A stretch of DNA of 64,000 bases from Candidatus Endomicrobium embiratermitis (GTDB lineage: Bacteria; Elusimicrobiota; Endomicrobiia; Endomicrobiales; Endomicrobiaceae). Both the position numbers and the translations under genes were made by a program. This document shows positions 1-64,000 of this stretch, piece by piece. Under the pieces are notes generated by a model. It saw nothing but the letters and a program-made list of their open reading frames with translations, searched no databases and had not been told where the DNA came from. Position 1 is the first letter of the stretch; each line of letters begins with the position of its first letter. The stretch is from positions 1-64,000 of the forward strand of contig WQYI01000010.1 of NCBI GenBank assembly GCA_009781315.1, given 5' to 3'.

Positions 1-2
1 CT

Positions 3-89
3 ATAGGAATTAATGAGGAAATAATAAAGAAGTACATTGAAAATCAAGGTAGAGAAGATTCAGGTCAAACTTTGTTTGCAATAGGCTGA
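3..89 (+). CDS. Transposase C-terminus, IS200/IS605 TnpA-like (partial, 5' end outside window)
   Basis: The open frame enters from the left edge and codes for 28 residues before TGA at 87-89. The fragment contains KKYIENQG followed by a short polar tail, which resembles the last helix and tail of Y1-type IS200 transposases. No catalytic residue is visible because the HUH and Tyr motifs lie upstream. The assignment rests on this tail plus the hairpin that follows. The other two frames stop within the first 12 bases. Confidence 0.5.
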   Translation: MGINEEIIKKYIENQGREDSGQTLFAIG

Positions 90-91
90 TA

Positions 92-111
92 CCACGGGCG
101 TAAGCCCGTGG
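92..111 (+). repeat. Perfect hairpin, IS right-end structure
   Basis: CCACGGGC (92-99) and GCCCGTGG (104-111) form an 8-bp stem around a GTAA loop. It lies 2 bases after the transposase stop codon. It could serve as the transposase recognition hairpin and as a terminator-like structure, although no long T run follows directly. Confidence 0.65.
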
Positions 112-130
112 AGGTTCATTTTTAACTTAA

Positions 131-190
131 TATTTGTGCGAAGCACTCAACAATTCCTCACTCCTAACTTCTCATTCCTCACTGTCGTTA
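131..190. repeat. Heptamer inverted-repeat element, right half only
   Basis: A small hairpin (GTGC-GAA-GCAC, 136-146) is followed by 7-bp units of the type ATTCCTC/ACTCCTA and the border TGTCGTTA (183-190), directly before the rmuC ribosome binding site. The left half is missing and its place is taken by the IS end, so the IS may have inserted into or deleted part of the element. The arm is the reverse complement of the TTAGGAG-type arm at 25111-25146. Confidence 0.6.
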
Positions 191-202
191 AAAAGAGGTT
201 TT

Positions 203-1384
203 ATGGATATACTTATATTAATCTTATTTTTTATTGTCGGCGCGGCTGCCGGGGCTTTGTTTTTTGCGTTTAAGTATGTTTCCGTTTCAAAGGATAACGC
301 GGCAAAAGACCAGAAAATAAAAGATTTGTCGGAAACTTTAAACGAGCGTTCAAATGTTCAAAACTCTCTTAAAACCGAATTTGAAAATATAGCTTCAAAA
401 GTCCTTGAGGAAAAAAACTCAAGAATTTCGGATTTAAACAAACGGGCTTTGGAAACAGTTATTTCTCCGTTTAAAGAAAAAATCGACGAGTTCAAAAATA
501 AAGTCGAACAAATTTATGTCGATGAATCAAACCGCATGGCGGTATTCGGCAGCGAACTCGGCAGGCTTATGGAGCTGAATAAAAAAGTCAGCGAGGAAGC
601 AAATAATCTGGCGTCCGCTTTGAAAGGCGAAAGCAAGCTTCAGGGAATATGGGGAGAACTCGGAGTCGAACGTATTTTTGAGTCGGCGGGAATGGTAAAG
701 GGCGTTCATTACAATACGCAGTATTATTCCGACGGCGGAGACGCGGTAAAAATTCCGGATTACGTCGTAAATCTTCCGGAAAACAAACATATAATAATAG
801 ACTCGAAAACTTCGCTTACGGCTTACGAGCAATATTATAATACGCAAAACGAAGACGAGAAAAAAGCTTTTCTTAAAGAACATATAGCAAGCGTAAAAAA
901 ACATATCGGCGAACTTTCCGAAAAAAATTACGGCGATATAGCGGGTTTGAACCAGCCCGACTATGTTTTTATGTTTATTCCGATTGATTCCGCCGCGTCT
1001 TTGGCGTTAAGAAGCGACCCTAAACTTGAGGAGTACGCGTTTAAAAACCATATCGTTATAATAACTCCGTCGTCGCTTCTCGCGACAATGAAAACCGTAG
1101 CGTATATATGGAGGCAGGAAGACCAGAAAAAAAATGTGCTTGAAATAGCCAGACAGGGCGGGCTTTTGTACGACAGGCTTGTGGCTTTTGTCGACGTTAT
1201 TATGGAAGCCGATTCTTTTATAGATAAAGCCAAAAGCAAAACGCGGGACGCGCTTAAAAAACTGTCAAACCCCGACAGAAAAGGAGAAAGTCTTATAGGC
1301 AGGGCGGAGAAGCTTAAAGAGCTGGGAGTCGCGGTAAAAAAAGATCTGCCTAAAGAACTTTTGGATAACAATGAGTCTGTATAA
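203..1384 (+). CDS. rmuC: RmuC-family DNA recombination protein
   Basis: RmuC proteins are membrane-anchored, predicted nuclease-fold proteins that limit recombination at inverted repeats. The 393-residue product starts with one transmembrane helix (about residues 2-23), continues with a charged coiled-coil segment (about 30-120), and then has the RmuC core with GIWGELGVERIFE and the IIIDSKTSL motif, part of the PD-(D/E)xK-like fold. The start at 203 is preferred over an upstream ATG at 134 because AAAAGAGG precedes it and the extra 23 codons lie in a repeat element. The last 14 bases overlap the next gene, so the two are probably co-translated. Length is typical for the family. Confidence 0.9.
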   Translation: MDILILILFFIVGAAAGALFFAFKYVSVSKDNAAKDQKIKDLSETLNERSNVQNSLKTEFENIASKVLEEKNSRISDLNKRALETVISPFKEKIDEFKNKVEQIYVDESNRMAVFGSELGRLMELNKKVSEEANNLASALKGESKLQGIWGELGVERIFESAGMVKGVHYNTQYYSDGGDAVKIPDYVVNLPENKHIIIDSKTSLTAYEQYYNTQNEDEKKAFLKEHIASVKKHIGELSEKNYGDIAGLNQPDYVFMFIPIDSAASLALRSDPKLEEYAFKNHIVIITPSSLLATMKTVAYIWRQEDQKKNVLEIARQGGLLYDRLVAFVDVIMEADSFIDKAKSKTRDALKKLSNPDRKGESLIGRAEKLKELGVAVKKDLPKELLDNNESV

Positions 1385-2078
1385 ACCCGAATTGGAAGCA
1401 AAAGTTTTGCAGCTTAAAAACGCTTTGCAAAAAGCCGGCATTGAAGCTTTGTTCGGCGAAGAAAGTTTCAGGGATTATCTTGTTATCGCGGATGTTTTTA
1501 AAAACGGAAAAAAATTTGGCAAAATTTCCATGTATTACAAGCCGTCAAAAAATACTTTCTCCGTTAAAAAGCAAATTTCAAACGCCGAAATCGAAAAAGA
1601 AATAGACGCTGTCTGGGACAATCTCAACGGTTCGGAAGTTTACGGCGCAGAAAGCGGGATATATGAAATATTTGTCGACGGGTCGTATATAGGCGGCGTT
1701 ACCGGATACGGAGCGGTAATTTTTCTCGGAAAAGAAGTTAAGACCGAGCTTTCCGGAACTGTCGCGGATACGCAGTTCAGACAATTCGGCGGAGAATTGA
1801 GGTCGGTTATAGAAGCGCTGAAATGGTGCGAAAAAAACGGGGTCTCCAAAACCAGAATAAACTATGATTACGAAGGAATAGAAAAATTTGCGACCGGCAG
1901 ATGGCAGCCTAAAACCGGTCTTTCGAAGGAGTATGTGGATTTTATAAGAAAAACGAAAGTGGAAATAGAATGGAGGCACATAAAAAGCCATACGGGAAAC
2001 TCTAAAAACGATATTGCCGACAAGCTCGCCAAAGAAGCAGCCTTAAAAGGCAATTTACAATTAACAAATAACAGTTGA
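1371..2078 (+). CDS. RNase H-like protein with N-terminal extension
   Basis: The C-terminal part (about residues 95-225) is an RNase HI fold. It has IFVDGSYIGG with the first catalytic Asp, an Glu in GGELRSVIEAL, an Asp in NYDYEGIEKF and a final Asp in KNDIADKLAKEA, so the acidic active site looks complete. RNase HI cuts RNA in RNA-DNA hybrids. The N-terminal ~90 residues are not recognised and differ from the classical hybrid-binding domain. The last residues (NLQLTNNS) are encoded by a heptamer repeat downstream, so the original C-terminus was probably at about KEAALK. It overlaps rmuC by 14 bp. Confidence 0.8.
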   Translation: MSLYKPELEAKVLQLKNALQKAGIEALFGEESFRDYLVIADVFKNGKKFGKISMYYKPSKNTFSVKKQISNAEIEKEIDAVWDNLNGSEVYGAESGIYEIFVDGSYIGGVTGYGAVIFLGKEVKTELSGTVADTQFRQFGGELRSVIEALKWCEKNGVSKTRINYDYEGIEKFATGRWQPKTGLSKEYVDFIRKTKVEIEWRHIKSHTGNSKNDIADKLAKEAALKGNLQLTNNS

Positions 2079-2081
2079 CAA
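2043..2081. repeat. Heptamer repeat, left arm only, overlapping a gene end
   Basis: TTAAAAGGCA followed by CAATTTA/CAATTAA/CAAATAA-type 7-bp units covers the last codons and the stop of the RNase H-like gene. It matches the left arms at 54788 and 38965 in unit sequence and border, but in a different reading frame. No right arm is seen before the next gene. Confidence 0.55.
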
Positions 2082-2126
2082 TGGATGTTATTTTGATCGC
2101 TTGATAATAAATAAAGGAGATGTCAA

Positions 2127-2678
2127 ATGACCGAACAACTGCAAGAAATAGGCCGGCGTTTGTCGGCTTTGCGCGATATTGCCGAGATGACGCCCGAGTC
2201 ATTCTGCGAGAAAACAGGAGTCACTACGCAAGAATTAGCAGCGTATGAAAAAGGCGAGAAGGATTTTTCATTTTCTTTCCTGTATAATGCAGCCCGTATT
2301 CTTGGCGTGGACGTGATTGATCTTATGAGCGGGGACAGCCCGCATTTATCGGATTGGTGTATTGTCCGCAAGGGAGAAGGTTACAGTATTGACCGCCGGG
2401 CGGCATACAAGTACAACCATCTGGCATTTACCTTTCGCAATAAAAAGGCCGAACCGTTTATGGTTACGGTAGAACCAAAAAAAGAAAAGCCTGTTCTGCA
2501 CTCTCATGACGGACAGGAATTCAACTGGCTGGTTTCCGGACGGATGCGGTTTTATATCTCAAATAAAGAATATGACTTGGAACCGGGCGACAGCGTGTAT
2601 TTCAACTCTTCCATACCCCACGCTATGCAGGCGCTGGACAATGCTCCGGCGCAGTTTTTGGCGATAGTGATAGGTTGA
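2127..2678 (+). CDS. XRE-cupin transcriptional regulator (copy 1)
   Basis: This 183-residue protein has an N-terminal XRE helix-turn-helix (about residues 3-66, with TTQELAAYEKGE as recognition region) and a C-terminal cupin (about 110-183, with HSHDGQEF and GDSVYFNSSIPHAM carrying likely metal ligands). Such proteins usually sense a small metabolite and control an adjacent enzyme gene. AAAGGAG lies 7 bases before the start. It is followed by an acyl-CoA synthetase gene, and the pair is repeated at 4609-6923. Arg codons here are mostly CGN, unlike the AGA/AGG of surrounding genes, so recent transfer is plausible. Confidence 0.85.
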   Translation: MTEQLQEIGRRLSALRDIAEMTPESFCEKTGVTTQELAAYEKGEKDFSFSFLYNAARILGVDVIDLMSGDSPHLSDWCIVRKGEGYSIDRRAAYKYNHLAFTFRNKKAEPFMVTVEPKKEKPVLHSHDGQEFNWLVSGRMRFYISNKEYDLEPGDSVYFNSSIPHAMQALDNAPAQFLAIVIG

Positions 2679-2710
2679 TAAAAGCAGGCTTCAATTCCTC
2701 TCTTTTATCA

Positions 2711-2758
2711 ATTGCGAGGAATCACGTTGCAGCGTAGCGAAGACGGATGACGCGGCAA
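2711..2758. repeat. Dispersed palindromic intergenic repeat (TTGCGAGGA...GCGGCAA type)
   Basis: The segment starts ATTGCGAGGAA, contains AGCGTAGCGAAG and ends CGCGGCAA. Sequences of this TTGCGAGGAGCGAAGCGACGCGGCAA type are repeated in many bacterial genomes. Only one copy is seen in this window. It sits between the regulator and the synthetase of the first cassette. Confidence 0.45.
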
Positions 2759-2786
2759 ACCAATTTTATAATCAAGGAAGGAAATT

Positions 2787-4469
2787 ATGCCTCTATATGA
2801 AAAATACACAAAACGCAACCGCGATGATTTTGTCACGCTGGAGGACTTACAAAAAAACTACAAGCTGAGTATTCCTGATAATTTTAATTTTGTATTTGAT
2901 TGTCTGGACGTGCTGGCTGCCCAAACACCCGAGGCGCTGGCGCTGTTATGGGTTTCTAACGAGGGCGAAGAAAAGCGTTTTACCTATGAAGATATCCGCC
3001 GTCTTTCGGTCAAAGCCGCGAATTTTTTTATCGCGCAAGATATCAAAAAGGGCGATATGGTTATGCTGTCCATGTCCCGCGATTGGCGTTACTGGCCTGT
3101 TTTGATGGGACTTCACCGTATGGGAGCCGTAGCCGTGCCTGCTACCTATCTGCTTACTAAAAAAGATATTGAATACCGTATGAATTCCGCCTCAATTAAA
3201 ATGCTGCTGACAACTCCGCGTTTTGGCGTGACTGCGGCGATGGAAGAAGCCTTGCCTGACTGTCCGACGGTCAAAAAACTTGCTGTATTCGGAGGCAGTG
3301 TGCCCAATGAACGCTGGATCGATTTTGACGCCGAATGGGAAGCCGCGCCCGAAACTCCGGTCGAGCGGAACAATGTGAAAACCGATATGATGCTAATGGC
3401 TTTTTCGTCAGGCACAACAGGCTATCCAAAGATGGTCTGGCACGATTATACTTATCCGCTCGGGCATATCATGACCGGCTGTTTTTGGCACCGCTGCGAG
3501 CCCGGCGGTTTGCATTTTACAATTTCCGATACCGGCTGGCTTAAAAGCCTTTGGGGTAAAATGTACAGCCAATGGCTGGCCGGCAGCTCGGTTTTTACCT
3601 ACGATTTCGACAAATTCTCCGCGCCTGATATACTTGAAAAAATTGAGCGTTATAAAATTACCACATTCTGCGCGCCGCCCACCATGTACCGTTATTTAAT
3701 CAAAGAAAATCTGAAAAAATATAACTTTTCCGCTTTGAAGCACTGCTCCACGGCAGGAGAGGCGCTAAATCCCGAGGTCTTTAAGGTATGGCAGGAAGGA
3801 ACGGGACTAAAAATTTTCGAGGGTTTCGGACAGAGCGAAACTACTATAAGTTGCTGGACAGGATATCCGTGGATGCAGCCAAGGCTTGGCTCAATGGGAT
3901 TGCCTGTGCCCGGCTACCGCATGATCATTGCCGATGAAAACGGCCAGGAAGTAAGCCCGGGTGTAACCGGCGAAATCTGTATCCGCACAGACGCGGAAGG
4001 CGGCGGCAAACCATACGGCATGTTTTCGGGTTATTACCGCGATGAAGAAATGACGAAAAGCGTTTGGTATAATGACTTATATCATACAGGCGACACGGCG
4101 TATAAAGATGAAATGGGGTTTTTATGGTATGTGGGACGCACGGACGACGTTATTAAATCTTCCGGATACCGCATCGGTCCCTTTGAAGTAGAAAGCGTTC
4201 TTATGGAACATCCGGCCGTTACCGAATGCGCCGTAACAGGCGTGCCTGATCCTGAACGCGGGTTTGCCGTGAAAGCTACCATAGTTCTTTCAAAGGGTTA
4301 TACCGGATCGCCGGAATTGACCAAAGAACTGCAGGATCACGTCAAAAAGATTACCGCTCCTTATAAATACCCGCGTATTATCGAGTACGTTGAAGTTCTG
4401 CCAAAGACTATATCGGGTAAAATCCGCCGCGTGGAAATACGCGATAAAGATATGGGCGGTTCAAAGTAA
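2787..4469 (+). CDS. AMP-forming acyl-CoA synthetase (copy 1)
   Basis: The 560-residue enzyme belongs to the acyl-adenylate superfamily, closest in layout to medium-chain or acetyl-CoA synthetases. It would activate a carboxylic acid with ATP and CoA. Visible motifs are the phosphate loop SSGTTGYPKM (about residue 207), EGFGQSETT, YHTGDTAYKDEMGFLWYVGRTDD and a C-terminal [10 protein letters not shown] whose Lys is the adenylation lysine. The acid substrate cannot be read from sequence; fatty, branched-chain or aromatic acids are possible. AAGGAAGG precedes the start. Almost all Arg codons are CGC/CGT, in contrast to copy 2, which suggests that this cassette was acquired more recently. Confidence 0.85.
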   Translation: MPLYEKYTKRNRDDFVTLEDLQKNYKLSIPDNFNFVFDCLDVLAAQTPEALALLWVSNEGEEKRFTYEDIRRLSVKAANFFIAQDIKKGDMVMLSMSRDWRYWPVLMGLHRMGAVAVPATYLLTKKDIEYRMNSASIKMLLTTPRFGVTAAMEEALPDCPTVKKLAVFGGSVPNERWIDFDAEWEAAPETPVERNNVKTDMMLMAFSSGTTGYPKMVWHDYTYPLGHIMTGCFWHRCEPGGLHFTISDTGWLKSLWGKMYSQWLAGSSVFTYDFDKFSAPDILEKIERYKITTFCAPPTMYRYLIKENLKKYNFSALKHCSTAGEALNPEVFKVWQEGTGLKIFEGFGQSETTISCWTGYPWMQPRLGSMGLPVPGYRMIIADENGQEVSPGVTGEICIRTDAEGGGKPYGMFSGYYRDEEMTKSVWYNDLYHTGDTAYKDEMGFLWYVGRTDDVIKSSGYRIGPFEVESVLMEHPAVTECAVTGVPDPERGFAVKATIVLSKGYTGSPELTKELQDHVKKITAPYKYPRIIEYVEVLPKTISGKIRRVEIRDKDMGGSK

Positions 4470-4550
4470 TTATTGACCGCAGATTGCTGTCGCTGTTTTT
4501 GAATAAAAACTAACAATGAACTTCCGCGCAGCAAGCATGGCGGAGGTTTA

Positions 4551-4579
4551 TTGTCAATCGTTAATTGTTTTGCTAAAAT
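4551..4579 (+). promoter_or_regulatory. Possible promoter for the second regulator-synthetase cassette
   Basis: TTGTCA (4551-4556) and TAAAAT (4574-4579) are separated by 17 bases and lie about 30 bases before the regulator start. The match is good, but the region is AT-rich and part of it resembles the CAATTAA repeats. Confidence 0.35.
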
Positions 4580-4608
4580 CACATAAAATTGCGGTATTTG
4601 GAGGATAT

Positions 4609-5160
4609 ATGACGGAAATATCAAAACAAATAGGCACAAGAATAAAAGCGATGAGGGAAATTTCAGATCTTTCAATTGAAGATTTTGCAAAAAGCATAAA
4701 TCTCGATACGGATATGTATTTGAAATATGAAAAAGGCGAAGCTGATATTCCGATAAGCGTTCTTTCGGCGATTTCTTCGAAATATAAAGTCGAGATGACA
4801 GCGCTTCTTACAGGCGGCGAACCGAGGCTTTCAGCGATAAATGTCGTGAAAAAAGGCAAAGGTTTGAGCGTTGAAAGAAGAAAAGAATATAAATATCAGG
4901 ATTTGGCGTTTAATTTCATAAATAAAAAAGCGGAAGTGTTTTTTGTAATCGCGGAACCTTCAAAAGAAGTTCCGAAACATTTTTACGCTCATACCGGACA
5001 GGAATTTAATTATGTGCTTGAAGGCTCGATAAAGCTTATTTTCGACGGCAAAGAGTATATTCTTGAAGAGGGAGACAGCGTTTATTCCGATTCGGGGCGC
5101 AATCACGGCGTGATGGCGCTGGGGGATAAACCCGCAAAGTTTTTAGCTGTTGTTCTTTAG
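4609..5160 (+). CDS. XRE-cupin transcriptional regulator (copy 2)
   Basis: Paralogue of the gene at 2127, with the same 183-residue length and layout: XRE helix-turn-helix (about 1-67), linker, and cupin (about 112-183, with HAHTGQEFNYVLEG preceding GDSVYSDSGRNHGVM). The start at 4609 is chosen over an in-frame ATG at 4516 because GGAGG lies just before it and because the alignment with copy 1 begins there. Codon use (AAA, ATA, AGA) matches the bulk of the window. It probably controls the synthetase that follows. Confidence 0.85.
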   Translation: MTEISKQIGTRIKAMREISDLSIEDFAKSINLDTDMYLKYEKGEADIPISVLSAISSKYKVEMTALLTGGEPRLSAINVVKKGKGLSVERRKEYKYQDLAFNFINKKAEVFFVIAEPSKEVPKHFYAHTGQEFNYVLEGSIKLIFDGKEYILEEGDSVYSDSGRNHGVMALGDKPAKFLAVVL

Positions 5161-5170
5161 CGGACGTAGA

Positions 5171-5243
5171 TGTCATTCTGAATTTATTTCAGAATCTCGT
5201 AGTTAAAAAATGATGTCAGACCCTGAATCAAGTTCAGGGTGAC
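5171..5243. repeat. TGTCATTC-type paired palindromes
   Basis: Two short palindromes, one beginning TGTCATTCTGAA and closing TTCAGAATCTC, the other ACCCTGAATC...TTCAGGGTGAC, fill the gap between regulator and synthetase. Related elements with TGTCAT and ATGACA ends lie at 14702, 48881 and 58184. Confidence 0.55.
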
Positions 5244-5264
5244 GAATAAGCAGGGGAAAATAAA

Positions 5265-6923
5265 ATGTTAGTTGATAAATATGTTAAATCAAATTATGAA
5301 TCTTATGAAGATTTTATCGCGAATTGCAAAATAAAAGTTCCGGATGATTTCAATTTCGGTTTTGATATCGTAGATGCGACGGCAGACGCCGACCCGGGCA
5401 AAAAAGCGATGATTTGGTGCAATGAAGACGGCGACGAAAGGGTTTTTACTTTTGACGATATAAAAAAACAAAGCGCGCGGGCGGCGAACTTTTTTAAATC
5501 GTTGGGAATAAAAAAAGGCGACGCGGTCATGCTTATGCTAAAAAGGCGTTACGAATATTGGTTTGTTTCGGTAGCGCTTCATAAAATAGGGGCAATTCTT
5601 ATACCGGCGACCCATCTTTTAACCGTAAAAGACGTAAAATACAGAGTAGAGGCGGCTGATATTAAAATGATAGTCGCCGCGGCGGATAAAAGAATAACCG
5701 ACGTGGTTAACGAAGCAAAAAAAGATTTGCCGGACCTTAAACATCTTGTAAGCGTAAACGGCAGCGTTGACGGCTGGCTTGAGTACTCCAAAGAAATAGA
5801 AAAATTTTCCGATGTTTTCAAAAGGCCGCAGGGCGCACAAGCCGTAAAAAAAGACGATATATTCCTTTTGTATTTTACTTCGGGCACTACCGGAATGCCT
5901 AAAATGGTTTATCACAATTTTTCTTATCCTTTGGGACATATCCTTACCGCGAGATTCTGGCAGAACCTTAATGATGAAAGCGTTCATATAACCGTAGCCG
6001 ACACAGGCTGGGCAAAAGCGTCGTGGGGGAAAATATACGGACAATGGATAAGCGGAGCCTGTCTTTTTACTTACGATTATGAAAGATTTAATCCTAAAGA
6101 ATTAATTTCGGTAATATCGAAACACGGAGTTACGTCGTTTTGCGCGCCGCCGACTATATACAGACATTTGATAAAAGAAGATCTTTCGCAATACGATTTG
6201 TCAAAACTTAAATATGTTGAAACCGCAGGAGAGCCTCTTAATCCCGAGGTCTTTCACCAATTTAAAAAAATGACAGGTCTTGAGATAAAAGAAGGTTTCG
6301 GCCAGACGGAAACCGTTGTTTTTGCCGCGACGTTTCCGTGGATAACACCCAAACCCGGTTCCATGGGAAAACCGGCGGCAGGCTGGGACATTGATGTTGT
6401 TGACGACGAAAATAATCCGTGTGAGACCGGGCAGGAAGGGCATTTGGTAATAAGGACAGATAAAGAAAAACCCGTGGGTTTATTTTGCGGTTACTATAAA
6501 GACGAGGCTCTTACTAAAAGCGTTTGGAGCGGCGGAATATACGATACGGGCGATATGGTTTATAAAGACGAAGACGGATATTTATGGTTTGTCGGAAGAT
6601 GCGACGACGTTATAAAGAGTTCCGGCTACAGAATAGGACCGTTTGAAGTTGAAAGCGCGCTTATAGAGCATCCGAGCGTTTTGGAATGCGCGATTACCGG
6701 AGTTCCCGACGAAGAGAGAGGCGCGATAGTCAAAGCCACGGTAATTCTTGCCAAAGGGTACGAACCCAGCCGGGAACTTGTAGTTGAACTTCAGGAGCAT
6801 GTCAAAAAAACGACGGCTCCGTATAAGTATCCGAGAATAATAGAGTTTGTAAAAGAACTGCCTAAAACGATAAGCGGAAAAATAAGAAGAGTTGAAATAA
6901 GAGAGTCCGATACAAAAAAATAA
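5265..6923 (+). CDS. AMP-forming acyl-CoA synthetase (copy 2)
   Basis: Full-length 552-residue paralogue of the enzyme at 2787. It has the phosphate loop [42 protein letters not shown] and the catalytic Lys in [10 protein letters not shown]. It would convert an organic acid to its CoA thioester. Many segments are identical to copy 1 ([25 protein letters not shown]), so the two share recent ancestry but have diverged clearly. Codon use matches the host. The gene for phosphotransacetylase follows after 35 bases, which suggests, but does not prove, that acetyl-CoA is the product or a linked metabolite. Confidence 0.85.
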
Positions 6924-6958
6924 CAGAACTATATGCTTGATTTAAACAGGAGATGTTC

Positions 6959-7963
6959 ATGAATATCAAAAACCAGATTCTTGAACTTGCAAAAAAAGTC
7001 AAAGGAAAAGTAATACTTCCGGAAAGCAGCGACGTCAGAGTGTTAAAAGCAGCGCAAATGCTTACGGAAGACGGAATATGTTCCGTAGTGCTGCCGTCGG
7101 ACGATATAGACGCCGTAAAGAAAAACGCCGCAACGGCCGGAATAAATCTTGACGGGGTAGAGCTTATAAAAATAGACAGGGCGCTTCTTGAAGATAAAAA
7201 AATCGAAGAATTTGTCGACGCGCGCGCAAAAAAAGGAATGAATCCGGAAGAAGCTCTGAATCTTTTAAAAAATCCGGTTTATTTTTCGATGATGTATTTG
7301 AAAAGCGGGAAATGCGATGCCTGCGTGTGCGGCGCTGTTACCGATACGGCGGATGTTCTAAGAGCGGGTATTCACGTAGTTGGGACTGCGGAGGGAATAA
7401 AGCTGATATCTTCTTATTTTCTTATGATTCCTCCGGAAAAGCACAAAGTCGCAAAAGAATCGGTATTGTTTGCCGATTGTGGGGTCAATCCCGACCCTCA
7501 GGCTTTGGGTTTGAAAGATATTGCCGTATCTACAATAGGCAATTTTCAAAAACTTTTCCCGGGAAGAGAAGTTAACGCCGCGTTTTTGTCTTTCTCGACA
7601 AAAGGCAGCGCAAAGAACAAGGCTTTGGACAAAATAACGGAAGCTGCGGAACTTGTGAAAAAATATTATGAAGGTAAAGACGGAATTAATATCGACGGAG
7701 AACTTCAGTTTGATGCGGCTGTAATGCCGGAAGTAGGCAAGAAAAAAGCGCCGGGTTCAAAAGTCGCGGGTAAAGCTAATATTTTTATATTTCCGGATTT
7801 GAACGCAGGCAATATAGGATATAAAATGGCCGAGAGATACGGCGGTTTTCAGGCGATAGGGCCTCTTATCCAGGGACTTGCTTTGCCCGTAAGCGATTTG
7901 AGCCGCGGCTGTAATGCCGACGATATATGCTTGGCAAGCGCGATAATGCTGTTACAGAAATAA
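6959..7963 (+). CDS. pta: Phosphate acetyltransferase
   Basis: The enzyme interconverts acetyl-CoA and acetyl phosphate. The 334-residue protein is the short catalytic-only form, without the N-terminal regulatory domain of E. coli Pta. Typical segments are VILPESSDVRVLKAA near the start, CVCGAVTDTADVLRAG, and a C-terminal NIGYKMAERYGGFQAIGPLIQGL. The start at 6959 has AGGAG 6 bases upstream and is preferred to the ATG at 6953, which overlaps that Shine-Dalgarno. No acetate kinase gene is adjacent. With the upstream synthetases it fits acetate metabolism in a fermenter. Confidence 0.92.
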   Translation: MNIKNQILELAKKVKGKVILPESSDVRVLKAAQMLTEDGICSVVLPSDDIDAVKKNAATAGINLDGVELIKIDRALLEDKKIEEFVDARAKKGMNPEEALNLLKNPVYFSMMYLKSGKCDACVCGAVTDTADVLRAGIHVVGTAEGIKLISSYFLMIPPEKHKVAKESVLFADCGVNPDPQALGLKDIAVSTIGNFQKLFPGREVNAAFLSFSTKGSAKNKALDKITEAAELVKKYYEGKDGINIDGELQFDAAVMPEVGKKKAPGSKVAGKANIFIFPDLNAGNIGYKMAERYGGFQAIGPLIQGLALPVSDLSRGCNADDICLASAIMLLQK

Positions 7964-7964
7964 A

Positions 7965-8060
7965 TAACAATTAACAAATTACAATTAACGATAACTACGA
8001 ATAACCGGTAAGCGGTCTTTTGTTTTTAATTGTTCTTTGTAAATTGTAAATTATTAATTG
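7965..8060. repeat. Heptamer inverted-repeat element
   Basis: Left arm of CAATTAA/CAAATTA units starting right after the pta stop codon, a short middle, and a right arm of TTAATTG/TTTGTAAATTG units ending near 8060. The arms are imperfect reverse complements. The border motif TAACGRCA is not clear here; this looks like a decayed copy. Confidence 0.55.
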
Positions 8061-8068
8061 GTGTTCAA

Positions 8069-8857
8069 GTGGAAATAATAGATTCTCATACCCATATTTA
8101 TCCGGATAAAGTTGCCGAGAAAGCCAGAGAGCAGCTTCAAAAGGCTTTCAACAGAGGCATGGTAGATTTGCCGGTAATAAGCAATCTTTTTAAGCATATG
8201 GACGAAGCCGGAGTTTCAAAAAGCGTCGTTGCCTGCGTTGCTTCGCGTCCGGATCAGGTTGTTTCCATAAACAATTGGCTTTTTTCGTTGAAAGACAAAA
8301 GAATCATTCCGTTCGCGTCTATGCATCCTTATTTTTACGGTTATAGGGACGAGTTAAAAAGAATTAAAGATAACGCTTGCGGTATAAAACTCCAGTCGGA
8401 ATTCCAACTGTTTTTTGCCGATGAAGAAAAAGCTTTTCCCATGTATGAAGAACTGCAGAAACTTCAAATACCGGTTCTTTTTCACTGCGGTATAGAGCTG
8501 AGTTCGCCGGGTGAAGTCCGTTCGTCTCCGGACAGGATGCTGAACGTCATGAGAAGATTTCCTGAACTTAAGATTATCGGCGCGCATATGGGCGGATTCT
8601 TAATGTGGGAAGAAGTTTTAGAAAAACTTGCCGGTAAAGATATATATTTCGACACGTCCGACAGCTTAGATGAAATGAAAAAAGAAACGCTTGCGAAATT
8701 TTTCGAAAAACACGGTTTTGACAAAATATTTTACGGTTCTGATTTTCCTTTAAAATGTCCGGCCAAAGAAATCAACCTTATCAAATCTTTAAACATTTCC
8801 GAAGAAAACAAGCAAAAAATCCTGTCTTTAAACATCAAAAGACTTGTAAATTTATAG
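8069..8857 (+). CDS. Amidohydrolase-family metal-dependent hydrolase
   Basis: A 262-residue TIM-barrel hydrolase of the amidohydrolase-2 group. Visible metal-site motifs are DSHTHIYP at the N-terminus (HxH), PVLFHCGIE, IIGAHMGG and KIFYGSDFP with the final Asp. The substrate is unknown; the family covers hydrolases and decarboxylases of cyclic compounds. A GTG start at 8069 is chosen because the barrel's first strand (EIIDSHTH) begins there and the upstream in-frame codons lie in a repeat; no strong ribosome binding site is visible. It is followed closely by the Sel1-repeat gene. Confidence 0.75.
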   Translation: MEIIDSHTHIYPDKVAEKAREQLQKAFNRGMVDLPVISNLFKHMDEAGVSKSVVACVASRPDQVVSINNWLFSLKDKRIIPFASMHPYFYGYRDELKRIKDNACGIKLQSEFQLFFADEEKAFPMYEELQKLQIPVLFHCGIELSSPGEVRSSPDRMLNVMRRFPELKIIGAHMGGFLMWEEVLEKLAGKDIYFDTSDSLDEMKKETLAKFFEKHGFDKIFYGSDFPLKCPAKEINLIKSLNISEENKQKILSLNIKRLVNL

Positions 8858-8873
8858 GTAAGGAGTAACTAAA

Positions 8874-9947
8874 ATGAAAAAAGTATTATTAATGTTTTTA
8901 GCAACGGCAGTTTTTTGCGTTTCTGCGTCTTTTGCGGCAAATTTTGAAGAAACAAAAAAAAAGGCAGAGCAGGGTGATAAACGAGCTCAATATGATTTGG
9001 GATTTATGTATTATCATGGAAAAGATGTTGGCAGAGACTTAGACAAAGCAATATATTGGCTTGAAAAGCTAGATAGTCCGTATACACAAAATTATTTAGG
9101 AAAAATATATTTGGAAAAGAAAGATTTAAAAAAAGCAATATATTGGTATGAGAAAACAGCGGAAAAAGGATCTTATGAATCCCAACATAGTTTACTAATG
9201 ATATATTTGGAAAAACAAGATTTAGAAAAAGTAATGTATTGGTATGAAAAATTGGCAAAACACGGCGTAGCTGCTCATGGAGATATAGCGCAAGATTTAA
9301 AAAAAGCAAGAAATTGGATTGAAAAATTAGCGGAACAAGGCAATAGAGAAGCTCAACTTTATGCGGAAGGAATAGAATCAGGAAAATTTGATGGTATAGA
9401 AACACAATTAAAATTGGGAACAATGTATTTTTTTGAAAAGCGAGATCTAGACAAAGCAATATATTGGCTTAGACAGGCAGTAGAACAGAGAGATGCCCGA
9501 GGCGGCACTCGCAATGATAGTAGAATATTAGATGCTATGTATTATTTGGGAGAAGCATATCAGGAAAATAAAGATTTAGAAAAAGCGATATATTGGATTG
9601 AAAAAGCAGCGGAACAGGGTAATACGAATGCTCAAATTCGTCTGTTAACAATGTATTTGGAAAAACAAGATTTAGAAGGGGCGATATATTGGCTTGAAAT
9701 ATTGGCAGTACAGGATATCATGGGTGTTCATGTGTATGCGGAACAGAATTTTAAAAAAGTAATGTATCAGTATGAAAGAATGGCGAAGCAAGGTGATGGA
9801 AATGCTCAATACATTCTTGGAAAAATATATCATTTTGGCGTGTGTGTAGAGAAAGATTTTAAAAAAGCAAAATACTGGCTTAAAAAAGCAGCAAAACAGG
9901 GTAATGCAAAAGCTAAGGAAATGTTAAAAGAATCAAAAAAGCTATAA
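8874..9947 (+). CDS. Exported Sel1-like repeat protein
   Basis: The 357-residue protein starts with a clear signal peptide (MKKVLLMFLATAVFCVS, cleavage near AFA-like SFAA at about 21-22) and continues with about eight Sel1-like helical repeats whose units include KAIYWLEKAAEQGNTNAQ. Sel1 repeats are protein-interaction scaffolds, often found in envelope or effector proteins of gut and host-associated bacteria. Several repeats are shortened to a KAIYWYEK core, giving an irregular solenoid. AAGGAG precedes the start. The partner is unknown. The gene is notably AT-rich and ends at a 343-base gap. Confidence 0.8.
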   Translation: MKKVLLMFLATAVFCVSASFAANFEETKKKAEQGDKRAQYDLGFMYYHGKDVGRDLDKAIYWLEKLDSPYTQNYLGKIYLEKKDLKKAIYWYEKTAEKGSYESQHSLLMIYLEKQDLEKVMYWYEKLAKHGVAAHGDIAQDLKKARNWIEKLAEQGNREAQLYAEGIESGKFDGIETQLKLGTMYFFEKRDLDKAIYWLRQAVEQRDARGGTRNDSRILDAMYYLGEAYQENKDLEKAIYWIEKAAEQGNTNAQIRLLTMYLEKQDLEGAIYWLEILAVQDIMGVHVYAEQNFKKVMYQYERMAKQGDGNAQYILGKIYHFGVCVEKDFKKAKYWLKKAAKQGNAKAKEMLKESKKL

Positions 9948-10290
9948 CTTATCACATATAACCAACAATATTAGATTAGTAGTAATCTATTCCAATCAGA
10001 TAGACATTCCTTGTTTGTTTGCATGTTGTTTTGTCTTTGCAATTGCCGCATTAGCGCGTCAATGAGGGAGTATTTTTAGGGGTAGTCGGCGAGGAGTGTT
10101 TGAGCGAAGCGAGTTCCGCAGCCGCCTAAAAAATGCGAGCGAATGTGCTTTGGCGGCGGGCGTTTTGCTTGCTTTTTCGCTCGTGAAAAAGTAAGGCGGT
10201 GGTTGGGAGGCGCAGCGCTCCATCCGGGTTCAGGGCGAAGTGCCTGATTTATTGAATAATCAAATTTACTATGGTAAAATCTTTGTTATT
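9948..10290. other. GC-rich structured intergenic region without a gene
   Basis: No convincing reading frame is present. The first ~120 bases are AT-rich and unremarkable. From about 10060 the sequence turns GC-rich and can form a long hairpin (ATTTTTAGG at 10072-10080 with CCTAAAAAAT at 10125-10134, reinforced by CGGC/GCCG) around a GAGCGAAGCGAG loop. A second structure pairs GAGCGAA (10137-10143) with TTCGCTC (10176-10182). An inner 7-bp stem (10172-10191) competes with it. This looks like a dispersed repeat element or a structured RNA. A promoter for the next gene lies at its end. Confidence 0.5.
10252..10280 (+). promoter_or_regulatory. Promoter for the ABC ATPase-mprF operon, near-leaderless
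   Basis: TTGAAT (10252-10257) and TAAAAT (10275-10280) are 17 bases apart. The start codon at 10291 lies only about 11 bases after the -10 box, so the transcript would have almost no leader. No Shine-Dalgarno is visible before 10291, in agreement with that. Confidence 0.5.
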
Positions 10291-11082
10291 ATGAAAAGTC
10301 AGGAAAGTACTTTTATAGAACTGAAAAATGCGTCGGTTTTGCGAGATAACAGAAGAATACTGAATGATATAAATTTAAAGATAAATTCCCGCGAAAATGT
10401 CGCAATTATAGGCCCAAACGGTTCGGGCAAATCTACTTTTATAAAGCTTATAACCGGAGCGGTTTATCCGTCTTATACCGGCGGCAATACCGTATGCAAA
10501 CTTTTCGGGCGTTCAAAATGGAATATATCGGAACTTCGCAGCAGGCTCGGTATAGTAACAAACGAGCTCCTATATGATTTTCATAACGATATCACGGGTT
10601 TTGAGTCGGTGTTGTCCGGATTCTTTTCAAGCATCGGTATTTCAATAAATCATAACGTAACCGATGAGATGAGAAAAAAAGCCGCGGAAATTACTGATTT
10701 TATGGAAATTTCCCATTTGAACGACAGAAAAATAGAGACTATGTCGTCCGGCGAAGCAAGGCGTTTTCTTATCGCAAGGGCTTTGGTAAACAATCCCGAG
10801 GTTTTAGTTTTAGACGAGCCGTCCAACAGCCTTGATATTTATTCGGCGGCTAAGCTTCATAAGACAATGAGGAAAATAGCGTCATCAGGAACGAAAATCA
10901 TGCTTGTAACGCATTTAGCGAGCGACATTATTCCGGAGATTGACAGGTTTATATTTTTTAAAAACGGAAAAATTTTTGCCGACGGAAACAGAAAGAACGT
11001 ATTTACGAGCTCTGTCCTGTCGGGACTTTTTGGTACGGATGTCGAACTTACCGAAAAAGGCGGAATTTACAGGCTGAACTGA
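10291..11082 (+). CDS. ABC transporter ATP-binding protein
   Basis: A 263-residue single ABC ATPase with Walker A GPNGSGKST, signature MSSGEARRFLIARAL, Walker B VLVLDEPS and switch His in VTHLA. No permease gene is adjacent, so it may act with a distant membrane partner or be a cytoplasmic ATPase; single ATPases of the YlmA type look similar. The start at 10291 is preferred to an in-frame ATG at 10240 because a promoter sits between them and the ABC domain begins shortly after. The next gene, mprF, starts 19 bases downstream, so the two are probably co-transcribed. Confidence 0.82.
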   Translation: MKSQESTFIELKNASVLRDNRRILNDINLKINSRENVAIIGPNGSGKSTFIKLITGAVYPSYTGGNTVCKLFGRSKWNISELRSRLGIVTNELLYDFHNDITGFESVLSGFFSSIGISINHNVTDEMRKKAAEITDFMEISHLNDRKIETMSSGEARRFLIARALVNNPEVLVLDEPSNSLDIYSAAKLHKTMRKIASSGTKIMLVTHLASDIIPEIDRFIFFKNGKIFADGNRKNVFTSSVLSGLFGTDVELTEKGGIYRLN

Positions 11083-11101
11083 CAATAAAAGGATTATATA
11101 T

Positions 11102-13672
11102 ATGAAAAAATGGCTGAAAATTATTCTTGTGCCTCTGGGTTTTTTAATTTTTGTCGGCGCTCTCATACTTTTGCATAATCAGGTAAAAGATTTACATTAC
11201 GCCGATATAATAAACGCCTTGGGTGCGATACCGTCGTTTAAAATTATAATCGCTTTATTTTTAGCGCTATTGTATTATCTGCTTTTGGGCGGTTACGATA
11301 TTGTCGCTTTTAAGTATATTAACGCTAAAGTTCCGCTTAAACCCAAGGACATACTTTTTACGTGTTTTGTAAGCAATGTTTTGGGGGTAAATACCGGATA
11401 TTCCATGCTTTTCGGCGGCTCGGTCCGCTACAGGCTGTATTCTATACATAACGTTTCAATGATAGACGTTACCAAAGTTTTGTTTTTTTCCGCGGCTACG
11501 ATATGGCTTGGCCTTTTGGCTGTCGGCGGGCTTGTTTTTACGATAACGCCCGTTTCGCTCTCGGGAGTGGCGAAATTTGATATTTCGACGAGATGGATAG
11601 GCATCGTGTTTCTTGCGGTTCTTTCCGCATACGTTCTTTTAAGCGTGTTTAATTTTAAACCCGTAAGAATACTAAAAAGGAATATTACTTTTCCAAATAT
11701 AAAAATAGTTTCCGCCCAGATAATTTTAGCGACGGCAGACTGGATTATAGCGTCGCTTACTCTATATATTTTAATGCCGTCTGGCGAGATTCCTTATTTT
11801 ATGCTTTTGAAAGTTTTTCTCGTTGCTCAGCTTTTGGGAATAATAAGCCAGGTACCCGGAGGCATGGGAGTTTTTGAGGCTTCAATAGCTCTTCTTTTAC
11901 CGACTGCCATGGAAAATCCGGGAGTAATCGGGGGACTTCTCGCTTACAGGGCGATATTTTATTTTTTCCCTCTTGCGGTAGCTCTTTTAATGCTCGGTTT
12001 TTACGAATCGTCAAGATTCGTAAAAAAACTCGACGATAAAATGAAAATATTCGGAAGAACGGTGTCTTCCGCCGTGGTTCAGATTTTAACCGTTTCGACT
12101 TTTATAGCGGGAATGATAGCGCTTTTTTCGGCGTCGACTCCTTTTGACGTCGCGCAGTTTAAAGCCGTAATAAATTTAATTCCCGTATGGTTTGTCGACT
12201 TGTCGCATTTTCTTTTAAGCGCATCCGCCGCCGCGCTTTTATTTGTTACAAGACCGCTGCAGTTAAGAATAAAAAGCGCGCACAAATGGACGTGCATAAT
12301 TTTGGGGTTTATAATAGCGCTTGTTTTTATAACGGGCGTTCCGTTGCTAATCCTTGGCGGCTTCCTGATTCTTTTTATTGCGCTTTTGCTTTCAAAAAAA
12401 TATTTTTACAGGGATATTCCGGCGATTAATACGCGTTTCAGCCAGTGGTGGTTTTCGGCCATAGGCGGAGTTTTTGTTTTATCCGTGTGGATAGGTTTTT
12501 TTGTCAACAGAGAAGACATTTTTTCGTGGATAAGGCTTGAATCGCTTTTTGAAAATATTTTAAACGCCAGCGACGCGGCGAGATTTTTAAGGGCCAGCGT
12601 AGGAATGATTGCGATATTTTTTCTCGTTGCCATGGAACAAATTTTCAGAAACTTCGTAAAAAAACCTTTGGTTTTTGACAAGAACGATATTAAAAATATA
12701 ATCGATTCTTCAGATTACGCTTATGCTTTCGAGGCTTTGTCCGCGGATAAAAAATTTGTATTAAACGATGAAAAAAATTCCTTTATTATGTACGCTCCTT
12801 CCGGGGACAACTGGATAGCTTTAGGCGATCCTGTAGGCAAAGAAAGCCAGATAAGCGAAACTCTTTGGAGGTTTAAAGAAATTACCGACGGCCAATCCGT
12901 GCGTCCCGCTTTTATCGGCATAGACGGCAGGCATATGCGGGTTTATGACGACATAGGGCTTGATATTTTTAAAATAGGGGAAGAAGCTAAAGTTTTGCTG
13001 GAGACTTTTAAAAGCGACGGCCGGATTGCCGGAAATTTTGAAGAAATAGTAAAAAACGTCGAAACTCAGGGTTTTAAATATGAAACCGTAAAGTCGGCGG
13101 ATTTTGAAAAATACAGAAGTATTTTTGCGCAAATTAACGCGCACTGGGAACATAAATACGGCTATATACAAAGAAATTTCATACCCGGCAGGTACGATGA
13201 AACTTATATGAAAGACATGGATTTCAGCATACTGATAAAAGACAAAAAAATATGCGCTTTCTCGGTTTTTGCCGCGACTAAAAATAAAAATGAAATTTCA
13301 ACCGGCGTCATAAGGCATATTGACTGCGCGGACGACGTTTTCACTTATATGGTATTTAAAAATGTTTTATGGGCAAAAGAAAACGGGTATAAACGGTTCG
13401 ATTTCGGGCTTACGTATGTCGAATCCGAAGACGGTAATAACGAAGTGATAAAACAGTTTGCGAAAATGTTTACTTTTGCCGAACATTTTAATTATAACGT
13501 CAATCTTTTAAGGGAATTTAAAAATAAATTTTCTCCCGAATGGCGCGATAAATATATTGCGATTCATCCTGATATATACATAATAATGTTCCTGAAAAAT
13601 TTCGCTTCGCTCATTTCTCCCCAGAAAGAAACGCCGACAAGGCAATTTTTCAGAAGGTTTCTTAAAAAATGA
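11102..13672 (+). CDS. mprF: MprF-type aminoacyl-phosphatidylglycerol synthase and flippase
   Basis: MprF transfers an amino acid, usually Lys or Ala, from tRNA to phosphatidylglycerol and flips the product, lowering surface charge and giving resistance to cationic peptides. The 856-residue protein has the full two-part layout: about 14 membrane helices over residues 1-530 (UPF0104-like flippase region, with SQVPGGMGVFEAS) and a cytosolic DUF2156 synthase domain from about 550 to 845 (including KRFDFGLTYVESEDGN). Length is close to that of the S. aureus protein. The amino-acid specificity is not readable. It is 19 bases behind an ABC ATPase gene and overlaps tilS by 4 bases (ATGA). Confidence 0.88.
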   Translation: MKKWLKIILVPLGFLIFVGALILLHNQVKDLHYADIINALGAIPSFKIIIALFLALLYYLLLGGYDIVAFKYINAKVPLKPKDILFTCFVSNVLGVNTGYSMLFGGSVRYRLYSIHNVSMIDVTKVLFFSAATIWLGLLAVGGLVFTITPVSLSGVAKFDISTRWIGIVFLAVLSAYVLLSVFNFKPVRILKRNITFPNIKIVSAQIILATADWIIASLTLYILMPSGEIPYFMLLKVFLVAQLLGIISQVPGGMGVFEASIALLLPTAMENPGVIGGLLAYRAIFYFFPLAVALLMLGFYESSRFVKKLDDKMKIFGRTVSSAVVQILTVSTFIAGMIALFSASTPFDVAQFKAVINLIPVWFVDLSHFLLSASAAALLFVTRPLQLRIKSAHKWTCIILGFIIALVFITGVPLLILGGFLILFIALLLSKKYFYRDIPAINTRFSQWWFSAIGGVFVLSVWIGFFVNREDIFSWIRLESLFENILNASDAARFLRASVGMIAIFFLVAMEQIFRNFVKKPLVFDKNDIKNIIDSSDYAYAFEALSADKKFVLNDEKNSFIMYAPSGDNWIALGDPVGKESQISETLWRFKEITDGQSVRPAFIGIDGRHMRVYDDIGLDIFKIGEEAKVLLETFKSDGRIAGNFEEIVKNVETQGFKYETVKSADFEKYRSIFAQINAHWEHKYGYIQRNFIPGRYDETYMKDMDFSILIKDKKICAFSVFAATKNKNEISTGVIRHIDCADDVFTYMVFKNVLWAKENGYKRFDFGLTYVESEDGNNEVIKQFAKMFTFAEHFNYNVNLLREFKNKFSPEWRDKYIAIHPDIYIIMFLKNFASLISPQKETPTRQFFRRFLKK

Positions 13673-14700
13673 AAGCTTGGGAAATTTTTTATAAAGAAAT
13701 TCGCTATGGCGTGCTTGTTAAAAGCGCGGATAAAATCCTGCTTGCCGTTTCCGGCGGGCCTGATTCCGTGTGTATGCTTCATATGTTTTGGCGTCTTTGC
13801 AAAAAAATGAATGTGGAAATTGTAGTCGCAAATTTTGATCACGGTTTGAGAAAAGAATCGAAAAAAGAAAGCGAAATTGTACAATGTTTATCGGAAAATT
13901 TGAAAGTAAAATTTATAGCCGAAAAACTCGGCGTAAAAAAATACGCGAAAGATAATAACGTTTCAATCGAGACTGCCGGCAGGAATTTAAGATATGAACA
14001 TCTTTTAAACATTGCCAAAGAAAATAAGTGCAATAAAATCGCCACTGCCCACAACGCCAATGACAACGCCGAAACGGTTTTGATGTGGCTTTTAAGGGGA
14101 AGCGGCAATTTTTCAGGTATTCCGTCGTCAAGAAAATCCGGAAAAAACATTGAAATAATACGGCCGCTTCTTCCGGTAAAGAGAAAAGATATAGAAGTCT
14201 ATGTAAAAGGGCAGAAACTGCCTGACGGGCAAAAATTACCCTTTTGTATAGATAAGTCGAATTTTTCTAACGAATATACAAGAAATAAAATAAGGCATAC
14301 GCTTATCCCGTCTTTTGAAAAAATCAATCCTATGGTAATTGAACATATTTTTTCATTGAGCAGAATACAGTCAAGGGAAGACGCTTTTTTACATGAAATT
14401 TCAGAGCGTTTTTTAAAAAAATGCGTAAAAACTTCAAAAAACAAGATTTTGCTTGATTTAACAATGTTTTTACGGTATAATGAAGCAATACGTTACAGGG
14501 TTTTAAAACTCATTTTGCCCGATAAAAAGTATAGCTTGCAGATAAACCTTATAATGGAAAAAATTTTGAATTCCGACAAACCTATTTACAGAATTTCTTC
14601 GGACTGGATTTTTAAGATGACACGGGATAAAGCCATATTTGAAAAGGTTGCAATTTTTGGTAAAAATGCGATGTTAAAATACCCTGTAACCGGAGGTTAG
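13669..14700 (+). CDS. tilS: tRNA(Ile)-lysidine synthase
   Basis: TilS converts the wobble C of the AUA-reading tRNA(Ile) to lysidine using ATP and lysine. The N-type ATP pyrophosphatase motif SGGPDS is at residues 28-33, followed by NFDHGLR, the AHNANDNAETVLMWLLRGSG segment and IIRPLLPVKR. The conserved NEYTRNKIRH region marks tRNA binding. At 343 residues it has the core and a reduced C-terminal domain compared with the 430-residue E. coli enzyme. AUA codons are very common in this window, so the enzyme should be heavily needed. Translation is coupled to mprF through a 4-base overlap. Confidence 0.92.
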   Translation: MKAWEIFYKEIRYGVLVKSADKILLAVSGGPDSVCMLHMFWRLCKKMNVEIVVANFDHGLRKESKKESEIVQCLSENLKVKFIAEKLGVKKYAKDNNVSIETAGRNLRYEHLLNIAKENKCNKIATAHNANDNAETVLMWLLRGSGNFSGIPSSRKSGKNIEIIRPLLPVKRKDIEVYVKGQKLPDGQKLPFCIDKSNFSNEYTRNKIRHTLIPSFEKINPMVIEHIFSLSRIQSREDAFLHEISERFLKKCVKTSKNKILLDLTMFLRYNEAIRYRVLKLILPDKKYSLQINLIMEKILNSDKPIYRISSDWIFKMTRDKAIFEKVAIFGKNAMLKYPVTGG

Positions 14701-14701
14701 T

Positions 14702-14805
14702 TGTCATTCCGTGCTTGACACGGAATCCAAGTTTTCTGTTAAAAGACGTAAGGAATAACATACATTTTTTAGTAAAAATGGATACCTGCTTTCGCAGGTA
14801 TGACA
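14702..14805. repeat. TGTCATTC-type intergenic element
   Basis: It begins TGTCATTCCGTG directly after the tilS stop codon, with a first palindrome closing at CACGGAATCC. It ends with a second palindrome, GGATACCTGC...GCAGGTATGACA. The ends TGTCAT and ATGACA are inverted repeats of each other. Similar copies lie at 5171, 48881 and 58184. Confidence 0.6.
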
Positions 14806-14825
14806 ATCTGGTTGATGACAGGCAA

Positions 14826-15380
14826 ATGACAAAAGAAAATAAACGCATCATAGAAGTTCTTTTTTCCAAGGATACTATAGATAAAAGAGTGTCCGAAACC
14901 GCGGAACTTATTTTACGCGAATACAAAGGTAAAAAACCTCTTATCATCGGCGTATTAAAAGGCAGTTTTATTTTTTGCGCGGATTTAATAAGAAAACTTA
15001 AATTCGACTGTCAGGTCGATTTCATAACTTTAAATTCTTATTCGGGAGCTTCGTCCGGAGGTAAAATTAAGCTTATATCGAACCTGAAAGAGAGAGTAGA
15101 AAACAGAGACGTAATAATAGTTGAAGATATAGTCGATACGGGAATAACTTTAGATTTTTTGCTGAAGCAATTGCATTTACAAAAACCGAAAAGCGTTAAA
15201 ACCTGCGTTTTGCTTGACAAAAAGCCCGCAAGAATCAAAGAAGTTCCCGTAGAATACGTTTGTTTTGAAGTCGGAAAAGAATTTGTCGTAGGGTATGGTT
15301 TGGATTATAAAGGTTTTTACAGAAATCTTTCATATATCGGAATATTGAAAAACTCCAAAGCGAAAAAGAGAGGGAATTAA
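14826..15380 (+). CDS. hpt: Hypoxanthine phosphoribosyltransferase
   Basis: The 184-residue enzyme salvages hypoxanthine (and often guanine) with PRPP to give IMP or GMP. The PRPP-binding loop VIIVEDIVDTGITL is clear, as are LKGSFIFCADLIRKL near the N-terminus and the VGYGLDYKGFYRNL segment close to the end. The start at 14826 is chosen because the 37 codons upstream fall in a dispersed repeat. The order tilS-hpt-ftsH is a common conserved arrangement in bacteria, which supports all three calls. The stop overlaps the ftsH start by one base. Confidence 0.93.
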   Translation: MTKENKRIIEVLFSKDTIDKRVSETAELILREYKGKKPLIIGVLKGSFIFCADLIRKLKFDCQVDFITLNSYSGASSGGKIKLISNLKERVENRDVIIVEDIVDTGITLDFLLKQLHLQKPKSVKTCVLLDKKPARIKEVPVEYVCFEVGKEFVVGYGLDYKGFYRNLSYIGILKNSKAKKRGN

Positions 15381-17260
15381 TGAAGCAGAAAAGCCCGTGG
15401 TTTGTGTTTTTTTGGATAACCTTGTTTATTATCATATTTATGCTTATGAATAATGTGAAACAGAGGACGCAGGAAGTCGAGCTTGAATATTCGCAGTTTA
15501 AACAAAATATAAAAACGGAAAACGTATCTAAAGTTGTCGTCGGGGCCGGTGAAATAAGAGGACAGTTCAGGGATACGGACGGAGTTTTAAAGAAATTTAA
15601 AACTATTCCTATGGACGACCCGAATCTCGTAAAAGATATGGAAGATTATAAAGTCCTTGAATTTGCCGGAGAAAGAAGAGGCTGGCTGGTGCCTATTATT
15701 TTTAACTGGGGTCCCGTACTTCTTTTAATATTGTTCTGGCTTTGGATTATGCGCGGTATGATGGGCGGAGGCAAGCAGGCCATGGCTTTCGGAAAAACAA
15801 AAGCAAAAGCCGTAGTAGGCGGAAAAGTAACTTTTAAAGACGTTGCGGGCTGCGATGAAGCCAAAGAGGAATTACAGGAAATAGTCGAATTTTTAAAAGA
15901 TCCCGGAAAATTTCAAAGGCTTGGCGGGAAAATTCCAAAAGGCGTGCTTCTTTTCGGCGCTCCCGGAACAGGAAAAACTCTTCTTGCGAAAGCCGTTGCC
16001 GGAGAAGCGGGAGTTCCGTTTTTTTCAGCAAGCGGTTCCGAATTCGTGGAAATGTTTGTCGGCGTAGGCGCGTCGAGAGTCAGAGATTTGTTTGACCAAG
16101 GCAGAAAATCAGCGCCGTGCCTTCTTTTTATAGACGAAATAGACGCGGTCGGCAGACACAGATTCGCCGGCATCGGCGGAGGACACGACGAAAGAGAGCA
16201 GACTTTAAACCAGCTGCTTGTTGAAATGGACGGTTTTAATACTAAAGAAGGCATAATTTTAATCGCCGCTACCAACAGGCCCGATGTTTTAGATCCGGCT
16301 CTGCTTCGTCCGGGCAGGTTTGACAGGCAAATAGTGGTGCCGAGTCCCGAAGTGAAAGACAGAGAACAAATATTGTCCGTTCACGCGAAAAACGTTAAGC
16401 TCGGAAAAGACGTTGATTTAAAGATAATCGCCAGAAGAACGCCGGGTTTTGTCGGCGCGGATTTAGCAAACGTAATAAATGAGGCGGCTTTGCTTGCGGC
16501 AAGAAACAATCAGGAAGCCGTGAATATGAAAAATCTTGAAGAAGCCATAGACCGCGTGTATTCCGGACCTGAAAGAAAATCTATGATAAGGTCTGAAGAA
16601 GAATTGAAAAAAACCGCTTATCACGAGGCCGGGCACACTTTAGTCGCGAAATTTTTGCCTAAAACCGACCCTGTTCATAAAGTTACGATAATTCCCAGGG
16701 GCGCTTCTTTGGGCCATACTCTTCAGCTTCCGGAAAAAGACAAACATATGCTCTCAAAAACAGAAGCGTTAAACAGAATCGCCATATTATTCGGCGGTCG
16801 CGCCGCAGAGGAAATAGTTTTTGACGAACTTACGACCGGCGCTTCAAACGATATTGCCCAGGCCACGAAACTTGCGAAGAGAATGGTTATAGAGTTCGGC
16901 ATGAGCGAAAAAGTCGGACCGATTGCTCTTGACCAGGGAAGCAGCGAGGAAGTTTTTCTCGGGCGCGATATATCAAGACAAGCTCATCTTTCCGAGAAAA
17001 TGTCGGAGATGATAGATTCCGAAATTAAAAAAATAGTTGACAGCGGATTAAAAACAGCTATAGACATTCTTACAAAAAACAGAAAAATTCTCGACGCTAT
17101 GGTTAATTATCTTTTGGAAAGAGAAACCCTTAACGCCGAAGATATTGACAAAATAGTAAAAGGTGAGGCTTTGCCTCCTTTTGAAAGTACAAAAGTTAAA
17201 AACAATGAAAATAAAAAAGAAACGGAAAGTTCCGGAGAGACCGTAAGTGAAAAAGTTTAA
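15380..17260 (+). CDS. ftsH: ATP-dependent zinc metalloprotease FtsH
   Basis: FtsH is a membrane-bound AAA+ protease that degrades misfolded membrane proteins and short-lived regulators. The 626-residue protein has two membrane helices (about residues 6-24 and 105-125) around a periplasmic domain. The AAA domain follows, with Walker A GAPGTGKT (193-200), Walker B LLFIDEID and the second region of homology [19 protein letters not shown]. The zinc site is HEAGH (415-419), with a third ligand in [11 protein letters not shown]. The acidic, Asn-rich tail is normal. AGAGAGGGAA precedes the start; the end overlaps folE by 14 bases. Confidence 0.97.
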
Positions 17261-17819
17261 ATTTGACGAACAAAAAGCGAAAAAAGCCATAAAACTTCTT
17301 CTTGAATCTTTCGGCGAGGATTTAAGCAGGGAAGGCATACGCCGTACGCCTGAAAGAGTGGCGGAATTTTATAAAGAGGCTTTGTCGGGAAACAGCGCCG
17401 ATCCTTTGGAAATTGTCCGCGCGCATTATGCCACAGAAGACCACGAAGAGATCGTTTTGGTAAAAGACATACCTTTTTATTCTTTATGCGAACACCATCT
17501 TTTGCCTTTTTTCGGAAAGACTCATATAGCTTATATACCCAAAAAAGACAAAATAATAGGCGTTTCAAAACTTATAAGGCTTGTTGAAGTTTTTGCAAAC
17601 AGGCTGCAGCTGCAGGAAAGGCTTACCAAACAAATTGCCGACACCGTAATGAAATCCGTTATGCCTCACGGCGTTATGGTCGTAATGGAAGCCGAACATC
17701 TTTGCATGACAATGCGCGGCGTTAAAAAGCCCGGCTCGAAAATGATAACTTCCGCCATGCGCGGCATATTTTTAAAAGATATGAGAACGCGTTCCGAAGC
17801 AATGTCGCTTTTGAGATAG
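17247..17819 (+). CDS. folE: GTP cyclohydrolase I
   Basis: FolE converts GTP to 7,8-dihydroneopterin triphosphate, the first step of folate synthesis. In 190 residues it shows the zinc-binding CEHHLLPFFGKTHIAY motif, GVSKLIRLVEVFANRLQLQERLT and HLCMTMRGVKKPGS with the second zinc Cys, so the active site is complete. Translation starts at GTG inside the 3' end of ftsH, with GGAGAG upstream. It is followed by folP, so two folate genes are joined to the ftsH cluster; folB and folK are not in the window. Confidence 0.95.
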   Translation: MKKFKFDEQKAKKAIKLLLESFGEDLSREGIRRTPERVAEFYKEALSGNSADPLEIVRAHYATEDHEEIVLVKDIPFYSLCEHHLLPFFGKTHIAYIPKKDKIIGVSKLIRLVEVFANRLQLQERLTKQIADTVMKSVMPHGVMVVMEAEHLCMTMRGVKKPGSKMITSAMRGIFLKDMRTRSEAMSLLR

Positions 17820-17821
17820 AA

Positions 17822-17902
17822 GATTAGAGGCATAGACGCACGGATGCGTGGTAACGACAAAGGCAGTTGCCATGCCTCTATACATCAATGCGTCCATGCA
17901 TC
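17822..17902. repeat. Heptamer inverted-repeat element (GGCATAGACGC-type units)
   Basis: The left arm (GATTAGAGGCATAGACGC...) and right arm (CCATGCCTCTATACATC...) are imperfect reverse complements made of roughly 7-bp units; AGAGGCAT pairs with ATGCCTCT. The centre contains TAACGACAAAGGCAG, which resembles the border motif of the other elements. It fills the folE-folP gap. Confidence 0.5.
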
Positions 17903-17914
17903 AAAGGTTTTCAA

Positions 17915-19081
17915 ATGCTTGTGAGAAAAGCAGTAATAGATAACTTTGCCGACGCTTTAAACCTCGTTAAAAAAACGGGCTGCGATTCGCGAGTTTATAA
18001 ATTGTTTGCCAAAAAAGCGGTTTTAGAGCCTGTCATAATTGAAAAATTGGACAACAGAGCGGCAAACATTTTAAAACAGGAAGCTCTTGCGGTCGGCGCG
18101 GATGCGGCGGTAAGCGAAAATATCAGCAGATTTAAAAGAGGTTTTTCCGACATTGTATTATTTGCAACTGTAAAGCAGTTAGAAAATTTAACCGGGAAGC
18201 TTCGCTTCCAGCCGTTCGGGTTAAAAGAAGTTTCGGAAAAATTGAATTCGGTAATTACAAATATTTCGGTAAGCGAAAGAGTTTTCAGGTTTAAAAATTC
18301 CAAAATGGTTTTTGGAAAGCCTGCGGTAATGGGCATAATAAATATGGATCCGGATTCTTTTTCCGGAGACGGCCTTACAAAAGCCGAAGATGCTCTTAAA
18401 CAAGCAATGGAATTTGAAAAAGACGGGGCGCAAATAATAGATATCGGCGCCGAGTCATCAAGGCCGGGAGTTAAGCCTGTTGACGCAAAAACCGAAATAA
18501 AAAGACTTATTCCGGCTTTGAAGAAAATAAAAAAAGGCGTAAAGATTCCGGTTTCAATAGACACTTATAAATACGAGACGGCAAAAGCCGCTCTTTGCGA
18601 AGGCGCGGACATAATAAACGATATTTACGCATTAAGGCACGGGAAGGGCAAATTGGCAAAACTTATTGCCAGTGAAAAGGCCGGGGTTATACTTATGCAT
18701 ATGAGAGGAACTCCGGTCAATATGCAGAAGAATCCGCGATATAAAAATTGCACTTCGGAAGTTTTTGAATTTTTGGAAAAACAAAAAAAGTACGCTGAAA
18801 GTTTCGGCATAAAAAGCGGTTTTATAGCGGTTGACCCGGGAATAGGTTTCGGAAAAACCGCGGAGCACAATATGGAACTTGTAAAAAATACGGGCGTTTT
18901 TTCTTCTTTGGGCGCGGTTGTAGCGGGAGTGTCCCGGAAAAAATTTATAAAAACTTTACAGAGTCCGTTTGTCGCGGCTAATTTTCTTGCTGTTTATTGC
19001 GGTGCGGATATTATAAGGGTTCACGACGTAAAAGAAACAGTTTCTGCTTTGAATTTAATAAATCAAATAAGGAGAGTATAA
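17915..19081 (+). CDS. folP: Dihydropteroate synthase
   Basis: The enzyme condenses p-aminobenzoate with 6-hydroxymethyl-dihydropterin pyrophosphate, the sulfonamide-sensitive step of folate synthesis. The C-terminal barrel (about residues 130-388) has GIINMDPDSFSGDG, DIGAESSRPG, VSIDTYKYETAKAAL, DIINDIYAL, LMHMRGTP, AVDPGIGFGKT and a final IRVHDVKE. The N-terminal ~125 residues form an extension that is also seen in some other anaerobes' FolP proteins. The usual Thr of the NxTPDSF motif is Asp here. The start at 17915 follows AAAGG. It is close to folE, which supports the pathway. Confidence 0.92.
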   Translation: MLVRKAVIDNFADALNLVKKTGCDSRVYKLFAKKAVLEPVIIEKLDNRAANILKQEALAVGADAAVSENISRFKRGFSDIVLFATVKQLENLTGKLRFQPFGLKEVSEKLNSVITNISVSERVFRFKNSKMVFGKPAVMGIINMDPDSFSGDGLTKAEDALKQAMEFEKDGAQIIDIGAESSRPGVKPVDAKTEIKRLIPALKKIKKGVKIPVSIDTYKYETAKAALCEGADIINDIYALRHGKGKLAKLIASEKAGVILMHMRGTPVNMQKNPRYKNCTSEVFEFLEKQKKYAESFGIKSGFIAVDPGIGFGKTAEHNMELVKNTGVFSSLGAVVAGVSRKKFIKTLQSPFVAANFLAVYCGADIIRVHDVKETVSALNLINQIRRV

Positions 19082-19086
19082 AGAAG

Positions 19087-19854
19087 ATGGAAACGCTTAA
19101 GAATCTCTATGTTTCTTATATTGTCGATGTTTTAGACATACTTATCCTTACGTTTTTATTTTACAGGGTCATTTTGATGATAAAAGGCACTAAGGCGATA
19201 CAGATTCTTCTCGGGATTTTGGTTATACTCGCGTTGACCGTTATTGCAAGAGACGTGCTGCAGTTAAAGGCGTTAACTTTGCTTTTAAATAATTTCTGGC
19301 TTGCCGCGGTCATTATTTTTACGGTCGTTTTTCAGACGGAAATAAGGAATTTCCTGGCGCAGATAGGCAGTCAGATTTGGGGAACGGGAACGGGAGTCAA
19401 AAACAAACATGTTCAGGAAATAGTTGAAGCGAGCGAAGATTTAAGCGTTTCTATGGCCGGCGGTTTGATAGCTATTGAAAACGACGTGGGTTTAAGAAAT
19501 TTTGCGGAAACGGGCGTTATGCTTAACGCTAACATTTCAAAAGAGCTTCTGCTTTCGATTTTTAAAAATAAATCAGCGCCGCTTCACGACGGCGCGGTAA
19601 TAATAAATAACGATAAAATTGTCGCGGCAGGATGCCTTTTGCCTTTAAGCAACGACATGAACGTCAAGATATTCGGCACAAGGCACAGAGCGGCTCTTGG
19701 CCTTAGCGAAATAACCGACGCTATAATAATAGTAGTTTCCGAGGAAACCGGACAGATTTCGGTTGCTTATAAAGGAAGGCTCAGAGGCAACATAACTACC
19801 CAGAAATTGGCGGAGATTATAGATACTAACGGCAAGGTGTTAAATTTAAAATGA
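19087..19854 (+). CDS. cdaA: Membrane diadenylate cyclase CdaA
   Basis: CdaA makes the second messenger c-di-AMP from two ATP. The 255-residue protein has three N-terminal membrane helices (about residues 8-95) and a DAC domain with the catalytic DGA (168-170, in SAPLHDGAVII) and RHR (199-201, in GTRHRAALGLSE). The start at 19087 fits the family's beginning; an in-frame ATG at 18997 lies inside folP and is rejected. The conserved order cdaA-cdaR-glmM is present downstream, although cdaR is reduced to a tiny peptide. GlmM is known to interact with CdaA in other bacteria. Confidence 0.93.
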   Translation: METLKNLYVSYIVDVLDILILTFLFYRVILMIKGTKAIQILLGILVILALTVIARDVLQLKALTLLLNNFWLAAVIIFTVVFQTEIRNFLAQIGSQIWGTGTGVKNKHVQEIVEASEDLSVSMAGGLIAIENDVGLRNFAETGVMLNANISKELLLSIFKNKSAPLHDGAVIINNDKIVAAGCLLPLSNDMNVKIFGTRHRAALGLSEITDAIIIVVSEETGQISVAYKGRLRGNITTQKLAEIIDTNGKVLNLK

Positions 19855-19949
19855 AAAATTTGTTTAACAAAATTAAAAAGAACTGGCATCTTAAACTTCT
19901 GGCTTTCGGGCTTGCGGTTGTAGTCTGGATGCTTGCGATCTACAGGTAA
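19851..19949 (+). CDS. 32-residue CdaR/YbbR-like membrane anchor peptide
   Basis: This tiny gene overlaps the cdaA stop codon (ATGA) and ends 19 bases before glmM. The product starts with a basic segment and continues with NWHLKLLAFGLAVVVWMLA, one transmembrane helix. CdaR proteins begin in just this way (Asn-x-x-x-Lys-Leu-Leu-Ala before the helix), followed by several YbbR domains outside the membrane. Here all YbbR domains are absent. Position between cdaA and glmM is exactly that of cdaR. It may be a remnant, or a functional minimal CdaA partner that acts only through the membrane helix. Confidence 0.7.
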   Translation: MKNLFNKIKKNWHLKLLAFGLAVVVWMLAIYR

Positions 19950-19968
19950 ATATTTAAAGGATAAATAA

Positions 19969-21318
19969 ATGAAACTCTTTGGCACAGACGGAATACGAGG
20001 GGATTCTTCGGAATTCCCTTTTGACAATAAAACTCTTTTCATAATAGGGAAATCAGCGGCGGAAATATTAAAAAATTCCGCTTCAAAAATTCTTATAATC
20101 CGCGACACAAGAGAATCCGGCAGAAGAATACAAAAATATCTGGCAAAAGGCATTTTATCCGCCGGCATGCGAACCGTTTTCGGCGGAGTTATGCCTACGC
20201 CTGCGGCTTCATATTTAGTTAAAAAAGGAAATTACTGCGCGGCTATAGTAATATCCGCTTCGCATAATCCGTACAATGATAACGGAATAAAAATATTCGA
20301 TTCAAAAGGCTCAAAACTCAGCGATGCGGTTGAAGAAAAAATCGAAAACAAAATACAAAAATACCTGCCGCTGAATCCAATCGCCGCCGACATGAAAATA
20401 AATGTTAAGGAAGATTCTTCTCTTTTAAGAGACTATGAAAATTTTATAATAAAAAGCGCCGGCAAAAACTCTCTTAAAGGAAAAACCATAGTAATAGACT
20501 GCGCGAACGGCGCGTCTTATAAATGCGCTCCCTCCGTATTAAAACGGCTTGGCGCGAGAGTCGTAACGTTAAATAACAAGCCTAACGGAAAAAATATAAA
20601 TTTAAATTGCGGCGCGTTGCATCCCGAATATGTCGCGAAAATTACAAAAGAGCGTAAAGCGTTCTGCGGTTTTGCTTTTGACGGCGACGCGGACAGGCTT
20701 ATATGCGTAAATGAAAACGGAGAAATAAGAGACGGCGACTTTTTTCTTTCGTCTATGGCGAAATATCTGAAAAAAAACAAAAAATTGAAAAATAACGTTC
20801 TTGTTACTACCGTAATGGCAAATACCGGGCTTTTTAAAGCAATGAAAGAAGCAGGTATTAAAGTTATTGCTTCCAAAGTAGGAGACAGATATGTTTTGGA
20901 AGATATGAGAAAATATAAATCGTCCTTGGGCGGCGAACAATCCGGACATTTTATTTTTACGGATATCCTGCAGACAGGCGACGGCCTTTTAAGCGCGGTT
21001 CAGCTGCTTGCGGCTTTAAACGCCGAAAATAAAACTTTCTCCGAATTTGTTTCGGGCGTTGAAAAATTCCCCCAGATTTTAATAAATCAAAAAGTCGCCG
21101 AAAAAATTCCGCTTGAAAAACTGCCGAAATCGCTTAAACTTATTGAAAGCTATAAAAAAGAACTTGCCGGCGACGGGCAGATACTTGTAAGATATTCCGG
21201 AACCGAAAATTTATTGCGCGTTATGCTTGAGGGAAGAGAGAAAATAAGAATAAAAGAAATAGCGGAGCATACGGCGGATTTTATAAGCGGAGAAATTAAT
21301 GATAAAGCTGGGCGTTAA
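19969..21318 (+). CDS. glmM: Phosphoglucosamine mutase
   Basis: GlmM interconverts glucosamine-6-phosphate and glucosamine-1-phosphate for UDP-GlcNAc and cell-wall synthesis. The 449-residue protein has FGTDGIRG at the N-terminus, the phosphoserine loop ISASHNPYNDNGIKIF, the metal loop FDGDADRLI, GGEQSGHFIF for sugar binding and the phosphate-binding RYSGTENLLRVM near the end. All key residues are present. The gene follows cdaA and the small anchor peptide, and overlaps pdxJ by 20 bases. With glmS downstream it completes hexosamine supply. Confidence 0.95.
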   Translation: MKLFGTDGIRGDSSEFPFDNKTLFIIGKSAAEILKNSASKILIIRDTRESGRRIQKYLAKGILSAGMRTVFGGVMPTPAASYLVKKGNYCAAIVISASHNPYNDNGIKIFDSKGSKLSDAVEEKIENKIQKYLPLNPIAADMKINVKEDSSLLRDYENFIIKSAGKNSLKGKTIVIDCANGASYKCAPSVLKRLGARVVTLNNKPNGKNINLNCGALHPEYVAKITKERKAFCGFAFDGDADRLICVNENGEIRDGDFFLSSMAKYLKKNKKLKNNVLVTTVMANTGLFKAMKEAGIKVIASKVGDRYVLEDMRKYKSSLGGEQSGHFIFTDILQTGDGLLSAVQLLAALNAENKTFSEFVSGVEKFPQILINQKVAEKIPLEKLPKSLKLIESYKKELAGDGQILVRYSGTENLLRVMLEGREKIRIKEIAEHTADFISGEINDKAGR

Positions 21319-22045
21319 TATAGACCATATCGCCACCATAAGAGAAGCCAGAAAAGAAGGTTTCCCGAGCATTACTGACGCGGCGGCGTCATGCGAAAAA
21401 GCCGGAGCCGACGGAATAACGGTGCATTTGAGAGAAGACAGAAGACATATACAGGATAAAGACGTCTATAATTTAAAAGAAACTCTTAGGACAAAACTTA
21501 ACCTTGAAATGGCAGCAAGCGAAGAAATAGTAAAAATCGCTTTAGACGTAAAACCTCATTTTGTATGCCTTGTGCCCGAAAAAAGGGAAGAACTTACGAC
21601 CGAAGGCGGGCTTGACGTCGCTAGCCAAAAAGAAAAACTTGCGGGTATTGTCGCAAGACTCAAAAAAGCGGGAATAAAAGTCAGCATGTTTATCGACGCC
21701 GATATAACCCAGGTCAACGCGTGTTCGCAAATTTGCGCGGATGCCGTAGAAATACATACGGGAAAATACGCGCGTTTTTTTAAAGAGTCCGGAAAAAAAT
21801 CGCAGGAATTCAAAGACGAAGTTAAAAAAATTTCAGGCGCGGCTGCTGCTGCGGTTTCTAAAGGGCTTATTGTCAACGCGGGACACGGTCTTGATTACGA
21901 TAATATTGAAAAAATATGCAATATCCGCGAAATGAACGAATTTAACATAGGTTTTTCGATTATATCAAAATCCGTTTTTACCGGGCTTGAAAAAGCCGTA
22001 AGCGATATGAAAAATTTGATAAAAAAATATACACCGGAACAATAA
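21299..22045 (+). CDS. pdxJ: Pyridoxine 5'-phosphate synthase
   Basis: PdxJ condenses 1-deoxyxylulose-5-phosphate with 3-amino-2-oxopropyl phosphate to pyridoxine phosphate in the DXP-dependent vitamin B6 route. The 248-residue barrel begins with LGVNIDHIATIREAR and shows GADGITVHLREDRRHI, VCLVPEKREELTTEGGL, EIHTGKYA and a glycine-rich NAGHGLDYDNI, all family hallmarks. It starts 20 bases inside glmM and stops one base before glmS, so glmM-pdxJ-glmS is one translationally coupled block. Confidence 0.95.
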   Translation: MIKLGVNIDHIATIREARKEGFPSITDAAASCEKAGADGITVHLREDRRHIQDKDVYNLKETLRTKLNLEMAASEEIVKIALDVKPHFVCLVPEKREELTTEGGLDVASQKEKLAGIVARLKKAGIKVSMFIDADITQVNACSQICADAVEIHTGKYARFFKESGKKSQEFKDEVKKISGAAAAAVSKGLIVNAGHGLDYDNIEKICNIREMNEFNIGFSIISKSVFTGLEKAVSDMKNLIKKYTPEQ

Positions 22046-22046
22046 T

Positions 22047-23879
22047 ATGTGCGGAATAGTCGGATATATAGGCGAAGAAAACGCCGCTGACATAATTTTT
22101 AAAGGGCTTGAGAAGCTTGAGTACAGAGGATATGATTCGGCAGGCATTGCGGTTGTCGCGGAAAATAAAAATCTTGAGATAAGAAGGAGCGTCGGAAAAT
22201 TAAACAATCTTGGCGTCAATCTTATAAAAAACCCTCTTTCGGGAAAAATCGGAATAGGCCATACGAGATGGGCTACGCACGGAAAACCTTCGGCAGAAAA
22301 CGCTCATCCTCACACGGATGAATCGAAAAGCATAGTCGTGGTTCATAACGGCATAATTGAAAATTACGCGGAACTTAAAAATATGCTTCAAAAAGAAGGA
22401 CAGATTTTTAAGTCTGAAACAGACACCGAAGTTGTCGCGCATTTAATAAAAAAATATTATAAAGATAATCTTGCGCAAGCGGTCAAAAGAGCGTTGAAAG
22501 ATATAAGAGGTTCTTACGCTCTGGTAGTTTTAAGCAAGGATGATTCCGACAAAATTGTATGCGCAAGACTCAATGCGCCGCTGATTATAGGAGTCGGTGA
22601 AAAAGAAAATCTCATAGCGTCCGATATTCCTGCGCTTTTATCTTACACAAGAAAAATGATTTTTCTTGAAGACGGAGACGTTGCAGAAGTAGCTAAAGAC
22701 AAAATATCAGTTTTTGATTCTGGCGGAAATCTTCGGGACAGGGAAATAAAGACTATTTTATGGGATGCCATACAGGCTGAAAAAGGCGGCTATAAGCATT
22801 TCATGCTTAAAGAAATTTTTGAGCAGCCGCGGACAATAGAAGATACTTTTAAAGGCAGGATATATCCGGAAGAAGGAAGAGTTTATATCGAAGAAGCGAA
22901 ACTGGAAGCTTCTTTTTTAAGGAAACTCTCAAAAATTTATATTGTCGCCTGCGGCACTTCTTATCATGCCGGGCTTGTCGGAAAATTTTTAATTGAAAAT
23001 TTTGCCAATATTACGGCTGAAGTCGATATTGCTTCGGAGTTCAGATACAGAGAACCGGTATGCGATGATAAGACGCTGGCAGTTGTTATTTCCCAGTCCG
23101 GCGAAACGGCCGATACTTTAGCGGCTTTAAGGCTTGCCAAAGAAAAAGGATGCCGGACTCTTGCCGTATGCAATGTTGTAGGCTCAAGCATAAGCCGCGA
23201 AGCGCATCATATAGTTTACACGCACTGCGGGCCTGAAATCGGCGTCGCGTCGACAAAAGCGTTTACCGGTCAGCTTACGGCATTGTACATGCTTGCTTTG
23301 GATTGGGCGGCAAAAAAGGAAACTCTTTCAAAAGATATTCTAAAAAAATATTTGAAAGAGCTTTGGGAAATTCCTCTGAAAGTCAGCGAATTTCTTAAAA
23401 ATGCGGATAGCGTTTACGAAACGGCTAAAATTATTTCCAATAAAAGAGATTTTTTATATTTGGGAAGAAACGTAAATTATCCCGTGGCTTTGGAAGGCGC
23501 GCTGAAATTAAAAGAAATTTCTTATATACACGCCGAAGGTTATCCGGCAGGCGAAATGAAGCACGGTCCGATTGCTTTGATTGACGACAGAATGCCTATC
23601 GTGGCAATTGCGCCGTACGGAAAAGTTTATGAAAAAATGCTTTCAAATATAGAGGAAGCAAAAGCCAGAGGCGGAACCGTGATAGCGGTTGTAAACGAGA
23701 AAGACAAAGTTATAAAACAAAAGAGCGATTACAGTATTTTTATCCCTGAAACAGACGAATATTTTTCACCGTTTATTACGGTTATACCGTTGCAGCTTTT
23801 AGCGTATTATATCGCCGTGATACTGGGATGCGATGTTGACCAGCCGAGGAATTTAGCTAAGTCTGTCACTGTTGAATAA
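22047..23879 (+). CDS. glmS: Glutamine-fructose-6-phosphate aminotransferase
   Basis: GlmS makes glucosamine-6-phosphate from fructose-6-phosphate and glutamine. The 610-residue protein keeps the N-terminal nucleophile (MCGIVGYIG, Cys2), HTRWATHG, HNGIIENY and the two sugar-isomerase domains (CGTSYHAG, SQSGETADTLAAL, EGYPAGEMKHGPIALID, and a C-terminal DQPRNLAKSVTVE). It therefore retains an intact glutaminase, unlike CarA and PurF elsewhere in the window. No glmS ribozyme can lie upstream because the gene starts one base after pdxJ. Confidence 0.97.
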   Translation: MCGIVGYIGEENAADIIFKGLEKLEYRGYDSAGIAVVAENKNLEIRRSVGKLNNLGVNLIKNPLSGKIGIGHTRWATHGKPSAENAHPHTDESKSIVVVHNGIIENYAELKNMLQKEGQIFKSETDTEVVAHLIKKYYKDNLAQAVKRALKDIRGSYALVVLSKDDSDKIVCARLNAPLIIGVGEKENLIASDIPALLSYTRKMIFLEDGDVAEVAKDKISVFDSGGNLRDREIKTILWDAIQAEKGGYKHFMLKEIFEQPRTIEDTFKGRIYPEEGRVYIEEAKLEASFLRKLSKIYIVACGTSYHAGLVGKFLIENFANITAEVDIASEFRYREPVCDDKTLAVVISQSGETADTLAALRLAKEKGCRTLAVCNVVGSSISREAHHIVYTHCGPEIGVASTKAFTGQLTALYMLALDWAAKKETLSKDILKKYLKELWEIPLKVSEFLKNADSVYETAKIISNKRDFLYLGRNVNYPVALEGALKLKEISYIHAEGYPAGEMKHGPIALIDDRMPIVAIAPYGKVYEKMLSNIEEAKARGGTVIAVVNEKDKVIKQKSDYSIFIPETDEYFSPFITVIPLQLLAYYIAVILGCDVDQPRNLAKSVTVE

Positions 23880-23901
23880 CGGCAGAAAAGAGAGATTAAA
23901 T

Positions 23902-24627
23902 ATGGAACGGATTATATGTAAAAATTATGATGAAGTGTCGCTTTTGGGAGCAAACATTTTAGCAAAGCGGATTAAAGAAAATCCAAAAAGCATACTGGGT
24001 CTGGCGACCGGCTCGACTCCCGTAGGAATGTATAAAAAACTGGTAGAGATGCACAGTAAAAACGGACTTGATTTTTCAGAAATCCGGACGTTTAATCTGG
24101 ATGAATACTATCCGATAAAAAAGAGCAATGAGCAGAGTTATGACTTTTTTATGTGGGATAATCTGTTTTCCCATATCAATATAAAACGGGAAAACGTACA
24201 TTTGCCAAACGGGGAAAGCGCGGATCCGGAAAAAGAATGTATTGCTTATGAGCGAATGCTGGCAGAGGCAGGCGGCGTGGATATACAAGTGCTTGGGATT
24301 GGCATCAACGGGCATATCGGTTTCAATGAACCGGAAAATGAACTTAAGCTTGCAACCCATCTGACCAGTCTCACTCCGAGTACTATAGATGCTAATTCGC
24401 GTTTCTTTAGAAATATTGAAGATGTGCCGACCAAAGCGCTTACTATGGGAATGGGGACGATCATGAAAGCAAAATCGATTCTTTTGCTGATTACCGGCGA
24501 GAATAAAGCTCCGGTCGTCAAAAAACTCTTTTCCGGAGTTGCCACTACCGGCGTACCGGCTAGTTTTTTACATCTCCATTCTAATGTCATAGTTCTTCTG
24601 GATGAGGCTGCCGCAAAACTGCTATAA
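23902..24627 (+). CDS. nagB: Glucosamine-6-phosphate deaminase
   Basis: NagB converts glucosamine-6-phosphate to fructose-6-phosphate and ammonia, the reverse direction of GlmS. The 241-residue protein has GLATGSTPVGMY, the TFNLDEYYPI motif, VLGIGINGHIGFNEP with catalytic His, and MGMGTIMKAK near the end. Arg codons are mostly CGG/CGA, unlike the AGA/AGG of glmS next door, which suggests acquisition from another genome. Having nagB directly after glmS would allow a futile cycle unless regulated. The start at 23902 is preceded by AAAAGAGAG. Confidence 0.93.
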   Translation: MERIICKNYDEVSLLGANILAKRIKENPKSILGLATGSTPVGMYKKLVEMHSKNGLDFSEIRTFNLDEYYPIKKSNEQSYDFFMWDNLFSHINIKRENVHLPNGESADPEKECIAYERMLAEAGGVDIQVLGIGINGHIGFNEPENELKLATHLTSLTPSTIDANSRFFRNIEDVPTKALTMGMGTIMKAKSILLLITGENKAPVVKKLFSGVATTGVPASFLHLHSNVIVLLDEAAAKLL

Positions 24628-24766
24628 CGGCAATTAACAATGAATAATTAATAATTGTCGTGTTTCGGCTTTGCCGAAACCTATTATAAGCTTGCGCGAG
24701 GCAAAAGCACATAAATTGTTAACTGTTAACTGTTAACTGTTAATTGTTAATTGTCAATTGTCGTTA
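24625..24766. repeat. Heptamer inverted-repeat element, complete and well preserved
   Basis: The left border TAACGGCA (24625-24632) begins with the nagB stop codon; the right border is TGTCGTTA (24759-24766), its near inverted repeat. The left arm is made of CAATTAA/CAATGAA/TAATTAA units. The right arm is an exact 7-bp series of CTGTTAA and TTGTTAA units. The centre holds a hairpin (GTTTCGGC-TTT-GCCGAAAC), the spacer CTATTATAAGC and a second, weaker GCGCGAGGC structure. The acpS ribosome binding site follows immediately. Confidence 0.75.
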
Positions 24767-24777
24767 AAAAGGGTTTT

Positions 24778-25113
24778 ATGAATATAGGCATAGATATTGA
24801 GGAAGTGAAACGGTTTGAAAAGTACGTAAAAGATAAAGATTATCTTGAACGAGTGTTTGCTAATGACGAAATATCTTACTGTATGCCTAAAAAGCAGCCT
24901 GCCCAGCATTTGGCGGCGCGCTTTGCCGCAAAAGAAGCCGTCTGGAAAGCATTAAGCGCGAAAAATAAAAAGCTTATTATAACCGATATATCGATAAAAA
25001 ATACCCAGTCGGGAAAGCCCGAAGTGTATATTAAAAATAAACGTTATAAAAAAGTAGACGTATCTCTTTCGCATACGGATAAATATGTTGTTGCCGCGGC
25101 AATAGTTTTTTAA
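24778..25113 (+). CDS. acpS: Holo-[acyl-carrier-protein] synthase
   Basis: AcpS transfers 4'-phosphopantetheine from CoA to acyl carrier protein. The 111-residue protein has the metal-binding IGIDIEEVKRF at the start and RFAAKEAVWKAL in the middle, followed by VSLSHTDKYVVAAAIV at the C-terminus; the size is normal. The start at 24778 follows AAAAAGGG at the border of a repeat element. It is paired with the NAD(P)HX dehydratase gene downstream, a neighbour often seen with acpS in bacteria. Confidence 0.93.
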   Translation: MNIGIDIEEVKRFEKYVKDKDYLERVFANDEISYCMPKKQPAQHLAARFAAKEAVWKALSAKNKKLIITDISIKNTQSGKPEVYIKNKRYKKVDVSLSHTDKYVVAAAIVF

Positions 25114-25146
25114 AGACAGTTAGGAGTGAGGAATTAGGAGTTAGGA
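25111..25146. repeat. Heptamer repeat, solo arm providing a ribosome binding site
   Basis: TAAAGACA (25111-25118) starts with the acpS stop codon and is followed by AGTTAGG/AGTGAGG/AATTAGG/AGTTAGG units that run straight into the next start codon. The AGGAG inside these units lies 7 bases before that ATG, so the repeat itself is the Shine-Dalgarno. No central hairpin or right arm is present. Confidence 0.65.
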
Positions 25147-26025
25147 ATGAAAGGCTCTCCTCTTTTTTCTGATTTTTATTTAAAGCTGAGAAGAAATCCC
25201 GATACTAGCAAATACGATTACGGTCATGTTTTGGTTATAGCGGGTTCAAAATATATGCCGGGCGCGGGAATTTTGTGCTGTAACGCCGCTTTGCGCACCG
25301 GAGCGGGACTCGTAACTTATGCCGTTCAAAGCGGTTTTTTAAACGCGGTTTACGCGCTTTCAAAACCCGAAACAATGTATTTTGTTTACGAGACGGCAGG
25401 CGGCATTTTAAAATTTATTTCAGACAGAAAAGTTTCGTCCGTTATAATAGGCCCCGGACTTGAAAGAAACAAAGTTTCAAGCAGAGCTTCGAGCGAAGCT
25501 CTTTATGACTTTATAAATGAAATTATTTCTTCCGTAACGATTCCCGTAGTTTTAGACGCTTGCGCGATTTCAACTCTCAACGAAAATTTTGAAGTTTTAA
25601 AGAAAGCAAAAGCCCGTATTGTTATTACTCCGCACGAAGGGGAGTTTGCGAAACTTATCGGCAAACCCGTTTCTTACGTCAAAGAAAACAGGGAAAAATT
25701 AGCTGAAAATTTTGCCAAGGATAATTCGCTTATCTGCGTTTTAAAAGGCAATAAAACTTTAGTTTCGGATGGAAAAACTTTGTATAAGAATAATTCCGGC
25801 ACGCCCGCAATGGCTAGCGCCGGAAGCGGGGATGTTTTAAGCGGTATGATAGCGGCTTTGTCTGTTATAGGAGGCGATTTATTTGAGGCCGTAAAATTTT
25901 CGGCGTATGTCCACGGTTTGGCCGGAGAAATATCGGAAAAGGACAAAGGCATAGGGGTTATCGCAAGCGACATAGTTGAAAATATTCCTTACGCGCTAAA
26001 GGCAAAGTATAAAGACAAAGTGTAA
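25147..26025 (+). CDS. nnrD: ADP/ATP-dependent NAD(P)H-hydrate dehydratase
   Basis: The enzyme repairs hydrated NADH/NADPH at the expense of ADP or ATP. The 292-residue protein is the C-terminal dehydratase domain alone: GHVLVIAGSKYMPGAG, NAALRTGAGLVTYAV, VIIGPGLERNK, PVVLDACAI, ITPHEGEFAKL, CVLKGNKTLVSDG and the catalytic AGSGDVLSGMIAAL. The NnrE epimerase domain usually fused upstream is absent, so an epimerase should be encoded elsewhere. The last residues (KDKV) are encoded by a downstream repeat, which changes the native C-terminus. Confidence 0.88.
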   Translation: MKGSPLFSDFYLKLRRNPDTSKYDYGHVLVIAGSKYMPGAGILCCNAALRTGAGLVTYAVQSGFLNAVYALSKPETMYFVYETAGGILKFISDRKVSSVIIGPGLERNKVSSRASSEALYDFINEIISSVTIPVVLDACAISTLNENFEVLKKAKARIVITPHEGEFAKLIGKPVSYVKENREKLAENFAKDNSLICVLKGNKTLVSDGKTLYKNNSGTPAMASAGSGDVLSGMIAALSVIGGDLFEAVKFSAYVHGLAGEISEKDKGIGVIASDIVENIPYALKAKYKDKV

Positions 26026-26138
26026 AGTGAAAAGTGCAAATTATGAGTTTCGTCTGCGACGAAACCTATTATAAGTTTTCGCAAAGCGAAAACACGATAT
26101 TTTCACTTTCAACTTTTCAATTTTCACTTTGCCGTTTA
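26010..26138. repeat. Heptamer inverted-repeat element (AAAGTGA units), complete
   Basis: The left border TAAAGACA (26010-26017) lies inside the last codons of nnrD; the right border is TGCCGTTTA (26130-26138). The left arm has AAAGTGT/AAAGTGA/AAAGTGC units, the right arm TTTTCAC/TTTCAAC/TTTTCAA/TTTTCAC units. The centre carries two hairpins, GTTTCGTC-TGC-GACGAAAC and TTTTCGC-AAA-GCGAAAA, separated by CTATTATAAG. The M20 ribosome binding site follows at once. Confidence 0.75.
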
Positions 26139-26152
26139 AAAGGGGAAAACAA

Positions 26153-27298
26153 ATGACTATTGAAAACGAAATAATTCAGATAAGAAGACATATTCACAAA
26201 TATCCGGAACTTAGCGGCTGCGAATTCAATACGGCAAAATTTATAGAATCAAAATTGAAAGAATTTAAAATTCCGTATAAACGCGTAGGAAAAACGGGCG
26301 TTTTGGGAATTATTAAAGGCATAAAACCTGGCAAAACAATTGCGTTAAGAGCCGATATGGACGCTTTGCCGGTTCAGGAAGACAATAAAATAGGATATAA
26401 GTCTAAAAATGCCGGTATTATGCACGCCTGCGGACACGACGCGCATATGGCGATCGTTTTGGGCGCGGCAAAACTTTTAAGCCGTAAAAAAGATTCTTTA
26501 AACGGGAATATTAAATTTATTTTTCAGCCCAGCGAAGAAACTTCGTCCGGCGCCAAAAGCATGGTTGACGGCAAGGTTTTGGAAAATCCGAAAGCCGACA
26601 TTATTTTGGGCATTCATGTCTGCCCGTGGATAGAATCCGGAAAAATCGGTTTAAAATTCGGCGCAATGATGGCGGCCGTCGATAAACTCAATATAGAATT
26701 TGAAGGCGAAATAGCGCACGGCGCTTACCCTCATTTGGGGAAAGACGCTTTAGTTGCGGCTTGCGAGTTTATAAGCTCCGTTCAATACGTAATATCAAGA
26801 GAAGTAAATCCCGTGAAGCCCGCGGTTGTGACGTTTGGCAAAATTAAAGGCGGGGACGGATACAATATAATATGTGAAAAAGTAACTCTTGACGGCACTG
26901 TCAGGAGTTTGAGCGGAAAAACCAGAAAACTTATAAAAGAAAGCATTTTAAGAAAATTGAAGGCCGTTGAAACCGCGTACGGAATCAAATCCAAAGTCCA
27001 TTATCATGCGGTCGGCAACGCTTTAATCAACTCTAAAGAAATTACGGAAATGTGCAGAAAAGCGGCGAAAGAATTTTACGGAAGCGAAAATATCGTGATT
27101 TTGGAAAAGCCCTCGATGGGCGGCGAAGATTTCGGAGAATATCTCGAGAAAGTTCCGGGAAATTTTATTTATATAGGTACGTCGAAAAACAAAAACACTT
27201 CTTACCCGTGGCATCACAGTAATTTTAATATCGACGAGCCTGCTTTGCCCAAAGCCGCGAAATACCTTGCGTTCTGCGCGCAAAAATTTCTTTCTTAA
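26153..27298 (+). CDS. M20 family amidohydrolase (hippurate/IAA-amino-acid hydrolase type)
   Basis: The 381-residue zinc peptidase belongs to the M20D group that cleaves N-acyl amino acids. Metal and catalytic motifs are ALRADMDALPV, MHACGHDAHMA, IFQPSEETSSGAKSM, GIHVCPW and PSMGGEDFGEYL, interrupted by the dimerisation domain (about residues 180-290). It has no signal peptide and should be cytoplasmic. The actual substrate is unknown; N-acetylamino acids and N-acetyl-diaminopimelate are both possible. The start at 26153 follows AAAAGGGG at the edge of a repeat element. Confidence 0.87.
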   Translation: MTIENEIIQIRRHIHKYPELSGCEFNTAKFIESKLKEFKIPYKRVGKTGVLGIIKGIKPGKTIALRADMDALPVQEDNKIGYKSKNAGIMHACGHDAHMAIVLGAAKLLSRKKDSLNGNIKFIFQPSEETSSGAKSMVDGKVLENPKADIILGIHVCPWIESGKIGLKFGAMMAAVDKLNIEFEGEIAHGAYPHLGKDALVAACEFISSVQYVISREVNPVKPAVVTFGKIKGGDGYNIICEKVTLDGTVRSLSGKTRKLIKESILRKLKAVETAYGIKSKVHYHAVGNALINSKEITEMCRKAAKEFYGSENIVILEKPSMGGEDFGEYLEKVPGNFIYIGTSKNKNTSYPWHHSNFNIDEPALPKAAKYLAFCAQKFLS

Positions 27299-27375
27299 AT
27301 AATAATAGAACCCTAAAAAATTCGGAGTTTATTACTTATTATGAAATTTTATATAGAGAATTATTTAAAATTTTG

Positions 27376-27462
27376 ACTAGTTGAGTTTGAATTTCGGAGA
27401 GCGGAGCTGTTTTGTTTTTGTGAAACAAAAACTTACTAACTCCTCACTTCAAACTGTCGTTA
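27376..27462. repeat. Heptamer inverted-repeat element, decayed
   Basis: The right side is well preserved: ACTAACTCCTCACTTCAAAC units and the border TGTCGTTA (27455-27462). The left arm (TAGTTGAGTTTGAATTTCGGAG) is partly degenerate but still complementary. The centre contains a TTTTGTTTTTGTGAAACAAAAA hairpin. The next gene's AAAAGGAG follows directly. Confidence 0.5.
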
Positions 27463-27474
27463 AAAGGAGATATC

Positions 27475-27978
27475 TTGAAATACGTTATTTTTGGTATAGT
27501 TGCTTTCTTTTTGTTGTTTGTCGTCATTAGGGCGTATAAAGTATATTTTGAAAATGAAAAAGAAATGCCTCAATACTCCGGTGAAGAGATTAAGGTTAAG
27601 ATTACTAAGATAACTAAAGAAAGATTTAAAGAATTGTATGATGCATCAGCATTTACGGTTGAGGGCGCAGACGGTTCTTTAGATGATTGGTTTATCATGC
27701 TTAATCAGCAAATGAAAAAAATGGGTATTGGCGAAGTATCTGAAATGTTTACTTTCACCGGAAAGGATATGAATGAACACTATAAGCTGACAGGCAATAA
27801 TGCATATCAGGATGATCTGATATTTTTGTCTTTTAAACTTGACAATTTAAACAAGTTTAAGTTGACATCGCTTAAAAGAATGAGGCTCCAGAACGGTGAT
27901 TGGCTTAACGGTCGCTGGTTTGATGACATTGTAGATAATAATGAAGAGAGAGAAAGAAATAAAAATGATGAAGATTAA
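27475..27978 (+). CDS. Unrecognised membrane-anchored protein
   Basis: I do not recognise a family. The 167-residue product has one N-terminal membrane helix (about residues 3-20) and a mixed-charge soluble part that ends in a very acidic, Asn-rich tail. Translation most likely starts at TTG (27475), preceded by a strong AAAAGGAG that sits at the end of a repeat element. It stands alone between the M20 gene and the carA promoter. Confidence 0.6.
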   Translation: MKYVIFGIVAFFLLFVVIRAYKVYFENEKEMPQYSGEEIKVKITKITKERFKELYDASAFTVEGADGSLDDWFIMLNQQMKKMGIGEVSEMFTFTGKDMNEHYKLTGNNAYQDDLIFLSFKLDNLNKFKLTSLKRMRLQNGDWLNGRWFDDIVDNNEERERNKNDED

Positions 27979-28020
27979 AACTAAAATAGAGGATTTCTTA
28001 AAGACCGGAAAGGATTATAA

Positions 28021-28050
28021 TTGACATTTTGCATAAAAATATTTTATACT
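28021..28050 (+). promoter_or_regulatory. Strong promoter upstream of carAB
   Basis: TTGACA (28021-28026) and TATACT (28045-28050) with an 18-base spacer form a near-consensus sigma-70-type promoter. It is followed by a leader of about 160 bases before carA. Confidence 0.65.
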
Positions 28051-28115
28051 TACTAAACCCCAATAGAAGTTTTTAATAATTAAATAAATCTGATTGAATG
28101 TGAAGGGTGAATACG

Positions 28116-28148
28116 TCCTAAAAGTTTTTTAAATTTTAGGATATTTTT
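28116..28148 (+). terminator. Hairpin with T-rich tail in the carA leader
   Basis: TCCTAAAA (28116-28123) pairs with TTTTAGGA (28134-28141), followed by TATTTTTG. In the transcript from 28021 this would be an attenuator-like terminator about 70 bases before carA. A good -10 box (TATAAT, 28186-28191) lies after it, so a second start site beyond the terminator is possible. The stem is AT-rich and its strength uncertain. Confidence 0.45.
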
Positions 28149-28216
28149 GTGTGTATAGATTGCATTTTTGATATTAAAAAGGCGTTATAATTAAATTTTA
28201 CATATAGGAATAAGCC

Positions 28217-29350
28217 ATGAAAAAAGACGAAAAAGTTTTACAGAAAAAGTACAAAAAGGCTTATCTCGAACTTTCTAACGGGATAACTCTTGAAGGAAGC
28301 GCTATCGGCGCTGACGCGACGGTAAGCGGCGAAATGGTCTTTAATACGGGAATGTTAGGATACAGCGAAACAATGACAGACCCGTCGTATCTGGGTCAAA
28401 TTTTAGTCTTCAGCTTCTGTCTCATAGGAAATTACGGAATCCCTGCCCCCAAAGGCGGGGATTTTTTTATGACTAAAGGGCACGAAAGCAGTTCCATAAA
28501 AACCCAGGGCATAATAGTTTCCGATATTTATGACGTCTGCCACCACCATGACGGCGGGATATCTTTAGAGCAGTGGATGATAGAAAATAATGTGCCCGGA
28601 ATCGCGGGCATAGATACAAGATATTTAGTACAGATGATAAGGGAAAACGGAAATCTTTTCGGACGTATTGTTCCGGAGGGCGCGAAAAAAGAAAAACTTA
28701 ACAGATTTGAATTTTTAAATAATTTCAGCGACGGCGAATATGTCGATCCTTCGAAATATAATCTCATGCCGTCGGTATCAACGAAAGAAATACAAAAGTT
28801 CGGAACAGGAGCGAAAAAAGTCGCGGTTATAGACTGCGGCTCGAAGCTCACTATTTCAAGAATGCTTGTAGAAAGAGGGTGCAAGGTCTTGCTTGTGCCT
28901 TGGGATACCGATTTTTCTAAAATAGATGCTGACGGCTGGATTATATCCAACGGTCCGGGAGATCCTCAAAACACCGGCGATTTGGTTGAAAGAGTAAGAA
29001 AAGACGTTATTGGTTCGGGTAAACCGGTTTTCGGAATATGTCTTGGGAATCAGATATTGGCGTTGGCTTCGGGAGCTAAGACAAAAAGGCTTGCTCGCGG
29101 ACATATAAGCCACAATCAGCCTGTTTTTTCTCTTCCTGACAGAAATGCGTATATGACAAGCCAGAACCACAGGTATGCCGTAGATAAAAAAAGCATACAG
29201 GAAGGCTGGGAACTCTGGTTTGAAAACGCCAATGACGGGTCCGTGGAAGGTTTAAGGCATAAAACAAAACCGTATATGTCCGTTCAATTCTATCCTGAAA
29301 ACGATACAAGCTGGATTATGGATAAATTCGTAAATTTAATAAAAAAATAA
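28217..29350 (+). CDS. carA: Carbamoyl-phosphate synthase small subunit with a degenerate glutaminase site
   Basis: CarA normally hydrolyses glutamine and passes ammonia to CarB. The 377-residue protein has the N-terminal CarA domain and a class-I amidotransferase domain (about 195-377). The nucleophile Cys275 is present in GICLGNQ, and Glu361 is present. The catalytic His expected two residues before that Glu is Tyr359: the motif reads VQFYPEN instead of VQ(Y/F)HPEA. The His usually found in GICLGHQ is also Asn. Cys-to-His spacing (84) equals that in E. coli. Glutamine use is therefore doubtful, and free ammonia may be the donor. carB follows after 23 bases. Confidence 0.9.
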   Translation: MKKDEKVLQKKYKKAYLELSNGITLEGSAIGADATVSGEMVFNTGMLGYSETMTDPSYLGQILVFSFCLIGNYGIPAPKGGDFFMTKGHESSSIKTQGIIVSDIYDVCHHHDGGISLEQWMIENNVPGIAGIDTRYLVQMIRENGNLFGRIVPEGAKKEKLNRFEFLNNFSDGEYVDPSKYNLMPSVSTKEIQKFGTGAKKVAVIDCGSKLTISRMLVERGCKVLLVPWDTDFSKIDADGWIISNGPGDPQNTGDLVERVRKDVIGSGKPVFGICLGNQILALASGAKTKRLARGHISHNQPVFSLPDRNAYMTSQNHRYAVDKKSIQEGWELWFENANDGSVEGLRHKTKPYMSVQFYPENDTSWIMDKFVNLIKK

Positions 29351-29373
29351 ATTCAAATATAAAGGAAAAAGGT

Positions 29374-32300
29374 ATGCCTATTTTAGATTTTTTGCTTCCC
29401 AAAAACGGGAAAAAACAGAAAGTAATTTTGCTGGGTTCGGGCGCTTTGTCCATAGGACAGGCGGGAGAGTTTGATTATTCCGGTTCTCAGGCTATTAAAG
29501 CTCTAGTGGAAGAAGATTTGGATGTTATTGTTATTAACCCCAATATAGCTTCCGTTCAGACAAATTCCGGACCGAACAAAAAAGTCTATTTTTATCCGAT
29601 TACTCCGTTTTGGGTTGAGAAAATCATAAAAATAGAAAAACCCGCGGCGATTATTTCATCATTCGGCGGTCAGACGTCTTTAAACTGCGTTATAGAACTT
29701 GAAAAAACCGGAGTACTGAAAAAATACGGCGTTAAAGTTCTGGGAACGCAGGTTGACGCTTTGGAAATGTCCGAAGACAGAGATTTGTTCGCAAAACAAA
29801 TGCAGTCCATAAATTTGCCGATTGCCAAAAGCCGGACGGCAAATACGGTTGACGAAGCGTTGAAAATCGCGGAAGAAATAGGTTATCCGGTCATTACCCG
29901 TTCTGCTTTTGCTTTAGGCGGTCTTGGTTCGGGACTCGCAAGAACGCCTGCGGAACTTAAAAGGCTTACCCAGGCTGCTTTAATGTCTTCTCCGCAAGTA
30001 TTGGTTGAAAAATCGCTTCACGGCTGGAAAGAAATAGAATACGAAGTGATGAGAGATAAAAGCGGCAACTGCATAACTATTTGTAATATGGAAAACATGG
30101 ATCCTATGGGTATTCATACCGGCGATTCAATAGTTATTGCTCCTTGCCAGTCAATAAACAATACCGAAGTAGGTATGCTTCGCGAAGCCGCTATAAAAAT
30201 TGCCAAAAGCGTAGGTATTATAGGCGAATGTAATGTTCAATACGCTTTAGACCCGAACGGTTATGATTTTTACGTTATAGAAATTAACGCGAGGCTTTCG
30301 CGTTCGTCGGCGCTTGCAAGCAAAGCTACTGGTTATCCTATAGCTTATATAGCGGCAAAAGTAGTTATAGGTTTTGATTTGCTTGAACTGAAAAATCCGG
30401 TCACAGGTACGACATCGGCATTTTATGAACCTTCTTTGGATTATGTTTCGCTTAAATTTCCCCGTTGGGATTTAAGCAAATTCAGCGGCGTTTCAAAATT
30501 GCTCGGCACTCAGATGAAATCCGTAGGCGAGGTTATGGCTATAGGCAGAAATTTCTGCGAAGTTATACAGAAAGCCTTGAGGATGGTCAACGAAAACGAG
30601 GAAGGCATTACGGTCAGCGTTTTTAAAAATGCTGCGGATGACGAGCTTGAAAAAGAGCTTTTAGATCCTACAAATTTAAGAGTATTTGCTATTTACGAAA
30701 GTTTTAAACGTGGTAAAACTCTTGAATATGTCTATGATAAAACCAAGATAGATTACTGGTTTTTATCGCATATTCATTATCTCGCGTCTTTGGAAACCGA
30801 GCTTTTGGATTTCTTTGCGGTAAAAGTAAAACGCGACGTTGTTACCAAAGAGGAAATTTATAAAGATTTTTCAAAAATAGAAAAGCAGCATTTTATCCGT
30901 ATTAAATCAAGAGGATTTTCGGATTTCCAGCTTACAAAAATATACTTATCCGCAGTCAGCACTGGAAAAATCAAACTGACGACAAGAGAAATCAGAAATC
31001 TGTCGCTGGGCATAAGAAAATTGAGAAAAAAACTTAAAATTCAGCCTGTTGTAAAACAGATAGACACTACTTCTTCGGAATACGCGACAAAATCAAATTA
31101 TCTCTATCTTACTTACGACGGCGTGCACAGCGACGTGTCGGTAAAGAAAAATAAAAGCAGCATAATTACGCTTGGAAGCGGAAGTTACCGAATAGGTTCG
31201 AGTCTTGAGTTTGACTGGTGTTCGGTTATGACGAGCAGTTATTTTAAACAAAAGAAAAACGACAGTGTTATAATAAACTGCAATCCCGAAACCGTTTCAA
31301 CGGATTTCAGCGCGTCCGACAGACTGTATTTTGAAGAACTTTCTTTTGAGAGGGTGTTGGATATTATAGACATAGAAAGCCCAAAAGGCGTAATAGCCTG
31401 TATGGGAGGACAAAACCCGAATAACTTAATACAGCCATTGAGCGAAGTGAAAGTTAATATTTTAGGACACAGTCCAAAAAGCGTTGAAGGAGCTGAAGAC
31501 CGTGTAAAATTCTCGGCAATGCTTGACAAATTCGGAATAGACCAGCCTGAATGGACTTCCGCTACTTCAATAGAAGAAATAGAAAAGTTTATAGAGAAAG
31601 TCGGGTTTCCGGTTTTAATACGTCCGAGTTTCGTGTTGTCCGGGACGCTTATGAACGTAGCAAACGACAAAAAGAGCCTGGATTATTATTTATCGCTTAC
31701 CAAAGACATTTCTGCGGATTTTCCGGTTGTAATATCTAAATTTATTTTAGACGCTAAAGAAATAGAGTGCGACGGAATAGCCAAAAACGGGGAAGTGATG
31801 ATGTCTCTTGTCAGCGAGCATGTGGAAAACGCGGGCGTGCATTCCGGGGACGCTACAATGGTGTTTCCCGCGCAAAAGCTATACGGGCATACCGTGAACG
31901 TGATAAAAGATATAACCAGAAAAATAATCAAAGGGCTTAACCTTAACGGACCGTTTAATATACAGTTTATAGCTAAAGACAATGATGTAAAAGTTATCGA
32001 ATGTAATGCGAGAGCGTCGCGGTCATTCCCGTTTATTTCAAAAGTTTCGGGTGTAAACCTTACTGAAGTCGCGTGCAAAGTTATGAATAACGAAAAAGTC
32101 AAAGAAATACTGATAGACGAAAGCAAAATTCCGTATATAGGAGTAAAAGCGTCGATGTTTAGTTTTCAAAGGCTTGACGGAGCAGACCCTGTGACAGGCG
32201 TTGAAATGGCGTCAACGGGCGAGGTAGGATGTTTGGGTAAGAAATTTGACGAAGCAATGCTTTTATCGATGGAAGCGACAAAAGTGGTAAAACCTAAAAA

Positions 32301-32685
32301 AGGGATATTGCTGAGCACCGGAAGGGAAAAAGACAAAGTAAAATTTATGGAAGTAGTAGACAATATATATAAATTAGGGGTTCCTGTATACGCGACAAAA
32401 GGAACGGGCGAATATCTGCAAAAGCACGGTTATGAGGTAAATATTGTTCATTGGAACAGAACACCGAGAGCCGTTGACACGATTATAGACGGCAAAGTTG
32501 ATTTTGTAATAAACATAAACAAAAGTTTGACGGTAGAGGAGCTTAAAAACAATTCTGAAATAAGAAAAACCGCGGTACGGTGCAGTTGTTCAATTTTAAC
32601 GAATCTTGAAAAAGCAATGTCATATCTGAGAGCGTTTGATTCATACGAAAAGCTTCAAAATATAGAAGAGATGATAAGCCTTTAA
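29374..32685 (+). CDS. carB: Carbamoyl-phosphate synthase large subunit
   Basis: CarB makes carbamoyl phosphate from bicarbonate, ammonia and two ATP for pyrimidines and arginine. The 1103-residue protein has both ATP-grasp halves (first about 10-430, second about 580-960), an oligomerisation domain and a C-terminal MGS-like regulatory domain. Motifs such as LGSGALSIGQAGEFDYSGSQ, CNMENMDPMGIHTG and GECNVQYAL resemble the eukaryotic CAD/CPS I and Bacteroidetes-type enzymes more than E. coli CarB, as far as I recall those sequences. The stop codon is part of a repeat element border. It pairs with a CarA that appears glutaminase-defective. Confidence 0.95.
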   Translation: MPILDFLLPKNGKKQKVILLGSGALSIGQAGEFDYSGSQAIKALVEEDLDVIVINPNIASVQTNSGPNKKVYFYPITPFWVEKIIKIEKPAAIISSFGGQTSLNCVIELEKTGVLKKYGVKVLGTQVDALEMSEDRDLFAKQMQSINLPIAKSRTANTVDEALKIAEEIGYPVITRSAFALGGLGSGLARTPAELKRLTQAALMSSPQVLVEKSLHGWKEIEYEVMRDKSGNCITICNMENMDPMGIHTGDSIVIAPCQSINNTEVGMLREAAIKIAKSVGIIGECNVQYALDPNGYDFYVIEINARLSRSSALASKATGYPIAYIAAKVVIGFDLLELKNPVTGTTSAFYEPSLDYVSLKFPRWDLSKFSGVSKLLGTQMKSVGEVMAIGRNFCEVIQKALRMVNENEEGITVSVFKNAADDELEKELLDPTNLRVFAIYESFKRGKTLEYVYDKTKIDYWFLSHIHYLASLETELLDFFAVKVKRDVVTKEEIYKDFSKIEKQHFIRIKSRGFSDFQLTKIYLSAVSTGKIKLTTREIRNLSLGIRKLRKKLKIQPVVKQIDTTSSEYATKSNYLYLTYDGVHSDVSVKKNKSSIITLGSGSYRIGSSLEFDWCSVMTSSYFKQKKNDSVIINCNPETVSTDFSASDRLYFEELSFERVLDIIDIESPKGVIACMGGQNPNNLIQPLSEVKVNILGHSPKSVEGAEDRVKFSAMLDKFGIDQPEWTSATSIEEIEKFIEKVGFPVLIRPSFVLSGTLMNVANDKKSLDYYLSLTKDISADFPVVISKFILDAKEIECDGIAKNGEVMMSLVSEHVENAGVHSGDATMVFPAQKLYGHTVNVIKDITRKIIKGLNLNGPFNIQFIAKDNDVKVIECNARASRSFPFISKVSGVNLTEVACKVMNNEKVKEILIDESKIPYIGVKASMFSFQRLDGADPVTGVEMASTGEVGCLGKKFDEAMLLSMEATKVVKPKKGILLSTGREKDKVKFMEVVDNIYKLGVPVYATKGTGEYLQKHGYEVNIVHWNRTPRAVDTIIDGKVDFVININKSLTVEELKNNSEIRKTAVRCSCSILTNLEKAMSYLRAFDSYEKLQNIEEMISL

Positions 32686-32785
32686 CGGCAGATGATGAGA
32701 AGGTGAGATGTTGGGAAGTTTAGCAACGACAAGAGAATAGTGTCTTTGCTCAACATCCCATCTTCCCATCATCTCAACTTCCGCA
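32683..32785. repeat. Heptamer inverted-repeat element (GATGAGA units)
   Basis: The left border TAACGGCA (32683-32690) begins with the carB stop codon. The left arm is GATGATG/AGAAGGT/GAGATGT/TGGGAAG; the right arm is CTCAACATCCCATCTTCCCATC..., its imperfect reverse complement in 7-bp steps. The centre includes GCAACGACAAGAG. The right border is degenerate (TTCCGC) and abuts the AGGAG of the next gene. Confidence 0.65.
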
Positions 32786-32795
32786 GGAGCAGTGT

Positions 32796-33209
32796 ATGTG
32801 GTTAATTTATATTCTTGTATCAGCCGTTTTTGCCGCGCTTGTAAGTATTCTTGCGAAAATCGGCATGCAAAATATAAACTCTAACTTGGCTGTCGCGATA
32901 AGAACGGCAGTTGTTCTTATTGTGGCTTGGTTATTTGTTTTTGCCGCAGGCAAGCAAAGCGATATTGCGGCATTAACGCATAGAAATTGGATTTTTTTGA
33001 TACTCTCGGGAATTGCCACGGGCTTATCTTGGCTGTTCTATTTTAAAGCGCTTCAAATCGGTCAAGCTTCAAAAGTTATTCCCTTAGATAAAATCAGCGT
33101 AGTTTTCGGCATACTTTTCGCTTTTATGTTTTTAAATGAAACGATAACGTTAAAAACAATTTTAGGCGGCTGTTTAATTGTATTGGGAGCAATTGTTTTG
33201 GCTGTATGA
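32796..33209 (+). CDS. EamA-family small membrane transporter
   Basis: The 137-residue protein has about five membrane helices and matches a single EamA domain, half the size of standard DMT-superfamily exporters. The last part (KVIPLDKISVVFGILFAFMFLNE, then a glycine-rich final helix) is typical of the family. Such half-size proteins usually work as dimers and export small metabolites; the substrate is unknown. AGGAG precedes the start. Confidence 0.75.
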   Translation: MWLIYILVSAVFAALVSILAKIGMQNINSNLAVAIRTAVVLIVAWLFVFAAGKQSDIAALTHRNWIFLILSGIATGLSWLFYFKALQIGQASKVIPLDKISVVFGILFAFMFLNETITLKTILGGCLIVLGAIVLAV

Positions 33210-33225
33210 TATTTAGGGCTATAAA

Positions 33226-33621
33226 ATGGAAAAAATAAAAAAAATTATCGGAAGTTTTAAAATAGAAAAGACAAGAAAAATTATCGGCTGGCTGTTAATA
33301 ATATATGCTTTATTGATATTTTTGAGTACAATATATTTTAATATTTTGTTTTTCTTAAGAGCTAAACAATTCGGGTTTTTGGATTTTTTCTTCGCATTGT
33401 TTAAATCTTATCCGTTTTATAATTTTTATATTATAGGTATTTTATTTTTTATTTTTCTGTTGTGGCTGGGTGTATTATTTATAAGAAAAAAACTTAATAA
33501 AACTTTGGCTGTAATTATTTCCATGTCATTGGTGATTTTGTTTATTCAAAATCAATTTTTACGCAGACAAAATATTGATTTTATGAATAAGAGTATTTTT
33601 ATTGGCTGTAATGAACAATAA
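33226..33621 (+). CDS. Unrecognised small membrane protein
   Basis: I do not recognise this 131-residue protein. It has a basic N-terminus and about three membrane helices (near residues 22-45, 65-88 and 91-112) rich in Phe, Leu and Ile, and a short polar end. It starts 16 bases after the EamA-like gene, so the two are likely co-transcribed. The gene is unusually AT-rich compared with its neighbours. Confidence 0.55.
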   Translation: MEKIKKIIGSFKIEKTRKIIGWLLIIYALLIFLSTIYFNILFFLRAKQFGFLDFFFALFKSYPFYNFYIIGILFFIFLLWLGVLFIRKKLNKTLAVIISMSLVILFIQNQFLRRQNIDFMNKSIFIGCNEQ

Positions 33622-33713
33622 GCCGTCTGATGCAATAGCGGATAAAGCGGAACTTTGAAAAAATATTAACGCCAAAAGTTCAGAAATAAAAAAATGTCGT
33701 AAAGGAATGAATT

Positions 33714-35090
33714 ATGGGTGGAATTGTAGGAGTTGAAAACACGCAGGAAGCGTCGACGTTAGTTGCCGTCGGGCTTATGACTTTGCAGCACAGAGGGGAA
33801 GAATCTTCGGGTATCAGTATTAGCGGAAACGGGAATATGAAGACTTTCCGTTCCATGGGGCTTGTTTCAAGGCTTGTAAACTCCGATGCGTTAAACCAGC
33901 ACGCGGGAACAGCCGCAATAGGGCACGTACGTTACAGCTCTGCCGCTAAAAGTTCTTTAGTAAATGCTCAGCCTTTTCAGATGAGTTGTATACACGGGCA
34001 GGTTTCAGTCTCTAAAAACGGCAATTTCACGAATTTTACAAAAATAAAAAATATGCTTTTAAAACGCGGCGCGATTTTTAATCATACTTCCGATACGGAA
34101 ATATTATTGCATCTTATCGCGATGTCAAAAGGCAATTTTCCGGAAGTTATTGCAAAGTCTATGAAAATGTTAGACGGCGCGTTTTCCGTTGTTGTTTTAA
34201 AGGACAAAATGCTTATAGGCGCGAGAGACGTCAGCGGTATCAGACCGCTTGTTTTGGGGAAAATAGATAATTCGTATATAATATCTTCCGAAACTGCAGC
34301 TATTGAAGTTATGGGCGGAAAATATATCAGAGATATAGAACCCGGGGAAATAGTCGTAATAGAAAACGGAAAAATAAAGAAATCGTTTTTTTATAAAAAA
34401 CCTGTAAAGCAGTCAACCTGTATATTTGAACAGGTATATATTTCAAGACCCGACAGCATAATGTTCGGACAAAGCGTTAAAGAAGCGAGAGTAAAAATGG
34501 GAGCTTATTTGGCCGAGCAGATGAAAGGCATTAAAGCCGATATAGTGATGCCTGTTCCGGACACGGGGTATTTTGCGGCAATGGGATTTTCAAGAGCATC
34601 GGGCATTCTTTTTGAAGCGGGGTTTGTCAGAAATCATTATTTAGGGCGCTCATTTATAAAACCTTCTCAAAACTTAAGAGATATGACCGCGAAATTGAAA
34701 TTGCGTCCGATAAAAGACGTTGTCAACGGAAAAAATATAGTTCTTATAGACGATTCGATAGTCAGAGGCACGACTTCAAGAAGAATGATCAAAATGCTTA
34801 AAGACGCGGGCGTAAAAAAAATTCATTTAGCCCTGTCTTGTCCTCCCGTAATAGCCCCTTGTTATTACGGAATAGACACGCCTCTTAAAGAACATTTAAT
34901 AGCGGCAAACCAGTCTGCGGAACAAATAAGAAAATACTTAGAAATCGAAAGCTTGACATTCTTGAGTCTTGAAAATTTGATAAAATCCTGCTGTGCGAGT
35001 GAAAAATGCAAAGATGTTTTCTGCGCGGCGTGCTTTTCCAGAAAGTATCCGACAAAAATATCAAAGGATACGTACAGGGAAATGGCTTAA
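33714..35090 (+). CDS. purF: Amidophosphoribosyltransferase homologue lacking the nucleophile Cys
   Basis: PurF makes phosphoribosylamine from PRPP and glutamine, the first step of purine synthesis. In this 458-residue protein the N-terminal Ntn glutaminase domain retains HRGEESSG, GHVRYSS and KNGNFTN, but begins MGGIVGV instead of MCGI(V/F)GV, so the essential Cys nucleophile is Gly (codon GGT). The phosphoribosyltransferase half is intact, with VLIDDSIVRGTTS around residue 345. Cys residues at the end (FCAACFSRKYPT) match the Fe-S-type PurF of B. subtilis. AAAGGA precedes the start. It may use free ammonia or have another role; a canonical purF could exist elsewhere. Confidence 0.85.
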   Translation: MGGIVGVENTQEASTLVAVGLMTLQHRGEESSGISISGNGNMKTFRSMGLVSRLVNSDALNQHAGTAAIGHVRYSSAAKSSLVNAQPFQMSCIHGQVSVSKNGNFTNFTKIKNMLLKRGAIFNHTSDTEILLHLIAMSKGNFPEVIAKSMKMLDGAFSVVVLKDKMLIGARDVSGIRPLVLGKIDNSYIISSETAAIEVMGGKYIRDIEPGEIVVIENGKIKKSFFYKKPVKQSTCIFEQVYISRPDSIMFGQSVKEARVKMGAYLAEQMKGIKADIVMPVPDTGYFAAMGFSRASGILFEAGFVRNHYLGRSFIKPSQNLRDMTAKLKLRPIKDVVNGKNIVLIDDSIVRGTTSRRMIKMLKDAGVKKIHLALSCPPVIAPCYYGIDTPLKEHLIAANQSAEQIRKYLEIESLTFLSLENLIKSCCASEKCKDVFCAACFSRKYPTKISKDTYREMA

Positions 35091-35124
35091 ACGGCCAAGT
35101 ATAGAAAAAATGACGGAGAAAAAA

Positions 35125-36609
35125 ATGAAAATCGGCTTTGATAATTCGTCTTATATGGAAAAGCAGACGGAGCAAATACTTAAAAGAGTAGAGCAATTTA
35201 ATCATAAGCTGTATCTAGAATTCGGCGGAAAGCTCTTTGACGATTACCACGCGGCGAGGGTCTTGCCCGGGTTTAACGTAAACGGTAAAATTTTGCTTCT
35301 GGAAAAGTTAAAGGAAAAAACCGAAATTATTATATGTATCAACGCGTCCGATATCGAAAAAAACAAAATAAGAGCGGATTTGGGAATCACTTATGATATG
35401 GATGTTTTACGCCTCATTGACAATACCAGGAAGATGGGGCTTTATATAAGCAGTATCGTTATTTCGCAATATAAGAATCAGCCGTCCGCGGATATGTTTA
35501 AAAATAAGCTTGAGCGCAGAGGCGAAAAGGTATATATTCATAAGCATATTGAAGGTTATCCTATGAATGTAGATCTTGTTGTGAGCGATAAGGGATACGG
35601 GTCTAATCCGTATATAGAAACAACGAGGCCGCTTGTGGTAGTTACGGCGCCGGGTCCCGGAAGCGGAAAAATGGCGACTTGCCTTTCGCAGATATATCAC
35701 GAGCATAAAAGAAATATAACTTCGGGATACGCTAAATTTGAGACGTTTCCCGTATGGAATCTGCCTTTAAACCATCCCGTAAATCTTGCGTATGAAGCGG
35801 CCACCGCGGATTTGAATGATGTTAACGCGATTGATCCTTTTCATCTGGAAACATACGGTAAAACAGCGGTAAATTATAACCGGGATATTGAAATATTTCC
35901 GATAGTAAAAAATATACTTACTAAAATTATGGGAACAGACAAAGTTTATCAATCACCGACAGACATGGGAGTAAACATGGCGGGATATTGTATTACCGAC
36001 GAGGAATCAGTAAAAGAAGCTGCGAAGCAGGAAATTGTAAGAAGGTATTTCAGAACAAGTTGTGAGTATAAAGAAGGGCATATAGAAATCGGCGCGGTTG
36101 AAAAATTGGAAATTATAATGAAACAGCTTGACATATATCCGGAATACGGGTTAGCGGTAAGACCCGCGTTAGAAAAGTCCGAACAAAATAAATGTCCCTC
36201 TATGGCTTTGATTTTGCCTGATGGTAACGTTATGACCGGAAGAACCACAAACGTTTTAACCGCAGCTTCAAGCCTTGTGTTAAACTGCGTTAAAAAATTA
36301 GCGGGTATCCCGGATGACATTCATCTTATTTCGCCTGCCGTTTTAGAACCTATGCTGATGCTTAAAGAAAAAATTCTTTGTGATAAAAATCCTTTACTTA
36401 ATCTTAATGAAGTTTTAAACGCTTTGAGCATATGCGCCGCGACAAATCCCTTGGCCGGAAAATGCCTCGGGAAACTTTATGATTTAAAAGGCTGCGTGGC
36501 TCATTCCTCGCACATGCTGTCAAAAGCGGATGAAAGCGCGTTTAAAAAATTAGGCATAGACGTTACGTGTACTCCCGAGTTTCCTACAAGTGATTTATAT
36601 TACGTTTAA
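35125..36609 (+). CDS. DUF1846 (UPF0371) family protein
   Basis: The 494-residue product matches the DUF1846 family, known from structures but without an assigned reaction. It begins KIGFDNSSYMEKQTEQI and has LEFGGKLFDDYHAARVLPG, a glycine-rich loop APGPGSGKMATCLSQIYHE that could bind phosphate, FETFPVWNLPLNHPVN and SPTDMGVNMAG. The start at 35125 has GGAG 7 bases upstream; upstream in-frame ATGs overlap purF or lack such a site. It lies 34 bases behind the PurF homologue, so a link to nucleotide or PRPP metabolism is a reasonable but untested idea. Confidence 0.85.
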   Translation: MKIGFDNSSYMEKQTEQILKRVEQFNHKLYLEFGGKLFDDYHAARVLPGFNVNGKILLLEKLKEKTEIIICINASDIEKNKIRADLGITYDMDVLRLIDNTRKMGLYISSIVISQYKNQPSADMFKNKLERRGEKVYIHKHIEGYPMNVDLVVSDKGYGSNPYIETTRPLVVVTAPGPGSGKMATCLSQIYHEHKRNITSGYAKFETFPVWNLPLNHPVNLAYEAATADLNDVNAIDPFHLETYGKTAVNYNRDIEIFPIVKNILTKIMGTDKVYQSPTDMGVNMAGYCITDEESVKEAAKQEIVRRYFRTSCEYKEGHIEIGAVEKLEIIMKQLDIYPEYGLAVRPALEKSEQNKCPSMALILPDGNVMTGRTTNVLTAASSLVLNCVKKLAGIPDDIHLISPAVLEPMLMLKEKILCDKNPLLNLNEVLNALSICAATNPLAGKCLGKLYDLKGCVAHSSHMLSKADESAFKKLGIDVTCTPEFPTSDLYYV

Positions 36610-36611
36610 AA

Positions 36612-36716
36612 TAACGACAATTAACAAAGTATAATTAACAAATAACAAAAAGAGTAAGTTTTTAGTATTTGTCGTTAATTGTTAATTGAAAATTATTATT
36701 TATAAATTGTAGTTAA
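36612..36716. repeat. Heptamer inverted-repeat element (CAATTAA units)
   Basis: The left border TAACGACA (36612-36619) follows the DUF1846 stop by two bases. CAATTAA/CAAAGTA/TAATTAA units form the left arm. A TGTCGTTA (36670-36677) sits inside, and the right arm of TTAATTG-type units ends in TGTAGTTA (36709-36716) before AAAAAGGAG. The two right-hand borders suggest a nested or duplicated element. Confidence 0.65.
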
Positions 36717-36728
36717 AAAGGAGCCGAA

Positions 36729-38030
36729 ATGAAAACATTTGTTCTTGATACCAACGTTTTGCTTCACGATCCCGACTCGGTTTTTTCATTTAAAGACAAC
36801 AAAGTCGTTATTCCGATGACCGTAATTGAAGAATTAGACTCATTTAAGAAACTAAACGACGAAAGAGGCAGAAGCGCAAGGCTTATTTCAAGAACTCTCG
36901 ACGAGTTGAGGACTAAAGGCAAACTTTCGGAAGGCGTAAAGGTTAAAAGCGGCGGAATAGTAAAAATAGAGATGAATCACCACGACGTGGATTTGCCGAA
37001 AGATTTTTCGGGGCAGAAAGCCGACAACCAGATTCTTTCCATAGCGCTCGGATTAAAATTAAAAAATGAAAAAGTGATTTTTATAACCAAAGACATAAAT
37101 TTGAGAATAAAAGCCGAGATACTGGATATCCAGACTCAGGATTATGAAAAATCAAAAGTTAAAATAGACGAGCTTTACGCCGGCTGGAAAGAGGTCAAAG
37201 TTTCGTCCGAAAAAATAGATAAATTTTATAAAGACGGCAAACTTTCTTTGAAACAGGAATTTTATCCGAACGAGTTTATTTCTTTGAAAGACGAAGCCGG
37301 CTCTTCAAAAAGCGCTTTGACCAAGTTTTCGAAAAAAGACAATGCTTTGACTCCTATATTTCATCAAAATTCTTTACCGTGGGGACTGAAACCTCTTAAT
37401 GTGGAACAAAAATTCGCGGTAGAGCTGCTTCTTTGCAACGACATAAACCTTGTTACTCTTATAGGCCTCCCGGGCGCCGGAAAAACGATTCTTGCTTTGG
37501 CGTGCGGACTTCAAAAAACCGTTGAAGAAAGATATTTCAGAAAACTTTATATCGCAAGGCCTATTATTCCCATGGGCAGAGACATCGGATTTTTACCGGG
37601 AACAAAAGAAGAAAAACTCGGAGCGTGGATGGGCGCGATAAACGACAATCTTGAATTTTTGATGGACAGAGGACATCCGGATTCTAAAACCGAAGAAAAA
37701 ATCGACTACTTGTTTACTTCCGGTCAAATAGAAGTGGATTCTTTAACTTACATAAGAGGCCGCTCTTTGCCGCAGCAATATATTATTATCGACGACGCGC
37801 AGAATTTAACTCCGCACGAAGTCAAAACTATTATTTCAAGGGCCGGCAATGGCACAAAAATCGTGTTGACCGGAGATCCGTACCAGATAGACAACCCTTA
37901 TTTGGACGCTTCGTCAAACGGCCTTACTTACCTTGTTGAAAGATTTAAAGGGCAGTCGCTTTTCGGGCATATTACTTTTTCAAAAAGCGAGAGAAGCAAC
38001 CTTGCGGCACTGTCGTCGGAACTACTTTAA
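36729..38030 (+). CDS. PIN-PhoH fusion ATPase (YlaK-like)
   Basis: The 433-residue protein joins an N-terminal PIN ribonuclease-like domain (about 1-140; FVLDTNVLLHDP with the first Asp, VIEELDSFK, and KADNQILSIAL) to a PhoH-type NTPase domain (about 220-433; Walker A LIGLPGAGKT, Walker B YIIIDDAQNLTPHE, GDPYQID). PIN-PhoH proteins are thought to couple RNA unwinding with cleavage. AAAAAGGAG precedes the start. The stop codon TAA is also the beginning of a repeat border. Confidence 0.9.
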   Translation: MKTFVLDTNVLLHDPDSVFSFKDNKVVIPMTVIEELDSFKKLNDERGRSARLISRTLDELRTKGKLSEGVKVKSGGIVKIEMNHHDVDLPKDFSGQKADNQILSIALGLKLKNEKVIFITKDINLRIKAEILDIQTQDYEKSKVKIDELYAGWKEVKVSSEKIDKFYKDGKLSLKQEFYPNEFISLKDEAGSSKSALTKFSKKDNALTPIFHQNSLPWGLKPLNVEQKFAVELLLCNDINLVTLIGLPGAGKTILALACGLQKTVEERYFRKLYIARPIIPMGRDIGFLPGTKEEKLGAWMGAINDNLEFLMDRGHPDSKTEEKIDYLFTSGQIEVDSLTYIRGRSLPQQYIIIDDAQNLTPHEVKTIISRAGNGTKIVLTGDPYQIDNPYLDASSNGLTYLVERFKGQSLFGHITFSKSERSNLAALSSELL

Positions 38031-38130
38031 CGGCAGAAGATGAGAAGGTGGGAGGGTGAGCGAAGGCAAAGACTTGTACGGCCAGAGCTGCTCTCAGCTT
38101 CTCAACATCTCATCATCTCAACTTCTATAA
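38028..38130. repeat. Heptamer inverted-repeat element (GATGAGA units)
   Basis: TAACGGCA (38028-38035) starts with the phoH stop codon. The left arm is GAAGATGAGAAGGTGGGAGG; the right arm is CTTCTCAACATCTCATCATC followed by TCAACTTC. A central GAGCTGCTCTCAGC region is partly self-complementary. The right border has decayed to TATAAGG. Confidence 0.65.
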
Positions 38131-38137
38131 GGTTTTC

Positions 38138-38992
38138 ATGAGCGAAAAATACGTAGATTTACATATACATACCAACTATTCCGACGGGGCGTTTTCTCCT
38201 GCCGAAATTGTGGAGTATGCGAAAAAAACAAATCTTGCCGCTATAAGCATTACCGATCACGATTCTGTTGACGGTATTGACGAAGCGCTGCAGGCCGCGC
38301 AAGGTTCTGATATTGAGATAATACCGGGAATCGAACTTTCTTCAAGTTCAACGGATTCCGACGGGCAGATAACCGAGATGCATATTTTAGGTTATTACAT
38401 AGATTACAAATCAGAAAAACTTAACGAAACGTTGTCGGTTTTCAGAAAAACCCGCCTTGAAAGAGCTTATGAAATTCTTAAAAAATTAAAAGAAAACGGC
38501 GTTAACTTAAAAGATGAAAGTTTTCTGAAAAATGTCGGAAAAAAATCAATAGGCAGGCTGCATTTTGCAAAAGCTATGATAAACGAAAGTTTTGCGGGCA
38601 GCGTTCAGGATGCTTTTCAGAGATATCTTGCCGTAAACAAACCCGCGTATGTTCCTAAATATTATATGAGCGCGGCAGATGCAATAAATCTTATCTTAAG
38701 CGTCGGCGGAATTCCCGTGATGGCGCATCCTTATTATATTCACTATACAGATAAAGCAATGTTTAAATCGCTTATTGACAGCGGGCTTAAAGGCATTGAG
38801 GCTTGGCATTCAAAACATCCTGAAAGCGCCGTAAGAAAGTTTTTAGCGTTGGCTGAAGAATTTAATTTAATAGCGACAGGAGGCTCTGACTGCCACGGAA
38901 CATATAAAAATGAGCCTCCATTGATAGGCAGAATAAAGGTTCCTTATTCCGTTGTGGAAAACCTAAAAAGGCAAATAACAATTAATAATTAA
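38138..38992 (+). CDS. PHP-domain metal-dependent phosphoesterase
   Basis: The 284-residue protein has the PHP active-site motifs DLHIHTNYSDG, ITDHDSVDG, IPGIELSS, MAHPYYIH and TGGSDCHG, which bind up to three metal ions. It is similar in layout to the YciV/RNase AM group, which removes 5' nucleotides from RNA or 3',5'-bisphosphonucleotides; the exact substrate cannot be decided. The C-terminal residues RQITINN are encoded by a repeat element and are identical to the end of MetK in this window, so they are not part of the ancestral protein. Confidence 0.87.
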   Translation: MSEKYVDLHIHTNYSDGAFSPAEIVEYAKKTNLAAISITDHDSVDGIDEALQAAQGSDIEIIPGIELSSSSTDSDGQITEMHILGYYIDYKSEKLNETLSVFRKTRLERAYEILKKLKENGVNLKDESFLKNVGKKSIGRLHFAKAMINESFAGSVQDAFQRYLAVNKPAYVPKYYMSAADAINLILSVGGIPVMAHPYYIHYTDKAMFKSLIDSGLKGIEAWHSKHPESAVRKFLALAEEFNLIATGGSDCHGTYKNEPPLIGRIKVPYSVVENLKRQITINN

Positions 38993-39050
38993 CGATTGGC
39001 AATTATTGTATGCTTCGTATTTATTTGTTAATTGTTATTTGTAAATTGAT
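38965..39050. repeat. Heptamer inverted-repeat element overlapping a gene end
   Basis: CTAAAAAGGCAAATAACAAT begins inside the PHP gene and supplies its last codons and stop. The left arm continues with TAATTAA/CGATTGG units. The right arm is TTATTTG/TTAATTG/TTATTTG/TAAATTG. The centre has a weak GCAATTATTGTATGC structure. The right border is degenerate and runs to within 6 bases of the next start. Confidence 0.65.
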
Positions 39051-39055
39051 AAAAA

Positions 39056-40507
39056 ATGGGCTATATCAACAAAACAGTATTCTTAAATTATCTATTGTGT
39101 CCCACTTTGGGCTGGATGTCCAAAAGGGGAATGCTGCCTCGTCTTGAAGGTTTGAATAACGAACTTCTGACGCTTGAAGGTAACAATGTTCATAAAATTT
39201 CATGGCAGCTTTTTCCGGATGCGGTTAACGCGCAAAAAAGATATTTGTCGGACAGCGCGGCTTATACGCAGGAGCTTCTTCAAAATCACGACAATAAAAC
39301 ATTTGTCGAAGCTTCGTTTATATCAAACGGATTTTCAGTCCGTACGGATATAATCCAAAAGCTTGAAGATAACACCTGGCATATTTTTGAAGTTAAATCC
39401 GGCGGCAAATATAAAGTTAAATACGTTCATGACATAACTTTCAGCGCGATGGTTCTTAAAAAAAGCGGCATCAATGTCAGTAAAGCCTCTTTGATGCATC
39501 TTGCCAACGATTACCGTTTGGATATGGACACTTCCTCGCTTTTTAAAACTCTTGACTGCAGTGAAAAAGTAGAGCTTAAACTTCAGGAATTTATGAGCAT
39601 TTCCGACAAGGCTTTTGAAGAAATCGAGTCGGAAAAAATGCCCGAACCTTATTTAAAAAGAACTTGTAAAAACTGTCCTGTTTTTGACATTTGCATGGGC
39701 AAAGATGTTAAAAACCATATATTTGATTTACCCAGGCTTTCTATACCCGCAATTGAAGAACTTATAACTCTGGGCGCCGATACAATCGATAAAATTCCCG
39801 AAGGTTTTGAGCTGACCGAACAGCAGCAAATAGTCAAAAATTGTGTTTTAAGCGGCGAAAATTATATATCGCCTAATCTAAAAACCGAACTTGGCAATTT
39901 AAAAACACCTTTTTATTATCTTGATTTTGAGTCCATAACCACGATAATGCCGTTATATCCGAACGTTGCTCCGCACACGCAGCTTTTAACTCAGTTTTCA
40001 ATAGATAAGAGTTTTGAAATCGGCAAAGTTTCCGAACATTTCGAATACATTGCAGACTATAAAAAAGACTGCCGCAGGGAGATAGCGGAAAAACTTATAG
40101 AATATCTCGGAAATGAGGGAAGTATAATAACCTACGCCAATTTTGAAAAAATAGCGATATCAAAGCTTGCGCTGTTGTTTCCCGATTTAAGCGAAGCTTT
40201 AAACAGGATAGCCGAAAGGGTTATTGATTTTGAAATTTTGGTCAGAAAAAACTATTACGATATAAATTTTCACGGACGTTCGTCCATAAAAAAAGTTCTT
40301 CCGGTTATGGTGCCGGATATGAATTACGATAATCTAGAAATAGGCGAAGGCGGCGACGCTGCCGCGGCATTTGCGTTTATAGTCATGGGTTTGTATGACG
40401 GCGAAAAAATAGCGGAAACCAAAAAAAATCTTTTAAAGTACTGCGCCCAGGATACTTTAGCTATGGTCAAAATCCACAGTTTTCTTTCCGATACGGTAAA
40501 TAAATAA
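39056..40507 (+). CDS. DUF2779 protein: RecB-like nuclease with Fe-S cysteines plus RNase H-like domain
   Basis: The N-terminal half (about 1-215) looks like a PD-(D/E)xK nuclease of the Cas4/AddB style. It has Cys14-15 region LLCPTLGW, FVEASF, FEVKSGGKYK with the Lys, and a Cys cluster TCKNCPVFDICMG near residue 205, together able to hold a 4Fe-4S cluster. The C-terminal half is DUF2779, with YLDFESI (DxE), TYANFEK and YCAQDTLAM, which suggests a DEDD 3'-5' exonuclease-like fold. The biological role is unknown; DNA or RNA processing is likely. The flippase gene overlaps its stop by one base. No clear Shine-Dalgarno precedes it. Confidence 0.72.
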   Translation: MGYINKTVFLNYLLCPTLGWMSKRGMLPRLEGLNNELLTLEGNNVHKISWQLFPDAVNAQKRYLSDSAAYTQELLQNHDNKTFVEASFISNGFSVRTDIIQKLEDNTWHIFEVKSGGKYKVKYVHDITFSAMVLKKSGINVSKASLMHLANDYRLDMDTSSLFKTLDCSEKVELKLQEFMSISDKAFEEIESEKMPEPYLKRTCKNCPVFDICMGKDVKNHIFDLPRLSIPAIEELITLGADTIDKIPEGFELTEQQQIVKNCVLSGENYISPNLKTELGNLKTPFYYLDFESITTIMPLYPNVAPHTQLLTQFSIDKSFEIGKVSEHFEYIADYKKDCRREIAEKLIEYLGNEGSIITYANFEKIAISKLALLFPDLSEALNRIAERVIDFEILVRKNYYDINFHGRSSIKKVLPVMVPDMNYDNLEIGEGGDAAAAFAFIVMGLYDGEKIAETKKNLLKYCAQDTLAMVKIHSFLSDTVNK

Positions 40508-41637
40508 TGGAAATCAAAAATCTTTCCGCATACGACAAAAGAAAAAAAAGACTTTTTAAAAACTGGTATTATCTCACCATTTTGCAGATAGCCCAATACG
40601 TAGTACCTTTTATTCCGATACCTTATCTTGTAAGAGTGTTGTCTCTCGATAAATTCGGTCTTGTCGCTTTTGCCGTTGCTATTTCGCAGTTTTTCGCGGT
40701 TTTTGTAGAATACGGTTTTTCTTATTCCTCGGTAAAAAGAATAGCGATAAACAAAAGCGATAACGATAAAATTACGGAAATTTATTCTGCGACTATTATC
40801 ATCAAAGCCCTTATTTTTACCGTAATGGCCGCGATCTTTGTTCCTATAGTTTTATTTGTGCCTCAAATCAGCGGCGAAAAGCTTGTGTTTATATACGCTT
40901 TTCTTATGGTCTTTTCGGATATTTTTTTCACGACCTGGTTTTTCCAGGGAATGGAAAGGATGCGTTATATCGCCTATCTGAACTTAGTAATGGAAATTTT
41001 GTTTGTCGTGTTAATTTTTATTTTTGTCAGGGAAGAAAAAGACTATTATCTTGTGCCTCTTCTGAACTCTTTATGCTCATTGTTAATAGGACTTATAAGC
41101 ATACGGATAATTTATAAAGTTTTCGGAGTGAAATTTAAGTTTCAGCCGTTTGAAAGAATTATTTATTATTTTAAAAGAGGATGGCATTATTTTGTTTCGG
41201 ATTTCGCTTCAAACGCGTATATGTCGGCAAGCGTTTTTATTTTAGGCTTTATTGCCGGTAACGCGGCGGTCGGCTATTACAGGGCGGCTTTAAGCGTTCT
41301 TATTCCCGTAAAATCTTTGTTTGAGCCGATTGTACACGCGGCATATCCTTATATGAGCAAAGTTGCCAAAGAATCTAAAGAGAAAGCAGTTTCTTTTTTG
41401 AAGACTTACAGTTTGTCTGTGGCTGTAATTTCCTTTATACTTTTTGAAATGAAAGCAAACTTTGCAAAAATAACGGCTTTTTCCGCATTGATAAGTTTTG
41501 CGCTCATTCCTGTTTTAGCTTTGATTTTTAAAGACATCGGCATGGCCGTTATAATAGTTGTCGGCGAACTTTATATTTCGATAATGGCTTATCGGCAAAT
41601 AAGAGGCAAAGGCTTTATATTTTCAAAAAATGTATAA
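40507..41637 (+). CDS. Polysaccharide flippase-like membrane protein, apparently internally shortened
   Basis: The protein belongs to the polysaccharide transporter (Wzx/RfbX-like) family, which flips lipid-linked sugars. It has the typical beginning (NWYYLTILQIAQYVVPFIPIPYLVRVL) and TWFFQGMERMRYIA. At 376 residues it is about 80-100 shorter than usual. The alignment seems to jump from the helix near residue 315 to the final helices, over a stretch reading ISFILFEMKANFAKITAFS. Two or three helices appear to be missing without a frame break, so activity is doubtful. It is coupled to the upstream nuclease gene and to hydE by one-base overlaps. Confidence 0.72.
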   Translation: MEIKNLSAYDKRKKRLFKNWYYLTILQIAQYVVPFIPIPYLVRVLSLDKFGLVAFAVAISQFFAVFVEYGFSYSSVKRIAINKSDNDKITEIYSATIIIKALIFTVMAAIFVPIVLFVPQISGEKLVFIYAFLMVFSDIFFTTWFFQGMERMRYIAYLNLVMEILFVVLIFIFVREEKDYYLVPLLNSLCSLLIGLISIRIIYKVFGVKFKFQPFERIIYYFKRGWHYFVSDFASNAYMSASVFILGFIAGNAAVGYYRAALSVLIPVKSLFEPIVHAAYPYMSKVAKESKEKAVSFLKTYSLSVAVISFILFEMKANFAKITAFSALISFALIPVLALIFKDIGMAVIIVVGELYISIMAYRQIRGKGFIFSKNV

Positions 41638-42734
41638 TGACCTGTATGAAACAAATTGACGTCATATTAAATAAAGCCGCAAATACCCACTCTTTGGATA
41701 AAGAAGAAATACTGGAACTTTTAACAGCCGGAGACGACCGCGCGCTTTTTGCCGCGGCGGACGCGGTGCGTAAAAAATATGTCGGAGACGAAGTTCATCT
41801 GCGAGGTTTGATAGAATTTTCAAATTATTGCAAACGGAATTGTCTTTACTGCGGTTTGAGAATGGATAATGACAAACTTGTACGTTACCGCTTAGAACCG
41901 AAAGATATAATTGAACTTGCGTCTAAAGCCAAATGTTACGGCTATAAAACAATCGTCTTGCAGTCCGGCGAAGATTCGTATTATACAATCGATAAAATGA
42001 CGGAAATTATATCGGGCATAAAAAAACTGGACTTGGCTTTAACTTTGAGCATAGGAGAGAAAACTTACGAAGAATACAAAGCGTACAAACAAGCCGGAGC
42101 GGACAGATACCTTTTAAGAATTGAAACTACGGATGAAGAACTTTATAACGCGCTAGACCCTCAAATGAGTTTGGAAAACAGAGCGGAGTGTCTGGAAAAT
42201 TTAAAAAAACTCGGGTACGAAACAGGTTCGGGAATAATAGCCGGGCTTCCCGGACAAAGCTTGGAAAGTATAGCCAAAGATATTCTTTTTCTGAAATCTA
42301 TTGATGTGGATATGGCGGGAATAGGTCCTTTTATATATAATCCAAATACGCCGATTTTTAAAGACTGTCATTCTAAAGCGCAAAGCGCCGAAGAATCCGC
42401 CGTTTTAAGCGGAAGGGGAAACTATTTCGATTTATCTTTAAAAGTCATGGCGATTTTACGTTTAATAATGCCTGATATAAATATTCCCGCGACTACTGCA
42501 ATGGAAACTTTAAATCCTGACGGCCGCATAATAGCTTTGCAAAGCGGTGCGAATGTCATAATGCCAAATGTTACCGAAGGTGAAGGCAGAAAGTTTTATG
42601 AAATATACCCGGGAAAAGTATGCGTTTTGGAAACTCCTAAAGCCGGCAGATTAAATATAGAAGATAAAATAAAATCCATAGGGCGGACGGTTTCAACGGG
42701 GAAAGGATTTCGCATAAAGAAGGAACATAAATGA
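41637..42734 (+). CDS. hydE: [FeFe]-hydrogenase maturation radical SAM enzyme HydE
   Basis: HydE is one of three enzymes that assemble the H-cluster of [FeFe] hydrogenases. The 365-residue radical SAM protein has the cluster motif CKRNCLYCG (Cys65, 69, 72) preceded by HLRGLIEFSNY, then VLQSGED, RYLLRIETT, SGIIAGLPGQS and PATTAMETLNPDGR, which match HydE better than biotin synthase. It shares the TAATG junction with the flippase gene and overlaps mnmA by 4 bases. A second ATG at 41646 is a possible start. hydF, hydG and the hydrogenase are not in the window. Its presence implies fermentative hydrogen metabolism. Confidence 0.87.
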   Translation: MTCMKQIDVILNKAANTHSLDKEEILELLTAGDDRALFAAADAVRKKYVGDEVHLRGLIEFSNYCKRNCLYCGLRMDNDKLVRYRLEPKDIIELASKAKCYGYKTIVLQSGEDSYYTIDKMTEIISGIKKLDLALTLSIGEKTYEEYKAYKQAGADRYLLRIETTDEELYNALDPQMSLENRAECLENLKKLGYETGSGIIAGLPGQSLESIAKDILFLKSIDVDMAGIGPFIYNPNTPIFKDCHSKAQSAEESAVLSGRGNYFDLSLKVMAILRLIMPDINIPATTAMETLNPDGRIIALQSGANVIMPNVTEGEGRKFYEIYPGKVCVLETPKAGRLNIEDKIKSIGRTVSTGKGFRIKKEHK

Positions 42735-43801
42735 AAATATTAGTCGGTTTAAGCGGAGGAGTGGATTCCGCGATTGCCTCTTATTTATTAAAAAAGCAGG
42801 GGCATGAAGTATTTGGCGCGATGATGTCTGTGTGGGATAATTCTTTGCCTGAGTTGAAAGTTAAAGAAGGCAATGCCTGTTTTAGTCCGAAAGATAAGGA
42901 TATTGAAGCCGTAAAAAAAATAGCGGATTTTTTAAAAATCCGATACGATATAATAGACTGCAGCGAAGAATACAAACGCGTAGTTATCGAAAATTTTAAA
43001 AGCGAATATAAATCGGGGCGCACTCCAAACCCATGCGTATGGTGCAACGCTTATATTAAGTTCGGAGTTTTGCCTGCAGCCGCTAAACGAAACGGATTTA
43101 AGTTTGATAAGTTCGCAACCGGACATTATGCGAATATAGTTTATAATGACGAAATCAAAATGTATCAGCTTAAAAAAGCTAAAGATTTGAAAAAAGACCA
43201 GACATATTTTTTATACCGCCTTTCCCAAAAAACCTTGTCAGAAACCCTCTTTCCTCTTGGAAATCTTACAAAAGACGAAGTTCGTACTATTGCCAAAGAT
43301 ATTGGTCTTCCTGTTGCCCAAAAACCCGACAGCCAGGATTTTTACTGCGGGGATTATAACGATATTCTGGGCTTTCCCGCAAATCCGGGAAATATAGTAG
43401 ATAAAAACGGAAAAGTTTTAGGAAAACACAACGGAATTTGGAATTATACTATAGGCAAGCGCAAAGGTTTGGGTCTTCCGGGAGGAACAAAAGAGCCCTT
43501 GTACGTTATCAATATTTCGGCAAAACAAAATGCGGTTGTTTTAGGATCGAAAGACGATTTATATTCAAAGTCTTTGACTGCCGAAAAAATTTCATGGGGT
43601 TCGATTGACGCGCCGAAAGAGTCGGTTAGAGTAATGGCAAAGATACGTCAGCAGCATACTCCTGCGCAAGCCGAAGTTATTGCAAAAGACGAAAACAACG
43701 CGGAAGTAATTTTTGATTCCCCGCAGATGTCCGTAACATCGGGACAAAGCGTGGTTTTTTATAAAGACGATATAGTTTTAGGCGGAGGAATTATAAGATA
43801 A
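42731..43801 (+). CDS. mnmA: tRNA-specific 2-thiouridylase MnmA
   Basis: MnmA adds sulfur to the wobble uridine of tRNAs for Lys, Glu and Gln. The 356-residue enzyme has the PP-loop SGGVDS at residues 8-13, TPNPCVWCNAYIKF with the first catalytic Cys, FATGHYANIV, KDQTYFLYRL and PDSQDFYCGDY with the second Cys, then the C-terminal beta domains. All key residues are present. The start overlaps hydE by 4 bases (ATGA). The stop TAA opens a repeat border. Confidence 0.94.
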   Translation: MKILVGLSGGVDSAIASYLLKKQGHEVFGAMMSVWDNSLPELKVKEGNACFSPKDKDIEAVKKIADFLKIRYDIIDCSEEYKRVVIENFKSEYKSGRTPNPCVWCNAYIKFGVLPAAAKRNGFKFDKFATGHYANIVYNDEIKMYQLKKAKDLKKDQTYFLYRLSQKTLSETLFPLGNLTKDEVRTIAKDIGLPVAQKPDSQDFYCGDYNDILGFPANPGNIVDKNGKVLGKHNGIWNYTIGKRKGLGLPGGTKEPLYVINISAKQNAVVLGSKDDLYSKSLTAEKISWGSIDAPKESVRVMAKIRQQHTPAQAEVIAKDENNAEVIFDSPQMSVTSGQSVVFYKDDIVLGGGIIR

Positions 43802-43886
43802 AGACAGTTAATGAGTAGTTGTAGAGTGCGCGAAGCGCACATATTAATAAGCTGGGCAAAGCCCCGCACGACAACTGCTCATTACT
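43799..43886. repeat. Heptamer inverted-repeat element
   Basis: TAAAGACA (43799-43806) begins with the mnmA stop codon. The left arm GTTAATGAGTAGTTGTAGAG is complementary to CGACAACTGCTCATTAC on the right. The centre holds a hairpin GTGCGC-GAA-GCGCAC, the spacer ATATTAATAAG and a second GGGC-AAA-GCCC hairpin, the same layout as in the elements at 24625 and 26010. Confidence 0.7.
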
Positions 43887-43914
43887 TGAAATATTAAAAA
43901 TAAATAGCTATTTT
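43886..43914 (+). promoter_or_regulatory. Possible promoter for the fusion gene, near-leaderless
   Basis: TTGAAA (43886-43891) and TATTTT (43909-43914) are 17 bases apart. The candidate start codons at 43915 and 43921 follow directly, so the transcript would begin at or next to the start codon. No Shine-Dalgarno is seen. Confidence 0.4.
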
Positions 43915-46900
43915 ATGTATATGGCGGACAAAGTTATCGGGTTAACTATTTCAGTATTTATTGCCGCAAAACGTGGAATTTGTATTTTATTGCCCGCGGT
44001 ATTTTTATGCGTGAATTCTTTTGCGTCGGAAGCCGGTGCGAAAATTCATATAGATTCTTCTAAAAATTACAAAGTTATTGCGTCTGACATTAAAGACGGA
44101 AATAACGGAACGGTCATACATATTTATGACTTGCATTGCGACGGGTATGTTCAAAACAATATAGCCGCCATTTTAGAAGAATTAGACAGCCTTTATAATT
44201 TAAAACATGTTTATTTGGAAGGAGCCGACGATAAATTTGATATGTCATGGGCGGATAAGATTTTGCCAAGTCAAAAAGATTTTGTTTTAAGAAGTTTAGT
44301 GGACAATGGCTTTTTGACGGGCGCGGAATATTATGCTATTTCCAAAGGAAAAAAATTTATAAAAGGGCTTGAAAAAGAAAGTGTTCATAAAGGAAATATA
44401 CTGCGTTTTTCAAATATAAAAAGACAGGAAAAAGAATTAAAAAGTAGTATTGAACTTATCGATAGACGGATAGAGGCGCTTCAGACTAAATATTTGGGTT
44501 CTCATAACAAAAAGCTGAACAAAATCATAAAAAAATACAGAAACTCGGAAATTGACGCCGAGATTTATTATCAAAAAATGTTTTCTTTGCGCGGTATTGA
44601 CATAAAAAGTTACCCCGAAATTGAAAAATATCTTTACTGCTTAAAATTTTTTAAAACAGTCGATTCTAAAAAACTCGATAAAGAATTTTTACGATTTCAA
44701 CAGGTGTTAAAAGAGACCGTTTCGTATAAGGAGTATAGTGAAATTGCCGCTCGAAATGCAGAGCTGCCTTACGACCGAAAAGCGCACGAAGTTTTTCTGC
44801 GGTATAATTTTGATAAAGACAAAAGGTTTTTAGAAATTGCCAAATATTTTGAATATCTGTTTGTTTGGGAGCAAATAAATCCCGAAAAGATTATAGCCGA
44901 AGACGGGGCGCTGACAGATGCGATAAGAGAGGAAATTTCAAAAGACGAAACGGAAAGAGATATTGCTTTTGTTTATCATTATTGGGGCATGCTTAAAGAC
45001 TGCTTAAATTTAAAAATATCCGCAAAAGATTATGCGCGTATTATTTCGGATTTTGGAAAATTTAAGTTTTTTGTCAAAAAGTATTTTGAAGACAATGATT
45101 TTTTCCGTATAGAGCCTTTGATTGTCGAGATATCGCGGTATTACGAAATAAATATTGCAAGAAATGATCATTTTGCCGGCAATATCGATATGGAACAGCA
45201 TGAGGATTCTCCGGCTGTCGTTATAGCAGGGGGGTTTCATGCAAAGGGATTGAGGGAACTGTTTGAAAAGAAAAACGTAAATTTTATTTCGATAATTCCT
45301 AATATGGGTTCTAAAAAAATGTTTGAAAATTACGGGATGTACGAATTTATTTTGGAAAAACAGGCTTTGATGTTTTTAAATCAGACTCTTGCGCCCGCCG
45401 CAGGACAAATAGAATTTATATCGTCGTCTGGTAAAGAAATAAATTTGCTTATAAACCGTCAAAATGTCAGGCTTATTAAGAATGAAAACGGATTTTTTGA
45501 AATTGAAAACCTCGTAGAAAACGTTTCTAAAAGCGATATTAAAATTGTTGAAAGTACCGTAAACCGTTCGGCTGAAATCTTAAAAAGAATATTGAGGCTT
45601 TTAAACCCCGCCAATGCGCCGGAAATAATTTATCAGACCATTAAATCCTGTTCTTTGTTTTTAGCGCAAAACGGATATCTGGCTAATTACGGACTTATTT
45701 ACGATATCGCCCAAGACGAAAATATAAGAAAAATTCTGATTAACGAAAACATAAGCGCTGAAGAATTAAGCATGCTGCCGGACATTTTGCAAAAATTGAT
45801 ATTAAAACATTCGGCAATCAAATCTGAAAAAGAAAAGAAAATAAGAGTGCTTCTAGTCCGCACCAGACTTCCCGAACAGAAAAGAAAACCCACCAGATGG
45901 CCTGGCGGATTATTGGCTTTAGCATCGTCGATAAAAGATGAAGATTTCAGAGAGAAATTTCTAAAAAATAAAGGCATAGAAAGCGCGCATGCGCAATATG
46001 ATGTCAATATTATAGATTTGGCGGCCGAAGAAGCGGATTTTGATTTTATGGGTTTTATAAAATCATATAAGCCTGATATTGTCGGAATATCGGCCGTTAC
46101 GCCCGAGATTGAGGCGGCAAAAGATTTAGCAAAAGATATAAAAGCCGAGCTTCCCGCAATAACCTTGATAATAGGCGGACATCATGTGTCTTCTCTGCCC
46201 GAAGAAACTTTAAGCGATTCCGCTTTTGACATAGGCGTCATAGGCGAAGGCGAGGAAACTTTTATAGAATTACTAAATGCTTTTGCTGCAGGACGCACGA
46301 ATTTCGGCAATATTGCGGGGCTTGCGGTCAAGAAATCAAACGGAGAAATCATAACTACGCAAAGCAGGCAGTTTGTCATGAGCGCTGACGAATATCCTTT
46401 AGCCGGACAGCAAATGGATTTATTGCATTTGGAAGACTATGCTCAAATAAATTTTAACGAGAATAAACGTTTAGGCTATGCGGGGGTATTGTTTACGTCA
46501 AGAGGGTGCCCCGGCAAATGTTCCTTTTGCGCGGCAAAAGGTGTTTTTGGAAGCAAACTTCACGCAAAGAGAAGCGCGCAGCATATCGTTTCGGAGGTAG
46601 AGTATTTATATTCAAGAGGCATAAATTTATTTTTCATTTCCGACGATTTTTTTACGGTGGATAAAGAGCGCGTAAAAGAACTTGCCGATCTGATAGAGGA
46701 AAAAAATATGCAGTTAGGTTTCTATGTAATGACAAGGGCCGATTCTGTTAACGAAGAAATCGCAAAAGATCTAAAGCGTATGGGCGTGGAAAGCGTAGCA
46801 TTTGGAGTTGAAAGCGGCGATGAGAGAATTCTCAATGAAGTCATAGGAAAAAATATATCCAATGCAAGAGTAATTGAATCCACGCGGATTATAAAGAAGT

Positions 46901-47679
46901 ACAATATGCAAGTCCGCTATTATATGATGGTTGGGCTTCCGGAGCAAAATTGGGAAAGCATGAAAAAATCGATAGATTTTATTTTACAGGCAAGTCCGGA
47001 CATCGTAGACATTGCCGTCGCAACGCCTTATCCCGGAAGCGACTTATTCGGGGATCCCAGAATTTTTACTTCGGTAAAATATTCCGATTTTAGGCATAAT
47101 CCCGAAAGCGCGCCGACAAAAGAAAAAGGAATTCGCCCTGCGGTTACCCGTACCGGCGTAATGACAAGCGAAGACATTACACTTAGCGCCCAATTAATGA
47201 GAAATATTTTCGACAGCAGAAACAATAAAAAAGAATTTGACAAATATATGGATGAACTAAACAAAAAAGTTGAAGCGGAACGGCAAAACGCCGGGAAAAA
47301 TGAAATTCAGCCGCCGCCGTCCGGCGTTTTGAACGGCGTTTATGTCGCCGTCGAAAAAAATGAGGAAATGATTTTTTGGAATTGGCAAAATACGGGTTTA
47401 AAAACTTCGCGGGGCGAAATAATTTGGATGAGCGTTAATGACGGCAAATTAATTTTGTTTGCAAATAATGCGGCTCATGCCGACGTGGTAGAAATTTTTA
47501 ATAATGCGCTTTTTCAATCTCCATCGTCCGCAAGAACGGCATATATTTCCAAGCTGCTAAATGAAAAACTTGCTGCCGTCAACATTAAAATAGAAAAACC
47601 GGTTGTAGTCTTTAACATGTCCGGACATAATAGGCGTTACAATAGCAGGCACATTTCTTTTATTTTGTCGGTCGCTTAA
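43915..47679 (+). CDS. Exported fusion protein: Tiki/ChaN-like domain, B12-binding domain, radical SAM domain
   Basis: This 1254-residue protein has a signal-peptide-like N-terminus (hydrophobic stretch about 20-38, ending FASEAG). A large domain (about 60-480) with YDLHCDG (His74), VYLEGADD (Glu102) and AGGFHAKGL (His442) resembles the Tiki/TraB/ChaN group of metal- or haem-linked hydrolases. From residue 643 a B12-binding fold follows (VLLVRTRLP, DIVGISAVTPEI, IIGGHHVSSLP, GVIGEGEETF). Then comes a radical SAM domain with CPGKCSFC (Cys865, 869, 872) and an unassigned end. A radical SAM enzyme behind a signal peptide is very unusual. The first domain is homologous to the protein beginning at 62783. 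A second possible start is at 43921. Confidence 0.72.
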   Translation: MYMADKVIGLTISVFIAAKRGICILLPAVFLCVNSFASEAGAKIHIDSSKNYKVIASDIKDGNNGTVIHIYDLHCDGYVQNNIAAILEELDSLYNLKHVYLEGADDKFDMSWADKILPSQKDFVLRSLVDNGFLTGAEYYAISKGKKFIKGLEKESVHKGNILRFSNIKRQEKELKSSIELIDRRIEALQTKYLGSHNKKLNKIIKKYRNSEIDAEIYYQKMFSLRGIDIKSYPEIEKYLYCLKFFKTVDSKKLDKEFLRFQQVLKETVSYKEYSEIAARNAELPYDRKAHEVFLRYNFDKDKRFLEIAKYFEYLFVWEQINPEKIIAEDGALTDAIREEISKDETERDIAFVYHYWGMLKDCLNLKISAKDYARIISDFGKFKFFVKKYFEDNDFFRIEPLIVEISRYYEINIARNDHFAGNIDMEQHEDSPAVVIAGGFHAKGLRELFEKKNVNFISIIPNMGSKKMFENYGMYEFILEKQALMFLNQTLAPAAGQIEFISSSGKEINLLINRQNVRLIKNENGFFEIENLVENVSKSDIKIVESTVNRSAEILKRILRLLNPANAPEIIYQTIKSCSLFLAQNGYLANYGLIYDIAQDENIRKILINENISAEELSMLPDILQKLILKHSAIKSEKEKKIRVLLVRTRLPEQKRKPTRWPGGLLALASSIKDEDFREKFLKNKGIESAHAQYDVNIIDLAAEEADFDFMGFIKSYKPDIVGISAVTPEIEAAKDLAKDIKAELPAITLIIGGHHVSSLPEETLSDSAFDIGVIGEGEETFIELLNAFAAGRTNFGNIAGLAVKKSNGEIITTQSRQFVMSADEYPLAGQQMDLLHLEDYAQINFNENKRLGYAGVLFTSRGCPGKCSFCAAKGVFGSKLHAKRSAQHIVSEVEYLYSRGINLFFISDDFFTVDKERVKELADLIEEKNMQLGFYVMTRADSVNEEIAKDLKRMGVESVAFGVESGDERILNEVIGKNISNARVIESTRIIKKYNMQVRYYMMVGLPEQNWESMKKSIDFILQASPDIVDIAVATPYPGSDLFGDPRIFTSVKYSDFRHNPESAPTKEKGIRPAVTRTGVMTSEDITLSAQLMRNIFDSRNNKKEFDKYMDELNKKVEAERQNAGKNEIQPPPSGVLNGVYVAVEKNEEMIFWNWQNTGLKTSRGEIIWMSVNDGKLILFANNAAHADVVEIFNNALFQSPSSARTAYISKLLNEKLAAVNIKIEKPVVVFNMSGHNRRYNSRHISFILSVA

Positions 47680-47734
47680 CGGCAAAACGGCAAGTAAAAA
47701 GTAACACATAAAATGTAAAAGTTCAAATGTCGTC
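47677..47734. repeat. Heptamer-type element remnant
   Basis: TAACGGCA (47677-47684) begins with the stop codon of the fusion gene, and TGTCGT occurs at 47729-47734. The intervening AGTAAAA/AGTAACA/CATAAAA-like sequence is low in complexity but has no clear inverted arms, so this is probably a decayed copy. Confidence 0.4.
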
Positions 47735-47737
47735 TTC

Positions 47738-47775
47738 ATTCTCCCTCGCCCTTGCGGGAGAAGGTTGGGGTGAGT
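47738..47775. repeat. Dispersed palindrome (CTCCCTCGCCCTTGCGGGAG type)
   Basis: TTCTCCC and GGGAGAA flank CTCGCCCTTGC, giving an imperfect hairpin, followed by GGTTGGGGTGAG. Very similar sequences (CCCTCACCCCAACC...GGGAGAGGG) are widespread repeats in unrelated bacterial genomes. Single copy in this window. Confidence 0.4.
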
Positions 47776-47873
47776 GCTTGCCTATCTTCTGTAAATGTTT
47801 TTCATGCGTTTGTCGAGGCCAGATTATATGCGTTTCCTATATGTGTTTCCTCGCAATGACGGAAAATTTTTTA

Positions 47874-47879
47874 TATAAT
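47874..47879 (+). promoter_or_regulatory. Possible -10 box of the sugar-nucleotide gene at 47909
   Basis: TATAAT at 47874-47879 lies 30 bases before the start codon. The matching -35 (TCGCAA, 17 bases upstream) is weak, so the promoter is only tentative. Confidence 0.35.
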
Positions 47880-47908
47880 TTCCAAATATAAGTTTTAAAG
47901 GAAAAAGT

Positions 47909-48880
47909 ATGTCAATTTTGGTTACAGGCGCGGCGGGATTTATAGGGGCAAAGGCTTGCGAATTGCTTATAAAATTCGGCAAAAACGTAGTCGCAATAGA
48001 TAATATAAACGATTATTACGATGTACGCGTTAAAAATTACCGTTTGAAAGAGCTGAAAAAGTTAAAAAACTTCGTTTTTTACAAAGCCGACATAGAAAAC
48101 AAAAAATCCGTTGATAATATAATCAAAAAGCATAAAATTACCGCTATTATAAATTTAGCCGCAAGAGCAGGCGTCAGATACAGTATGGAAAACCCGTTTG
48201 TTTATGTTTCCACAAACGTAACGGGAACGCTTAATCTTTTGGAATGCGCGCGGGAAAATAAAATAAATAAATTTATTCTGGCTTCTACCTCGTCTTTATA
48301 CGCGGGACAGAAAATGCCTTTTGCAGAGACGCTTGCCGTAAACACTCCGATATCTCCTTATGCCGCGTCAAAAAAAGGCGCTGAGGCAATGTGTTATTCT
48401 TATCATTATCTTTACGGCATTGACGTGACAATTTTAAGGTTTTTCACGGTTTATGGTCCCGCGGGACGTCCGGATATGAGCATAATACGTTTTATAAAAT
48501 GGATTGACGAGGGAAAACCCATAGAACTTTTCGGCGACGGTTCGCAAAGCAGGGATTTTACTTATGTCGAAGATATAGCAAAAGGCGTTGTTAAATCGTT
48601 AAAGAAAACCGGATATAAAATTATAAATCTTGGCGGAAACAAGCCTTACAAGCTTTCTTATATGATAGGGCTGATTGAAAAAAATCTCGGTAAAAAAGCC
48701 GAATACGAGTATAGACCTTTTCATAAAGCCGATATTGACGCTACCTGGGCAAACATCGGGGAAGCAAAAAAAGTTTTGGGCTGGTCTCCTAAAATTTCTC
48801 TTGAACAGGGAATAAAAAAGACGGTAGATTGGTATATTAAAAATAAATCATGGTTTAAAAATATAAAACTGACACCTTAG
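47909..48880 (+). CDS. UDP-glucuronate 4-epimerase-like NAD-dependent epimerase
   Basis: The 323-residue short-chain dehydrogenase has the NAD-binding VTGAAGFIGAKA, the IDNINDYYDVRVKNYRL segment typical of UDP-glucuronate and related 4-epimerases, SMENPFVYVSTNVTGT, the YAASK catalytic motif (Tyr-x-x-x-Lys) and RFFTVYGPAGRPDM. It would interconvert gluco- and galacto-configured UDP-uronic acids for surface polysaccharide. AAAGGAAAAAG precedes the start. The UDP-sugar dehydrogenase gene follows, which fits a shared uronic-acid pathway. Confidence 0.85.
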   Translation: MSILVTGAAGFIGAKACELLIKFGKNVVAIDNINDYYDVRVKNYRLKELKKLKNFVFYKADIENKKSVDNIIKKHKITAIINLAARAGVRYSMENPFVYVSTNVTGTLNLLECARENKINKFILASTSSLYAGQKMPFAETLAVNTPISPYAASKKGAEAMCYSYHYLYGIDVTILRFFTVYGPAGRPDMSIIRFIKWIDEGKPIELFGDGSQSRDFTYVEDIAKGVVKSLKKTGYKIINLGGNKPYKLSYMIGLIEKNLGKKAEYEYRPFHKADIDATWANIGEAKKVLGWSPKISLEQGIKKTVDWYIKNKSWFKNIKLTP

Positions 48881-49006
48881 TGTCATCCCCGAATGTTTCA
48901 AGAGTTTTTTTCAAAACTCTGCCTTCGGCAGTACGGGGATCCATGTTGGCAGCTAGATAAGATAAAAATAAAAATGGATTCCCGATTACTAATTTCGGGA
49001 ATGACA
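48881..49006. repeat. TGTCATCC-type intergenic element
   Basis: It begins TGTCATCCCCG directly after a TAG stop codon and ends GGGAATGACA. The first palindrome includes CCCCG...CGGGGATCC with an inner AGAGTTTT/AAAACTCT stem; the last is ATTCCCGA...TTTCGGGAAT. The outer ends TGTCAT/ATGACA are inverted repeats. Confidence 0.6.
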
Positions 49007-49025
49007 ACTTTAAAAGGGAATGAAA

Positions 49026-50327
49026 ATGTATAAAGAACTTTTACAAAAAATTAACGCCCGAAAAGCGAAAATCGGAATAATAGGGCAGGGATATGTCGGA
49101 CTTCCTTTGTCCGTAGAGCTTGCCAAACAGGGATTTTTTGTTACGGGTTTTGAAGTCGATGAATTTAAAGTGGAGTCCATAAACAAAGGAAAATCTTATA
49201 TCGGCGACGTTGATACCGACGTTTTAAAAGGACTTGTAAAAAACGGAAAAATCGGCGCGACGTCGGATTTTAATAAGCTTTCAAAAGAAGATATTATCAT
49301 TATATGTGTTCCGACGCCTTTAAGAAAATCAAAAGATCCTGACGTTTCTTACATTCTGTCCGCGGCAAAAAATGTAAAAACAACTTTAAAAAAAGGCCAG
49401 CTTATAATTTTGGAGTCCACAACTTACCCCGGAACCACAAAAGAGCTTATGCTGCCTATACTTGAAGAAACAGGTCTTAAAGCAGGTTCGGATTTCTTTT
49501 TGGCTTTCAGCCCCGAAAGAATTGACCCGTCAAATAAAAAATTCGGCATTAAAGAGACTACAAAAGTTGTCGGAGGTCTTTGCGAAAAATGCACGGAACT
49601 TTCCGCAGCCGTGTACTCATCTTTTACTAAAGTTCATAAAGTTTCGTCTACGGAAGCAGCCGAAATGGTTAAACTTTTGGAAAACACTTTTAGAGCCGTA
49701 AATATCGCGCTTGTCAACGAAGTGGCTTTGATGTGCGATAAACTTCAGCTTAACGTTTGGGAAGTTATAGAAGCCGCGGCTACAAAACCTTTTGGTTTTA
49801 TGCCTTTTTATCCGGGGCCGGGAATAGGCGGACATTGCATTCCTTTAGATCCTCATTATCTGTCGTGGAAACTTAAAACTTTAAATTTCTATTCGAGATT
49901 TATAGAACTCGCCGGCGAAATGAATTCCAAAATGCCTGAATATGTCGTATCAAAAGTTACCGACGCTTTAAACTCGAAAGCCAAAGCCTTAAAGAACGCA
50001 AAAATATTGGTGCTTGGAGCGGCTTATAAAAAAGACGTGTCGGACGTAAGGGAATCTCCTGCGCTTGACGTTATAAATATTCTTATTTCAAAAGGCGTAA
50101 AAGTTTCATATTACGACCAGTATATTCCCGAGATACAAAACTGTTCCTGCGGCCACAGTTTTAAATCCGAAAAAAATCTGAACGGTTTAAAAAAATACGA
50201 CGCCGTAGTAATAGTTACAGACCATACGGGCATTGATTATAAGAAAGTTTTAAAAGATTCTAAAATAATAGTAGATTCAAGAAACGTTTTGAAAAACAAT
50301 AAATCGGATAAAATAATCAGAATATAA
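49026..50327 (+). CDS. UDP-N-acetylhexosamine/UDP-sugar 6-dehydrogenase (WbpA/WecC-like)
   Basis: The NAD-dependent enzyme oxidises C6 of a UDP-sugar to the uronic acid. The 433-residue protein shows IGIIGQGYVGLPLSVELA, ESTTYPGTTKEL, FSPERIDPSNKKF, KLLENTFRAVNIALVNE and GIGGHCIPLDPHY, whose Cys271 is the catalytic nucleophile. The PFYPGPGIGGHC segment is typical of UDP-GlcNAc 6-dehydrogenases. The start at 49026 leaves a proper distance to AAAGGGA; an ATG at 49020 is too close to it. It lies between two epimerase genes and belongs to a surface-sugar pathway. Confidence 0.87.
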   Translation: MYKELLQKINARKAKIGIIGQGYVGLPLSVELAKQGFFVTGFEVDEFKVESINKGKSYIGDVDTDVLKGLVKNGKIGATSDFNKLSKEDIIIICVPTPLRKSKDPDVSYILSAAKNVKTTLKKGQLIILESTTYPGTTKELMLPILEETGLKAGSDFFLAFSPERIDPSNKKFGIKETTKVVGGLCEKCTELSAAVYSSFTKVHKVSSTEAAEMVKLLENTFRAVNIALVNEVALMCDKLQLNVWEVIEAAATKPFGFMPFYPGPGIGGHCIPLDPHYLSWKLKTLNFYSRFIELAGEMNSKMPEYVVSKVTDALNSKAKALKNAKILVLGAAYKKDVSDVRESPALDVINILISKGVKVSYYDQYIPEIQNCSCGHSFKSEKNLNGLKKYDAVVIVTDHTGIDYKKVLKDSKIIVDSRNVLKNNKSDKIIRI

Positions 50328-50430
50328 AAAGACAATTAATAATTAACAAATAACAATTTACAATTAACGACTAAAAACTATATCTGCCGTTGCCTTTAAT
50401 TGTTATTTGAAAATTGTAAATTGCAGTTAG
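50328..50430. repeat. Heptamer inverted-repeat element (CAATTAA units)
   Basis: AAAGACAATTAATAATTAAC starts directly after the stop codon. The left arm has CAATTAA/TAATTAA/CAAATAA/CAATTTA units and the right arm TTAATTG/TTATTTG/AAAATTG/TAAATTG, ending near TGCAGTTA (50422-50429). The centre is ACGACTAAAAACTATATCTGCCG. It lies just upstream of the recA promoter. Confidence 0.65.
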
Positions 50431-50434
50431 GCAC

Positions 50435-50464
50435 TTGACAAGGGATACGTTTGTATGCTAATGT
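50435..50464 (+). promoter_or_regulatory. recA promoter
   Basis: TTGACA (50435-50440) is followed after 18 bases by TAATGT (50459-50464), about 30 bases before the start codon. No clear LexA-type palindrome could be identified nearby. Confidence 0.5.
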
Positions 50465-50492
50465 ATTGAAAAATCTTCGGAGGAGTAATTTT

Positions 50493-51560
50493 ATGGCAAA
50501 AGACGAAAAACTTAAAGCATTGGATTTGGCGCTTTCCCAGATAGAAAAAGATTTCGGCAAAGAAGCCATTATGAGGCTCGGTGAGAAGCATACGAAAGCA
50601 AAAGTCGACGTTATACCTACCGGCGCTTTGCCTCTGGATATAGCAATCGGCATCGGCGGTATTCCGCGCGGCAGAATAATTGAAATTTACGGACCGGAAT
50701 CTTCGGGAAAAACTACTCTTGCATTGTGTATGGTAGCCGAAACCCAGAAAATGGGCGGAATAGCGGCTTATATAGACGCGGAACACGCTATGGATCCGGA
50801 ATATGCTTCAAAACTTGGCGTTGATATTGACAATCTTTTAATTTCCCAGCCAGACTCAGGCGAACAGGCTCTTGAAATTGCCGATAAATTAGTCCGTTCA
50901 GGAGCGGTTGATATAATTGTTGTTGATTCTGTCGCAGCCCTTGTTCCAAAAGCAGAAATTGAAGGCGAAATGGGCGATTCTTTTGTCGGGCTTCAGGCCA
51001 GGCTTATGAGCCAGGCGCTGAGAAAACTTACTTCAAATATATCGAAATCAAAAACTTCGATAGTTTTCATAAACCAGCTCAGGCAGAAAATCGGCGTTAT
51101 GTGGGGAAGTCCCGAAACTACGCCCGGAGGTCTTGCGTTAAAATTTTATTCTTCGGTAAGGCTTGACATAAGAAGAATAGAGTCCGTAAAAAAAGGCGAG
51201 GAAGTTGTCGGCAACAGAGTTAGAGTAAAAGTAGTAAAAAATAAAGTCGCGGCGCCGTTTAAGCAGGCTGAATTTGAAATAATGTTCGGCGTAGGCGTTG
51301 ACAAGATGGGATATCTTGTCGATATGGGCGTAAACGACAATATTATTGAAAAAGCGGGCGCGTTTTTCAGTTACAACGGCGACAGGCTGGGGCAGGGCAG
51401 AGATAATGTTAAATCTTTTTTACTTTCCAATTCGCAGGTAGCTTCGGAAATAGAAAATAAAATCCGCGCAAAGGCTTTTGGTACGGAAGCAGCAGCAGAG
51501 ACGAAAAAAGAAGAGCCGGTTAAAGAAAAAACTGCAAAATCTTCTAAAAAATATAATTGA
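50493..51560 (+). CDS. recA: Recombinase RecA
   Basis: RecA drives homologous strand exchange and stimulates LexA-type self-cleavage. The 355-residue protein has Walker A GPESSGKT (67-74), [14 protein letters not shown], the DNA-binding [15 protein letters not shown] followed by [21 protein letters not shown], and a charged Lys/Glu-rich tail. The start at 50493 follows a strong CGGAGGAG; an upstream ATG at 50451 is in the promoter. It lies between sugar-nucleotide genes with its own promoter, so it is probably transcribed separately. Confidence 0.98.
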
Positions 51561-51589
51561 AACATGTTAAAAATACCGGAGAATAATAA

Positions 51590-52525
51590 ATGAAAGTTTT
51601 AGTTACCGGCGGCGCGGGGTTTATAGGTTCCAATATTTCCGACGCTTTAATCGCAAACGGTCATAAGGCTGTTGTAATAGACAATTTATCTTCAGGAAAA
51701 AAAGAAAACATAAATAAAAAAGCTAAATTTTACAATGTAGATATAATTGACGAAACAAAAATAAAAGCCGTATTTAAAAAAGAAAAACCGAATATTGTAA
51801 TTCACTGCGCGGCGCAGATTGACGTGAGAAAGTCCGTTTCGGATCCTAAATACGATGCGAATATAAATATTTTAGGTTCCATTAATATACTTGACGCGTG
51901 CGTTGAAAATAAAGTTAAAAAGATTTTATTTGCTTCGTCGGGCGGTACGATTTACGGGGAATGCAAAAACAAAGCTCCCGATGAAAATTCGTTTCCTAAT
52001 CCCTTGTCGCCGTACGGCATAGCCAAACATTCAGTAGAAAATTACATAAAATTTTACGGCGAAATTTACGGTTTAAAATACACGATTTTCAGATATGGAA
52101 ATATTTACGGACCGAGACAGGACCCGAAAGGCGAAGCCGGCGTAATTGCCATATTTACTTCAAGAATGTTAAATAACGAATCCGTGACTGTTTTTGGCAA
52201 CGGAAAACAGATGAGAGATTATGTCTATGTTTCTGATGTGGTAAGCGCAAATGTCGCCGCGTTAAAAAAAGCCGATAATCAAATAATAAATATCGGTACA
52301 AACAAAGCCGTTCCGTTAAACGACATAGTAAAAATTATGTCGCGTTTATCCGAAACCGATAAAAAAGCGGTGTATAAACCTAAAAGACCGGGAGAGCTGT
52401 TTAAAAGTTTTTTAAACGCAAAAAAAGCCGGAAAGTTTTTGAACTGGCGGCCGAAAGTAAACATTGAAGAAGGCATAAAGAAAACCTTGGAATACTTCAA
52501 GGATGATTGGAAGATGGGAGGTTGA
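51590..52525 (+). CDS. UDP-glucose 4-epimerase-like NAD-dependent epimerase
   Basis: The 311-residue short-chain dehydrogenase has VTGGAGFIGSNISDALI, VIDNLSSGKKENI, HCAAQIDVRKSV, a Ser-Ser-Gly-Gly-containing FASSGGTIYGE, the YGIAKHSVE catalytic motif and RYGNIYGPRQDP. It would epimerise UDP-glucose or a related sugar. The C-terminal WKMGG residues come from a repeat element downstream. GGAG precedes the start; the gene follows recA by 29 bases and a nucleotidyltransferase gene follows, so it probably serves surface polysaccharide assembly. Confidence 0.85.
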   Translation: MKVLVTGGAGFIGSNISDALIANGHKAVVIDNLSSGKKENINKKAKFYNVDIIDETKIKAVFKKEKPNIVIHCAAQIDVRKSVSDPKYDANINILGSINILDACVENKVKKILFASSGGTIYGECKNKAPDENSFPNPLSPYGIAKHSVENYIKFYGEIYGLKYTIFRYGNIYGPRQDPKGEAGVIAIFTSRMLNNESVTVFGNGKQMRDYVYVSDVVSANVAALKKADNQIINIGTNKAVPLNDIVKIMSRLSETDKKAVYKPKRPGELFKSFLNAKKAGKFLNWRPKVNIEEGIKKTLEYFKDDWKMGG

Positions 52526-52601
52526 GAAGATGAGCAACAGCAACGACTTTAACGACAGGAGCTCCTCTCAACATCTCAACTTCTTAACTTCTCACCTTCT
52601 A
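52505..52601. repeat. Heptamer inverted-repeat element (GATGAGA units) overlapping a gene end
   Basis: GATTGGA/AGATGGG/AGGTTGA/GAAGATG units begin inside the epimerase gene and supply its last codons and stop. The right arm is CTCCTCT/CAACATC/TCAACTT/CTTAACT/TCTCACC/TTCT. The centre contains GCAACGACTTTAACGACAGG and a GGAGCTCC palindrome. It is the same unit family as at 32683 and 38028. Confidence 0.65.
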
Positions 52602-52615
52602 AATAAGGAATTAAA

Positions 52616-53611
52616 ATGAAGGCATTTGTTTTGGCGGCAGGCGCCGGAACGCGGCTCAGACCGTTGACTCACGATATTCCCAAGCCGATGATTCCGATTG
52701 TCGGAAAACCCGCTTTGCATCATACTTTCGGGAATTTAAGAAAATACGGGTTTAAAGACGTATGCGTAAACCTTTACCATTGCCCCGACGTGATCGTGAA
52801 TTATTTTAAAAACAATAACGCGGACATAAATATAAAATATTCTATTGAAGACAAACTTCTGGGTACCGCCGGCGCGATAAAAAAACAGGAAAAATTTTTT
52901 AACGATACTTTTATCGTTATGTCGGGCGACGGTCTTACCGATATAAACTTAAAAAAAGCGCTTGAATTTCATAAAAAAAAGAAATCAATAGCCACGATAG
53001 TTCTAAAAGAAATCGACGCGAGGTTTGAATACGGAATAACTTTAACCGACAAAAACGGAAAAGTAAAATCTTTTGTCGAGAAGCCCAAATGGAAAGACGT
53101 TTTTGCGGATACCGTAAATACCGGAATATATATTTTCGAACCTGAAATTTTTAAGTACATTCCCCAGGATAAATTTTTTGATTTCAGCATGGACTTGTTT
53201 CCTTTGCTTTTAAAAAATAAAAAAAGTATTTACGGTTATGTTATGGAAGAATACTGGACTGATATAGGAAATATTTTGGAATATAAAAAAGGCGTTTTTG
53301 ACGCTTTGGACGGCAAAGTCAAAATAAATATGTCGTCATTGACGGATAAAAATCTGTTCGGCAAAAACGTAAAAATAAAAGAACCGTGTTTTATCGGCGA
53401 AAATGTAAAAATAGGAAAAAATGTTATAATAAATCCTTATTCGGTTATATCCGAAAACTGTGAAATAGGCGACGGGGCTGTGCTGGAAAAAACTATAGTG
53501 TGGAGCGGTTCAAAAGTAGGAAAAAACGCGAGGCTTTTTAATACCATAGTAGGACACGCAGGCGCAATTCCCGAAGGAATTGCTCTTTTTGATTCAATAA
53601 TAATGGGATAA
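52616..53611 (+). CDS. Sugar-1-phosphate nucleotidyltransferase with left-handed beta-helix tail
   Basis: The enzyme links a sugar-1-phosphate to a nucleotide. The N-terminal domain (about 1-230) has the nucleotide-binding AAGAGTRLRPLTHDIPKPM, the MSGDGLTDI metal motif, GITLTDKNGKV and FVEKPKW. The C-terminal part (about 245-331) consists of hexapeptide repeats (KNVKIKEPCFIGENVKIGKN) forming a beta-helix. The layout matches GDP-mannose pyrophosphorylase or glucose-1-phosphate thymidylyltransferase-like proteins; the nucleotide and sugar are not decidable. AAGGAAT precedes the start, and neighbours are sugar-nucleotide enzymes. Confidence 0.83.
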   Translation: MKAFVLAAGAGTRLRPLTHDIPKPMIPIVGKPALHHTFGNLRKYGFKDVCVNLYHCPDVIVNYFKNNNADINIKYSIEDKLLGTAGAIKKQEKFFNDTFIVMSGDGLTDINLKKALEFHKKKKSIATIVLKEIDARFEYGITLTDKNGKVKSFVEKPKWKDVFADTVNTGIYIFEPEIFKYIPQDKFFDFSMDLFPLLLKNKKSIYGYVMEEYWTDIGNILEYKKGVFDALDGKVKINMSSLTDKNLFGKNVKIKEPCFIGENVKIGKNVIINPYSVISENCEIGDGAVLEKTIVWSGSKVGKNARLFNTIVGHAGAIPEGIALFDSIIMG

Positions 53612-53639
53612 AATATAAAGTGCAAAACGGAGAGTTTTA

Positions 53640-54787
53640 ATGGAAAACAAAAAGGGGTATTTTTTTACATCGGAATCCGTTACGGAAGGACATCCCGATA
53701 AGGTTTGCGATATAGTATCGGATTCCATTCTTGACGCCATTTTGGCTAAAGATCCTAAAGCGAGAGTGGCTTGCGAGACATTTGCTTCCCCGGGGATGGT
53801 AATAGTAGGCGGTGAAATTACTACAAGCACTTATGTAAATATTCAACAGGTAGTCAGAAACGCGATTAAAAATATAGGTTATGATAAATCCGAATTCGGG
53901 TTTAATTATAAAGACTGCGCGGTAGTAAACGTTATAAATTCCCAGTCGCCTGATATTGCCCAAGGCGTGGACACGGGCGGAGCCGGCGATCAGGGGCTTA
54001 TGATAGGATTTGCCTGTAAAGAAACTCCCGAACTTATGCCTTTGCCCATAATGCTTGCCCATAAGCTTGCGATGAAGCTTACGGAAGTCAGAAAAAAAGG
54101 AATTCTCCCCTTTTTAGGACCTGACGGTAAAACGCAAGTTACAGTCGAGTATGTTGACTGGAAACCGAAAAGAATCGGCGCAGTGGTTCTGTCGACACAG
54201 CATACCGAAGCAATTTTAGATAAGACAGGAAAACACATAACGGAAAAATCTAAAAAAGAAATCCGCGAGAAAATTATTAACCCTGTTTTGGGAAAGCTTA
54301 TAGATAAAGAAACTAAAATTTATATAAACCCTACCGGAAAATTTGTAATAGGCGGACCCCAGGGCGATACCGGTCTTACCGGCAGAAAAATTATAGTGGA
54401 TACTTACGGCGGAATGGCCGCTCACGGAGGCGGCGCGTTTTCAGGTAAAGATTCCACTAAAGTTGACAGAAGCGCCTGTTATATGGCAAGACATATCGCT
54501 AAAAATATAGTAGCGGCAGGGTTTGCCGATAAATGCACGGTGCAGCTTGCTTACGCTATAGGCGTTGCCGAACCTGTTTCCGTGATGGTTGACACGCATC
54601 ACAGCGGAAAAGTTTCTGGACCGGAACTTGAGCCTGTTGTAAGAAAAATATTTCCTTTAACGCCTAAAGGAATTACGGAATATTTGCAGCTTCGCAGACC
54701 TGTTTTCTCGCAGACTGCGGCTTACGGCCATTTTGGGAGAAGCGGAAAAGCTTTCACTTGGGAAGCTTTGAATAAAGTTGAAGAACT

Positions 54788-54815
<28 letters not shown>
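53640..54815 (+). CDS. metK: S-adenosylmethionine synthetase
   Basis: MetK forms SAM from methionine and ATP. The 391-residue enzyme has [50 protein letters not shown] and [19 protein letters not shown], all hallmark motifs. The natural end is near ALNKVEEL; the final RQITINN is encoded by an inserted repeat and is identical to the end of the PHP protein at 38992. ahcY follows, so SAM supply and recycling of its product are linked. No SAM riboswitch is seen in the short upstream gap. Confidence 0.96.
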
Positions 54816-56177
<1,362 letters not shown>

Positions 56178-56204
56178 TAAGGGCAGGTAAAGTAAAATAT
56201 AAAA

Positions 56205-56233
56205 TTGACATAAAAATTAAAAAATGATTAAAT
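56205..56233 (+). promoter_or_regulatory. Promoter of the riboflavin operon
   Basis: TTGACA (56205-56210) and TTAAAT (56228-56233) with a 17-base spacer lie about 40 bases before the FMN riboswitch, as expected for a riboswitch-controlled transcript. Confidence 0.55.
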
Positions 56234-56269
56234 TAATAAAAATTTGACGGCAAAGCCAAAAGGCAAAGC

Positions 56270-56441
56270 CGTAATCTTCGGGGAAGGTGAGGGGACTGAG
56301 TTCGGAACAAAGTTCCTAATTCCTTACCGGCAGTGAAAAAGCCGAAAAAGCTTTTAAGCCTGCGACTCTGTCGTAAAAGACAGACTGAATCCGTGTAAAT
56401 CGGATGCCGACGGTAAAGTCCGGATGAGAGAAGATAATACG
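56270..56441 (+). ncRNA. FMN riboswitch (RFN element)
   Basis: The region carries the conserved RFN blocks in order: ATCTTCGGGGAAGG, a long variable arm, ATTCCTTACCGGCAGTG, AAGCCTGCGA, GTGTAAATCGGATGCCGACG and GTAAAGTCCGGATGAGAGAAGAT. The closing stem pairs ATCTTC (near 56274) with GAAGAT (near 56430). FMN binding would favour the terminator that follows, shutting down riboflavin genes when FMN is plentiful. Confidence 0.93.
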
Positions 56442-56448
56442 TTTTAAT

Positions 56449-56487
56449 AATCCCGAAGATATTATGCTTGCGGGATTTTTTCTTTTT
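56449..56487 (+). terminator. Riboswitch-controlled intrinsic terminator abutting ribD
   Basis: AATCCCG (56449-56455) pairs with CGGGATT (56471-56477), extended inward by AAG/CTT, and is followed by TTTTTCTTTTT up to the base before the ribD start. This is the expression platform of the FMN riboswitch. The U-tract occupies the place where a Shine-Dalgarno would be expected. Confidence 0.8.
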
Positions 56488-57543
56488 ATGAATAAAAGAT
56501 ATATGCAAATTGCCATAGACATTGCCGAAAAAGGATATGGGAAAGTTTATCCAAACCCCAAGGTCGGCTGCGTTATAGTAAAAAACGATAAAATTGTAGG
56601 CAGCGGATATCATAAATACTTCGGCGGAAACCATGCTGAAATAAATGCTTTGCAAAAGGCCGGAGTAAAAGCGAAAGATGCCGATTTATACGTTACTCTT
56701 GAGCCTTGCAACAGCTACGGCAAAAAGCCTCCGTGCACTCAAAGTATAATAAAGGCTGGAATAAAAAGAGTTTTTGCCGCGGTAAAAGACTCGAACGTTT
56801 CCGGATGTAAAGAGATTTTGGAAAAACACGGCGTTGAAGTTCATTACGGGCTTTTGTCAAAACAGGCAAAAAATTTAATAAAAGATTATCTTGTTTATTT
56901 GAAAGAAAAACCAAAAGTATCGGTTAAAGCGGCGATGACTTTAGACGGAAAAATAGCGACTTATAATTACGATTCAAAATGGATAACGTCCGAAAAATCA
57001 AGAGATTATGTTCACAAATTGAGAACAAAATACGACGCGGTTTTGGTCGGGACAAATACGGCCTTAAAAGACAATCCTTCTCTTACTTCCCATAATAAAG
57101 GCAGAAATCCCGTAAGAGTCGTTATAGATTTTGATTTAAAGCTGCCTGAAAAGTCGAAGTTATTTGACGCGTCCGCTATAACCGTAATTTTATATTCGCA
57201 GGAAAAATTGCAAAATCCGGCGCAAAAGCTTAACTCGTTATTTGTGCCTGTAAATGCCAAAGAAGCAAAAAAAGATTTTAACGTAATTATAAAAAAACTT
57301 AATTCTTTAGGGCTTAAAACAATTTTAATAGAAGGCGGCGGTGAAATTATTTCTTCCGCTTTATTTTCAAACGCGGTTGACGATATATATTGCTTTATAG
57401 CTCCTAAAATTATAGGCGGAAAAAACGCCGTTTCTATATTAGGCGGAAAAGGCGCGGGAAAAATAAAAGAAGCGTTAAAAATAAAAAATATGAAAGTGCG
57501 AAAAATCGGCGAAGATTTGCTTGTTACCGGAAAAATTAAATAA
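56488..57543 (+). CDS. ribD: Bifunctional riboflavin deaminase/reductase RibD
   Basis: RibD carries out deamination and reduction of the pyrimidine intermediate after GTP ring opening. The 351-residue protein has an N-terminal deaminase with zinc motif HAEINAL (His49, Glu51) and PCNSYGKKPPC, and a C-terminal reductase (about 145-351) with VSVKAAMTLDGKIA, VGTNTALKDNPSLT and LIEGGGEIISSALF. The start MNKRYMQIAIDIAEKG at 56488 fits the family; an ATG at 56464 lies in the terminator loop and is rejected. No Shine-Dalgarno is visible. It is first in the operon ribD-ribE-ribBA-ribH. Confidence 0.93.
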   Translation: MNKRYMQIAIDIAEKGYGKVYPNPKVGCVIVKNDKIVGSGYHKYFGGNHAEINALQKAGVKAKDADLYVTLEPCNSYGKKPPCTQSIIKAGIKRVFAAVKDSNVSGCKEILEKHGVEVHYGLLSKQAKNLIKDYLVYLKEKPKVSVKAAMTLDGKIATYNYDSKWITSEKSRDYVHKLRTKYDAVLVGTNTALKDNPSLTSHNKGRNPVRVVIDFDLKLPEKSKLFDASAITVILYSQEKLQNPAQKLNSLFVPVNAKEAKKDFNVIIKKLNSLGLKTILIEGGGEIISSALFSNAVDDIYCFIAPKIIGGKNAVSILGGKGAGKIKEALKIKNMKVRKIGEDLLVTGKIK

Positions 57544-57555
57544 AAGGAAAGCATA

Positions 57556-58173
57556 ATGTTCACAGGGCTGATAGAAGACGTCGGAACGGTTAAAAATATA
57601 TCTCAGTCGCGGATTTCAATTGAAACAAAACTAGATTCAATTGCCACAGGCGGCAGCATTTCCGTGAACGGAGTTTGCCTTACTGCGGTTTGCGTAAATG
57701 AGGGATTTTTTACCGCAGATTACAGCCCGCATACGGACAAAATTACAAATTTATCGTCGCTTAAGAACGGTGCTAAAGTTAATTTGGAAAGGGCTTTGCA
57801 GCTTTCATCGCGCCTTGGCGGACATATAGTAAGCGGGCATGTCGACGGTACGGCAAAAATAGAAAAAATTGAAAAAGCCGACAGATTTTTTAAGATAACT
57901 TTTTCTTGTCCCGCAAACATAACCAAATATTGCATTGATAAAGGTTCTATAGCCGTTGACGGTATAAGCCTTACCGTGTCAAGCTTAAACACGTCGAAAT
58001 TTGACGTTTATATAATCCCTGAAACTTTTGAAAATACGGTTTTAAAATATAAAAAAACCGGCGACAAAGTAAATATAGAAAACGATATTATGGCAAAATA
58101 TATCGAAAAGTTCGTAAACAATAAAAACGGCGGCAGGATAACGCTTGACATGTTGAAAGAAAACGGATTTTAA
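57556..58173 (+). CDS. ribE: Riboflavin synthase alpha subunit
   Basis: The enzyme dismutates two lumazine molecules to riboflavin. The 205-residue protein shows two homologous lumazine-binding domains: MFTGLIEDVGTVKNI and SVNGVCLTAV in the first (about 1-90), LGGHIVSGHVDGTAKI and AVDGISLTVSSL in the second (about 91-190). Both halves carry the characteristic Gly-x-x-Leu-Thr motif. AAAGGAAAG precedes the start, 12 bases after ribD. Confidence 0.95.
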   Translation: MFTGLIEDVGTVKNISQSRISIETKLDSIATGGSISVNGVCLTAVCVNEGFFTADYSPHTDKITNLSSLKNGAKVNLERALQLSSRLGGHIVSGHVDGTAKIEKIEKADRFFKITFSCPANITKYCIDKGSIAVDGISLTVSSLNTSKFDVYIIPETFENTVLKYKKTGDKVNIENDIMAKYIEKFVNNKNGGRITLDMLKENGF

Positions 58174-58183
58174 CAAAAAAGTT

Positions 58184-58306
58184 TGTCATTCTGAAAGCCG
58201 CAGGCTTGAAGAATCCAAAGAACTTTGGATATTTCGCTTCGCTCAATATGACAAACACGAGTGACTTTAACGTGGATACCCGATAGAGACATTCGGGTTG
58301 ATGACA
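58184..58306. repeat. TGTCATTC-type intergenic element
   Basis: It begins TGTCATTCTGAAAGCC and ends GGTTGATGACA. Inner palindromes are GCCGCAGGC, CCAAAGAACTTTGG and ATACCCGATA...TTCGGGTTG. TGTCAT and ATGACA at the ends are inverted repeats, as in the copies at 14702 and 48881. It separates ribE from ribBA inside the operon. Confidence 0.6.
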
Positions 58307-58325
58307 AGATTAAGAGGATTTCAAA

Positions 58326-59540
58326 ATGAAAAATAATAAAACGTTTGCAAGCGTGGAAAGCGCGATAAAAGACATCAAAGCCGGTAAAATGGTCATAGTT
58401 GTCGATGATCCCGGGCGTGAAAATGAAGGCGATTTGATATGCTCCGCGCAGAATATAACGCCAGAGAGCATCAATTTTATGACGAAATACGCAAGAGGGC
58501 TTATTTGCGCGCCAATGAAAAATGACAGGCTTGAAGAGCTTGAAATTGAAAATATGGTAGAAAAACCGACTGAAAAAAAAGGCTGTTCTTTTACCGTATC
58601 CGTTGATTACCGCATAGGAACTACAACGGGAATTTCAGCTTACGACAGGGCGCTGACAGTCAAAAAACTTATAGATAAAACCGTAAAACCCGGTGATTTT
58701 ACCCGTCCGGGGCATATATTCCCTCTGCGATATAAAGACGGAGGGGTTTTGGTAAGAGCCGGACATACGGAAGCCGCGGTAGATTTAATGGAATTAGCGG
58801 GATTATATCCCGCAGGCGTTATCTGTGAAATTATGAATGAAGACGGCACAATGGCAAGAATGCCGGATTTACTAAAGTTTGCTAAAAAGCATAGTCTTAA
58901 AATCATAACGATAGAAGAACTTATACATTACCGCAGAGAAACCGAGAAACTTATAAAGGAAGTAGTAAGCGTAGATTTCCCGACAAAATACGGGCATTTT
59001 AAACTTGCTCTTTTTGAAGATTCCATAACGAAAGATACTCATGTCGCGATAATAAAAGGCGAGATAAAAGGCAAAAAAAACGTTTTGACAAGGGTTCATT
59101 CGTCTTGCGAAACCGGAGATGTTTTTCATTCATTGAGATGCGATTGCGGAGAGCAGCTTGAGGCGGCGTTAAGGGCGATTGAAAAAGCCGGACAGGGCGT
59201 GGTTTTGTATATGCATCAGGAAGGCAGGGGAATCGGACTTGCAAATAAACTTAAAGCGTATCACTTGCAGGAAAAAGGTATGGATACCGTCGAGGCAAAT
59301 ATTGCCTTAGGTTTTGCGCCGGATTTAAGGGATTACGGCATAGGGGCGCAGATTCTGTCGGAATTCGGCATGAAAAGCATAAATCTTATGACTAACAATC
59401 CCCGGAAAATAGTCGGGCTTGAAGGTTATGGGCTAAAAATTTCAAAAAGAGTCCCTCTTGAAATTAAGCCTACAGTGTCAAATAAGAGATATTTAAAAAC
59501 TAAAAAAGAAAAGATGGGACACATATTAAAGGCAGTTTAA
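58326..59540 (+). CDS. ribBA: Bifunctional DHBP synthase/GTP cyclohydrolase II
   Basis: RibBA supplies both precursors of riboflavin. The N-terminal RibB domain (about 1-205) has VVDDPGRENEGDLI, FMTKYARGLICAPM, FTRPGHIFPLRYKDGG and HTEAAVDLMELAGLYPAGVICE. The C-terminal RibA domain (about 210-404) has RVHSSCETGDVFHSLRCDCGEQL with the zinc cysteines, YMHQEGRGIGLANKL and LMTNNPRKIVGLEGYGL. Both active sites look complete. AAGAGGAT precedes the start. It lies between ribE and ribH. Confidence 0.96.
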   Translation: MKNNKTFASVESAIKDIKAGKMVIVVDDPGRENEGDLICSAQNITPESINFMTKYARGLICAPMKNDRLEELEIENMVEKPTEKKGCSFTVSVDYRIGTTTGISAYDRALTVKKLIDKTVKPGDFTRPGHIFPLRYKDGGVLVRAGHTEAAVDLMELAGLYPAGVICEIMNEDGTMARMPDLLKFAKKHSLKIITIEELIHYRRETEKLIKEVVSVDFPTKYGHFKLALFEDSITKDTHVAIIKGEIKGKKNVLTRVHSSCETGDVFHSLRCDCGEQLEAALRAIEKAGQGVVLYMHQEGRGIGLANKLKAYHLQEKGMDTVEANIALGFAPDLRDYGIGAQILSEFGMKSINLMTNNPRKIVGLEGYGLKISKRVPLEIKPTVSNKRYLKTKKEKMGHILKAV

Positions 59541-59677
59541 AAAAGGCAAAGTGAAAATTGAAAAGTTGAAAGTGAAAATATTGTGTTTTCGCGAAGCGAA
59601 AACTAGTTAATTGCATTTCGGCTTTGCCGAAATTCATAATTTACACTTTTCACTCTTCACTTTTAACTTTGTCGTTA
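59538..59677. repeat. Heptamer inverted-repeat element (AAAGTGA units), reversed centre
   Basis: TAAAAAAGGCA begins with the ribBA stop codon; the right border is TGTCGTTA (59670-59677). The left arm is AAAGTGA/AAATTGA/AAAGTTG/AAAGTGA, the right arm TTTACAC/TTTTCAC/TCTTCAC/TTTTAAC. The centre carries TTTTCGC-GAA-GCGAAAA first and TTTCGGC-TTT-GCCGAAA second, the opposite order to the elements at 24625 and 26010, so the centre is inverted here. The ribH AAGGAG follows. Confidence 0.75.
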
Positions 59678-59690
59678 TAAGGAGAAAAAA

Positions 59691-60152
59691 ATGAAAATTG
59701 TAAACGGGCAGTTGAAAGGCGACGGAAAAAAGTTTGCGATAGTGGTTTCAAGGTTTAACGAGTTTATTACAAACAAACTGATAGGCGGGGCGGAAGATAT
59801 GCTCAAAAGGCACGGCGTCGCGGACGAAAATATTTCTTTGGTTTGGGTGCCGGGCGCGTTTGAAATACCGTCTGTCGCAAAAAAAATATCCGAAAGCGGA
59901 AAAGTCGACGCGGTTATATGTCTGGGCTGCGTTATAAGAGGAGAGACTCCTCATTTCGATTACGTTTCCGCTGAAGTTTCAAAAGGCGTGGCTTCGGTCG
60001 GGCTGCAAAGCAAAGTTCCCGTCATTTTCGGAGTATTGACTACGGATACAATCGAACAGGCAGTGGAAAGAGCGGGTACAAAAGCCGGCAACAAAGGCGC
60101 GGACGCTGCGGTAAACGCGATAGAAATGGTTTCATTATATTCGCAAATATAA
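59691..60152 (+). CDS. ribH: 6,7-dimethyl-8-ribityllumazine synthase
   Basis: RibH joins the pyrimidine and the four-carbon phosphate to form lumazine; it usually builds a 60-subunit shell. The 153-residue protein has [54 protein letters not shown] and [19 protein letters not shown] with the expected active-site His. AAGGAG precedes the start, at the end of a repeat element. Last gene of the riboflavin operon. Confidence 0.96.
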
Positions 60153-60172
60153 TGCAAAAGTCTATTATGACA

Positions 60173-60201
60173 TTGCAAATAAAAAAAAAAACAGTTATAA
60201 T
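60173..60201 (+). promoter_or_regulatory. Promoter upstream of the 60240 gene
   Basis: TTGCAA (60173-60178) and TATAAT (60196-60201) are separated by exactly 17 bases, including an A-rich run. The leader to the start codon is about 35 bases. Confidence 0.6.
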
Positions 60202-60239
60202 CTTTAAGAAATTAATTTAGATATTAATGGGGGGGCAGT

Positions 60240-60641
60240 ATGGAACCATCTCAAAAAAACAAAAAGAAATGGATTATTTTTGGGGTTATTATTGCAGTTA
60301 TTGCGATTTTAATTTTAGTGGTTCCTTTGGCAGTTACAAAATATATGAGAACAAAATATCCGCAACCAAACAACACAGTAAGCAGAGATTTGATGATTAA
60401 AGTAAAGGGTGTTATAAAACAGGCAGATGATGAAAATAAAACGGTTTATCTTGAAGGCAGCGAGAACGGCTTGTATTATGTGCTGTTTGGAGATAAACTT
60501 GAAGAATTAACGCAAAATATGGGAAAAACCCTGACTGTTTTCGGTAACATATACGAGCCTGAAAAAGACAAAACCATTAATGACAAACCTGTCAGAATGC
60601 GTATAAAAGTTGTAAATTACGACACTCCCGGCATTAAATAA
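60240..60641 (+). CDS. Membrane-anchored protein with OB-fold-like domain
   Basis: The 133-residue protein has a short basic N-terminus, one membrane helix (about residues 12-33) and a soluble domain of about 90 residues with beta-rich segments (LMIKVKGVIKQADDENKTVYLEG, LTVFGNIYEP) that suggest a small OB-fold, as in tRNA_anti-like proteins. I cannot assign a function. The ribosome binding region is a run of seven G residues (60229-60235) instead of a normal AGGAGG, an unusual feature shared with the next gene. Confidence 0.55.
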   Translation: MEPSQKNKKKWIIFGVIIAVIAILILVVPLAVTKYMRTKYPQPNNTVSRDLMIKVKGVIKQADDENKTVYLEGSENGLYYVLFGDKLEELTQNMGKTLTVFGNIYEPEKDKTINDKPVRMRIKVVNYDTPGIK

Positions 60642-60687
60642 ATTTCACAAAAAAATCACATCTTTTTTAGTTTGATTTCTCTTCTAT

Positions 60688-60697
60688 TTGGTATAAT
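60688..60697 (+). promoter_or_regulatory. Extended -10 promoter before the 60721 gene
   Basis: TGGTATAAT matches an extended -10 element (TGnTATAAT). It lies 24 bases before the start codon. A weak TTGATT is 14 bases upstream of the -10, too close to be a standard -35. Confidence 0.45.
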
Positions 60698-60720
60698 TTA
60701 ATCGTGGAGGGGGGTAACCT

Positions 60721-62064
60721 ATGAAAAACATATTGATGACACTATTGCCGATACTTCTTATATCGTCTTCTCTAAACGCTTCATTTTTGCCTACTCCCAA
60801 TCCTTACAAAATGGGACCTGAAGGCAGAAGCGTTGAAGATTTAAGAGATTTTGCCAAACCTAACCGCATGTTTCAAATTCTTCCCAACAGGCCTATAGTC
60901 GCTACCGACGCGTCAGGTTCGAGGTTATATTTTACGCCGACCGGAAGGCTTGCCGTAAGCATATCAAAAGACGGAAAAACCACTTATTCTCTTAACGGCA
61001 TAACTAAAACACGCGACGCTCAGGGAAATCTTACAAGCGTTGCCCGGAATATAAAAGGAACAAACAAAATAGAAGTAGCAAACGAATTCGGCGAGATAAT
61101 TTCTCACAGAGAAACCGGTCTTGGCGGTAAAGTCGTAAAAGAATACGATAAAGACTATAATCTTACAAGAACTTTCGAATATAATAAATACGGCAAGACT
61201 ATCTCGGCGATTACAAACGAAATGACTAAAGGAAAAACGGTTTTTGACGAAAAAGGTTTGGCTTCTTACGAGCTTGATTACGAAGGCAACCGTATGGCAA
61301 AGTACATATATGACGACAAAAACAGATTAAACGTGAAAGTTGATATGTACGGCAACAAAACGCATTATTCGGTAAACGGAGAAATGTTATATACTGAAAA
61401 TAAAGACGGAGTCGTGCTTGCGAAGTACAATTATATTTACGACGACAAAGGCAATTATGTTCTTGAAAATTCTTTTGATCCTTTAACTAGAGAGACAACA
61501 TATTTTGAGAACGGCAAACAAACGGTTGCAAAAAATTACGCCGGAGCTATAACGACGGATTATTTTTGGAACGGTTCAAAACTTATTTCTACGTTTAACA
61601 GAGAAAATCAGGAGACTACGTGGTACGATATTGAAGGAAGAACTTTATACACTTCGTTTAACGACGAGGCTATAAGCAAAAATTTATATTATAAAGGCCA
61701 GCTTGTAGGCGTTTGGGACGTGAGAACCAACCAAGTGACGATTTTTAAAAACGAGAGAAGAGAGATGGTTTTGCAATTAGGAGATGTAGGGGCTGCCGTT
61801 ACGGAAGCCAGCGATATAGTACGTTATTCCAACGGTACGGATGAGCTTTTATTTAGAAATAAGTATGTTAACGACGGAACGATTAAAATTCCCGAAGGTT
61901 TTAGCTATGTTGACACGTTTAAAGGCTACGTTTTATCCGAGAAAAGCGACGGCAGCGGAAATATAGTTTCTTATGAACAGATTTTTGAACCTACCGGCGA
62001 ATTTATAAAAAAATGGATTGACGCCGGTTTAATTGATGAAAAATCATTAGTGAATCCGTTATAG
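60721..62064 (+). CDS. Exported protein with YD/RHS-like repeats
   Basis: The 447-residue product starts with a signal peptide (MKNILMTLLPILLISSSLNA) and is followed by many short beta-type repeats around Tyr-Asp, Asn-Gly and Tyr-Phe pairs, for example YEYDKDYN-like EYDKDYNLTRTFEYNKYGKT and TYFENGKQTVAKNYAGAITT. This is loosely like RHS/YD repeat proteins, but no toxin tip or RHS core motif is seen, so it may be a stand-alone cell-surface beta-structure. The start is preceded by GGAGGGGGG. It belongs to the exported-protein cluster at the end of the window. Confidence 0.6.
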   Translation: MKNILMTLLPILLISSSLNASFLPTPNPYKMGPEGRSVEDLRDFAKPNRMFQILPNRPIVATDASGSRLYFTPTGRLAVSISKDGKTTYSLNGITKTRDAQGNLTSVARNIKGTNKIEVANEFGEIISHRETGLGGKVVKEYDKDYNLTRTFEYNKYGKTISAITNEMTKGKTVFDEKGLASYELDYEGNRMAKYIYDDKNRLNVKVDMYGNKTHYSVNGEMLYTENKDGVVLAKYNYIYDDKGNYVLENSFDPLTRETTYFENGKQTVAKNYAGAITTDYFWNGSKLISTFNRENQETTWYDIEGRTLYTSFNDEAISKNLYYKGQLVGVWDVRTNQVTIFKNERREMVLQLGDVGAAVTEASDIVRYSNGTDELLFRNKYVNDGTIKIPEGFSYVDTFKGYVLSEKSDGSGNIVSYEQIFEPTGEFIKKWIDAGLIDEKSLVNPL

Positions 62065-62096
62065 TTATTAACAATTGTTGAAAAGTTAAAAAGTTG

Positions 62097-62124
62097 TTGC
62101 AAAATGTAGTAAATTAGCTATAAT
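62097..62124 (+). promoter_or_regulatory. Promoter of the 62128 gene, leaderless layout
   Basis: TTGCAA (62097-62102) and TATAAT (62119-62124) are 16 bases apart. The start codon at 62128 lies only 3 bases after the -10 box, so transcription would begin inside the first codons; a second ATG at 62137 is then the likelier start. Confidence 0.5.
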
Positions 62125-62127
62125 TTT

Positions 62128-62763
62128 ATGAGAAAAATGAAAACTGGAAAATTAAACTATCATCGTCAGGGTTTAAAAAAGGCGTCAATCTTTAAGATTG
62201 CCGTCGTTGTGGTTTTTTCATTAGTTTTCAATGCTATTAACCTTTCCGCTTTTTATAAAGCCGATATTTACGCAGATAAAAATATTATACAGTTGGGCAC
62301 CGGCTTGAGCAGGATTTACAGCAATATAAATCTTCCGATAAAAATCGTCAACGATTTGTTTAATTCCGGCAATTCTTTTAATGACGTTTCAAACGATACC
62401 CAAACAAATTTAAGAGACGTTTACGCAGTGATTTTTCATAAAAAATCAAACACAAAGTCAACGGAAGAAATTAAATCCTCGGCGTTGCCTTTTTCCGGAG
62501 GCAGCGCTAAATTCGTAATCAACGGAGCGTATTTGTTTTCGGAGCGGCAATATAAAAGTTTATTCGATCGTTTTGACAATAATGATTTTCGATGTTTGCT
62601 GCTTTTATTAATTATTATGCTGTCGTTACCAAGAGGCATCCCTGTAAGAATAAAAAAGATGTTAAATATAACTTTTTTTGCTTGCCCGATTTTGTTTTAT
62701 AACAAAATTGGGTTTTTCCGTTTTTATACGGCAAGCAACGGAGGGCTAAATGAAAACAATTAA
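62128..62763 (+). CDS. Unrecognised exported or membrane protein
   Basis: I do not recognise a family. The 211-residue product (or 208 if it starts at the ATG at 62137, which the promoter position favours) has a basic N-terminus, a membrane helix at about residues 22-42, a soluble segment, and a second hydrophobic stretch near the end (about 154-190) containing LLLLLIIMLSLPRGIP. It ends 19 bases before a paralogue of the 43915 fusion protein and may work with it. Confidence 0.5.
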   Translation: MRKMKTGKLNYHRQGLKKASIFKIAVVVVFSLVFNAINLSAFYKADIYADKNIIQLGTGLSRIYSNINLPIKIVNDLFNSGNSFNDVSNDTQTNLRDVYAVIFHKKSNTKSTEEIKSSALPFSGGSAKFVINGAYLFSERQYKSLFDRFDNNDFRCLLLLLIIMLSLPRGIPVRIKKMLNITFFACPILFYNKIGFFRFYTASNGGLNENN

Positions 62764-62782
62764 TAATTTAATCAGGAGAGTT

Positions 62783-64000
62783 ATGAGTAAGCTCCGACCA
62801 TCCCTGTTCTCAAAATCTATCCGCTGTGTCATTGAGGGCGTAGGAAAACAATTCAGAGTTGTCGGTCTCTGGTTTGCCCAGCTTAACGCCGTAAAACTTA
62901 TAGCTCTTTTTATTATTAATTGTTTCCTTTTATCTTTTGTTTACGGTCAAAGCATAGCAATGGTCGTTGATAACATAAAACAAACCGAACAGTTTAAACA
63001 GGTGTTTTCGGATTTTACTCTTCCGTATTCTTACGGTAAGATCACTTCCGCTAATTTCGCTGACAGCGATACGGTAATAATCAAAATTCAGGATTTGCAT
63101 TCGCATCCCGAAACGCAAAAGAATATAAGCAATATCATAAAAACTTTCGACAAAGAATACGGCGTCAAAAATGTCTATCTTGAAGGCGCGTACGGTCAGG
63201 TTGACACGTCGTGGCTTGCCAATATATCCGACAAAGACATTAAAGAAAAAGTTTTGACGGCTTTAATAGACAGCGGAAGGCTTACAGGCGCGGAATATTA
63301 TTCCGTAACAAGCAACCGCCCTACGGTTATCAAAGGTCTTGAAAATAAAGACGAATATCTCGCTAACCTTAAAAGATTCGGCGATATATTGAACTCCCAA
63401 ACTGAGATTGGCCTTATTTTAGACAGCCTTAAAGCCGACGCCGATGTTCTTAAGAGCATGTATTTCAACAGAAGACAGCAAAAAATAGACGAGTTGTCGA
63501 AAGAATACGCGGCGGGACAAATTGACGCGAAAAAGTATTTCGCGCTGATGGCAAAACATACCGAAAATCTCGGTATAGATATGTATAAATATGAGAACAT
63601 AGAAACCTATGTAAATCTTTTGGCTGAAGGCAAAAAAATAAATTACAAAAGAGCCACTGAAGAACTTCAGATGTTTGTGATGGTACTGAAAGAAAAATTG
63701 CCTTATTCCGCGTATAAAATGATTGCCGATTCTACAAACAATTTTACGGAACTCGACAGGCTTTATACGTATTTTATAAAGCTTTCAAAAGACAACCATA
63801 TAGATTTGTCAATCAATTTCCCCGAGTTAACCAAATTTTTTAATTATATAGATCTAAGCCAAAAAGTCAATCCGTTGGAAATGCTTAAAGAAGAAGAAAA
63901 ACTTGCAGACGAAATCAATTTTGAATTTTCGACAAATAACAGCGAAAGAGAAGTGGTGTTTTTGACGGGTTTTATAAAGTATTTGAAAGATTTCTATTCA
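62783..64000 (+). CDS. Large exported protein with Tiki/ChaN-like domain (partial, 3' end outside window)
   Basis: The frame is open from ATG at 62783 to the window edge (406 codons), with CAGGAGAG just upstream. After a membrane or signal segment (about residues 40-57, ending SFVYG) comes a domain with KIQDLHSHPETQKN (His106), VYLEGAYGQVDTSWL, LIDSGRLTGAEYYS and IKGLENKDEY. These align closely with the N-terminal domain of the fusion protein at 43915 (DLHCDG, VYLEGAD, GFLTGAEYYA, IKGLEKES). The remainder, visible to about residue 406, is helical and continues past the edge. A radical SAM part downstream is possible but not visible. Confidence 0.7.
   Translation, partial: MSKLRPSLFSKSIRCVIEGVGKQFRVVGLWFAQLNAVKLIALFIINCFLLSFVYGQSIAMVVDNIKQTEQFKQVFSDFTLPYSYGKITSANFADSDTVIIKIQDLHSHPETQKNISNIIKTFDKEYGVKNVYLEGAYGQVDTSWLANISDKDIKEKVLTALIDSGRLTGAEYYSVTSNRPTVIKGLENKDEYLANLKRFGDILNSQTEIGLILDSLKADADVLKSMYFNRRQQKIDELSKEYAAGQIDAKKYFALMAKHTENLGIDMYKYENIETYVNLLAEGKKINYKRATEELQMFVMVLKEKLPYSAYKMIADSTNNFTELDRLYTYFIKLSKDNHIDLSINFPELTKFFNYIDLSQKVNPLEMLKEEEKLADEINFEFSTNNSEREVVFLTGFIKYLKDFYS

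Follow-up and report, generated by a model that had tools for sequence, protein, structure and literature searches.

The 64,000-nucleotide window analyzed here is contig C10 of Candidatus Endomicrobium embiratermitis, whose 1.9-Mb genome comprises 25 contigs, and nearly all of its genes run in the same direction. Between its nagB-like and acpS-like genes lies a palindromic element with two arms of CAATTAA units on a core of two hairpins, which is the focal copy of this analysis. A preliminary description, made from the sequence, had listed 17 sites in the window as members of one family of inverted repeats, in which borders enclose arms of varying unit families around a core of hairpins. All 17 were inspected and each contains an arm or a two-armed element (Table 1), including the single arms or fragments at 131, 2043, 25111, and 47677, which had been described as such. 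The observation is thus confirmed, and the elements prove to be dispersed and polymorphic between relatives, as detailed below; the interpretation attached to it is partly supported.

Table 1. Positions of the elements and their parts in the window
Feature	Position	Strand	Remark
Focal element, CAATTAA, two arms on two-hairpin core	24625..24767		Between nagB-like and acpS-like genes
Focal left border	24625..24632	+	TAACGGCA; overlaps upstream stop codon
Focal left arm, degenerate CAATTAA units	24631..24657	+	
Focal core hairpin H1, TTTCGGC-TTT-GCCGAAA	24663..24679		21 exact copies in genome
Focal core hairpin H2, diverged GTTTTYGC-NNN-GCRAAAAC	24690..24708		
Focal right arm, TTAACTG/TTAATTG units	24714..24761	+	
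Focal right border	24759..24767	+	TGTCGTTAA
AAAGTKN element, H1-H2 core	26005..26136		132 bits
CAATTAA element, H1-H2 core	54791..54924		Encodes C-terminal tail of MetK-like protein
AAAGTKN element, core reversed (H2-H1)	59542..59677		93% identical over 144 nt to contig C3 copy
Octamer GAWGNTGR element	32686..32790		Left arm alone kept in G003
Octamer element	38031..38126		
Octamer element	52499..52600		Absent in G001 and G003 (6-7 nt gap)
CAATTAA element	7962..8060		
CAATTAA element	36612..36713		G001, G003: short gaps without element
CAATTAA element	38967..39048		Same gap: TTAGGAATT arms in G001; CAAAGAACAATTAA arms and H1-H2 core in G003
CAATTAA element	50331..50427		Same gap in G003: AATTACG arms
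AGTARTK-type element, GTGCGC/GCGGGGC core	43799..43890		
Decayed element, TTAGGAG-like right arm	27376..27468		TGTCGTTAA border
Single left arm, AGGARTK	25114..25148	+	
Single right arm (CTCCTAA type)	131..191	+	TGTCGTTAA border
Single CAATTAA arm	2049..2084	+	Runs into 3' end of RNase HI-like ORF
Fragment: doubled AACGGCA border and AAAGTA-type arm	47678..47727	+	

A full copy is short and non-coding. Its ends are formed by a terminal inverted border (AACGRCA…TGYCGTT), inside which two arms, inverted relative to each other and made of degenerate 7- or 8-bp words, enclose a core that often contains two short hairpins. Among the 56 two-armed copies listed, all 48 in which both arms could be classified have the same unit family on both sides, the families being CAATTAA, AAAGTKN, AGGARTK, AGTARTK, and AATTACG, as well as the octamers GAWGNTGR and GATGCATA. 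According to the unit tables, each family has some nearly fixed and some free positions: AAAGT is fixed and positions 6 and 7 are free in the AAAGTKN family, positions 3, 5, and 8 are free in GAWGNTGR, and positions 1, 2, 4, and 6 are invariant in AGGARTK. The units had been described as 7 bp long throughout, which holds for most sites but not for those at 32683, 38028, and 52505, which are built of 8-bp GAWGNTGR units. The border, described as constant, was recovered as AACNRCA at 25 of the 54 ends of the core family, against 1 expected by shuffling, and is common to 7-mer and 8-mer families and to different cores; it is nevertheless degenerate, with TTAA in place at just 15 of the 54 ends. 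This low count, together with the lack of any visible duplication at empty sites, speaks against the earlier suggestion that TTAA represents a target duplication.

The elements are tightly fitted between genes, with the arm starting a median of 3 nt after the upstream stop codon and ending a median of 11 nt before the next start. In most cases the left border and the stop codon before it overlap, and in several genes (e.g., at 38965 and 54788) the C-terminal residues and the stop are encoded by the element itself. Elements occur also between divergent genes. An Rfam search of the window returned an FMN riboswitch as its sole match and no element family; this riboswitch (RF00050, 85.6 bits; 56270-56439) lies upstream of a ribD-like gene in a riboflavin operon. 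Separately, the window includes a 1254-aa ORF (43915-47679), whose translation has a long N-terminal part and a B12-binding/radical SAM-like C-terminal part.

Dispersal and presence/absence of the elements

Tandem arrays were counted in 864 kb of the genome, taken in stretches. Period 7 accounted for 182 arrays, 150 of them intergenic, and period 8 for 55 (38 intergenic), with 0-7 intergenic arrays for each of the periods 5, 6, and 9-12. Copies at unrelated loci have as much as 93% identity across 144 nt, with the similarity ending near the borders. A core-family model built from 26 copies and searched in 77 family genomes yielded at least 44 matches each in G000, G003, G081, and G082 (Endomicrobiaceae-like), 43 in G083, 32 in G001, 12 in G002, 3 in G004, and 2 in G015, these being match numbers rather than exact copy numbers, as some elements were matched on both strands. 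There were no matches in the remaining 68 of the 77. The octamer family is likewise patchy, with 50-71 matches in five genomes and zero with reversed-pattern controls. The model thus passed the check that the preliminary description had set for it, with matches abundant in some genomes and lacking in most relatives.

Orthologous gaps with and without an element, the subject of the other check proposed there, were found in two congeners, G001 and G003, whose genes are roughly 75-89% identical to those of the genome studied here. In the comparison with G001, 32 gaps carry an element only in the present genome, 12 in both, 5 only in G001, and 71 in neither. For about half of the co-occupied gaps, the two elements lack sequence similarity to each other; unlike elements may be found at one site simply because a permissive gap received an insertion twice, independently. 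The gaps at C1:185647 and C1:201761 hold octamer elements in G003 and another family here; similar elements are shared in the orthologous gaps at C1:346671 and C2:137998. The acpS operon of G023, which belongs to a different genus, has closely spaced genes and no element. Because neither a target duplication nor an exact end was resolved, insertion as a discrete event is deduced from near-empty sites whose flanks have diverged.

The element at L222:2901-3033 (contig C4:42901) and its G003 ortholog have the left border CTACAGAGTG in common and apparently opposite core orders, and the G003 ortholog has a CGTCATTGCGGGCTTGACCCGCAATC repeat nested inside. Two further palindromic repeats, at 58190-58300 (GTCATTCTGA..GAAGAATCC type; absent in G001) and 48881-49019 (GTCATYCCCG..GGGAATGACA type), are either missing in congeners or replaced there by something else.

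Repeats were also found within coding sequences. A hydE-like radical SAM gene contains an in-frame GTCATTCT..GAAGAATCC repeat (42360-42398) that is also present in G003; the same protein loop is occupied in frame by AGTGAGGAGTTAACGG in G001 and, in G002, by an AAAGTGA arm with an AACGRCA border on each side. In-frame repeats in this gene thus extend to four species, and single arms lie also inside long ORFs. A 2123-aa ORF of contig C1 has internal repeats of another kind (L021:5270-6269), about 260 bp long and 69-81% mutually identical.

The hairpin core and its arms

Twenty-seven copies have in common a core of two triloop hairpins, H1 (TTTCGGC-NNN-GCCGAAA) followed by H2 (GTTTTYGC-NNN-GCRAAAAC), and this one core carries at least four arm families (AAAGT, CAATT, AGGAATG, and AGGAAGT). 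In an alignment of 26-27 copies, 396 of 405 core pairs are Watson-Crick, as opposed to 117-172 when the pairing is slid, with C-G/T-A compensation in H2. For the RNA of the focal copy, the computed folding energy is -46 kcal/mol (z -6.3); this value and the intergenic excess of periods 7 and 8 show that the repeats are not a product of chance.

The length of the spacer between the hairpins differs with the arms. In the genome studied here, a 10-nt spacer is found, apart from the focal copy, almost exclusively with AAAGT arms (14 cores), and five of seven CAATT-armed cores have a 12-nt spacer. The focal copy, with its CAATTAA arms, is of the 10-nt type, and the cores closest to its own are AAAGT-armed, so that it looks like an arm-swap chimera. 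The nagB-acpS gap of G001 is also occupied, by an element that agrees with the focal copy in core type and orientation but has AAAGTKN arms. Since the G001 core is not the nearest relative of the focal core, the two occupants of this gap may instead go back to independent insertions. Taken together, the cores common to different arm families and the chimeric appearance of the focal copy indicate, but do not prove, that families exchange arms on a common core.

The two arms of a copy do not appear to be kept alike. In one test, the two AAAGT arms of an element resembled each other less than arms of different elements did (999 of 1000 permutations gave at least as much likeness); a larger test of arms from the genome studied here gave only a weak tendency (P 0.17), and a species-pooled test gave the opposite result owing to species bias. 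Homogenization of arms within elements was therefore not seen, and what is claimed is only an absence of matching. Variable arm positions that are unmatched within a copy argue against both ongoing homogenization by template switching and selection for perfect pairing.

Candidate routes of copying

The elements probably constitute a superfamily of non-autonomous, foldback- or MITE-like palindromes that would be copied by the host rather than by a resident transposase and would exchange arms on a common core. That copies have reached new intergenic sites as whole elements is shown by dispersed near-identical copies and by presence/absence; the putative enzymology is host replication or recombination, namely, ectopic template switching from one repeat to another that has borders and words in common with it. 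The elements would be tolerated in the interval from a stop codon to the following ribosome-binding site and, in some cases, within a gene whose reading frame they keep. Each would form a stable hairpin in the mRNA, which we think is mostly a by-product and not the reason for its existence. A point against this explanation is the lack of arm homogenization, which would be expected if template switching were dominant inside elements. A related possibility, to which we give rather little weight, is that the elements are semi-permanent and that both arms are replaced wholesale and at once by another word family, with borders and core staying in place and no transposase taking part.

The main rival to host copying is that these are classic MITEs, whose AACGRCA/TGYCGTT ends are recognized by a specific transposase, present or recently lost, each arm family being a separate MITE derivative and all of them using one set of permissive gaps for insertion. 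Inverted borders that occur at the ends more often than by chance, dispersed copies, and a patchy distribution between close relatives are all in keeping with it. However, no target duplication is visible at the near-empty sites with their diverged flanks, and one border serves 7-mer and 8-mer families as well as different cores. The search for a mobilizer was also negative. It covered three families, Y1_Tnp, RVT_1, and DDE_Tnp_1, and brought up no candidate parental transposase-coding element among them; under the classic-MITE account, the transposase would belong to another family (e.g., IS110, IS256, or Mu-like). Y1_Tnp was not found in G002 or G003, both of which bear elements, RVT_1 and DDE_Tnp_1 have no match in the four congeners, and G002 thus has none of the three; the genus offers, for comparison, a single-contig genome with elements and no match to any of these families. 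The distribution of RAYT/Y1, reverse transcriptase, or DDE_Tnp_1 consequently does not track the elements, and for this reason we think host copying more likely than a resident transposase and regard the classic-MITE account as unlikely. Even less probable is that the elements are functional RNA hairpins at operon junctions (proposed to act in mRNA end protection, as RNase sites, or in translational insulation) that are kept by selection while their sequence drifts fast. Their close fit between stop and start codons, the strong fold, and the Watson-Crick pairing and compensation in the core count in favor of such a role. On the other hand, many orthologous gaps have no element at all, elements are found between divergent genes, and variable arm positions do not covary within elements. 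Core orientation relative to transcription is 13:11, i.e., random, and the few core mismatches on the sense strand comprise three G-U and three A-C, with no strand bias, so that, in these small numbers, neither wobble nor fixed orientation signals an RNA function and no one-way RNA signal is apparent. On these two results, DNA that is dispersed and mostly selfish is a better match than a directional RNA signal. The least probable account, and a very unlikely one, is pure mutation, in which 7/8-bp polymerase slippage and quasi-palindrome template switching would generate the palindromes in situ with no mobility. The dominance of periods 7 and 8 and the slippage proposed by Mrazek (cited in PMC4679880 and PMC4692102) are in its favor, as is the capacity of template switching to homogenize arms and invert spacers (PMC8604942). 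It is already weakened by dispersed copies, since the same core and arms recur at unrelated loci, and further by arms that are not homogenized within elements and by the sharp absence from most relatives.

Relation to known repeat systems

That heptamer repeats are over-represented in bacteria was noted as early as 2007, and no explanation has become accepted (see the reviews of the subject in PMC4692102 and PMC4679880). In a search of about 85,000 genomes for the word AAAGTKM, in which only the inverted architecture is informative, arrays were found in many phyla among the matches listed. Eight of 80 such loci among these matches have an inverted partner at most 230 nt downstream and none has one upstream, against 0 of 2091 control windows. 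Further inverted arrays occur in Bacteroidota, Acidobacteria, Bacillota, Planctomycetes, Patescibacteria, and an archaeon. A universal word set across phyla was considered and set aside as too weakly indicated, external words matching those of the present genome in 20% of cases versus 11% for letter-shuffled words (P 0.03). If cassette-like turnover of arms were true, the inverted 7/8-mer arrays of several other phyla would reflect the same general process.

In the freely accessible literature, no paper was found on an element that has borders and carries exchangeable word arms on one core, and a term search of the Endomicrobia genome paper (PMC11257099) returned nothing on such repeats. The preliminary description had recognized no such bordered element, but a complete lack of precedent is not supported: convergent inverted arrays of degenerate heptamers were reported in Xanthomonas (Rehm et al. 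2015, PMC4692102). These (GGGANTN)n arrays, which are the closest precedent, are intergenic, mostly near the upstream stop, and rare between divergent genes; there are 70-75 convergent inverted pairs per genome, and the same gaps hold different sequences in the two species. The degenerate heptamer with fixed and free positions and the convergent inverted intergenic pairs are common to both systems. In Xanthomonas, there is one G-rich unit family, discussed in terms of G-quadruplexes, and no border or hairpin core was reported; here, there are at least six unit families, both 7- and 8-mers, common borders, and one core under different arms, and GGG is absent from the units of the main families. 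The TAACTGA repeats of Beggiatoaceae, Cyanobacteria, and Bacteroidetes (MacGregor 2015, PMC4679880) are similar in being intergenic heptamer arrays near gene starts with a patchy phylogenetic spread, but involve a single word in 169 direct sets and one indirect set, without core or borders.

Other close precedents are MITEs and the Rickettsia palindromic elements (PMC10969869), which are also dispersed palindromes of about 100-150 bp, in several families and sometimes in frame. Compared by description, they differ from the present elements, whose arms are tandem 7/8-mers, whose arm families differ on one core, and for which no target duplication and, in the three-family screen, no parental transposon was found. 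Foldback elements (Drosophila FB; Galileo, PMC3573991) likewise have long, internally tandem-repetitive terminal inverted repeats around a core, but are eukaryotic and of kilobase scale, with a known transposase in the case of Galileo, and homology is not expected. REP/BIME sequences are intergenic hairpin repeats that adjoin stop codons, as here, but are associated with RAYT (Y1) transposases, and Y1 was not found in two element-bearing congeners.

Palindromes that are dispersed over the genome, vary in presence between related species, and bear different words on one core suggest a class of small mobile-like DNA that is still under-described. The genus lends itself to its study, since a given gap may be empty in one genome and hold either of two families in others. 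Because the heptamer and octamer arrays are the arms of dispersed palindromes with common borders and cores, the question moves away from the slippage of one word, as posed for other heptamer arrays, toward how whole palindromes are copied and change their words.

Follow-up and report, generated by a model that had tools for sequence, protein, structure and literature searches.

What becomes of a carbamoyl phosphate synthase (CPS) whose small subunit has lost part of its glutaminase active site? The question is raised by carA of Candidatus Endomicrobium embiratermitis, which lies in the stretch of 64,000 nucleotides analysed here (the window), part of a genome (G000; Endomicrobium, Endomicrobiaceae, Elusimicrobiota) of 1.90 Mb that is 99.97% complete. 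The encoded protein scores 362.3 bits against TIGR01368, above the cut-off of 307.35, and carA is the sole CPS small subunit gene found in this genome. A second, intact carA was considered and rejected, the other match being a TrpG/PabA-type protein. The gene and the positions on which the argument turns are as follows.

28217..29350, + strand: carA, carbamoyl phosphate synthase small subunit, 377 aa, triad Cys275-Tyr359-Glu361 (TIGR01368 match)
29039..29041, + strand: codon 275, TGT, nucleophile Cys retained (sequence and alignment)
29048..29050, + strand: codon 278, AAT, Asn where 63/64 family orthologues have His; probably harmless
29105..29107, + strand: codon 297, ATA, Ile at a nearly invariant Arg (conserved-column comparison)
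29291..29293, + strand: codon 359, TAT, Tyr at the catalytic His position (assembly sequence; His in 63/64 family orthologues)
29297..29302, + strand: Glu361/Asn362, junction of a 5-residue deletion (ASSGP in relatives; E. coli A356-P360; alignment)

The initial annotation of this locus had reported that Cys275 and Glu361 (GAA, 29297-29299) are present and that Tyr occupies the position of His359, and alignment with E. coli and with the family bears this out: Cys275, Tyr359 and Glu361 align with C269, H353 and E355 of E. coli CarA. H353N is among the mutants of the E. coli small subunit. The Cys-His-Glu glutaminase triad of a TIGR01368-type CarA is broken in the window protein by the replacement of His with Tyr359. 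Among 64 CarA orthologues from 76 family genomes, one of which (G087, L077) has a broken frame, His is found in 63 and Tyr in the window alone; Cys is likewise found in 63, with Gly in G011, and the triad Glu in all 64. Loss of the HPEASPG context had also been noted. The motif is indeed absent, but its absence is a separate event, a deletion of five residues after Glu361 that occurs in three of the 64 orthologues. The other two belong to sister genomes, Candidatus Endomicrobium macrotermitis (G001, JAISVT010000011) and Ca. E. labiotermitis (G003, WRFE01000008), whose CarA retains His but carries Ala or Thr in place of Pro360. E. coli G359, inside the deleted stretch, presumably has a role in the ammonia tunnel; it is the site of a point mutant with a solved structure (1m6v, from its title). 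These two genomes and G002 (a single contig of 1,588,979 bases, which we take to be probably E. proavitum) are the nearest relatives of the window genome and make a termite origin probable for it, and the CarB tree arranges them as (G002,(G001,(G000,G003))). Since the deletion is common to the window, G001 and G003, this tree places it first, in their common ancestor, and has only the window lineage lose His later; the aligned sequences thus indicate that the loop deletion is older than, and separate from, the His loss. Tyr359, whose fixation in the clade had been at issue, is confined to the window species. The weight given to the altered motif GICLGNQ cannot be upheld. The same motif occurs in CarA of other phyla with an intact HPE motif (L181, L189, L191), so that H278N says little, is probably neutral or harmless, and was rejected as part of the lesion. 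The annotation had overlooked R297I, at a near-invariant column; neither N278 nor I297 is shared by G001 or G003.

Is the altered protein still maintained, and does it still have a partner? The large subunit gene follows directly.

29374..32685, + strand: carB, large subunit, 1103 aa (TIGR01369, 1329 bits)

Nei-Gojobori dN/dS values, which are rough because several dS exceed 1, are low throughout. For the glutaminase half of CarA they are 0.054 between the window and G001 and 0.066 between the window and G003, and 0.059 for the intact pair G002-G023; for whole CarA they are 0.053 to G001 and 0.068 to G003, for CarB 0.039-0.072 and for PurF 0.066-0.110. The window protein was compared at columns with at least 93% conservation among 63 family CarA: its first half departs at none of 87 such columns and its glutaminase half at 6 of 93 (Fisher p = 0.029), against a family median of 1 in each half; CarA of G001 and of G003 shows 0 departures in the first half and 5 in the glutaminase half. 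This pattern of substitutions indicates that the domain is held by selection while its active site is released. An AlphaFold2 model of CarA has a mean pLDDT of 86.8, with ten-residue blocks of the glutaminase half at 81-98, and the predicted fold is intact, its nearest matches being human CPS1 and E. coli CarA. CarB is a partner with an intact synthase: at 15 positions that we take to be catalytic or nucleotide-binding (E. coli R129, R169, E215, H243, Q285, E299, N301 and R303; R675, R715, E761, H788, Q829, E841 and N843) the residues are identical in the window, G001, G003 and E. coli. Clade-specific CarB changes at conserved columns are few: eight are listed, and those at 156, 266 and 911 occur in all three genomes. 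An OTC/ATC pair able to use carbamoyl phosphate is present in the window genome.

The loss in CarA has company. Three further features of the window bear on nitrogen donation.

33714..35090, + strand: purF, amidophosphoribosyltransferase, start MGGIVG against MCGIVG, nucleophile Cys lost (start-residue comparison)
27299..28216, + strand: region upstream of carA, where G002, G023 and G015 have glnA and a regulator and the window has neither (locus comparison)
22047..23879, + strand: glmS, amidotransferase with the nucleophile Cys kept (MCGIVG), a contrast case (sequence)

In PurF, as in other enzymes of its class, the second residue serves as nucleophile. In the window, purF lies 1 kb downstream of carB and its product begins MGGIVG; the start is MSGIIG in G001, MGGIIG in G003 and MCGIIG in G002, and the Cys-less sister loci are L098 1530-2903 (Ser) and L099 14556-15926 (Gly). 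Among the 31 family PurF with a readable start, Cys is kept in 28 and lost in exactly the three genomes that carry the CarA deletion. These 31 are what remained of 38 rows once seven had been set aside: repeats (L299, L223, L084), a fragment (L209), two without a readable start (L182, L189) and one from outside the family, with Cys present (L115). A PF13507 row, L293 of G023, was left out as unreadable at a contig edge. CTP synthase (PF06418) was found in 11 of 14 genomes and not in G000, G001 and G003, which are nearly complete; the ammonium transporter AmtB (PF00909) in 10 of 15, not in these three, G011 or G030; and canonical GlnA in 9 of 15, not in the same three, G011, G010 or G025. Glutamate dehydrogenase scored above the cut-off in 10 of 14 genomes, G000, G001 and G003 included, and not in G002, G011, G010 and G025. 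G002 is the reverse in every case, with the PurF Cys, CTP synthase, GlnA and AmtB present and glutamate dehydrogenase absent. Its gene order, with names from translations and searches, is gltB parts, glnA, regulator, carA, carB, purF, pyrG, and glnA and the regulator also stand upstream of carA in G023 and G015. Remnants of glnA, the regulator and pyrG were sought near carA in the window, G001 and G003 and not found; GOGAT queries gave weak matches only, the best on GlmS, PurF and an iron-sulphur-type gene in L099. Upstream of carA the window holds an open reading frame of 167 aa (27475-27978) with no NCBIfam match, and downstream of purF a DUF1846 protein (34993-36609), a look-alike of which follows carB in a distant locus (L113). 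Loss of GlnA as a sufficient cause of the CarA change was rejected: the endosymbiotic genomes G010 and G025 are without canonical GlnA but their CarA is intact.

The window genome has not given up glutamine, to judge from its gene content, since a type III glutamine synthetase is encoded and GuaA, TrpG, HisH, PurQ and GlmS all keep the nucleophile Cys. A GSIII-type match was obtained in the window, G010 and G025, that of the window being the one verified as GSIII. PurL is present as well. Erosion has gone further in the sisters: GuaA of G001 and G003 lacks most of the glutaminase domain, neither genome yielded GlmS or PurQ, and TrpG/PabA of G003 (L201) has Ser in place of the nucleophile Cys (GISLGHQ). 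A GuaA with an internally deleted glutaminase domain occurs in G003, G030, G027 (one copy), G001 and G011 (L280, L282, L283, L284, L285). The GuaA tree is poorly resolved; differing deletion boundaries in G001 suggest that these were separate losses. Together, the GuaA, GlmS, PurQ and TrpG losses in G001 and G003 and the GuaA truncations elsewhere would mean that erosion has occurred separately in several lines. The window genome and G002 have a purC-purS-purL-purQ block ahead of purD; G001 and G003 (L309, L312) lack it at that place but keep purF. Second copies of PyrG in G021 and G027, and the only copy found in G030, carry Asn at the position of the triad His; the loci concerned are L266, L267 and L269, the last with Ser for Cys in addition.

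How else might these observations be explained? The glutaminase could be altered rather than lost, Cys275 working with Tyr359 or a neighbouring residue as base and allowing slow use of glutamine. Retention of Cys275, Glu361 and the fold would agree with this, but we regard it as unlikely in view of the His in 63 of 64 orthologues, the deleted loop, the additional change at R297 and the parallel loss of the PurF nucleophile. A gene decaying towards a pseudogene, with carbamoyl phosphate obtained from elsewhere or no longer needed, would suit a lineage that has lost many genes. Selection at a dN/dS near 0.05, the intact frame and CarB, the absence of any departure at the 87 conserved first-half columns, the OTC/ATC pair and a long-lived, dead CarA2 likewise under selection (discussed below) make such decay very unlikely, and the status of carA as a simple pseudogene was rejected on its dN/dS of about 0.05-0.07.

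It is highly improbable that a further cellular glutaminase docks on CarB, or on the dead CarA, and delivers ammonia in trans. TrpG, HisH and PurQ do keep their nucleophiles in the window genome, but CarA still fills the role of CarB partner with its conserved first half kept, and no fusion or neighbouring glutaminase gene is found within the window except GlmS and PurF, both enzymes of other pathways. A sequencing or assembly error at 29291 is the least probable explanation of all: the step from CAT to TAT is one transition, yet N278 and I297 are further changes in the same half of CarA that G001 and G003 do not share, and the deletion and the PurF changes recur in separate genome assemblies.

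We propose, with a probability of about 0.74, that CarA is a glutaminase-dead structural partner of the intact CarB, kept by selection, and that the synthase is fed by free ammonia. The initial annotation had already suggested glutaminase loss and dependence on free ammonia, and this is the best-supported reading; independent evidence agrees with it, namely the loop deleted after Glu, a PurF that has lost its nucleophile, the missing GlnA and AmtB and the glutamate dehydrogenase that is encoded. In an ammonia-rich gut, the ancestor of the window species and its two sisters would have dropped GlnA, AmtB and CTP synthase, dispensed with the nucleophile of PurF and with the loop that follows Glu361 in CarA, and come to rely on glutamate dehydrogenase; the window species would afterwards have lost the triad His. 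Carbamoyl phosphate would be made from free ammonia, bicarbonate and ATP, with ammonia entering through the opened former glutaminase site or by the other route that has been put forward for E. coli CPS and human CPS1. As far as the available part of one survey goes, ammonia in whole termite guts, which need not include the window's host, amounts to 68.7 to 899.6 µmol per g dry weight and is high in fungus-growing species too (PMC4675541). Against the ammonia reading we count, besides the type III glutamine synthetase, the amidotransferases that keep Cys and the intact CarA of G010 and G025, that the sisters keep Cys, His and Glu in CarA, that glutamate dehydrogenase is also found in seven other searched genomes, that AmtB is missing in G011 and G030 too, and that canonical GlnA is missing in G011 too. 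The association comes from three related genomes and so represents one or a few events. A literature search whose coverage mostly excluded subscription journals found no paper on CarA or PurF glutaminase loss in Endomicrobia, and the accessible portion of Mies et al. mentions neither CarA nor PurF. A plasmid search gave no result.

What are the implications of a synthase of this kind? A bacterial CPS appears to lose glutamine use independently, and together with PurF. The close relatives form a natural series from intact to broken, which makes the transition from amidotransferase to ammonia enzyme testable and bears on whether ambient ammonia makes glutamine dispensable as a nitrogen donor. 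There is a precedent within the Endomicrobiaceae. CarA2, a second CarA of an older bacterial type represented by 13 sequences (L046, L047, L049-L055, L094-L097), has lost the triad Glu in 13/13 and Cys in 10/13, and has Tyr at the His position in 12/13. In the loci read (G027, G030, G023, G021, G009) it lies between purA and carB2, and its dN/dS between close genomes is 0.06-0.15, in keeping with purifying selection at short distances. Like the window protein as we read it, CarA2 is a glutaminase-dead CarA adjoining a full carB, mostly with Tyr for His and under purifying selection; it differs in its older lineage, being about 29-37% identical to the window CarA, and in standing beside an intact CarA1 in most genomes that have it. 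Contamination of 5% in G027 and 6% in G030 makes the co-residence of their gene copies in one cell unsure. In another family, one CarA (L048, G049) carries Ser at the Cys position and Tyr at the His position, and these cases, together with PyrG, suggest that glutaminase-dead amidotransferases have long been retained in the group. The truncated GuaA of G001, G003, G030, G027 and G011 is similar in that the glutaminase is lost and the synthetase part kept, but it arose by a large internal deletion and not by a point loss, and the window's own GuaA is intact.

We consider it somewhat better than an even chance that this lineage is shifting central biosynthesis from glutamine to free ammonia and is a bacterial parallel to the ammonia-specific synthase of vertebrates, possibly carrying a regulatory pocket of the N-acetylglutamate type. 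The window CarB is identical to human CPS1 at T1391, T1394, W1410, N1437, T1443, N1449 and R1453 and differs at Q1368, R1371, P1439, K1444 and F1445; E. coli CarB differs from human CPS1 at W1410, T1443 and N1449. The W1410 position holds Trp in family CarB and Lys in E. coli, and the N1449 position holds Asn in family CarB. In the part of the CPS literature available here, glutamine is said to feed every CPS type save CPS I, and human CPS1 is described as having lost Cys and using external ammonia, the entry of which may bypass the old glutaminase site (PMC4655335). Vertebrate CPS I, which keeps an inactive glutaminase-like domain and uses free ammonia (PMC4655335), would in this respect be a parallel to the proposed state of the window enzyme, and human CPS1 is the solved structure closest to the window CarA by sequence and fold. 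CPS I, however, lost Cys (Ser294) where the window CarA lost His, and it is one fused polypeptide that needs N-acetylglutamate, whereas carA and carB of the window are two adjoining, unfused genes. E. coli CarAB shares the fold and the partner, and its variants whose glutamine tunnel is blocked or perforated are reported, in the same portion of that account, to keep normal activity on external ammonia (PMC4655335). The E. coli small-subunit mutants of known structure (1c30, C269S; 1m6v, G359F; from their titles) were made in the laboratory, whereas the window CarA has lost His, and the loop with the counterpart of G359, by evolution.
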